Below, piece after piece: positions 1 through 32,139 of a DNA stretch of 32,139 bases. A program made the translations under genes and the position numbers. This DNA is from Deltaproteobacteria bacterium (GTDB lineage: Bacteria > Desulfobacterota_D > UBA1144 > Nemesobacterales > UBA2774): contig JAJCZS010000017.1 in assembly GCA_029262275.1 (NCBI GenBank), forward strand, positions 1-32,139, written 5' to 3'. Below the pieces are notes generated by a model, which saw nothing but the letters and a program-made list of their open reading frames with translations, did no database searches and was not told where the DNA came from. Numbering within the stretch: the stretch's first letter is position 1; the number at the start of each line of letters is the position of its first letter.

Positions 1-79
1 TGGGGTGCGTGACCGGATTTGAACCGGCGACCCCTGGGACCACAACCCAGTGCTCTAACCAACCTGAGCTACACGCACC
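1..79 (-). tRNA. tRNA-His (GTG)
   Basis: Read on the minus strand this folds as a full cloverleaf. The 7-bp acceptor is GTGCGTG/CACGCAC, the T-arm contains GGTTCAAATCC, and the anticodon stem CTGGG/CCCAG closes the loop TTGTGGT. The anticodon GTG (plus-strand 41-43) gives histidine. The extra 5' G at position 79 faces the discriminator C at position 4, the G-1:C73 pair that marks tRNA-His. The CCA end is encoded at 1-3, so the gene ends at the window edge. It lies 65 nt downstream of tRNA-Arg and is probably co-transcribed with it. Confidence 0.97.
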
Positions 80-144
80 ATTGAATCAGAATTTCAGATT
101 ATAGTAATAATATACCAACAAAACTTCTTTTCTATAAAAAAATG

Positions 145-218
<74 letters not shown>

Positions 219-247
219 AAACAACATACTCCTTCAAAAGAAGGAAC

Positions 248-276
248 ATTCTACCTAAACGCTGATAACTCTGCAA
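248..276 (-). promoter_or_regulatory. Sigma-70-type promoter of the tRNA-Arg/tRNA-His unit
   Basis: Minus strand: -35 TTGCAG (271-276), a 17-nt spacer, -10 TAGAAT (248-253). The spacing is ideal and it points at tRNA-Arg. Just downstream, at 230-245, is a perfect 6-bp inverted repeat TCCTTC-AAAA-GAAGGA, which would lie in the 5' leader of the precursor. Its role is unknown; processing or attenuation is possible. Confidence 0.6.
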
Positions 277-331
277 TATTCTCTCTAATCTGATTGAGTT
301 AAATGCTTTGAAAAACTAATTGTCTATAAAC

Positions 332-616
332 TTATGAGTCCTTAATTGATTCGTTATATGCAGACCTCAAGATAGCAATACATAAAGACACATATGTACC
401 AAATCTAGAATCATTGGTGCCTAAAAGCAGTGCCTCATGATGAGTGCGAAGAAATAGCGTGTAATACTGGCTTGTTACACCACATAGTTCATCTATTAAA
501 TTAAGTGCCTTTTTACCCCATTCTTTAAATTCTTCAGGATTCCAAAACCCATGAGTAGAATGTTTTGATTCTGCTATTAATTCCTCGTACTTTTTTTCGA
601 TTGCGATACTTATCAT
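332..616 (-). CDS. Small hypothetical protein (94 aa)
   Basis: I do not recognise a characterised family. The protein is soluble, helical and acidic, with no signal peptide. The central pattern, an aromatic/Trp segment (GFWNPEEFKEWGKKALNLI) followed by a Gly-x-x-Ser-x-Tyr-Tyr segment, resembles helical N-terminal modules that I recall preceding effector domains in some defence-type bacterial proteins. That likeness is from memory and weak. It starts 13 nt after the ppk2 stop. It has no Shine-Dalgarno sequence, but TATAAT at 622-627 (minus) ends 5 nt before the ATG, so it may have its own leaderless promoter. This supports it as a real gene rather than a chance frame. Confidence 0.6.
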   Translation of the reverse strand: MISIAIEKKYEELIAESKHSTHGFWNPEEFKEWGKKALNLIDELCGVTSQYYTLFLRTHHEALLLGTNDSRFGTYVSLCIAILRSAYNESIKDS

Positions 617-629
617 AGGTGATTATAAA

Positions 630-1541
630 TTATTTAACTGCACTGCCCTTCAGTGGATCCAGAATTTCTATCTTTGGTTCACTGTGATCATGATTTTCAT
701 GATCTTCCATCAGCTCACTCAGAACAGACATCTGCAACTTGTTCAAACCTTTAAAAGCTACCCCATTTACTTCCACTGTATAGGTATCAGTAACATCTTT
801 ACCTGTAAGCGGGACAAACTTCTTATTTCCAAAATTTCTAACAATATAAAGCATTGTTGTAAGCCTGGACTCTTTTCTAGAATTTGAATTTATTAATACC
901 CAAGGTGACTTAGGAGACGCTGTATGCGTAAACATCTGCTCTTTATATTTAGTATAGGTCTCCCACTTTTTTCTGGCATGAAAGTCGTTTTCAGAGAACT
1001 TCCAGAATTTAAGAGGATCCGATAAACGCTCCTGAAAACGGTACAACTGGTGCTCAGGATCCACGGATAGATAGAACTTTACCAATTTCAGCCCATTATC
1101 TATTAACTTATGCTCCCAATCCAACACCTTACGAATAAAGTACTCGTACTGTGATTTTGAGCAATAACCCATAGTAGGCTCAATTAATGCACGGTTGTAC
1201 CAGGATCGATCAAAAAATACAATCTCACCTTCTTTAGGTAAGTGCTGCTCATAGCGATGAAACCAGTATTTAGATTCTTTTTTTGTAGGGATACCAAGAT
1301 CTATGGTTCTAAAATACTTGGGCATAAGACTCTGGGTTAATCTAAGGATGGTAGAACCTTTACCGGCAGCATCTCTACCATCAAAACATATACAGACTCT
1401 TTGCCCCAATTTTGCTACTTTTTGCTGAATTGTTAAAAGCTCTAATTGTAGACGGCGTTTTTCAATGTTGTAGTCTTTTATACTTATTCCAGTATATGGA
1501 GCTTCAATCTTAACAACTTTTTTGCCGGTAAGCTTTTTCAT
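630..1541 (-). CDS. ppk2: PPK2-family polyphosphate kinase
   Basis: Polyphosphate:nucleoside-diphosphate phosphotransferase. The PPK2 family uses inorganic polyphosphate to phosphorylate nucleotides (or the reverse), linking phosphate storage to GTP/ATP supply in the cytoplasm. The 303-aa length fits a single-domain PPK2. The Walker A loop GRDAAGKGS is at residues 55-63. The Walker B segment FFDRSWYNR is at about 109-117, followed by the lid-region motif EPTMGYC. The C-terminal Trp/Phe-rich part (DPLKFWKFSENDFHARKKW) is also typical. The ATG has a GGAGG Shine-Dalgarno sequence 8 nt upstream. Nothing suggests an operon partner except the small downstream gene. ADP versus AMP or GDP preference cannot be read from sequence alone. 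Confidence 0.93.
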   Translation of the reverse strand: MKKLTGKKVVKIEAPYTGISIKDYNIEKRRLQLELLTIQQKVAKLGQRVCICFDGRDAAGKGSTILRLTQSLMPKYFRTIDLGIPTKKESKYWFHRYEQHLPKEGEIVFFDRSWYNRALIEPTMGYCSKSQYEYFIRKVLDWEHKLIDNGLKLVKFYLSVDPEHQLYRFQERLSDPLKFWKFSENDFHARKKWETYTKYKEQMFTHTASPKSPWVLINSNSRKESRLTTMLYIVRNFGNKKFVPLTGKDVTDTYTVEVNGVAFKGLNKLQMSVLSELMEDHENHDHSEPKIEILDPLKGSAVK

Positions 1542-1760
1542 ACCGCAATTCCTCCATTAGAATTTTAGACCCAAATACCGTGCTGGAAATTTTATCCTAC
1601 CCCAACTTAACAGACAAGGACAAGCAACTTATTTTATATAGAAGTACAAGGAATTATACCTAATTAAAGAAAACACATGTTTTCAATTCACAACAAAATT
1701 TGCAGATTTTTCTAATTTTTAGGAACGTACGAATGTTCGTTATTTCTATGTCTCTCTATA

Positions 1761-1789
1761 TTGATAATATCAAAACTCTTAGATATAAT
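1761..1789 (+). promoter_or_regulatory. Predicted promoter of the DUF11 surface-protein gene
   Basis: -35 TTGATA (1761-1766), a 17-nt spacer, and a perfect -10 TATAAT (1784-1789). The expected start of transcription is near 1796. That gives a 5' untranslated leader of about 300 nt before the ATG at 2101, long enough to hold the hairpin series at 1932-2044. Confidence 0.6.
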
Positions 1790-1931
1790 TTTATTAGGTG
1801 GAAGGAGAGAATGATTCCAAAAAACTATATGTTTTATATCATTATGTCATGTAGCGATAATTAGGTAGATACCGCTCCTAATTATATCATCTTTTTTCTC
1901 AATTCCATCCTTAAGTACATGCGCTTCCTTA

Positions 1932-2044
1932 CTCTATTGGGATAGAGGAGGGAAACCATGCTGATTTAGAATTGTAGCAATTTTGCTACTCGTCCTATGT
2001 GTCTATTTTTTTATAGACCAGGGGAGTTGCAGGATTGTGATCCT
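1932..2044 (+). promoter_or_regulatory. Four tandem hairpins in the 5' leader of the DUF11 gene
   Basis: Perfect stems are CTCTAT-TGGG-ATAGAG (1932-1947), GTAGCA-ATTT-TGCTAC (1974-1989), GTCTAT-6 nt-ATAGAC (2001-2018) and AGGAT-TGTG-ATCCT (2031-2044). Hairpins 1 and 3 share the TCTAT/ATAGA stem and are each followed by an AGGG-containing stretch, 69 nt apart, which looks like an internal duplication. The block ends 44 nt before the ribosome-binding site. It does not match the c-di-GMP-I, cobalamin, TPP or other riboswitch cores I could recall. A structured cis-regulatory leader is the likely meaning; the function is unknown. Confidence 0.45.
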
Positions 2045-2100
2045 TACAAATTCAAAGACCGGGGCTTATAGCCTACTGTCAAAAATTAGGGGGAATTGTC

Positions 2101-5100
2101 ATGAGATATGCATTTAGATTTGTATTTCTCTTGTTATTAGCATTTACATTATGGACTGGCCCTGCCAAAGCCCAGGAAGGCACTGGATTGCAGGTCCTAA
2201 AATTAGGTTCGCCTGAAGCAGTTCCAGGCGGATTTATGACTTACTCTATTTTTGTTACCAACAACGGTACGAGTTTTTTCTTTGATTCCTGTGTAGCTAT
2301 TGCAGGATGTAGCGTTGTACTAACGGATGATCTGCCTGCAGATTTTCTATTTAACGAGCTTGATATAACGGCAACTAAATATTTTGCAACTTTACCGCCT
2401 GTAACAGTGCCTTGCGCTGTGGTCGCGGGGGATCTTGTTTGTGACATTGGAGATTTTGTCCCAACAAATTTTGTTGAGATAAATATTCCCGGTACAGCAA
2501 GTGCTACTCTGTCACCTGGAGATATGATCACAAACGATGTCCTGGTCGACCCAGTAGGTGGATTAACTGGACTTGGACCTGACACTGATTCGTTCGATAC
2601 AACAATAGTCAGCTCAGCCCCACAAGTTAACCTAGCTATTTTTAAAACTGATGCACCAGATCCGGTGATTGGTGAAGCAGGCAACATACTTACATATACT
2701 CTTGCTGTAACAAACAGCGGACCAGATGATGCAACAAACGTAGTTGTAACAGATTTTATACCACCTACTGCCTCATTTGATTCAGTCATGCCTGCGGGAC
2801 CTTGTTCTCACGACGGCTCACCTACTGGCGGTATAGTAACATGTACTTTCCCATCACTAGCTGCAGGGGATATAGGAATGATAACTATTACCGTTAATCC
2901 TCCTGTACTTGCAATCGGCAATCAGGATGTAGCGATACTCAATGTCGCAACAGTTACTTCTGATCAAGTCGACGGCGCTCTTAGCGACAATACTGTTGGA
3001 GAGGGAACAATAGTTACAGCACCAGTACCAAATGAAACTATATCAGATTTAATAGTAACTAAGGCTGCTCCAAATATAGTTATTCAAAATCAGGAGTTCT
3101 TCTATTCTATAGAGGTCTTCAATGTAGGTCCTGACCCAGCTGTTAATGTAACGTTAAGAGACTCGCCATTTATGAATACTACAATTAACGGAGCTGGAAT
3201 AGTTGCAAATGCGCCGATCGCTTGTTTCCCACTAGCACTTCCAAATTTCGCGTGTGATATTCTGGTGCCGATACTTCCTGGTCAATCAGTGGAGTTTCTT
3301 GTACCTGCAACCTATTCGGGCGGGCTGCCTACGCTTCCTGATCCTCTTCCGATATTTAACGTGGCTAATGTTATTTTAGGGCCAAGTAATATTCCGGACA
3401 CAATTCAAGTAGATCCAATTCCAAGTAACAATACATTTGTTAATGTTACAAATGTAGTACCTCCTCCTGCTATAATTAGCGAATCAGATCTGGTTATGAC
3501 AAAAACAGCTCCTGAAATAGTTATACAGGGTGAGAATTTCGAATACACATTGTTCGTAACTAACCTTGGAGACAATGTAGCGGAAAACGTTACTGTGACT
3601 GATATTCTTCCTCCAAGTGTTGACATAGTTACTTTACCTATGGGATGTGTAGAAATGCCTGCAATGTCAAATATTGTAGAATGCACAATTCCATCAATTG
3701 CAGTTGACACAGTAATACAGCTGATTATAGAAGTTACTCCAAATGATCTTGGTCTGATTTACAATATCGCGACCACTTCACTTGGACTTAGCAATCAGCC
3801 TAATACTCAGCAAGTAGATCCTGTACCTGGCAACAATACAGACTCGGCAGTTTCAGAGGTAATTCCTCCTCCTATAATGACTACAACCTCTAATTTGGTT
3901 GTTAAAAAGGCCGCACCAATTTTAGTCATTGAAGATAATGAGTTTGAATATGACATAGAGGTGACTAATCTTGGACCAGATCTTGCTCAAAACGTAATTC
4001 TGACAGATATCATTCCAGAAGACGTAACCTTTTCTAACTTGCCTGCAGGCTGTGGAGTAGTTGTGAATGCTCCTCCTGCAAACGATGAATTGATTTGCAA
4101 CCTTGGAGATATTGCAATGGCTCAGGTCATAAGACTTAGCATAACAGCACAATACACCGGAGCTTTCCCAGCACTTCCTGACTCGTTTGTGCTATTTAAC
4201 TTAGTAAATGTTGAGTTTGGACTGGTCGATAATTTAATGCAGATCGACCCTGAGACAAGCAATAACACAGATATCGCTCTGACCCGTATTATTGCAGAGC
4301 CACCTGCAATTAATCTTGTGGATCTATTTGTAGTTAAAACTGATTCACCAGATCCGGTTGTAACTGGAACGGACCTTACATATAACCTGTTTGTTTATAA
4401 CTTTGGTCCAAATAATGCAGAGAATGTAATCGTAACAGATACTCTGCCATCAGGTGCAGCTCTTGTGAGTGCTCCTGGTTGTGTTCCTGCAGGAAATGTA
4501 CTTACCTGTGTTATTCCACTTATACAATCTAACGGTGGTGTAGCGATTATTCCTATCATGGTTACAGCACCTCCAATACCGCCTGATGAGGAATCATTTA
4601 TGATTCTAAATTCGGCACGTGCAGATGTTGATCCATTTTTCTTACTTTCGGACAACATAATTCAATTAGACTATGCACCATCTAACAATACAGACTCAGA
4701 GAAGACAACTGTAGTTCCTGTACCACCACCAATGTCTGATCTGTTAATTCTTAAAACAGACACACCAGATCCTGTAATTGAAGATGATGTTCTGACATAC
4801 ACAATATTTGTAAAGAACACAGGTCCAGATCCTGCATTTGGAGTCCTCGTAAGTGATTGGTTACCTCAAGAAGGGCTTGATCTTGATACGGTTAACTTCA
4901 CTTTCAGCCCTAATGTAGATGGATGTATACAGGATCCAGATGTTGCTATGGAACCATATAAGGTTGAATGCTTAATTCCATCATTAGGAGTAGAAGAAAG
5001 TGCAACAATTACTGTTGCTGTTACAACACTTCCACTACCAGATGGCGTAGAGTTCTTAAACATATTCAACCTAGCAAAAGTTGAATCAATAGGGGATCTA

Positions 5101-6168
5101 ATTAATCCTCCTTCAGCTGATCCTAACCCACTAAACAATGTGGTTGTGGAATCTACACTTATTGGAGAGTTTGTGCCAATAGCTGATCTCTTTGTTATAA
5201 AGAGTGATTCCCCCGACCCTGTTTTTGTAGATCAAACTCTTACTTATGTTCTTTTCGTAAGTAACGCAGGACCAGATCCAGCTACAAATGTAGTTGTTAC
5301 AGATACTTTGCCAGATAGCGTAGACCTTATATCCGCAACACCTGACCAGGGCGTTTGTGGTGGTCTCGTAGGAGATATGATAACCTGCAATTTAGGAAAC
5401 CTAGCTGTAGGAGCATTCACAGAAATTAGGATCTTAGTTACTCCTACAATACCTGGAACAATTCTAAATGTAGCTCAGGTTATGGGTGATGAGCATGATC
5501 CAAAGTCATCAAATAACATATCACCTCAGACAACAACGGTTAATCCTAAAATATTCACTCCTCCTGACAACCCAGGAGAGCCAAATGGAAACGATATATT
5601 TGTATTGAAGTTTGTTTCCCCTAATCCTGTCGAAGTTGGTCAGGAAGTTACCTTTACAATAATAGTTGGTAACAACGGCGAATTTGGTTCTGGTGCAACC
5701 GTAGTTGACGATCTCCCTGCTGGGCTTACTTTTCTATCAGCCACAGTTAACACTGGAGATCCTTGTAATCTAGTCAATGGCGATGTTGTTTGCGATATCG
5801 GGACCATACCACCTCTAGGCCAAGGCCAGACAGTTGTGGTAGAGGTTCGTGCTATAGCCAACCAAACCGGAACCCTTCCAAATACTGCTTTCTTGGACAA
5901 TGTTCCTAATGACCCAGTCACAAATAACAATGTTTCTATTGTTGCACTGACTGTTGTTCCGGATATATCCGTTCCACAGCCACCAGCAAATCCAGATGAT
6001 GGAGATGATGGAGATGGTGGAAATGATGGCGACACTGAAGGTAGTAACAATGGTGGATGCACAGTAGCTGCGGGTTCAATTAACACCAGCAGCACAGCAA
6101 CCAACTTTGCATTACTGCTACTGCCGCTGTTAGTATTTGGATTTAGATCAATAAAAAGAAAGAAATAA
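2101..6168 (+). CDS. Giant secreted DUF11 nine-repeat surface protein with Gly-Gly-Cys C-terminal sorting tail
   Basis: Exported adhesin-like or structural surface protein of 1355 aa. The signal peptide ends at Ala-Lys-Ala (residue 24). Nine DUF11 immunoglobulin-like beta-sandwich repeats of about 110-150 aa follow. Each opens with a [SV]DL-x-[VI]-x-K-x-x[SA]P pattern, continues with T-[YF]-x-[LI]-x-V-x-N-x-G and N-V-x-[VL]-x-D-x-[LI]-P, and most end in D-P-x-x-x-NN. Each repeat has its own Cys pair (C-x8 to x14-C), consistent with one disulfide per domain. An Asp/Gly-rich linker leads to GGCTVAA (Cys1320), a hydrophobic helix (about 1337-1349) and the basic end RSIKRKK. This is a C-terminal sorting tail of the MYXO/JDVT/SYNERG-CTERM kind. 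The Shine-Dalgarno sequence is AGGGGGA. The gene stands alone, with a promoter, a long leader and a terminator. Exact tail class and ligand are unknown. Confidence 0.9.
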   Translation: MRYAFRFVFLLLLAFTLWTGPAKAQEGTGLQVLKLGSPEAVPGGFMTYSIFVTNNGTSFFFDSCVAIAGCSVVLTDDLPADFLFNELDITATKYFATLPPVTVPCAVVAGDLVCDIGDFVPTNFVEINIPGTASATLSPGDMITNDVLVDPVGGLTGLGPDTDSFDTTIVSSAPQVNLAIFKTDAPDPVIGEAGNILTYTLAVTNSGPDDATNVVVTDFIPPTASFDSVMPAGPCSHDGSPTGGIVTCTFPSLAAGDIGMITITVNPPVLAIGNQDVAILNVATVTSDQVDGALSDNTVGEGTIVTAPVPNETISDLIVTKAAPNIVIQNQEFFYSIEVFNVGPDPAVNVTLRDSPFMNTTINGAGIVANAPIACFPLALPNFACDILVPILPGQSVEFLVPATYSGGLPTLPDPLPIFNVANVILGPSNIPDTIQVDPIPSNNTFVNVTNVVPPPAIISESDLVMTKTAPEIVIQGENFEYTLFVTNLGDNVAENVTVTDILPPSVDIVTLPMGCVEMPAMSNIVECTIPSIAVDTVIQLIIEVTPNDLGLIYNIATTSLGLSNQPNTQQVDPVPGNNTDSAVSEVIPPPIMTTTSNLVVKKAAPILVIEDNEFEYDIEVTNLGPDLAQNVILTDIIPEDVTFSNLPAGCGVVVNAPPANDELICNLGDIAMAQVIRLSITAQYTGAFPALPDSFVLFNLVNVEFGLVDNLMQIDPETSNNTDIALTRIIAEPPAINLVDLFVVKTDSPDPVVTGTDLTYNLFVYNFGPNNAENVIVTDTLPSGAALVSAPGCVPAGNVLTCVIPLIQSNGGVAIIPIMVTAPPIPPDEESFMILNSARADVDPFFLLSDNIIQLDYAPSNNTDSEKTTVVPVPPPMSDLLILKTDTPDPVIEDDVLTYTIFVKNTGPDPAFGVLVSDWLPQEGLDLDTVNFTFSPNVDGCIQDPDVAMEPYKVECLIPSLGVEESATITVAVTTLPLPDGVEFLNIFNLAKVESIGDLINPPSADPNPLNNVVVESTLIGEFVPIADLFVIKSDSPDPVFVDQTLTYVLFVSNAGPDPATNVVVTDTLPDSVDLISATPDQGVCGGLVGDMITCNLGNLAVGAFTEIRILVTPTIPGTILNVAQVMGDEHDPKSSNNISPQTTTVNPKIFTPPDNPGEPNGNDIFVLKFVSPNPVEVGQEVTFTIIVGNNGEFGSGATVVDDLPAGLTFLSATVNTGDPCNLVNGDVVCDIGTIPPLGQGQTVVVEVRAIANQTGTLPNTAFLDNVPNDPVTNNNVSIVALTVVPDISVPQPPANPDDGDDGDGGNDGDTEGSNNGGCTVAAGSINTSSTATNFALLLLPLLVFGFRSIKRKK

Positions 6169-6179
6169 AGTAAGTATTG

Positions 6180-6210
6180 GGGAGGAGGCGTAAGCCTCCT
6201 CCCTTTTTTT
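6180..6210 (+). terminator. Rho-independent terminator after the DUF11 gene
   Basis: Perfect 10-bp GC-rich stem GGGAGGAGGC, GTAA loop, GCCTCCTCCC (6180-6203), followed by seven T (6204-6210). It begins 12 nt after the stop codon. This is the only textbook intrinsic terminator I found in the window. Confidence 0.93.
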
Positions 6211-6313
6211 ATCCTACCTATTTACAAGAATCCCTTTATAGCTAAATATCACTTCTATAAGAACTGAGAATTTAAAAGGTTTAAATGAAATTATGAATAG
6301 AAACTAGATTAGG

Positions 6314-6341
6314 ATTGCTATAATAATTTCTATATAGCAAT
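6314..6341. repeat. Perfect 9-bp inverted repeat between DUF11 gene and tRNA-Pro
   Basis: ATTGCTATA (6314-6322), a 10-nt loop, and TATAGCAAT (6333-6341). It lies in the gap between the DUF11 terminator and the 3' end of tRNA-Pro (minus). No T-run follows on either strand, so it is not a standard terminator. It may be a processing hairpin or a binding site. Confidence 0.45.
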
Positions 6342-6385
6342 AGAAAGAAATGCAGATAAGTTGCTGTTATGATTGAGAAAAAAGA

Positions 6386-6462
6386 TGGTCGGGGTGAGAG
6401 GGCTCGAACCTCCGACCTCAGCGTCCCAAGCGCTGCGCGCTCCCAAACTGCGCTACACCCCG
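6386..6462 (-). tRNA. tRNA-Pro (TGG)
   Basis: Minus strand: acceptor CGGGGTG/CACCCCG, D-arm TAGCGCAG, anticodon stem CAGCG/CGCTG around the loop CTTGGGA with anticodon TGG, T-arm GGTTCGAGCCC, discriminator A, and encoded CCA at 6386-6388. A promoter, TTGTCG (6501-6506), 16-nt spacer, TATACT (6479-6484), precedes it. A run of T follows the CCA. Confidence 0.97.
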
Positions 6463-6478
6463 AATCAAAGTGAAAATG

Positions 6479-6506
6479 AGTATACCTACTAAATCAAAAA
6501 CGACAA
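6479..6506 (-). promoter_or_regulatory. Predicted promoter of tRNA-Pro
   Basis: Minus strand -35 TTGTCG (6501-6506), 16-nt spacer, -10 TATACT (6479-6484). The -10 ends 16 nt before the mature 5' end of the tRNA, leaving a short precursor leader. Confidence 0.5.
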
Positions 6507-6580
6507 GGACACATCGTATCTCTTTTTAAAAGAAAATATCAGTCCTTAATCCATAGTCAACAATAAGAAACTAAATGACT

Positions 6581-6880
6581 CTAACCTAAGTATTTGTCAT
6601 AAACTTCTTTTGCCCAGAAAATCTCTGTTCCGGATGATAGAAGAGCGGTCTCCATGATTGTCTCAGCAATTTCAGCCTTGCTAATCTTAAGCGAAAGAGC
6701 TTTCTTAATTCTAGATTCAACGCAATGTGGACATCTTCCATGAACTGCAACTGCTATAGCAATTAAGGCCTTTGTGTTAGGATCTAATTTCGTTTCCCCT
6801 TCACACGCTTTATAGAACTGCCACCACCCTTCAGCCATCTCAGGTGCGTGTTTTTCAAACCATCTCTGGTCATCTGCCAT
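6581..6880 (-). CDS. Carboxymuconolactone decarboxylase / AhpD-like family protein
   Basis: A 99-aa all-helical CMD-domain protein. Family members include AhpD-type alkylhydroperoxidases that use a CxxC pair to reduce peroxides or relay electrons. The CPHC motif is at residues 50-53, after an Ala/Val-rich helix (KALIAIAVAVHGRC). The helix after it ends in KAEIAETI, as is usual. The family's CxxC-x3-His arrangement is altered: the His position holds Arg57 (CPHCVESR). This may change proton relay or mark a non-peroxidase subgroup. Shine-Dalgarno GGAGG lies 9 nt before the ATG. It is 67 nt downstream of msrA on the same strand, so a shared oxidative-stress unit is likely. Confidence 0.85.
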   Translation of the reverse strand: MADDQRWFEKHAPEMAEGWWQFYKACEGETKLDPNTKALIAIAVAVHGRCPHCVESRIKKALSLKISKAEIAETIMETALLSSGTEIFWAKEVYDKYLG

Positions 6881-6947
6881 TATTTACTACCTCCTATATT
6901 TTTGTATGGTTCTTTAATACTTTAATCCGAATTTGAATTTACTAATT

Positions 6948-7490
6948 TTATTTTAAGTTCTTCATGTGCTCTACATACTTTCCTCTTCCGGACCCCATCT
7001 TATATGATGCATAACCAATAGGATTCTTTTCATAAAAATTCTGATGATATTCCTCGGCCGGATAAAAATCCATAGCAGACCTAATCTCAGTTACTATAGG
7101 CCCTGGGTATCTACCACTTTCCCCGAGTTTCTTTTTAGACTCTTCTGCAGTAGCTCTTTGTTCATCTGTGTGATAAAAAATTGCGGTCCTATAATGCATA
7201 CCCCTGTCAACAAACTGCCCTCCCCCATCTGTCGGGTCAACATTCAGCCAGAAAACGTCTAACAACTTCTCATATGAGATCACAGATGGATCATATAGTA
7301 CTTGGACCGACTCCAAATGCTCTGTTCTTCCTAAACAGACATCGTCATAAGTTGGATTACTTTCTTCACCACCCGTATAGCCAACGGTTGTAGAGATTAC
7401 GCCGTCTAGATTGTCAAAGGGGGGCTGCATACACCAAAAGCATCCACCTGATAATGTTGCCTTCTCGTACTTCTCGTCTGAAATACCCAT
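6948..7490 (-). CDS. msrA: Peptide-methionine (S)-S-oxide reductase MsrA
   Basis: Repairs oxidised methionine (S-sulfoxide form) in proteins using thioredoxin-type electrons, in the cytoplasm. The catalytic motif GGCFWC (Cys17 nucleophile) sits near the N-terminus. It is followed by TTVGYTGG, the conserved H-L-E-S-V (EHLESVQVLYDP) and the WLNVDPTDGGGQFVDRG segment that binds the substrate methyl and sulfoxide. The C-terminal part has FYPAEEYHQNFY. The length (180 aa) is normal for single-domain MsrA; there is no MsrB fusion. AAGGAG lies 13 nt before the ATG, longer than usual. Downstream is the AhpD-like gene, consistent with a redox-repair pair. Confidence 0.96.
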   Translation of the reverse strand: MGISDEKYEKATLSGGCFWCMQPPFDNLDGVISTTVGYTGGEESNPTYDDVCLGRTEHLESVQVLYDPSVISYEKLLDVFWLNVDPTDGGGQFVDRGMHYRTAIFYHTDEQRATAEESKKKLGESGRYPGPIVTEIRSAMDFYPAEEYHQNFYEKNPIGYASYKMGSGRGKYVEHMKNLK

Positions 7491-7536
7491 CTTATTATTA
7501 GTACTCCTTATCTATGTAGAAAACTCAAGTTTTAAT

Positions 7537-7565
7537 ATCTAGTTAGATTCTTATAGAAACTAGAT
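7537..7565. repeat. 8-bp inverted repeat upstream of msrA
   Basis: ATCTAGTT (7537-7544), 13-nt spacer, AACTAGAT (7558-7565). It lies in the 124-bp gap between the minus-strand membrane-protein gene and msrA, about 50 nt upstream of the msrA start. The arms and spacing could fit a dimeric regulator or a weak hairpin. There is no T-run. Confidence 0.35.
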
Positions 7566-7614
7566 AATTCTCATAATTAGACTAGCACAAAATTCAATCT
7601 CCTATAAGCAAATC

Positions 7615-8031
7615 TCAGTTATTGAACTTGTGAGCTCTAAATAAATTCTTTATAACAATATGAACTATAGGAATACCAAACGCTATTTTTAGTACTGAGA
7701 ATAAAAATGGCCTACCAAAACTAGAGTAATTCTGCTCTAAAAAGCCATAAGATAAGACTATTCCATTATCGTATAGCTGAATCAAGGTAAGAAGTGACAC
7801 TACAATCAGATATAACCAACATAATAGAGTTAGGTAATAACCCCACTTACTTCCCCTCCAGATTAGAATGCCACCTACAGTGCCGCAAATAGCCCTGAAA
7901 ATGATCGCATTAATAACTATTATAGTTGCAGTAAGAGGGAAGTTCTCTAAATACCCAATAAGCCAAAACCCACCTATCGCAGGAAGTCCAGCAAGTATCG
8001 TTATTAATCCTATTGTTTTTTGTTTATTCAC
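7615..8031 (-). CDS. Small hypothetical membrane protein
   Basis: Not recognised as a named family. The 138 aa form about four hydrophobic segments (roughly residues 7-27, 34-58, 64-86 and 108-130). A short amphipathic loop separates the last two, and the C-terminus is basic (KNLFRAHKFNN). The topology and the short Arg/Trp loop between helices 2 and 3 (WRGSKWGY) resemble small DoxX-like or DUF-type membrane proteins, but I cannot assign one. The start is GTG at 8029-8031. It begins 18 nt after the stop of the permease on the same strand, so it is probably the last gene of the ddl-permease unit. Confidence 0.75.
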   Translation of the reverse strand: MNKQKTIGLITILAGLPAIGGFWLIGYLENFPLTATIIVINAIIFRAICGTVGGILIWRGSKWGYYLTLLCWLYLIVVSLLTLIQLYDNGIVLSYGFLEQNYSSFGRPFLFSVLKIAFGIPIVHIVIKNLFRAHKFNN

Positions 8032-8049
8032 TATCAGATCTACGTATCT

Positions 8050-10131
8050 TTAGCTGATATAGGTTTTGTGAAACTCTCTCATGCTAGAGGGCTCACCAAT
8101 AACAGTAATTCTATCGTATTCATGAATTATAGTGCTGCCGCGAGGTATTATAGTCTGCTCTCCGCGGCGAATAAGCGCAACCAAGCTTCCCTCAGGCATA
8201 TTTATGGCACTCAGTGGCTTTCCGATCAACTGTTCTGTGGGTGAATCCTTGTGGATATAGATAGAATGAAATCTTTCATTGTGCAATATGGATTCTTTTA
8301 GTTGCTGTTCATCCTCAGCCGCAATCCAGTCATTCATAAAGTCCTCAATTTCAATTTGTCTTGCAACCTGGGCCAACATTCTCACATGCTGAGTAGGATT
8401 ATCCAAAGGGCTAAGAAGAAAGAATATTGCATGTAAGGTTTGATCTTCCAACTGGTCGGTAGCTGGATTATTAACTGTGACATTAATCCCGGGTTTAGAG
8501 CGGACCATTACCATTTCCATCTGCGTGAGTCCTTCAACTCTAGAATGTGGAAGTGCCGCACCATGAGCAACAGGGGTCACGCCCACGACTGTACCTTCAA
8601 AGAACTGCCTGTATAGATTGTCATAAGATTCCGGCACAAAGTTTGAGAATAATGTACTTACTCTCTCCACAATATCTTCAAAGCTAATCCCTTCACCCAC
8701 ATCTATTACATGACTTCTAGCTACCAGTTGATCAAAGGGATCATCCTTTCTTAACTCTTTTTCCTTTAAAATTCCCCTGAGCTCTCTATCTAACCCCTCT
8801 TGTCTTGATTGACCTAGTTTCTCAAAAATATGATATATTGCACCACTTCTACCTACTTTGTTTCTAACATAATATCTGTACCAAACAACTCCGATTAGTA
8901 ATAACACCATTGTAAATATCTTAGTCCATGCACTCATATGGCTAAATAACCAGAGACTCGAGAAAACACCAAAAATAGGCATCCAGGGATAAAAAGGTGA
9001 AATATAACTAGGATCATACGAATCTATTTTGCTCTCCCTCATCACTATTACCGCTACACAAACCAGCATAAACATTAACAACTGAAATGCACTAGCAATC
9101 TTTACAATCCTGGAGGTATCAAGAAGCAAAAGAATTATGACAATGGTTGTTACAGTAAATATAATGGAATTAATCGGCATACCATTCTTACTCAATCTTT
9201 GTAAAAAGCTTGGCATCATAAAATCCCTGCTCATAGCCAATGGATATCTTGATGCGCTCATAGTTCCTGCATTAGCAACGGATATAAAAGCAAAAAGAGC
9301 CGCTATAGATATTACAATAACCCCTACTCTACCGAATAATGATTCTGCAACTGTAGCTACAGGTGACAAATCCCCAGCAAGCTGGTCCATAGGTACAATG
9401 CCAACCATTACTGCTGTTCCTATGCCATAGAGCAATATTGCAGTGAACAGTGCTAAAAAAATACCAAGTGGAAGATTGCGTTCAGGGTTTTCTACTTCTT
9501 CGGAAAGGCTCGTAACCTTAGTTATTCCACCATAACTAATATAAACTAATGCCGCTGTTGAAATAATGGCACCTGAACCTGGTTCAAGATAGTTATTAAA
9601 ATGTGAGAAATTAAGCTCAGGTACAGCTCCGCCAATTAGTACGACAAGTGCAACAATTACTAAGAACACAAGGACAATTTGCAACTTGCCGCTCGTATCA
9701 GCACCCAAAACATTCAAGAGACCAAGTGCAATGGCAAGTCCAATTGCTACAGCAACTATGGGTAGTTCAGGTATGAAAAGTCCAAGATATACACCTATTC
9801 CAATTAAAGCAAATGCAACTTTCAATACCAGAGCAAGCCAGGTACCTATTCCCCCAACCGTTCCCAATAGAGATCCCATGGAGCGATCAAGAAAGTAGTA
9901 GACTCCTCCTGCTCTTGGCATTGCTGTAGTAAGTTCAACTATACAAAATGTAGCCGGGATTAGTGGCAGTACTGCGATTAAATATGAAAGTGTTATAGCA
10001 GACCCAGCCTGCATTGCCGCTATACCAGGCAGCAAGAAAAAACCAGCACTCAGGGTTGTCCCGGTAGCTAAGGCATAAACGTCAAGCAAGCCCAGACTTT
10101 TCTTAAGACGCTGGGGACTTTTATTACTCAT
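8050..10131 (-). CDS. APC-family amino-acid permease fused to PTS EIIA-like and TrkA-C domains
   Basis: Cytoplasmic-membrane transporter of 693 aa with three parts. Residues about 10-425 are an APC permease with 12 or so membrane helices, the TTLSAGFFLLPG substrate-binding loop and the conserved SEEVENPERNLP cytoplasmic loop. Residues about 465-615 resemble a PTS EIIA type-2 (fructose/nitrogen-type) domain with the phospho-acceptor His529 in ALPHSRVEGL. Residues about 624-684 are a TrkA-C (RCK-C) ligand-binding domain. Cytoplasmic EIIA and RCK-C parts suggest transport gated by a phosphorylation or small-ligand signal; this is inference. The substrate is probably an amino acid or amine. The gene follows ddl by 9 nt. 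No clear Shine-Dalgarno sequence is seen, so translation may be coupled to ddl. Confidence 0.9.
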   Translation of the reverse strand: MSNKSPQRLKKSLGLLDVYALATGTTLSAGFFLLPGIAAMQAGSAITLSYLIAVLPLIPATFCIVELTTAMPRAGGVYYFLDRSMGSLLGTVGGIGTWLALVLKVAFALIGIGVYLGLFIPELPIVAVAIGLAIALGLLNVLGADTSGKLQIVLVFLVIVALVVLIGGAVPELNFSHFNNYLEPGSGAIISTAALVYISYGGITKVTSLSEEVENPERNLPLGIFLALFTAILLYGIGTAVMVGIVPMDQLAGDLSPVATVAESLFGRVGVIVISIAALFAFISVANAGTMSASRYPLAMSRDFMMPSFLQRLSKNGMPINSIIFTVTTIVIILLLLDTSRIVKIASAFQLLMFMLVCVAVIVMRESKIDSYDPSYISPFYPWMPIFGVFSSLWLFSHMSAWTKIFTMVLLLIGVVWYRYYVRNKVGRSGAIYHIFEKLGQSRQEGLDRELRGILKEKELRKDDPFDQLVARSHVIDVGEGISFEDIVERVSTLFSNFVPESYDNLYRQFFEGTVVGVTPVAHGAALPHSRVEGLTQMEMVMVRSKPGINVTVNNPATDQLEDQTLHAIFFLLSPLDNPTQHVRMLAQVARQIEIEDFMNDWIAAEDEQQLKESILHNERFHSIYIHKDSPTEQLIGKPLSAINMPEGSLVALIRRGEQTIIPRGSTIIHEYDRITVIGEPSSMREFHKTYIS

Positions 10132-10140
10132 AAATGATCA

Positions 10141-11244
10141 CTATGATTTAATATCCGTTGTGAGTTTCAGCTGCTCATTTTTTCTGTGTATTGCAACATC
10201 AAAGAGCTGGCTAATTAATTCGGGGAAACTTACCCCACTTATTTCCCATAGCTTAGGATACATACTTATCTGAGTGAAACCAGGAATTGTATTAATTTCA
10301 CCAACAAACAGCTCGCCAGTATCACCATTTAGTAGAAAATCGACCCTACCCATCCCACTACAATCAAGGGCTTTAAATGTTTTTACAGCTAAATCTCTCA
10401 ACTTATTAGTCATATCTTCATCAATCTGAGCGGGGGCTATAAGACCTGTTCCTTCCTCTAAATATTTAGCAGTGTAATCATAGAACTCCCTGTGAGGTAC
10501 AATTTCTCCAGGAAGGGATGCAATAGGGTTTTCATGGCCCAGCACGCTTATTTCTATTTCCCTTGGATTAGATACGGCCTTTTCTATTAAGATACGGTTT
10601 GAGTAACGACACGAATCATCTACTGCAGAATCTAAATCCGAAACAGAGTCGACCTTGGAAACACCTACGCTTGATCCCAGATCAGCAGACTTCACAAAAC
10701 ATGGAAAACCAATCTCACTATGCACACTGTCTCTAATTATCTGTTTTTGAGACTCCCACTGATATCTATAAAATCCAACGCAAGGAACCACTGGGATTGA
10801 AGCTTCTTTAAGCACCGCTTTCATTACTAGCTTATCCATTCCAATAGATGAGCCGAGAACTGATGCACCTACAAAGGGTATACCCATTAGTTCAAACAAT
10901 CCTTGAATTGTTCCATCTTCCCCGTAAGTGCCGTGAAGCACAGGGAAAACTACGTCCAGCTTTATTTCATCTATAACTTCAGATTCTTTTATTTCAAAGA
11001 AAATAGGGTCTTCGTAATTTAGTGATGGTGTCAAAAAAGAGTCATGCCTTATTTTTAGCTCTCCGTCTTTAAGCCACTCATCTATAGAAGCTCTATGCCA
11101 TAGACCATTTTTATCTATGAAAATGGGATAGATATCATAAAGATCTGTATCGGTATTACTAATTACGGACTTTGCGGAAAGTAAGGATACTTCATGTTCA
11201 ACCGACCTTCCTCCAAATATAATTCCAACATTTAACTTAGACAA
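10141..11244 (-). CDS. ddl: D-alanine--D-alanine ligase
   Basis: Makes D-Ala-D-Ala from ATP and two D-alanines for the peptidoglycan stem peptide, in the cytoplasm. ATP-grasp fold, 367 aa, the size of the longer DdlA type. Visible motifs are FGGRSVEHEVS (residues 10-20), LHGTYGEDGTIQG, the ATP-grasp segment FVKSADLGSSVGV, and the metal-binding and oxyanion segment GEINTIPGFTQISMYP near the C-terminus, with the Glu and Asn ligands kept. Translation starts at TTG (11242-11244), with AGGAG 11 nt upstream. No ATG fits the family N-terminus. It heads a unit with the permease and the small membrane protein. Confidence 0.95.
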   Translation of the reverse strand: MSKLNVGIIFGGRSVEHEVSLLSAKSVISNTDTDLYDIYPIFIDKNGLWHRASIDEWLKDGELKIRHDSFLTPSLNYEDPIFFEIKESEVIDEIKLDVVFPVLHGTYGEDGTIQGLFELMGIPFVGASVLGSSIGMDKLVMKAVLKEASIPVVPCVGFYRYQWESQKQIIRDSVHSEIGFPCFVKSADLGSSVGVSKVDSVSDLDSAVDDSCRYSNRILIEKAVSNPREIEISVLGHENPIASLPGEIVPHREFYDYTAKYLEEGTGLIAPAQIDEDMTNKLRDLAVKTFKALDCSGMGRVDFLLNGDTGELFVGEINTIPGFTQISMYPKLWEISGVSFPELISQLFDVAIHRKNEQLKLTTDIKS

Positions 11245-11286
11245 TATTAACTACACTCCTAGTATAAATATCTTCTACATACCAAC

Positions 11287-11314
11287 TTGATATAACATTT
11301 CTCTGAGGTAATAT
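11287..11314 (+). promoter_or_regulatory. Predicted promoter of the thiolase gene
   Basis: -35 TTGATA (11287-11292), 16-nt spacer, -10 TAATAT (11309-11314), in the 120-bp divergent gap between ddl and the thiolase gene. This places the transcript start about 43 nt before the thiolase ATG. Confidence 0.45.
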
Positions 11315-11364
11315 GCAAGAATAACCGCTATAAACAGGCTCGAAAACCCCCTGGAGGTAAATCA

Positions 11365-12555
11365 ATGCAAAAAGTTGTCATATGTGAACCACTAAGAACA
11401 GCAGTAGGCTCTTTCGGTGGCACTCTCAAAAATACTTCCACAGCAGAACTGGGATCAACTGTAGTAAAAGAGATACTTTCACGCACAGGAATCGATCCGA
11501 AAGAAATTGATGACTGCATTATGGGAAACATCCTATCAGCGGGGCAGGGAATGAATATATCAAGACAAGTTGCGATTAGTTCAGGTTTGCCCGTAGAAAT
11601 TCCAGCTTTTACAATTAATAGAGCATGTGGATCTGGTGTTCAAACTGTTGCTAATGCAGCTCAAGCCATCAAAGCAGGAGACGCTGAAGTTATAATCGCA
11701 GGTGGTGTTGAAAATATGAACCTGGCTCCATATTATTTGAAAAATGCACGATATGGATACAGGTTGAATGCACCTGATGACGGAATTATAGATGGCATGC
11801 TATGCGATGGGTTGATGGATGTTTTCAATGATTACCATATGGGAGTTACAGCAGAGAATTTGGCTGAAAAATATGATATTGGCCGTGTAGAACAAGACGA
11901 GTTTGCATACAACAGCCAGATGAAATGTAAGGCAGCAATGGACGCGGGCAAATTTAACGATGAAATAGTCCCAGTCTTAATACCACAGAGAAAATCTGAC
12001 CCTATTGCTTTTGATACCGATGAACACCCAAGGGGTGATACTACGGTTGAAACCCTATCTAAACTCAGAGCGGCGTTTAAAAAAGACGGCACAGTTACTG
12101 CTGGTAATGCTTCAGGGATTAATGATGGAGCGGCAGCTCTACTGGTTACATCTGAAGAGAAAGCTAGTGACTTAGGACTTAAGCCTGTTGCATCTATAGT
12201 TTCCTATGCAGTCGCAGGAGTAGATCCTTCGATTATGGGCATTGGTCCTGTCCCTGCTATGCAAAAAGCTCTAGATAAAGCCGGACTTTCACTCGATGAC
12301 ATAGATCTGTTTGAACTAAATGAGGCTTTTGCAGCACAATCGTTGGCAGTACTTAGAGATATTCCTATTCCCCAAGACAAACTAAATGTAAACGGTGGTG
12401 CTATAGCACTTGGCCATCCAGTAGGAGCCTCTGGAACAAGGCTACTTGTCACCTTGCTTCATGAGATGAAAAAAAGAGATGATGCAAAACTAGGCCTTGC
12501 CACCTTGTGTATTGGAGGCGGAATGGGGATTGCGATGATAGTTGAGAAACTCTAG
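11365..12555 (+). CDS. atoB: Acetyl-CoA C-acetyltransferase (thiolase)
   Basis: Biosynthetic-type thiolase: condenses two acetyl-CoA to acetoacetyl-CoA or runs the reverse cleavage. 396 aa, a normal tetrameric thiolase subunit. The acyl-accepting Cys88 is in NRACGSGVQ, His351 in [16 protein letters not shown], and Cys382 in the C-terminal [17 protein letters not shown] is also present. Shine-Dalgarno GGAGG precedes the ATG. It is divergent from ddl and convergent with a thioesterase whose stop codon overlaps its own. It may supply acetoacetyl-CoA for isoprenoid or hydroxyalkanoate metabolism or serve fatty-acid breakdown; no other pathway gene is adjacent to decide. Confidence 0.95.
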
Positions 12556-13010
12556 GTTTTAGTATTGATCTCTATACTGTACTTCCGCTCTTTAAATAAA
12601 GCCTTGAACTCTTTAGGCACCTGCGCAACTTCATGCTTTTCATAATGAATAAAAACTATTCCAGTTTTTAAGAAGGCAACTACTTTGCCAGATTCTTTAT
12701 TGGTCAATCTGTAGACTATGTCACAGCCGTATTTGAGATAGTCACACACCGCAATATCTACTGTAACAACATCTCCGTAGAACCCTTCTGACTTATAGTA
12801 GATAGCCACATCTGAGAGGATTATAGCTGGGCCAAAGGCGTCCAGCTCAGTAAACCCATGGCTCTTAAAAAACCTTACCCTGGCTTCATGAGCGAGGGAC
12901 AAAATGGAGTCGTGCCCCAAGTGTCCACCGTAATTTATATCACTTATTCTAAGGCTAATATCAGTTGAGTAATCAAATTTCTTTGGTGGATTTATTTTTA
13001 TTCTGGCCAT
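12552..13010 (-). CDS. Hot-dog acyl-CoA thioesterase (4HBT / YbgC-FadM type)
   Basis: Hydrolyses an acyl-CoA thioester; the substrate is unknown. The single hot-dog domain of 152 aa has the 4HBT pattern [16 protein letters not shown] (residues 22-37), with Asp24 at the usual catalytic position, and HEARVRFF (41-48) on the central helix. The ATG has AGGAAG as Shine-Dalgarno. It starts 3 nt after the stop of the LLM oxidoreductase gene, so the two form an operon. Its TAG stop and that of the convergent thiolase share the palindrome CTAG. Confidence 0.85.
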
Positions 13011-13013
13011 TTA

Positions 13014-14063
13014 TCACTTCCTGAAATAAGGCAATATCTCCTTAGAAATTACCTCAAACGATTTTTGCTTGTCTGGACTAAAATCTCTAAAGAAAAAATG
13101 ATCCACACCAGCTTCAACATATTCTTCAATCCTTTTTATCACATCTTCCTTTGATCCAGCAATTACAAAATCCATTACCATATCACGGGAGTAGTACTTT
13201 TGTCCCATCTCTCTAAATTTTCTGAGCATATCAGTATCATTAGGCATGATCTTAGTGTATTCAAGCCCCTTGTACTCCTCATCAATCTCTATATCATAGC
13301 CCGCTTGAGACAGCAGTTCAGGCCATATAAGAGCATGTTTAATAGGCTCAAGGGTTGAATATGCCTCATCTTGATTAGATGCGATTGAGGTAAATATAAA
13401 AAGGGTCTTCTCTATTGGCCCTAGGCTACTATCTCTATTTTTTGCACCTTCATCTACTGCAAGAGACTTCTCCCTAAAAACTCTTGACGGCATTGCATTT
13501 GTAACCCAACCATCACCATATTCACCAGCAACCCTGAGCGCCCTTGGGCCTGTTGCAGCAATATAAATGGGCACGCCTTTATCCGAGACAGGTTGTATCC
13601 TAAGCTCAGCGTCACTTAGCTTGTAGAATTCTCCTTCAAAGTTAACTGGCTCTCCAGTCCACAGAGCTCTCATTATTTTTACTGATTCAACTACTCGTGT
13701 AAGAGGTTTATTCCAGGCTATCCCATAGGGATCAAGATTCATTTTTTCTCCGTATCCTAAACACACAAAACATCTGCCGGCGGAGATATGATCCACAGTG
13801 GCCAGCCTTTGAGCAAATATTGCAGGGTGAATCCTATGTGCATCACCTACGCTACCAAGATTTATAGAGTTTGTCTGAGTAGATGCGGCCGTTATAACAG
13901 ACCAGACCTCTGGAGTTAGTTTCTTGGCCATAAAAACTACATGATCAGGAAACCAAACAGCTTCAAAATCTGCTTCTTCAGCTTTCTTAGAGAAATCAAT
14001 TAGCGCTTGAACAGACTCTCCGGGCAGCGGTGCGGATATGCCGAATTTAAGAGTTTTAGACAT
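13014..14063 (-). CDS. LLM-class flavin/F420-dependent oxidoreductase
   Basis: Luciferase-like TIM-barrel oxidoreductase related to methylene-tetrahydromethanopterin reductase and F420-dependent enzymes. The start at ATG 14061-14063 is chosen because AAGGAG lies 8 nt upstream and it begins at the conserved KFGISAPL strand; an in-frame GTG 24 nt further up has no such site. Family signatures are AEEADFEAVWFPDHV, INLGSVG, FAQRLATVDHISAGR, GLYGE-like CLGYGEKM, and ALWTGEPVNFEGEFYKL. 349 aa. It is the first gene of an operon with the hot-dog thioesterase, hinting at a step on an acyl or CoA-linked substrate. FMN versus F420 use is not decidable here. Confidence 0.88.
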   Translation of the reverse strand: MSKTLKFGISAPLPGESVQALIDFSKKAEEADFEAVWFPDHVVFMAKKLTPEVWSVITAASTQTNSINLGSVGDAHRIHPAIFAQRLATVDHISAGRCFVCLGYGEKMNLDPYGIAWNKPLTRVVESVKIMRALWTGEPVNFEGEFYKLSDAELRIQPVSDKGVPIYIAATGPRALRVAGEYGDGWVTNAMPSRVFREKSLAVDEGAKNRDSSLGPIEKTLFIFTSIASNQDEAYSTLEPIKHALIWPELLSQAGYDIEIDEEYKGLEYTKIMPNDTDMLRKFREMGQKYYSRDMVMDFVIAGSKEDVIKRIEEYVEAGVDHFFFRDFSPDKQKSFEVISKEILPYFRK

Positions 14064-14131
14064 ATTTTTCTCTCCTTTTGTGCTCACTTTCAGCCTCCAA
14101 ATTATACATCATCTAAATTTAACTTTTCATC

Positions 14132-14160
14132 TTGATTTTTATAAATCATAGGGTTATTAT
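14132..14160 (+). promoter_or_regulatory. Predicted promoter and overlapping inverted repeat for the PUR-domain gene
   Basis: -35 TTGATT (14132-14137), 17-nt spacer, -10 TATTAT (14155-14160). A 6-bp inverted repeat TGATTT-TTAT-AAATCA (14133-14148) covers the -35 and spacer, an arrangement that would suit a repressor or autoregulation. In the opposite direction, a TATAAT (14101-14106, minus) could serve the LLM operon. Confidence 0.4.
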
Positions 14161-14230
14161 TTCGACCCATACGCAGTAAACCACAAATTACATCCCAAAG
14201 ATAGGGAATGAGGCGGAGGTCGCGAATAAG

Positions 14231-14479
14231 ATGGAAAGAGCAGAGAGAACAGACAGAACAGAAAAAGAACACGCAAGCAAACATGTGGACATTGAATCTA
14301 AAAGATTTTTCTTTGATGTAAAAGAAAACCATAAAGGCAAATATCTAAGAATTACAGAATTGAGCGGAGGCAGGTCTTGTATTGTTATACCCCTTGGCGG
14401 AATCACTCTATTCAAGGAGAGATTAGGGGAAATAATTGAAGAAGCAGAAAAGCTAGTTGATGCTCCAGCAAGCTTTTAA
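14231..14479 (+). CDS. PUR-domain (PurA-like) single-stranded DNA/RNA-binding protein
   Basis: Small 82-aa protein with one PUR repeat at about residues 23-72. The repeat has the strand pattern of the family: SKRFFFDVKEN, then KGKYLRITE, then SCIVIPLGGITLF, and a closing amphipathic helix (KERLGEIIEEAEKL). Pur-alpha-type proteins bind purine-rich single-stranded DNA or RNA. The spirochaete homologue BpuR acts as a DNA/RNA-binding regulator. The charged N-terminal tail (residues 1-22, Arg/Glu/Lys-rich) is not part of the fold. Shine-Dalgarno GGAGG lies 11 nt upstream. It has its own promoter with an overlapping dyad. Regulation of nearby genes is not implied by the sequence. Confidence 0.75.
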   Translation: MERAERTDRTEKEHASKHVDIESKRFFFDVKENHKGKYLRITELSGGRSCIVIPLGGITLFKERLGEIIEEAEKLVDAPASF

Positions 14480-14545
14480 GTCTTACTTTCTACAGTAGAA
14501 AAGATCCTTTAAAATCAGCGTCGAGTTTTATTCTAAACAGAATAG

Positions 14546-15811
14546 CTACGACTTGAGGAATTTGGGAATTTGCTCAAGGCCAAGCATCTCATCATAAGTC
14601 TCTCTTTTTCTTATGATTGAGAATTGATCGCCTTTTACAAGCACTTCTGCAACTCGTGGGCGGGTGTTGTAATTTGAAGACATTACAAAACCGTATGCTC
14701 CCGCGCTGAGCACAGCAAGCAAATCACCACTCTTAACTTGTGGAAGCTCTCTGTCCTGAGCAAGGAAGTCTCCCGATTCACAGATGGGACCGACCACATC
14801 TACAACCTCTTTACCTGAAGAGTTTTTCACGACTGGTAGAATTTCATGATAAGACTCATAAAAAGCAGGCCTAATTAGATCATTCATTGCAGCGTCTACT
14901 ATTACAAATTTCTTTGCCGTTCCTTCTTTTAGATAAAGCACCTTGGTTATAAGCATTCCTGCGTTACCCATAAGCGATCTGCCAGGCTCCAGCACAAGTT
15001 TGTATGGCTTGCCAGAGAACTCTTTCTTAATAATGTCGGCATACATCTTAGGGTGAGGCGGTTTATCATCTAACTTATAGCTTATTCCAAGACCGCCGCC
15101 TATATCGATGTATTGAATGTTTATTCCCTCGGCAACTAAATCATCAGCAAGACCTATTAATTTTCTCACAGAATCTACAAATGGAGTGAGATCAAAAATT
15201 TGTGATCCTATATGCGCATCAATAGCAATTACATCTATACCTTCCATCTTTTGAGCTTCCTTATAGACTTCAAAAGCTCTGCCTATCTCTATACCAAATT
15301 TACTTTTCTTAAACCCAGTTGAAATATAAGGATGAGTTTTGGGATCAATGTCAGGATTTACTCTAAGTGCAACTGGTGCCTTCTTCCCAATCTCCATACC
15401 CACCGAGTTTAATACATGCAGTTCTTCTTCGGACTCCACATTGAAAAATAAGATTCCGGCTTCAATTGCTGCTTTCATTTCCTCTCTTGTTTTTCCTACT
15501 CCAGAGAATACTACTTTGCCAAGATCACCTCCAGCCCGTTTAACTCGCAGTAGCTCACCGCCTGAGACAATATCGTAGCCAGAGCCCAGATCAGAGAACG
15601 CTTTTAGAATCGCAAGATTAGAATTTGCCTTAACCGAGTAGCAGATTAGCGTATCCATATCGGCAAAAGCTTCATTGTAAGCAGTAAAACTATCTTCTAG
15701 GAATTCATAACTATATATATAACAGGGTGTTCCTACCGACTCTGCAATGGTGGCTATAGACACTCCCCCTATATGGAATTCGCCATCTTTGTATTTAAAT
15801 GAGCTGTGCAT
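14546..15811 (-). CDS. lysA: Diaminopimelate decarboxylase
   Basis: Last step of lysine synthesis: decarboxylates meso-diaminopimelate with PLP. Fold-type III, 421 aa. Lys61 in CYSVKANSN binds PLP; the phosphate-binding GGGLGISY is at 238-245 and EPGRSL at 275-280. Cys344-Glu-Ser-Gly-Asp and GAYGFVMSSNYN (371-382) come from the dimer partner's side of the active site. Shine-Dalgarno AAGGAG lies 10 nt before the ATG. The usual lysA neighbour dapF is absent here. The HCCA-like gene lies 39 nt upstream on the same strand, a likely but not meaningful pairing. Confidence 0.97.
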   Translation of the reverse strand: MHSSFKYKDGEFHIGGVSIATIAESVGTPCYIYSYEFLEDSFTAYNEAFADMDTLICYSVKANSNLAILKAFSDLGSGYDIVSGGELLRVKRAGGDLGKVVFSGVGKTREEMKAAIEAGILFFNVESEEELHVLNSVGMEIGKKAPVALRVNPDIDPKTHPYISTGFKKSKFGIEIGRAFEVYKEAQKMEGIDVIAIDAHIGSQIFDLTPFVDSVRKLIGLADDLVAEGINIQYIDIGGGLGISYKLDDKPPHPKMYADIIKKEFSGKPYKLVLEPGRSLMGNAGMLITKVLYLKEGTAKKFVIVDAAMNDLIRPAFYESYHEILPVVKNSSGKEVVDVVGPICESGDFLAQDRELPQVKSGDLLAVLSAGAYGFVMSSNYNTRPRVAEVLVKGDQFSIIRKRETYDEMLGLEQIPKFLKS

Positions 15812-15850
15812 TAATCAGATTCTCCTTCAAAATTGTCCAAATTAAAGTAT

Positions 15851-16444
15851 TTAACCCTCTCCGTTTAGGTACCTTTCTAAAAAAGAGAGCCTGTCGTTAC
15901 CCCAAAACATCTTATCATCAACAAACATCGTAGGGGCACCGAACACACCCCTTTCTATGGCGGTATTGGTCTCTTCTCTGAGTTTATCTTTTATTTCCTG
16001 CTCCCCTATTCTATTTAGAAACCACTCAGGGTCAATTCCAACCTTACTAACCGCTTCTCCCAAAAGCTCTGGTTTGCTCAAATCAACGCCATCTACCCAG
16101 TACTCCCTGAACATTTGATGACTATATTCGACCAGCTTCTTTTGCTCAGCTGCGGCAAAAGCCCCTCTCATAGACCTGACACTATTTAGAGGAAATAAAT
16201 TGGGAAAATTAAAGTCTGCCTCAAAATACCTTGCTACCCTCTCGAAATCTTCTTTTAGATATTTGATTTTATTGTCAATTTCTATTGCTGGTTTAGAGCC
16301 TATTTCATTAAAAACCCCGCCTAGCAAAAATGGTTTCCACTCAAGCTCTGCACCACTATCTTCACAAATTTTCTCGATCCTAGTAGATGCAATATACGTA
16401 TACGGACTGCTAAAATCATAATAGAATTCAACTTTCCTACTCAT
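15851..16444 (-). CDS. 2-hydroxychromene-2-carboxylate isomerase-like DsbA-family protein
   Basis: Thioredoxin-fold protein with a helical insertion, the kappa-GST/HCCA isomerase group. FYYDFSSPYTYIAS replaces the CxxC motif: the Ser-Pro-Tyr in the active position is typical of isomerases that use glutathione rather than a disulfide. Further family marks are WKPFLLGGVF, the helical insert, GVFGAPTMFVDDKMFWGNDRL (cis-Pro in GAPT) and a closing helix. The start is ATG 16442-16444, chosen because GGAG lies 6 nt upstream; a longer TTG-started frame has no ribosome site. 197 aa. The substrate is unknown, and no aromatic-degradation genes are nearby, so assignment as a true HCCA isomerase is uncertain. 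Confidence 0.85.
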   Translation of the reverse strand: MSRKVEFYYDFSSPYTYIASTRIEKICEDSGAELEWKPFLLGGVFNEIGSKPAIEIDNKIKYLKEDFERVARYFEADFNFPNLFPLNSVRSMRGAFAAAEQKKLVEYSHQMFREYWVDGVDLSKPELLGEAVSKVGIDPEWFLNRIGEQEIKDKLREETNTAIERGVFGAPTMFVDDKMFWGNDRLSFLERYLNGEG

Positions 16445-16543
16445 TTGACTCTCCATTAGTAATTTATTCAACAGGGATTATAAGAAATACAGCTACTAAT
16501 ATCAAGAAAGACAGTATTGTGTTGATCTAAACCTCTTTACAAA

Positions 16544-16571
16544 TTGACCCGAGACAGGGCTATGCTAAACT
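16544..16571 (+). promoter_or_regulatory. Predicted promoter of the heme gene cluster
   Basis: -35 TTGACC (16544-16549), 16-nt spacer, -10 TAAACT (16566-16571). Transcription would start near 16578, only about 9 nt before the ATG at 16587, so the leader is almost absent. No strong Shine-Dalgarno sequence is present. Confidence 0.5.
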
Positions 16572-16586
16572 CAGAAGTAGTTGAAG

Positions 16587-18554
16587 ATGTATGATCAAAT
16601 TATGAAAAGCCAATATAGTTTTGAAGGACTAAAAGTAACTGCTTTTGAAAGCCGAAGAGCAAATGAAATAGAGAAACTTATACTCTATCATGGCGGTGTT
16701 CCACGGGTAGCTCCGTCTATGAGAGAAGTACCTCTCTCCGAATCTAGTGAAGCGTTTAAATTTGCAAAGGAACTTCTAGCAGGGAATTTTGACATGGTTA
16801 TTCTTATGACAGGAGTGGGCACCCGAGCTCTTGTCAAAGCAGTGGCCGAGAAATATGCGGTTAATGATTTTATAAAAGCACTTAGAAAAACGACTATTGT
16901 AGCGCGTGGCCCCAAGCCCGTAGCAGCACTCCGTGAGATGAAACTGAAGGTCGATATAGTCGTTCCTGAGCCTAATACCTGGCGGGACATTGTTGCTACA
17001 TTAGAAAATGAAGCAGACATAAAAGGGAAAAAGGTTGCGGTTCAGGAATATGGAATTTCTAACAAGGAATTTATAAGTGCTCTTAGAAAAAAAGGAGCAA
17101 AAGTTACTAAAGTACCCATCTACAAATGGGCTCTTCCAGAAGATATAGGCCCATTAAAAGACGCTATAAAATCTATAGTCCTTGCAAAAGAAGACATCGC
17201 ACTATTTACAAGCTCTCAACAGATCTATCATTTATTTGAGGTAGCCTCAAAAATGGGATCTAAGAAAAAACTTATGGGTGGCTTAAAAAAAACTGTTATA
17301 GGATCAATAGGACCTACTACTTCTGAAACACTACATAGATTTGGCTTATCTGCAGATTATGAACCGGACAGCCCTAAGATGGGGAATCTCATACGAGAGA
17401 TTGCCAGGATTGGCCCCACACTAGTTAATAAGAAACGCACCGCAAATAAAAACGGGGTCTCTACTAGCAACTGGCGAAAGGTAGATATGATCTGGAGCAA
17501 AGGGAGTCATAAAAAGCGAAAAGAGATCACAAGAAATTCAGTATTTATGAAAGCCTGCCGTTTGGAAAAAACAGATTACACCCCCGTTTGGCTCATGCGT
17601 CAAGCTGGCAGATATATGCGGGAATATAGAGATATTAGATCAAAAATGACTTTTCTGGAACTATGTAAGACCCCAGAGCTTGCGGCTGAAGTAACTCTTA
17701 GCGCGGTGGATAGATTAGATGTAGATGCGGCAATTATCTTTGCCGACATACTGCTCATAGTGGAACCCCTAGGAGTCGGTCTTGAATTCTCAAAAGGCGA
17801 AGGTCCTAGAATAAAAAGGCCTGTCCGCTCAGGCAAAGCTGTTGACCGAATAAAAGACTTTGATCCAGAGTCTCTTCAGCATGTTTATGATGCGCTTAAA
17901 ATTACAAGACGTGCACTTGATCCAAATAAGGCCCTGATCGGATTTGCGGGCGCGCCGTTTACAGTAGCTTCATATATGATCGAAGGTGGCGGATCAAGAA
18001 ATTATGAGAACACTAAGGGATTAATGTATAAAGACCCCGGTGCCTGGCACGTAATGATGGAAAAACTTACCTTAGCCACAACAACCTACTTAAACAATCA
18101 AATTGATGCTGGAGCAGATGTCGTGCAGCTATTTGATAGCTGGGTTGGGTGTCTTTCAAGAGACGACTACAAAGAATTTGTTCTGCCCCATATGAAAGAG
18201 CTTGTATCTAAAATTGAGAAAGAAACTCCGGTTATACATTTCGGCACTGGAACAGGAGCCTTGTTGGATATGATTAAGGAATCAGGCAGTCAGGTATTAG
18301 GGCTTGACTGGAGGGTTGATTTGGCCAAAGCCTGGAGGCAAATAGGATATGATACAGCTGTTCAAGGGAACCTGGACCCTGTAGTACTTTTTTCAACCCA
18401 TATGGAAATCCGGAAACGGGCTAAAAAGATTTTAGATAAAGCAAAAGGAAGACCAGGATACATTTTCAACCTTGGCCATGGAATACTTCCAAAAACACCT
18501 GTTGATAATGTACTGGCACTTGTAGATTTTGTTCACGAATACACTCAAAAATAA
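16587..18554 (+). CDS. hemE: Fused uroporphyrinogen-III synthase / uroporphyrinogen decarboxylase (HemD-HemE)
   Basis: Two consecutive heme enzymes in one 655-aa chain. Residues about 12-280 match HemD-type synthases (cyclises hydroxymethylbilane): GLKVTAFESRRANE, GKKVAVQEYG, IALFTSSQQI, IGSIGPTTSETL. A basic linker (about 281-318) leads to a complete HemE domain (decarboxylates uroporphyrinogen III to coproporphyrinogen III). It has PVWLMRQAGRYMREYR (333-348, Arg338 and Arg342), IIFADIL with Asp387, GFAGAPFTVASYM, LFDSWVG and NLGHGILP. The ATG at 16587 is preferred over a TTG 6 nt earlier; ATG 16602 is possible. An internal ATG at 17487, preceded by AAAGG, could yield free HemE. It is followed by hemH after 17 nt. 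Confidence 0.9.
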   Translation: MYDQIMKSQYSFEGLKVTAFESRRANEIEKLILYHGGVPRVAPSMREVPLSESSEAFKFAKELLAGNFDMVILMTGVGTRALVKAVAEKYAVNDFIKALRKTTIVARGPKPVAALREMKLKVDIVVPEPNTWRDIVATLENEADIKGKKVAVQEYGISNKEFISALRKKGAKVTKVPIYKWALPEDIGPLKDAIKSIVLAKEDIALFTSSQQIYHLFEVASKMGSKKKLMGGLKKTVIGSIGPTTSETLHRFGLSADYEPDSPKMGNLIREIARIGPTLVNKKRTANKNGVSTSNWRKVDMIWSKGSHKKRKEITRNSVFMKACRLEKTDYTPVWLMRQAGRYMREYRDIRSKMTFLELCKTPELAAEVTLSAVDRLDVDAAIIFADILLIVEPLGVGLEFSKGEGPRIKRPVRSGKAVDRIKDFDPESLQHVYDALKITRRALDPNKALIGFAGAPFTVASYMIEGGGSRNYENTKGLMYKDPGAWHVMMEKLTLATTTYLNNQIDAGADVVQLFDSWVGCLSRDDYKEFVLPHMKELVSKIEKETPVIHFGTGTGALLDMIKESGSQVLGLDWRVDLAKAWRQIGYDTAVQGNLDPVVLFSTHMEIRKRAKKILDKAKGRPGYIFNLGHGILPKTPVDNVLALVDFVHEYTQK

Positions 18555-18571
18555 CCCCGCAGGAGACTTAA

Positions 18572-19495
18572 ATGTCCAAAGAATTTGATGCTATTTTGAT
18601 GATAGGATATGGAGCACCTGAGAGGGTAGAGGATATACGTCCTTTCCTTCAGAATGTAGCTAAAGGGCGCCCTATACCTCCAGACAGACTTGAAGAAGTC
18701 GCACATCACTATGAGCTCTTTGGTGGCAAGTCTCCTCTTAATGAATACACATATAAGCAGGCATCTGGAGTACAAAACAAGCTTTCAGAATATGGACATA
18801 ATTTGCCAGTATATGTAGGAATGAGAAATTGGCACCCACTAATCCCTGATACTATTAAAGAAATGTCCGAGAAAAGACATAAAAATGTTATTGGTATGAT
18901 TATGGCTGCTCACCAATCTGATGCCAGCTGGGAGAGATATCAAAGAGATGTGGCTGAGGCATTAGAGGAGTTAGGTATCGATATGCATTTTGAATATACC
19001 CCTCCCCTTTTTGACCATCCACTTTTCATAGAGAATTCTGCTGACCGTGTTCAGGATTGTTTAAATGAGATACCAGAGGAACAATATCCAGAAACTATTA
19101 TCTTATTTACGGCCCATAGCATCCCCGTACCCATGGCGGAAGCTTCGCCTTACGTTGAGCAATTGAGCACTACCGCAAAATTAATAGCTGAAAAATTAAA
19201 CTATGATAATTGGAGACTTGTGTATCAGAGCAGAAGTGGCAGGCCAACTGACCCGTGGCTTGAGCCCGATGTGTGTGATGTGATTGAGGAGATTTCAAAA
19301 GACGGAGTTAAAAACGTAATAGCTCAGCCTATAGGTTTTATCTGCGACCATATTGAGGTGCTATTTGATATTGGAGTTGAAGCTCAAGAAGTGTCAGATG
19401 AGACCGGGATAAAATTGCTCAGAGCAAAAACTGTAAACGACGATCCAAAATTTATCGAAGCCATGGCAGATGTTGTACAAAAGATGATGAAGTAG
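18572..19495 (+). CDS. hemH: Ferrochelatase
   Basis: Inserts ferrous iron into a porphyrin at the end of heme synthesis. 307 aa, close to the compact Bacillus-type enzyme. The catalytic His182 is in FTAHSIPVPM and Glu262 in GFICDHIEVLFDIG. Also present are the N-terminal strand LMIGYGAPE, HHYELFGGKSPLNEYT and the YVGMRNWHP segment. AGGAG precedes the ATG. No hemG/hemY or HemQ gene lies beside it. So whether it acts on protoporphyrin IX or coproporphyrin III cannot be settled from the window. It is the second gene of the heme operon, with the SRPBCC gene 8 nt downstream. Confidence 0.94.
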   Translation: MSKEFDAILMIGYGAPERVEDIRPFLQNVAKGRPIPPDRLEEVAHHYELFGGKSPLNEYTYKQASGVQNKLSEYGHNLPVYVGMRNWHPLIPDTIKEMSEKRHKNVIGMIMAAHQSDASWERYQRDVAEALEELGIDMHFEYTPPLFDHPLFIENSADRVQDCLNEIPEEQYPETIILFTAHSIPVPMAEASPYVEQLSTTAKLIAEKLNYDNWRLVYQSRSGRPTDPWLEPDVCDVIEEISKDGVKNVIAQPIGFICDHIEVLFDIGVEAQEVSDETGIKLLRAKTVNDDPKFIEAMADVVQKMMK

Positions 19496-19503
19496 GAAGC
19501 AAA

Positions 19504-19977
19504 ATGGCATCTTATGAATTCGTTACAACCTGGAGAGTCTCTGCTCCTATTGAGAAAGTGTGGAAGGAAATATATCACACTGAATACTGGCCACAGTGGT
19601 GGAAAGGAGTCATCTCAGTAGAAGAATTAAAGAAAGGAGATGAGCTGGGAGTGGGAAGTATACGGCTATATACATGGGAAACAAAACTTCCTTATAAACT
19701 CATTTTCAAAATCGAAACTCTCAAAGTAGAACCTATGAAATACTTAGAAGGAAGATCCACCGGAGAGCTGGACGGAAAAGGTATCTGGACACTCTACGAA
19801 GAAGGGAATGAAACGATAGCAAGGTATGACTGGCAAGTTAATACCACAAAATTCTGGATGAATATTCTTGCACCACTAGCAAGGCCACTGTTTGAATGGA
19901 ATCACAAGGTCGTAATGAGGTGGGGAGCTGAGAGCTTAGCAAAAAGGTTAGGTGTTAGAGTTATCCAAGAAAGATAG
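19504..19977 (+). CDS. SRPBCC (START/polyketide cyclase-like) domain protein
   Basis: 157-aa lipid- or ligand-binding helix-grip fold. The opening WRVSAPIEKVWKEIYHTEYWPQWWKGV is a standard polyketide-cyclase/dehydrase start. ARYDWQVNTTKFWMNILAPLARPLFEWNHKVVM forms the long C-terminal helix that closes the pocket. It is rich in Trp. It starts 8 nt after hemH, so it is translated from the same message. The ligand is unknown; a hydrophobic tetrapyrrole-binding or lipid-binding role is only a guess from position. Confidence 0.82.
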   Translation: MASYEFVTTWRVSAPIEKVWKEIYHTEYWPQWWKGVISVEELKKGDELGVGSIRLYTWETKLPYKLIFKIETLKVEPMKYLEGRSTGELDGKGIWTLYEEGNETIARYDWQVNTTKFWMNILAPLARPLFEWNHKVVMRWGAESLAKRLGVRVIQER

Positions 19978-19991
19978 TAGGTTGAACACAA

Positions 19992-20420
19992 ATGAACTGG
20001 ACTCAAAAAGAAATTAATCTATCCCCTAAACCCAGAGGATTTCACCTGGTAACCAGAGAAATAGTTGAACAGATCCCTGAGCTTACAGAGTATAGAGTGG
20101 GCCTAGCCCACATCTTCATATGCCACACTTCTGCCTCACTGACTCTAAATGAAAATGCGGACCCTGATGTGAGGGTAGATTTTGAGAGTCATTTTAACAA
20201 GTATGTTCCCGAGAATGCTCCCTATTATGTCCATACACTTGAAGGATCAGACGATATGCCAGCACATATTAAAGCATCACTACTGGGAAGCTCTGTATCA
20301 ATACCAATTAAAGACGGCACCTTCAATGTAGGTATTTGGCAGGGAATTTATCTTTGTGAGCACCGAAACCACGGCGGATCTAGGAAAATAATTGTGACAA
20401 TGTATGGCGAGAAAGATTAA
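19992..20420 (+). CDS. yjbQ: YjbQ / UPF0047 family protein
   Basis: 142-aa member of the secondary thiamine-phosphate synthase-like family (YjbQ). E. coli YjbQ has weak thiamine-phosphate synthase activity in complementation, but the true role is unclear. Family marks are GFHLVTREI, FICHTSASLTLNENADPDV, HTLEGSDDMPAHIKASLLGSS and a C-terminal GIWQGIYLCEHR, with His and Cys/Glu residues that form a metal-like site in structures. It follows the SRPBCC gene by 14 nt and is likely in the same operon. No thi gene is near. Confidence 0.93.
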   Translation: MNWTQKEINLSPKPRGFHLVTREIVEQIPELTEYRVGLAHIFICHTSASLTLNENADPDVRVDFESHFNKYVPENAPYYVHTLEGSDDMPAHIKASLLGSSVSIPIKDGTFNVGIWQGIYLCEHRNHGGSRKIIVTMYGEKD

Positions 20421-20449
20421 CCAGTTATATTTTAGTATAGGCTCATAAA

Positions 20450-21670
20450 ATGGCGGAAATTAATAGAAGCAAAACTAGAGTTAAAGGATTTCGTGACGAA
20501 GAAATGGATTTTCAACTTCTTCGCCAAATGGGTTCATCTTCTTTTGGCGGAGCCTCGGTGGGGGAATGTTTATCTCTAGCCAATCGTGCCCAAGATGGAA
20601 GTCCCGCAAGCTGGGTTGAGGAATTTACAAAGCTTGCACAGTGGCAGCAAAAAGATGCCCATAAAAGGGCTTCAAAAGGTCATACTGCAAGTGCTAGAGA
20701 CCAATTCTTTAAAGCATGCAATTCATATAGAGCAGCTGAATACTATACAAGCTGCCTTGATCCCAGCCACCAGAAACTAGGCATGCAGGCTCGCTACTGT
20801 TTTAAAGATGCAATGGATAATTTATGGCACACATTTGAAGAGCATCTTCTAACATATAAGAGTATAGATCTCCCAGTTTATTTTATGTCTCCAAGCTTTA
20901 GTGAGCAGAAAAGGAAAACTCTATTAATTGTAAGCGGTTTTGACGGCACTCTTGAAGAGGAGTATTTCATGAGAGGCTATGCTGCATTAGAGAGGGGTTA
21001 TAATGTCGTGCTATTTGCGGGGCCTGGACAAATGGATGTGTTTAGATTTTATACGGGCACTCATTTTGAACCTGATTTCGAGAATCCCACAAAAGCTGTA
21101 ATAGACTTTATTCAAGATCGCCCTGAAGTAGATATGAATCGTCTAGCTCTTATGGGAATAAGCTTTGGTGGATACTTTGCAACTCGCGCAGCCGCTCATG
21201 AATCCAGAATAAGAGCACTCATAGCTAACTCCCCAATTCTGAACTTGCATGACTACTTAGCTGCATTCTGTGGATATGATCCTGCAACAGCACCGGATGA
21301 CATGAATTTCAAACTTGAGGACATAGATCAAATTCCTGATGATTCTATGTCTCCACAGCAAAAATCTATGTCTGAGAATCTAATGATTCGCTTTGGACAG
21401 CCATCGTTTAAAGACACTTTTATGTATCTGAACAATTTTATTATTGGGGACTCTATATCAAATATAAAATGCCCCTCACTAGCATTAGTAGGCTCGGGTG
21501 AAGGAGAAGAGCCTGAGAGACAATTTAACGATTTTGCAGATAAAGTTTCAGGTCCGACTACTAAACACAAATTCGCCGACTTTGAAGGCGCAGACACGCA
21601 CTGCCAAGTAGGAAACCCTTCCTACTCCGCTGCAGTTATGCTTGACTGGCTAGACGAGATATTTGACTAG
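20450..21670 (+). CDS. Alpha/beta hydrolase (FrsA/DUF1100-like)
   Basis: 406-aa serine hydrolase with a helical N-terminal part (about 1-150) and an alpha/beta core. The nucleophile is Ser238 in GISFGG, and the general base is probably His384 in GADTHCQ. The acidic member is not obvious; the ALVGSGEGEEPE segment may hold it. The strand-turn LLIVSGFDGTLEEEYFMRGYAALERGYNVVLF is typical of dipeptidyl-peptidase-like and pseudooxynicotine-hydrolase-like esterases, including FrsA. The substrate is unknown. No Shine-Dalgarno sequence is seen; TATAGG (20436-20441) lies 8 nt upstream of the ATG, suggesting a leaderless start separate from the heme operon. Confidence 0.85.
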   Translation: MAEINRSKTRVKGFRDEEMDFQLLRQMGSSSFGGASVGECLSLANRAQDGSPASWVEEFTKLAQWQQKDAHKRASKGHTASARDQFFKACNSYRAAEYYTSCLDPSHQKLGMQARYCFKDAMDNLWHTFEEHLLTYKSIDLPVYFMSPSFSEQKRKTLLIVSGFDGTLEEEYFMRGYAALERGYNVVLFAGPGQMDVFRFYTGTHFEPDFENPTKAVIDFIQDRPEVDMNRLALMGISFGGYFATRAAAHESRIRALIANSPILNLHDYLAAFCGYDPATAPDDMNFKLEDIDQIPDDSMSPQQKSMSENLMIRFGQPSFKDTFMYLNNFIIGDSISNIKCPSLALVGSGEGEEPERQFNDFADKVSGPTTKHKFADFEGADTHCQVGNPSYSAAVMLDWLDEIFD

Positions 21671-21715
21671 CCACATTTATATGTGAAAAAACCAAGCTTA
21701 AGGTAAACTCTAAAG

Positions 21716-22504
21716 ATGAGAAATATTTTAATAAATATCTTCATATTCACATTTGTTTTTGCATTTATTGCAGAATCCCAAGAAAACATCCAAATAATCG
21801 AACTTGGTAGATGGAATGAAGACAAACTATCTGCTGTAGTAATTGGGAAACCTGACACAACACAAAGGCAAGTAGAATTTCTGTCCGGCAATTTCCTGGG
21901 CACACCTTATAAAGGATCTACCCTCAGGGGAGATATAGACACTCCTGAGATTTTCACCATTAACCTAAAGGGTATGGACTGTTTCACATACATAGACTAT
22001 GTAGAGGCACTCAGATTATCAGACACCTACGATGAGTTTAGTCCAAACCTAAAGAAGATTAGGTACAAGAAGGGAAATGTTTCATTTCAGAATAGAAACC
22101 ACTTTTTCTCTGATTGGCCAGCCCAGAACAGAGAGAATGTCATGGATGTCACATATCAAGTAGGAAGCGGTAAAGCCATAGCGGTTGAGAAGAGTCTTAA
22201 TCTTAAAGCTGATGGATCTACCTTTCTTCCGGGTATACCAATTGTTCAAAGAGAATTTTACTATATACCTTCCTCGGCTATTGATGATGAAACATTAGGA
22301 AAACTACATACAGGTGATTATGTAGGAATGTATACCGATATCGAAGGTCTTGATGTAACTCATACCGGAATTGTGATAAAGAAAGATGATGCAGTTTACC
22401 TAAGACACGCATCATCTAAGAAGAGTAATAGAAAGGTTGTTGACGAAGACTTCATAGAATATATTCAAAATGTACCGGGGATAGTTGTTTACAGACCAAA
22501 ATAA
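21716..22504 (+). CDS. DUF1460 exported amidase-like protein
   Basis: 262-aa protein with a short signal sequence (residues 1 to about 20). The DUF1460 family is an NlpC/P60-like fold that cleaves cell-wall peptides (N-acetylmuramoyl-L-alanine amidase-type). Visible pieces are FLGTPYKGSTL, the nucleophile Cys89 in NLKGMDCFTYIDYVEAL, THTGIVI with His216, and YLRHASSKKSNRKV with His231. It acts in the periplasm on peptidoglycan. TAAACT at 21704-21709 is 6 nt before the ATG and there is no Shine-Dalgarno sequence, so it is a candidate leaderless start. The TPR gene begins in its stop codon, indicating coupled translation. Confidence 0.86.
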   Translation: MRNILINIFIFTFVFAFIAESQENIQIIELGRWNEDKLSAVVIGKPDTTQRQVEFLSGNFLGTPYKGSTLRGDIDTPEIFTINLKGMDCFTYIDYVEALRLSDTYDEFSPNLKKIRYKKGNVSFQNRNHFFSDWPAQNRENVMDVTYQVGSGKAIAVEKSLNLKADGSTFLPGIPIVQREFYYIPSSAIDDETLGKLHTGDYVGMYTDIEGLDVTHTGIVIKKDDAVYLRHASSKKSNRKVVDEDFIEYIQNVPGIVVYRPK

Positions 22505-23181
22505 TGAACCAACAAATCAAACCTGAAGACTTGGTATTAGAAGCCACAGATCACTACTATAAGGGAGATTTCAAACTAGCAATTGAATCTCTAGATAAAG
22601 CTATTGAGTTAAAACCAGACTTTGCCCAAGCTTGGTATAACAAAGCAGTTACTTATTCTGTTATGGGTCATCTTCAAGATGAGATGGACTCCTATGATAA
22701 AGCAATCGAAATAAACCCAAATTATGCCGAGGCTTGGAGCAACAAAGCATCTGCTCTAGGAAGAGCAGGACGGCCTGAAGAAGCGCTGGATTGTACAGAA
22801 AGGGCACTTGAGATTCAACCTTTATTTGCAGTTGCATGGTGTAACAAAGGGGCTGCTCTTAGCAATCTTGGGAGAGACTCCGAAGCTGTTACAGCTTATG
22901 ACAAAGCAATAGAGATTGAGAATAATTACTTAGAGGCGTGGTTCAACAAAGCCGTATCTCTTCATAATTTGGAAAAACCAAAGGGTGCGCTTAGCTCATA
23001 CGACAAAGCCATTGAGCTAAACCCCAAATATGCAGAAGCCTATTTCAATCGTGCTGGGCTTTATATACTTTTAGAAAATTCGGAGAAAGCAAAGTCAGAT
23101 CTGGAGCAAGCAATAATGCTAGATCCATCATACAGAGAACTAGCTTTGGCTGATGAATCGCTCAGAGAATTAATTTCCTGA
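22504..23181 (+). CDS. TPR-repeat protein
   Basis: 225 aa made of about six tetratricopeptide repeats of 34 residues (for example AWYNKAVTYSVMGHLQDEMDSY, AWCNKGAALSNLGRDSEAV). Each ends with a DKAIE[LI]xPx phrase. The repeat surface is a protein-binding scaffold, and the regular spacing leaves little room for another domain. There is no signal peptide. The ATG shares a base with the TAA stop of the DUF1460 gene, so it is co-translated. It may assemble the amidase or other envelope proteins; the partner is not visible. Confidence 0.85.
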   Translation: MNQQIKPEDLVLEATDHYYKGDFKLAIESLDKAIELKPDFAQAWYNKAVTYSVMGHLQDEMDSYDKAIEINPNYAEAWSNKASALGRAGRPEEALDCTERALEIQPLFAVAWCNKGAALSNLGRDSEAVTAYDKAIEIENNYLEAWFNKAVSLHNLEKPKGALSSYDKAIELNPKYAEAYFNRAGLYILLENSEKAKSDLEQAIMLDPSYRELALADESLRELIS

Positions 23182-23198
23182 TACTATGATTTGTAAAA

Positions 23199-23222
23199 TT
23201 AAGATGATAATCTTAATATAAT
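23199..23222 (+). promoter_or_regulatory. Inverted repeat abutting a -10 element
   Basis: TTAAGAT-GATA-ATCTTAA (23199-23216) is a perfect 7-bp inverted repeat placed directly before TATAAT (23217-23222). It overlaps the spacer that would lead to a -35 around TTGTAA (23191-23196, spacer 20 nt). It could be an operator for the 149-aa gene or a hairpin at the end of the TPR transcript. Confidence 0.4.
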
Positions 23223-23247
23223 AGAAACCAAGAGTAAGGAGAAAGCT

Positions 23248-23697
23248 ATGGGGCTTAATGCAAAAGAATTAACTGAACTTTCAAAACATACAGCTAAGGC
23301 AAGACGCAATTTAGATAACTTACTAGATTTTGTAGATCTAATGAATAATGAAGCAGATAAACTTGAGGGAGATGTAGTTCCCCCAGGAGAAAAAATTAAA
23401 GAATTATCAGAAGAAATGACCAGCCATGTTGAGGAAATAGTAACTCTAATTGCTACGGAACTTGATAAAATCCCACTTGATCCTGAAGAAATACAAGCAG
23501 CTGCAAAAAATCTAGATTTATATCATGGAAACATACATCAGGTAATTGCACATGCTAATAATCAGAAGAGTAATTATAAGGAAGATTCATATTGGTGGCG
23601 CTATTGGGTAGGAATATTAGATTGTGTCATGCAAAATGAAATGGAAAACCCAAGTAAACCAATTGGCAAGAGCGGTCCGTTCATGGAAAAGCTTTAG
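23248..23697 (+). CDS. Hypothetical helical protein (149 aa)
   Basis: Not recognised. Soluble and mainly helical, with no signal peptide. The first two thirds have Leu/Glu/Lys heptad-like runs (for example KIKELSEEMTSHVEEIVTLI), so a short coiled coil is likely. The last third has a Trp/Tyr cluster (DSYWWRYWVGILD). AAGGAG precedes the ATG, so it is translated in the usual way. It ends 6 nt before the convergent LLM gene's stop, with no terminator between. It has its own promoter region with an inverted repeat (23199-23222). Confidence 0.7.
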   Translation: MGLNAKELTELSKHTAKARRNLDNLLDFVDLMNNEADKLEGDVVPPGEKIKELSEEMTSHVEEIVTLIATELDKIPLDPEEIQAAAKNLDLYHGNIHQVIAHANNQKSNYKEDSYWWRYWVGILDCVMQNEMENPSKPIGKSGPFMEKL

Positions 23698-23703
23698 TAA
23701 TTC

Positions 23704-24618
23704 TCAGTTATTTATGGCTGGGATTATTTCTTTTGAGACAACCTCAATAGTCTTGAATATACCATCAAGATTTTCACTTACCGGGTCTAAGACTATATGT
23801 GAAACTCCTATTTCATCATAAAGTCTTATAATGCTTATTATTTCATCTACACTTCCCCGAAGCAGGTAAGGCGGGTCATCACCGTCAGTACTCTCATTAT
23901 CTATATTAAAATCACCGCCAATAATATCTAGTCTGTTTCTAACGGAATAAGTAAAATTAGAGAGGTGCTTTCCTTTTTGATATGCAAACTGCTCTAATTT
24001 TGAGATTCCATCCTTAACATCATTAGGACTAACCCAGGTAGGCTGCCACCCATCTCCATACTCCACAGCTCTTTTTATCGCGAAGTCGCTTGAGCCTGCA
24101 ATAAATATTGGAGGATGAGGCTTTGTATATGGCTTTGGGTAAAATTGGATATTAGAGAAGCTGCAAAACTCACCTTCAAACTTTGGATCATCACTAGTCC
24201 ATAACTCTTTTATGGCAGATATATACTCGTTAGTCCTGGAGCCTCTTTTATCGAAAGGAACCGAAAGAGCTTCATACTCCTCCTTCATCCATCCAGGTCC
24301 AACGCCAAAAATCACCCTACCCTCTGATAACATATCCAATGTGGCAATCATCTTTGCCACCACCACTGGGTTTCGATACGGAAGGATTATAACGCTTGTG
24401 CCTAAACTTATCGTAGAAGTTTCGGATGCAATATATGAGAGCAACATGAAGGGATCGTAGAAAACCTCGCTGAACGAACCTAGATGTCTCTTGGGCATAA
24501 CAACATGGTCACTAACCCATATTGAATCAAAACCTAGATTCTCAGCAGTTCTAGCTATCTCTACATTATCTTTAGCTTCAAGAGACAAACGTATTGGTAG
24601 ACAGATTCCAAATTTCAT
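23704..24618 (-). CDS. LLM-class F420-dependent oxidoreductase (TIGR03619-like)
   Basis: 304-aa luciferase-like TIM barrel. It starts with MKFGICLPIR, then AENLGFDSIWVSDHVV, SLGTSVIILPYRNPVVVAKMIATLDMLSEGRVIFGVGPGW, RTNEYISAIKELW and HPPIFIAGSSDFAIKRAVEYGDGW. These fit the probable F420-dependent subset. With the gene at 13014-14063 it gives two such enzymes in the window. It begins 20 nt after the tspO stop, so the two may share a transcript. No Shine-Dalgarno sequence is clear. The substrate is unknown. Confidence 0.88.
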   Translation of the reverse strand: MKFGICLPIRLSLEAKDNVEIARTAENLGFDSIWVSDHVVMPKRHLGSFSEVFYDPFMLLSYIASETSTISLGTSVIILPYRNPVVVAKMIATLDMLSEGRVIFGVGPGWMKEEYEALSVPFDKRGSRTNEYISAIKELWTSDDPKFEGEFCSFSNIQFYPKPYTKPHPPIFIAGSSDFAIKRAVEYGDGWQPTWVSPNDVKDGISKLEQFAYQKGKHLSNFTYSVRNRLDIIGGDFNIDNESTDGDDPPYLLRGSVDEIISIIRLYDEIGVSHIVLDPVSENLDGIFKTIEVVSKEIIPAINN

Positions 24619-24638
24619 AGTGTTTAATTAGCTTAATA

Positions 24639-25097
24639 CTATTTATTCAAATGCCAAATGTAATAGTTAAGAACTGTCGCAAACGAGACCCAAGCTATGT
24701 ATGGGACTAGCAAAACTCCAGCCAAGGTATTTAGCTTCCAGAACATAATTAGGGTAACTAAAATTAAAACCCAAAGTGCAATTATATCAATTAGGGCTAG
24801 ACCTATGTCATGAAGACCAAAAAAGAACCAAGACCATAGGGCGTTTAATACCAACTGGGCAATAAAAAGAGAGATCGGAACTGCTGCCATCTTTAGCCCA
24901 AAGTTTTTCCAAATAATCCAAACTGAAACTCCCATTAACAAATAGAGAATTGTCCAAACAGGTCCGAATATCCAGTTAGGAGGATTCCACTCTGGTTTAG
25001 CTAAGGTTTGAAACCATTCACCGGGACCAAATTGAGATCCAATAAGTGCTGGTATGAAGCAAATCAATATCCAAATTACAAGACCTATTATTTTCAT
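24639..25097 (-). CDS. tspO: TspO/MBR family tryptophan-rich sensory protein
   Basis: 152-aa five-helix membrane protein. The family binds porphyrins, heme and cholesterol-like ligands; bacterial members tune tetrapyrrole and oxidative-stress responses. Typical pieces are WFQTLAKPEWNPPNWIFGPVWTILYLLMG and ALWSWFFFGLHDIGLALIDIIALW, with many Trp residues. TATACT (25105-25110, minus) ends 7 nt before the ATG and there is no Shine-Dalgarno sequence, so the message is probably leaderless. The presence of heme-synthesis genes 6 kb away on the same segment fits the ligand class. Confidence 0.94.
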   Translation of the reverse strand: MKIIGLVIWILICFIPALIGSQFGPGEWFQTLAKPEWNPPNWIFGPVWTILYLLMGVSVWIIWKNFGLKMAAVPISLFIAQLVLNALWSWFFFGLHDIGLALIDIIALWVLILVTLIMFWKLNTLAGVLLVPYIAWVSFATVLNYYIWHLNK

Positions 25098-25194
25098 TTT
25101 ATTAAGTATAATTGACAGACAATTAGTGCCTAATCATAATTAGTCTACTTCTCACAAGGATAATCGCAAAGAACACTATAGTAGGCAAGCAAAG

Positions 25195-26079
25195 ATGAAC
25201 GAAGAATTCAGCTATACAAAATCTGGTCATATAGATATTACTAAGAACCGCTCTCCTAGAAAATGGGCCACATCAATATTAATTCTAGTAGGCATAACAA
25301 TATATGTAGCTATTTTTTGGGCACAACTGGCCAAACTCCTCCCACCTCCTTATAACCAGTGGACTTTTATATATGAACCCTTAATAGGACAATGGTGGAT
25401 AGATAACTTTTTTCTAAATCAACCTGAATATAATAGGTTAACCATACTTTGGTATATATTGTGCTTCATTTCCTCAATGGGTATACCCATAATAATTATA
25501 ATATTGAGAGGCAGAAAACTTACTGACTTTGGCTTGGGCATGCTAAACAAACTTGGTATAAGGCTCACAGCTATAGCGATAATAGTTTCAATCCCTTTTG
25601 GCCTATGGATACAACTAGCATCCCCCTACCCTCACAGATTATCAACTATGTATATATTGTCCTTGTTCAATAAGATCCCTGAGCATTTTTTAATACTAGG
25701 AATCCTAGTGGCACTAATGCTTCCGAATAGACGTCTTCCCAATCCAGCATTTTTGGCACCTATCGAAGGCTCCACTGGAAAGAAGATACTACGCTGGCTA
25801 GGAATAGCTCAACCAACTACAATAGATTCGGATAACCGTACACTGGCATGGTTCGGACTAAACTGGACATCATTATTTGCAATCGTAGTGTCTGGCCTCG
25901 TCTTTTATATGTTGCATCTCGGAAGGGCCAATCATGTAGAGGTAGCGCTATCACTCCCAGGTGGGATAGTGGTTGCATATATTACTTTTAGAACGCACTC
26001 AATCTGGCATGCAATCCCTGCACATTGGACGCTTAACCTGGTGCCTATGGCAATATTGCATTTCTATAAGTTCAATTAG
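25195..26079 (+). CDS. CPBP-family glutamic intramembrane protease
   Basis: 294-aa polytopic membrane protein with about eight hydrophobic helices. The three CPBP (Abi/Rce1-type) catalytic motifs can be placed. Glu163 in NKIPEHFLILG corresponds to the EExxxR-type motif, but with a single Glu followed by His. FYMLH gives His241 (FxxxH). HWTLN gives His277 and Asn281 (HxxxN). Relatives process prenylated or membrane proteins, and some cut C-terminal sorting tails (the MrtX/MrtJ group). TATAGT at 25177-25182 gives a short 5' leader. It is convergent with the secreted Cys-rich gene (8-bp overlap) and divergent from tspO. Substrate identity is inference only. Confidence 0.72.
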   Translation: MNEEFSYTKSGHIDITKNRSPRKWATSILILVGITIYVAIFWAQLAKLLPPPYNQWTFIYEPLIGQWWIDNFFLNQPEYNRLTILWYILCFISSMGIPIIIIILRGRKLTDFGLGMLNKLGIRLTAIAIIVSIPFGLWIQLASPYPHRLSTMYILSLFNKIPEHFLILGILVALMLPNRRLPNPAFLAPIEGSTGKKILRWLGIAQPTTIDSDNRTLAWFGLNWTSLFAIVVSGLVFYMLHLGRANHVEVALSLPGGIVVAYITFRTHSIWHAIPAHWTLNLVPMAILHFYKFN

Positions 26080-27016
26080 ACTCCTGGCAGGTATCAGTAG
26101 AGACTGAAGCCCAGTATTCCCTACATAATGGAGGGTAAGGAGCACAGTAATCCGCAATCCCTTCCTTAGGAGCAGGAAATTCAATCAATGAGAAACCAAA
26201 CGCCCCGTGTTTCTCATATTTTTCTTGCATCTCATCTTTAGAAAGCTGTCTTCCCTTAACACACTTCTGTGGTTTGCACAGCTTCTCTGTATGTATTTTG
26301 GTCCCGTTTACAGCATAAGCATCTATATCAAAACATTGGCTAATGCCTTTTTCGTTAGGAAGAAAAAGTATAGCAAGGTCTCTTTTTTTCATTGAGGAAT
26401 GAAAGAAGGATACATCTTTTAATAAGTTTGAATCTAAAACTAACAACAAAGGATAACCTTCTATTTTTGAGTTTACGAAGAAAAGAGAAGTTGCTTTATC
26501 CCATGTTGAAGTCTGGCAGTTGCTTAAATAATAACCAGGCTCACTAAAGTAATAGGAAATATCAATTTCGTCAGGAACGGCGACTAAAGTATTCTGATCC
26601 CCTGTGGTGAACTTAATGCTTTCATCAATGGGCCCTGCAAATCCCGAGCTTGCCTTTACAGAGAAAGTATATTCCTCCAACGGATTTAGATTCTGAGCGG
26701 GCTTAAGAACCATAAAGCCTGCTTCGTAGTTATAAACAGATCTTCTAGACTGATATTTTTTGGTCTTATATTCTATAGATTTCCCGCTGCTATCCGTAAG
26801 TTCCATCTGAAGCTTAGGAGAGTTTGTAGATAAAGACTTAAAGTCTTTAACGATTATTGCAGAATCTATAGGAATAGATCCTGTTTCATTAGGGGGCCAT
26901 ATAATTTCAGGAGCAGGAGGATATTTATCCGGCTCACATGAAATCGCATCTACTTCTGCAAAGAATAGAAATATAAGAACTGAAAAACTAAATAGAATTG
27001 TTTTATTAATATTCAT
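26072..27016 (-). CDS. Secreted Ig-like protein with Cys-rich C-terminus, unknown function
   Basis: 314 aa. A hydrophobic N-terminal signal ends near Val-Asp-Ala (residue 24); AISC27 is also a weak lipobox. The middle (about 30-140) has an Ig-like beta pattern with LNPLEEYTFSVKASSGFAGPID and a TTG-start edge strand. I recognise no family. The C-terminal half contains several Cys residues (for example CFDID, LCKPQKCVKG, DYCAPYPPLCREYW, DTCQESN), so disulfides are likely outside the cytoplasm. It overlaps the convergent CPBP gene by 8 bp at the stops. The D-amino-acid oxidase gene ends 39 nt upstream on the same strand. Confidence 0.7.
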   Translation of the reverse strand: MNINKTILFSFSVLIFLFFAEVDAISCEPDKYPPAPEIIWPPNETGSIPIDSAIIVKDFKSLSTNSPKLQMELTDSSGKSIEYKTKKYQSRRSVYNYEAGFMVLKPAQNLNPLEEYTFSVKASSGFAGPIDESIKFTTGDQNTLVAVPDEIDISYYFSEPGYYLSNCQTSTWDKATSLFFVNSKIEGYPLLLVLDSNLLKDVSFFHSSMKKRDLAILFLPNEKGISQCFDIDAYAVNGTKIHTEKLCKPQKCVKGRQLSKDEMQEKYEKHGAFGFSLIEFPAPKEGIADYCAPYPPLCREYWASVSTDTCQESN

Positions 27017-27055
27017 AAGAATTATTCAGATACCTGCTCTGCATCTTTTTATAAG

Positions 27056-28015
27056 TCAGCGGATACTATCCGCCAATATGACCACCTCTTCGGCACATCC
27101 CCAGGACAGTGTAAATCCAGCCCCTCCATGGCCATAGTTGTGTATGACAGTGCAGTCTGGTGAGATTTGCTCAAGTTCAAGTCTAACTTCAGTCCTTCCA
27201 GGCCTAAGCCCTACTCTACTCCCTAAGACCTCTACTCCTTTTAACCTTGGTTCAAGCACTTCACATTTTCGAAGAATTTCCTCACTTGTTTCTGGATCTA
27301 CTTCAAGATCCCAGTTGTTATCATCTGCGGTGCCTCCCAGGATACAATAAGTTGGGTGCGGTACTACATAGGAAACTGCAAGAGGCCCTTCCTCCTCATT
27401 AACACAATCCTTAAGTCCAGGATTAGTAGTTTTCACAAGCTGCCCTCGAATAGGAAATACTTCTTTATCGTTAAATAGTTTGCCCGCTCCAAGACCCGAG
27501 CAGTTGATAATTAAACCATTATCACCCGAAATCTCCTCTATATTCTCTATCTCGGTATCCAGTTTTGTAATTTTTCCGTCTAATTCTCTAAAATTATTAA
27601 CGAGATGCTCCATATATACTGGAGTTTCTATGCGAGCAATAGGTGCTATATACCCATCTACATATCCAGGCGGTAGTTCATCTTTTCCGACCCTGATGAA
27701 ATCAGATACTGCCGGCTTCCAAAACGGGTCTTCAACTTTATGATCAAAAATTTGAACAAAATTAAAGACTCCAAGTCCAATTCCGGGAATCTTGCATAGC
27801 TCCATATATTTTTTATATGTAAAAGCTGCCCAGGGAAGAACTTTTTCAGGTGGATTTACTCTAAAAGGATACCAATATGCTGTTGCGATATTGGAAGTAG
27901 TATCGGGCGGAATATTAGCCGCCATTATCTCTACTTCATAACCTTCCTCTAATAGTCTTATCCCAGAAGTAAGACCAATTACTCCGCAGCCTAATACGAG
28001 AATTTTGTTTTTCAT
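27056..28015 (-). CDS. D-amino-acid oxidase family FAD-dependent enzyme
   Basis: 319 aa. The N-terminal FAD-binding motif is VLGCGVIGLTSG (residues 7-18). The DAAO-type substrate arginine is likely in GLRPGRTEVRLE (269-280), and the family signature VIHNYGHGGAGFTLSWG is at 290-306. The enzyme oxidatively deaminates D-amino acids (or related amines) to keto acids with hydrogen peroxide. It starts 14 nt after the HugZ-type gene stop, same strand. A link to D-Ala turnover with Ddl elsewhere in the window is possible but not shown. No Shine-Dalgarno sequence is evident. Confidence 0.88.
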   Translation of the reverse strand: MKNKILVLGCGVIGLTSGIRLLEEGYEVEIMAANIPPDTTSNIATAYWYPFRVNPPEKVLPWAAFTYKKYMELCKIPGIGLGVFNFVQIFDHKVEDPFWKPAVSDFIRVGKDELPPGYVDGYIAPIARIETPVYMEHLVNNFRELDGKITKLDTEIENIEEISGDNGLIINCSGLGAGKLFNDKEVFPIRGQLVKTTNPGLKDCVNEEEGPLAVSYVVPHPTYCILGGTADDNNWDLEVDPETSEEILRKCEVLEPRLKGVEVLGSRVGLRPGRTEVRLELEQISPDCTVIHNYGHGGAGFTLSWGCAEEVVILADSIR

Positions 28016-28029
28016 ATTTGTGATCTAAA

Positions 28030-28821
28030 TTAACCGCGCGCTTGTTTAACCATCTCAACTATAACTTTTCTGCATTCTTCTGAATTTTTCACTTCCCTCA
28101 AAAATCCTATCCGTCTGCTGTAGAACTCATCCCCAGCTTTTATTCTCACTTGCATGCCTAATCTGTCAACCGCAGTCATTGATGCTTCCTCGGCATCTAC
28201 TTTTGTAAATTCTTTAGCCAATAGCACTAAAGCTTCTGCGTGATCTTCATTCATATGCTGTATTATTCCAGCTGCTGAGTCGGCAAGAGGGTCTACATTT
28301 GCTTCATAGTAATCAGAGACAGTGACCCAGCCCATAGCTCCAAAGCCGCCCACAAAATATATGTCCTTTATATCCATACGGTAGAATGAGAAATCGTCAA
28401 AATCTACCCAGTAACTTGCGTTTTTATATCGTGATAAGTATAGCTCTCTAACCTCAGAAAGTTCTTTCTCTGAAACTTTGGTAGTCTCTCCCATTAGAGT
28501 AACTCTTGAAGCGTCTAAGGGATCACCACCTGAATCAGTCTGAGAGATAAACAAGCTAGACTTGCCATCTCTAATCAGGTTATGCGTATGCATTGCCATA
28601 GTGCTGATTAAAAAAGTGGGCCGACCTTTTTCATCCAAACCATATGGCATCATTGAGCCAAATGGCCAGTCGGGGTGTTTAGTAGAGAGGGTTGATAGCG
28701 TTCCCATCTGAGTTCGATGTACAAGTGTCCGCACCCGCTCAGCATATGTGGGTTCGGGAATAGCTGGTTCATCTTTTGATGTTGTTGTATAGCCGTGTGA
28801 TCTCGATGCGGGTTTGGTCAT
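28030..28821 (-). CDS. HugZ/PPOX-type FMN-binding split-barrel protein with DUF2470 domain
   Basis: 263 aa. Residues about 25-170 form the split-barrel pyridoxamine-phosphate-oxidase-like domain (TLSTLSTKHPDWPFGSMMPY, TFLISTMAMHTHNL, SRVTLMGET). Residues about 180-260 are DUF2470, starting ADSAAGIIQHMNEDHAEAL with the HMNEDH motif at 189-194. This domain pair occurs in HugZ heme oxygenase-like proteins and in the plant glutamyl-tRNA-reductase-binding protein, so a heme-related role is likely. TATAAT (28827-28832, minus) is 5 nt before the ATG and no Shine-Dalgarno sequence is seen: a candidate leaderless start. It is divergent from obgE. Confidence 0.88.
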   Translation of the reverse strand: MTKPASRSHGYTTTSKDEPAIPEPTYAERVRTLVHRTQMGTLSTLSTKHPDWPFGSMMPYGLDEKGRPTFLISTMAMHTHNLIRDGKSSLFISQTDSGGDPLDASRVTLMGETTKVSEKELSEVRELYLSRYKNASYWVDFDDFSFYRMDIKDIYFVGGFGAMGWVTVSDYYEANVDPLADSAAGIIQHMNEDHAEALVLLAKEFTKVDAEEASMTAVDRLGMQVRIKAGDEFYSRRIGFLREVKNSEECRKVIVEMVKQARG

Positions 28822-28882
28822 GAATTATTATACATAAAATCAGTTCTATCGGGATATTTTAAATAGTTTATACTAGTTGGCC

Positions 28883-29902
28883 ATGGTCAAGTTTATAGAT
28901 GAAGCGAAGATATACATTAAAGCCGGTGATGGTGGAAAAGGCTGTGTAAGCTTTAGAAGGGAAAAGTTTGTCCCAAGGGGCGGCCCTAATGGTGGAGACG
29001 GTGGAAACGGCGGCGATGTGATAATGATAGCTAGACGCAATATGAGCTCTTTGCTTGACCATCGTTACCAACAGCACTATAGAGCGAAACGAGGTGTGCA
29101 CGGCAAAGGCAAAGACCAGCACGGGAAAAATGCTGAAGACCTTCTTATTCCAGTTCCGTTGGGAACAATTGTAAAAAACTTTGAAACTGGAGATTTTTAT
29201 GGTGACCTCACCGAAGACGGCCAAACCCTAGTTGTGGCAAGGGGAGGAAAAGGCGGCAGAGGAAACGCGAGGTTTATCACTCCAACCAATCAAGCACCTA
29301 AAGAAGCTGAACCAGGGATCCCTGGTGAGGAGAAAACACTAAAACTTGAGCTTAAGCTCCTTGCCGATGTGGGGCTGCTTGGATTCCCTAACGCAGGTAA
29401 ATCAACCCTTATTTCTACAATATCTGCTGCAAGACCCAAAATTGCAGACTATCCCTTTACAACCCTTGTTCCTAACCTTGGTGTTGTGAGCTACGGAGAC
29501 GGGGCAACATTTATAATGGCAGACATTCCAGGAATTATTGAGGGCGCTCATGAAGGCACTGGGCTTGGAATACAATTTCTTAGACATATAGAACGCACAA
29601 AAATCCTAGTCCATCTACTGGACCTCTCTCCAATGACTCAGAGAGATCCCACCGAGGACTATGAGAAACTTAATAACGAACTAAAGTCTTATAGCGAAGA
29701 ACTATCTAAAAAAACACAGATAGTTGCACTTAATAAAATTGATATCACTGAAGCAAGAGAAGATTTGGCAAGGATTGAAGAACATTTTCACAATCTCGGA
29801 ATAAAGACTTTCCCTATATCCTCAGCAACAGGAGAAGGAACAAAGGAGCTAATTTGGGAAGTGGTAAGACATCTTGAGAAAATAATTACTGAAGAGATAT
29901 AA
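28883..29902 (+). CDS. obgE: Obg/CgtA GTPase
   Basis: Essential 50S-subunit assembly and stress GTPase. The Obg glycine-rich fold is at about 1-158 (AGDGGKGCVSFRREKFVPRGGPNGGDGG). The G domain has the P-loop GFPNAGKS (167-174), switch I YPFTTLVPNLG (190-200), DIPGI (214-218), NKID and SSATGEG. 339 aa; no long C-terminal extension. ATG 28883 (MVKFIDEA) is chosen over TTG 28877 because it is the conserved N-terminus. TATACT (28869-28874) ends 8 nt before it and no Shine-Dalgarno sequence is present, so it may be leaderless. rplU and rpmA, often beside obgE, are not here. Confidence 0.96.
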   Translation: MVKFIDEAKIYIKAGDGGKGCVSFRREKFVPRGGPNGGDGGNGGDVIMIARRNMSSLLDHRYQQHYRAKRGVHGKGKDQHGKNAEDLLIPVPLGTIVKNFETGDFYGDLTEDGQTLVVARGGKGGRGNARFITPTNQAPKEAEPGIPGEEKTLKLELKLLADVGLLGFPNAGKSTLISTISAARPKIADYPFTTLVPNLGVVSYGDGATFIMADIPGIIEGAHEGTGLGIQFLRHIERTKILVHLLDLSPMTQRDPTEDYEKLNNELKSYSEELSKKTQIVALNKIDITEAREDLARIEEHFHNLGIKTFPISSATGEGTKELIWEVVRHLEKIITEEI

Positions 29903-29940
29903 TTGTAGAAGATATGTCCTTTATAGATTAAACTTATTGT

Positions 29941-30378
29941 ATGAAAAAACTAAGCGGATTATACATTTTGTTTGCTTTGCTTTGTGGCCTTAACTTAATA
30001 AGCTACGCTCAGGAACCAACTCCAACACCTAACCCCGCCAGCTATGACAGTAACCAGATAACACATCCCGAGTGGTTCTTAAAGATTACGGATTGGTCTT
30101 TCTTTGCTCCTGCAAGAGTTGCAATGTTAAGCTCAGTAAAGATTGAAAACACAGCTAGTATTGCATATAAGGATATAAGAATAAGAGTCGTATTCAGCGC
30201 ATCCTCTGGTCCTGCTGTGGGTCAGACTATTGCTACAACAGAATCTATGCTGCCAGTTGTTGTACCACCCAACAGCGCCGATACATACTTAAAAGGCGGC
30301 ATGCCAGTAGGTGCAGGTAGGCAAGGATATAGAGTTTCTGAAATACAGGTACTTACTGCTACACCTATTACCGACTAA
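29941..30378 (+). CDS. Small secreted hypothetical protein
   Basis: 145 aa. The signal peptide ends at Ser-Tyr-Ala (residue 23), then a Pro/Thr-rich spacer (PTPTPNP). The core resembles an FxLYD-like beta domain (VKIENTASIAYKDIRIRVVF, VVPPNSADTYLKG), but I do not claim a family. TAAACT at 29929-29934 ends 6 nt before the ATG, and no Shine-Dalgarno sequence is visible. First of a run of plus-strand genes after obgE, three of the four with signal peptides. No function is assigned. Confidence 0.72.
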   Translation: MKKLSGLYILFALLCGLNLISYAQEPTPTPNPASYDSNQITHPEWFLKITDWSFFAPARVAMLSSVKIENTASIAYKDIRIRVVFSASSGPAVGQTIATTESMLPVVVPPNSADTYLKGGMPVGAGRQGYRVSEIQVLTATPITD

Positions 30379-30417
30379 ACTCAGTTTATAAAGTATGAAA
30401 TCAAATTAATGGAGAAA

Positions 30418-30969
30418 ATGGTGAAACAAATATTAAGAAGAGCTTTATTCCTACAAATAACTATATCTGTTTTGTTTATTCTAGCACCGCTATCAATAGC
30501 TCAATATGGCAATCCAGGACCGCCACCTGCTCCCGATACACCAAGAGCAGAGGATCCTAGAGAAATTGAAGCATATGATCCGGCATTTGCGCCCAACCCT
30601 GTATTGGATGCACCAGACCCGGCTCTAAGCCAAGATAGCGTTATATCCGAGCCTGAATCGTTTAATATGGACCCAGGTCCCGGAGGAATCACAACAGAGC
30701 GTGAAGACGTAGATTTGCCACCAGGTGGGATAGTTACAGAACCTGAGTCTATGGTAGAGCAACCAGAGGGACTTGTTGAAGGTGACCCTTTAGTGCGTGA
30801 GCCTCAAGGTTTGATTGAGCAGGGAGCACCCTTAGTTGAACAACCAGACCCACTGGTGCGTCAACCTCCTCCTCTTGCAGAGCAACCCGACCCACTTGTA
30901 GAACAGCCACCCGCCCTCGTGGAACAGCCAGAGCCTCTAGTACCCGGAGGGGAACCTCATGTAAGGTAG
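30418..30969 (+). CDS. Secreted proline/glutamate-rich heptad-repeat protein
   Basis: 183 aa from ATG 30418 (ATG 30409 and GTG 30421 are possible; GGAG at 30411-30414 favours 30418 or 30421). The signal peptide ends at Ser-Ile-Ala. The rest is low-complexity and Pro/Glu/Asp-rich. From 30751 to 30966 about ten units of roughly seven residues follow, near L-V-E-Q-P-[DPE]-[PAG] (for example LVEQPDP, LVRQPPP, LAEQPDP). This looks like an extended, unstructured cell-surface or periplasmic spacer. No known family is recognised. Confidence 0.75.
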   Translation: MVKQILRRALFLQITISVLFILAPLSIAQYGNPGPPPAPDTPRAEDPREIEAYDPAFAPNPVLDAPDPALSQDSVISEPESFNMDPGPGGITTEREDVDLPPGGIVTEPESMVEQPEGLVEGDPLVREPQGLIEQGAPLVEQPDPLVRQPPPLAEQPDPLVEQPPALVEQPEPLVPGGEPHVR

Positions 30970-31054
30970 TAGAACTGGAGATGTAGATAAATCTAGAAAA
31001 ACGGTTACATTCAGTTAGTTATTCGAGCATTAATTAATAAGGAGGTATTACATA

Positions 31055-31402
31055 TTGTTATTCGACAGAAAGATAGAGTGGAGTGATTCGAAAGAAGAAG
31101 AATGGGAGTTGATAAGATCAAAAGTAGGAAGCGGTCTTGAGCTGCCCCTACCCGATTCAGACCGCTGGTTTAGAGCTACAACAACTGATGATGGAATCTT
31201 AATTGAAACTGCTGAGCTAAATGTAAGGCCTTTGACAGTGCCTCAGCCAATAACCATAGACTTTGAAGAATTTAAAGATGTTGCTGCAAGCTACAACGTC
31301 TTTTTGGGATTTGATGCAAGAACCATGAGCGATGTACATTCAACCAAAGACTCAACACCAAACTTAAGATTCTTCTTTATGCTTATTTACCATTTACTTT
31401 AA
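31055..31402 (+). CDS. Hypothetical protein (115 aa) with TTG start
   Basis: Not recognised. AAGGAGG lies 9 nt before the TTG start at 31055, a strong site that makes the gene believable. There is no signal peptide. The protein is acidic at first (KIEWSDSKEEEWELIRSKVGSG), then beta-like (RWFRATTTDDGILIETAELNVRPL), and ends hydrophobically (LRFFFMLIYHLL). It lies between the heptad protein and the SYLF gene on the same strand. Confidence 0.62.
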   Translation: MLFDRKIEWSDSKEEEWELIRSKVGSGLELPLPDSDRWFRATTTDDGILIETAELNVRPLTVPQPITIDFEEFKDVAASYNVFLGFDARTMSDVHSTKDSTPNLRFFFMLIYHLL

Positions 31403-31628
31403 AGATTTCTTTATTATTAGATTCTCATTCACTGAGAGGAAGTAATGTTTCCAAAAACCTATTTCAGATTAGCATTCCTGAAGGTGTGAGGCTAGAGTAT
31501 CACATATACTTTGGCTTCCATACCTAAAGGTCTATGGAATCCGCGAATATGGTCTTAACAATATCTTAATCATTCCTTAACTTTAGTAGTCTACTTTAGA
31601 CCAGAGACTAATATCGGCGGAGCTTAAA

Positions 31629-32139
31629 ATGAAAAATAATTCTAACATCTTTTCATCAGCCATAGTATTCATACTATTTACAGTGCTAGCGACTATATCA
31701 TATGCACAAACTGAAGGTTTCAACGTAAAAACACCTATAGAAAAGATTGCCGACTCAGCCACAAAATTTCTAAATCAAATTGTTAGCGATTCAAAGAAGC
31801 ACCCTACAACATCTATACCTATGGACACCCTTTGCAGTTCGAAATGTTTCCTAGTTATTCCTGAGATAGAAATGATAGAAAGCCGAGGAGATTTTGCTGG
31901 CACGGGGCTCATGTCATGCCAAACACCAAACCGTGATAGTTTCTCAGAACCGCTTTACTATAGTGTAACAAATTTAAAGAGTTTCAAGGAAAGTGGCGGC
32001 GGAATAGTAATACTGGCTACTAGCACTGATGCAATGAATACTTTACTTGGCGATAATGTCCATCTAACTTCTGAAATTTCAGGTACTGGCATAGTAGGAA
32101 AAACCTCTGAAGGAGAGAGTAAACCCTTTGTAGGTTATG
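31629..32139 (+). CDS. SYLF/Ysc84-domain exported protein, cut by the window end
   Basis: Partial: 170 codons visible, open at 32139. ATG at 31629 is preceded by GGAG. The signal peptide ends at Ser-Tyr-Ala (residue 26). The SYLF (DUF500) pattern follows: a helix IEKIADSATKFLNQIV, then LCSSKCFLVIPEIEM, GDFAGTGLMSCQT, a GGG turn with IVILATSTDAMNTLL, and LTSEISGTGIVGK. SYLF domains bind phosphoinositides or lipids in eukaryotes; bacterial members are exported and poorly known. The -10/-35 upstream is not clear. Confidence 0.8.
   Translation, partial: MKNNSNIFSSAIVFILFTVLATISYAQTEGFNVKTPIEKIADSATKFLNQIVSDSKKHPTTSIPMDTLCSSKCFLVIPEIEMIESRGDFAGTGLMSCQTPNRDSFSEPLYYSVTNLKSFKESGGGIVILATSTDAMNTLLGDNVHLTSEISGTGIVGKTSEGESKPFVGY

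Follow-up and report, generated by a model that had tools for sequence, protein, structure and literature searches.

A HemD-HemE fusion coexisting with CobA-HemD in Dadabacteria and in scattered other bacteria

Uroporphyrinogen-III synthase (UroS, HemD) and uroporphyrinogen decarboxylase (UroD, HemE) are encoded as one chain in the genome of a bacterium of the order Nemesobacterales (2.48 Mb, 97% complete). The gene resides in the window, as we call the whole stretch of 32,139 nucleotides analysed, and is an uninterrupted open frame of 655 codons. The routes to heme, siroheme and B12 diverge at uroporphyrinogen III, and the fusion coexists with a second HemD, fused to the uroporphyrinogen III methyltransferase CobA. 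The HemD-HemE chain is probably a bifunctional UroS-UroD serving heme, CobA-HemD serving siroheme and B12.

The features of the locus are listed in Table 1. HemD and HemE had been described from the sequence-only reading as two complete domains in one frame, and domain searches bear this out, as both are full-length and above cut-off. Pfam HEM4 spans residues 27–269 (127.9 bits, cut-off 27.5; profile positions 2–230 of 231), and URO-D residues 316–652 (450.1 bits, cut-off 23.9). The equivalog TIGR01464 (hemE) scores 426.7 bits, above its cut-off of 302.95, and invariant columns of the URO-D family are kept in the alignment. The HemE half is thus predicted to be a standard, full-length UroD, with a decarboxylase role assigned by family. 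Neither a TP_methylase domain, found in the separate CobA-HemD protein, nor a C-terminal winged-helix DNA-binding domain was found by Pfam in the chain, the C-terminal half of which is URO-D. The protein measures 655 aa from ATG 16587 and 650 aa from ATG 16602; the latter is more likely the start, because no in-frame ATG occurs upstream of it in the same-genus relatives inspected.

Table 1. Features of the hemDE-hemH locus, in window coordinates
Feature	Position	Strand	Basis
HemD-HemE fusion gene	16587..18554	+	open frame; Pfam HEM4 and URO-D; same-genus orthologues
HEM4 / HemD domain, type-2 subfamily	16665..17393	+	131 bits on DNA; conserved residues
Conserved linker motif KKRxA..NGVxTxxWxRxxM[VI]W	17427..17495	+	residues 281–303; alignments, DNA check, AlphaFold2
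URO-D / HemE domain	17532..18542	+	residues 316–652, Pfam
hemH ferrochelatase	18572..19495	+	Pfam and NCBIfam matches; adjacency also in relatives

The hemH gene, preceded by AGGAG, lies 17 bp downstream of the fusion, and the two likely belong to the same operon. A promoter-like string, TTGACC-16-TAAACT, is found at 16544–16571; in a scan its frequency was no higher than expected by chance. Two other genes reside in a zone 6–10 kb from the operon. One encodes a TspO/MBR protein (24639–25097, minus strand), the other a CREG/PNPOx + DUF2470 protein (28030–28821, minus strand), the architecture of which resembles that of HugZ-type heme-degrading proteins. The window also encodes two luciferase-like monooxygenases (13014–14087 and 23704–24618, both minus strand). 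The former resembles F420-dependent families, its best NCBIfam match being methylene-H4MPT reductase, below cut-off, which hints at F420 use. The gene at 2101–6168 (plus strand) encodes 1355 aa that include seven DUF11 repeats, probably a cell-surface protein.

The two domains are joined by a linker (residues 281–318) that is basic, as had been noticed, with 12 K/R and 2 D/E residues. The linker motif of Table 1 was found in nearly all Dadabacteria fusions, as in the shortened proteins of genomes G168 and G305 described below; it is missing, in alignments, from the fusions of Planctomycetes and of G281, G207, G345, G114, G262 and G088. In the AlphaFold2 model of the full chain (32-sequence alignment; mean pLDDT 90.2, pTM 0.83) residues 281–310 have pLDDT values of 80–91, and the linker is accordingly predicted to be ordered; the relative orientation of the two domains is moderately supported by the model. 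Compared with PDB folds, the predicted HemD domain matches Thermus UroS, the HemE domain UROD structures.

The motif includes Met301, encoded by ATG 17487 and invariant in the aligned Dadabacteria fusions. ATG 17487, with AAAGG 5 nt upstream, had been proposed as an internal start releasing free HemE, and both elements are present in the window. That one gene yields two products, full-length HemD-HemE and free HemE, is nevertheless scarcely credible. None of the six same-genus relatives checked at the DNA level has the AAAGG, only 4 of the 37 sequences that contain the MxW motif carry any SD-like string at the site, and the free HemE of genome G019 starts downstream of the Met301 motif. The internal start is unsupported because the SD-like sequence varies, while the peptide motif WxRxxM[VI]W, set in the segment predicted to be ordered, survives even in proteins with eroded HemD. 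Judged from the alignments, the linker motif is conserved as protein.

Fused and split genes were surveyed in 44 genomes of the order (G000–G043, G000 being the genome of the window). Full-length HemD-HemE was found in 37, with 53–84% identity in the 36 others. Fragments of the fusion are present in three (G012, G017 and G043, at contig edges in the last two), G019 has a free HemE, and the fusion was not detected in G013, G015 and G026. A sequencing error, such as the loss of a stop codon in the linker, is ruled out, since the frame is shared by dozens of independent assemblies. Outside Dadabacteria, full-length fusions were identified in G281, G207, G345, G114, G262 and G088. Of 294 genomes sampled from the phylum to which the planctomycete Aeoliella belongs, 5 have the full-length fusion, which is also present at the Planctomycetaceae locus L012 and at locus L011. 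It recurs sporadically outside its order, Planctomycetes included. The 949-aa frame of G114 was considered as a HemC-HemD-HemE triple fusion and discarded, as the additional N-terminus carries no Pfam domain and looks like translated upstream sequence.

A single origin without later breaks is rejected by the HemE tree, in which fused, half-fused and G019 HemEs do not form one clade (AU p = 0.002). The HemD tree groups fused HemDs together, with one free Deinococcus HemD among them. The trees fit one fusion event followed by losses and transfers; repeated independent fusion may be an alternative origin. In Deinococcus plasmids this type-2 HemD is encoded directly after nirBD (L178 5992–6825); given its position inside the fused group, it may derive from a fused HemD that was set free and put to use in another context.

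In the genome of the window the second HemD is a 510-aa TP_methylase-HEM4 protein (CobA-HemD), encoded on another contig (L002 520–2052). CobA-HemD is the second HemD also in all of 13 further fusion genomes examined, five from Dadabacteria (G001, G005, G016, G018, G029) and eight from other bacteria (G281, G207, G345, G114, G262, G088, the Aeoliella genome G387, and G388, the genome of L012). CobA-HemD is thus present in 8/8 fusion genomes outside Dadabacteria, versus 2/6 hand-picked free-HemE genomes; in the other four, the frame that encodes HemD does not include CobA. The contrast is suggestive only, the sample being small and phylogenetically uncorrected. The hemC gene is found once in the genome of the window; in a search of 20 genomes, 19 had exactly one copy. 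The fused HemD was never the sole HemD in any genome examined. A canonical HemD being always present, activity of the fused HemD is not required by the absence of another; many genomes with CobA-HemD do without any second HemD, which counts against the bifunctional reading.

HemE-fused and CobA-fused HemDs are fully separated in the trees (support 100/100). The former branch with T. thermophilus UroS and with paralogues from Bacillus, Azospirillum, Deinococcus and Nocardia. The TGVGxR, RGxK and QxYG signatures are common to the fused HemD and Thermus UroS, as is Tyr179 (codon 17121–17123), which aligns with the active-site tyrosine position and is Y in 47/47 aligned HemDs. A product-bound UroS structure is referred to within PMC7242693. 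The active-site residues failed as a test of catalysis, as a NnaR-like Nocardia protein carries the same ones, tyrosine included. This type-2 HemD features a C-terminal extension resembling, by eye, the NnaR winged helix; in G194 a type-2 HemD is encoded beside cobA. Since the type-2 subfamily holds both Thermus UroS and the inactive NnaR, neither subfamily nor residues settle the activity of the fused HemD. In same-genus pairs with estimable dS, dN/dS measures ~0.07–0.10 for the HemD half and 0.02–0.05 for HemE, rough values because dS is near saturation; the HemD half is under purifying selection, somewhat less constrained than HemE.

The main rival reading is that the HemD half is a pseudo-UroS, which would bind hydroxymethylbilane (HMB) or uroporphyrinogen III, or just stabilise HemE through the linker, and would regulate or feed HemE, CobA-HemD being the sole UroS. 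The constant presence of a canonical HemD agrees with it. So does the nearest NCBIfam family of the fused HemD, PRK07239 (153.7 bits, below the cut-off of 273), a family of HemD proteins with DNA-binding regulator domains which also counts against the bifunctional reading: it comprises NnaR-like proteins, and in Streptomyces NnaR reportedly shows no UroS activity (PMC6277429, PMC11162112). The rival reading is held to be unlikely, because in Dadabacteria a full two-lobed HemD is maintained under purifying selection, and a pseudo-enzyme would not need all the signature residues shared with Thermus UroS.

Losses of the HemD half weigh in the opposite direction. In G019, a one-contig genome, HemE-HemH is kept and the HemD half is gone. 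In G023, of the same genus, the chain is still fused, the HemD branch is long (1.07–1.13), and signature residues are altered (TATG, QxSG). In G168 and G305 the HemD part is much shortened and HEM4 undetected, and remnant, linker motif and HemE still make one chain. In UroS one lobe is inserted in the other, and the shortening probably reflects loss of the inserted lobe, leaving a one-lobed remnant. The G168 and G305 proteins, from one genus (L134 3967–5472, L135 3783–5345), are a natural domain-deletion variant, in which a HemD remnant is joined to HemE. Deletion of most of HemD in these two genomes and its disappearance from G019 count against the bifunctional reading, and are as expected if the HemD half were a pseudo-UroS.

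Evidence for the bifunctional reading comes from the compact f8 Dadabacteria (~1 Mb). HemE, HemH and fused HemD were all missing in the 13 genomes searched, yet these retain a single HEM4 frame, matching CobA-HemD in size; 6 of the 7 f8 genomes tested contain hemC. The f8 genomes (G044–G057), having neither HemE nor HemH, may rely on heme import or on another synthesis route. Intact fusions, the eroded-HemD lineage, the species without the HemD half and compact relatives which lack the heme side and keep CobA-HemD make a set of natural controls.

Read as a bifunctional enzyme, the fusion would act as follows. In the N-terminal type-2 UroS domain HMB would be cyclised to uroporphyrinogen III, which the UroD domain of the same chain would decarboxylate to coproporphyrinogen III, toward HemH. 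CobA-fused HemD would supply siroheme and B12. HMB from the single HemC would be divided at the UroS step between two synthases, one joined to the first committed enzyme of the heme branch and the other to that of the competing siroheme/B12 branch. From the arrangement of the genes and the conservation of the protein we infer catalysis by the fused HemD, hand-over of the substrate and dedication to a branch. The conserved pairing of the two fusions suggests a separate, committed supply of the shared intermediate for each branch. Channelling of uroporphyrinogen III by the fusion is plausible; as a CobA-HemD copy resides elsewhere in the genome, branch allocation is a more specific idea. Tentatively, and with some doubt, two HemD subfamilies, in CobA-HemD1 and HemD2-HemE, could set the flux to siroheme/B12 versus heme before the branch-point metabolite is free, HemD2-HemE being kept where CobA has captured HemD1. 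A cell with one UroS per branch would, if real, offer a clean natural test of whether fusion controls branch flux.

The fusion could also be a neutral joining of neighbouring operon genes, with both halves active and a covalent link of no special effect on flux. Close relatives do have HemE as a free protein, as do most of the genomes sampled outside Dadabacteria that gave a HemE match, and G019 shows that the link is dispensable. Neutral joining is nonetheless highly improbable, as the link is retained across the whole order, the linker is conserved and predicted to be ordered, and the fusion is invariably paired with CobA-HemD in the genomes examined.

HemD fusions are already known as a kind, and the HemD-HemE pairing appears new; no description of such a chain was found in the literature searched, which covered few subscription journals. 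Like HemD-HemE, CobA-HemD joins HemD to a consumer of its product, and in the same genome, but the partner is an enzyme of siroheme/B12 synthesis and its HemD forms the C-terminal part and belongs to the other subfamily. T. thermophilus UroS (PDB 3d8n, which we take to be the product-bound enzyme of Schubert et al. 2008, 3d8r-t, 1wcw, 1wcx, 1wd7) is the best PDB match of the fused HemD in both sequence and fold; it differs in being a free enzyme, with ~24% identity to the fused HemD. The free HemE of hemE-hemH(-hemY) clusters is likewise a standard UroD encoded beside hemH, but has no HemD half. HemC-HemD, an entry in a survey of fusions (PMC4921024), also joins HemD to a neighbouring pathway enzyme, which however acts before UroS, whereas HemE acts after it. 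NnaR-type regulators (PRK07239) share with HemD-HemE an N-terminal type-2 HemD, the second HemD of the genome, in a two-domain protein, but are transcription regulators reported to be UroS-inactive, with a C-terminal DNA-binding domain in place of HemE.
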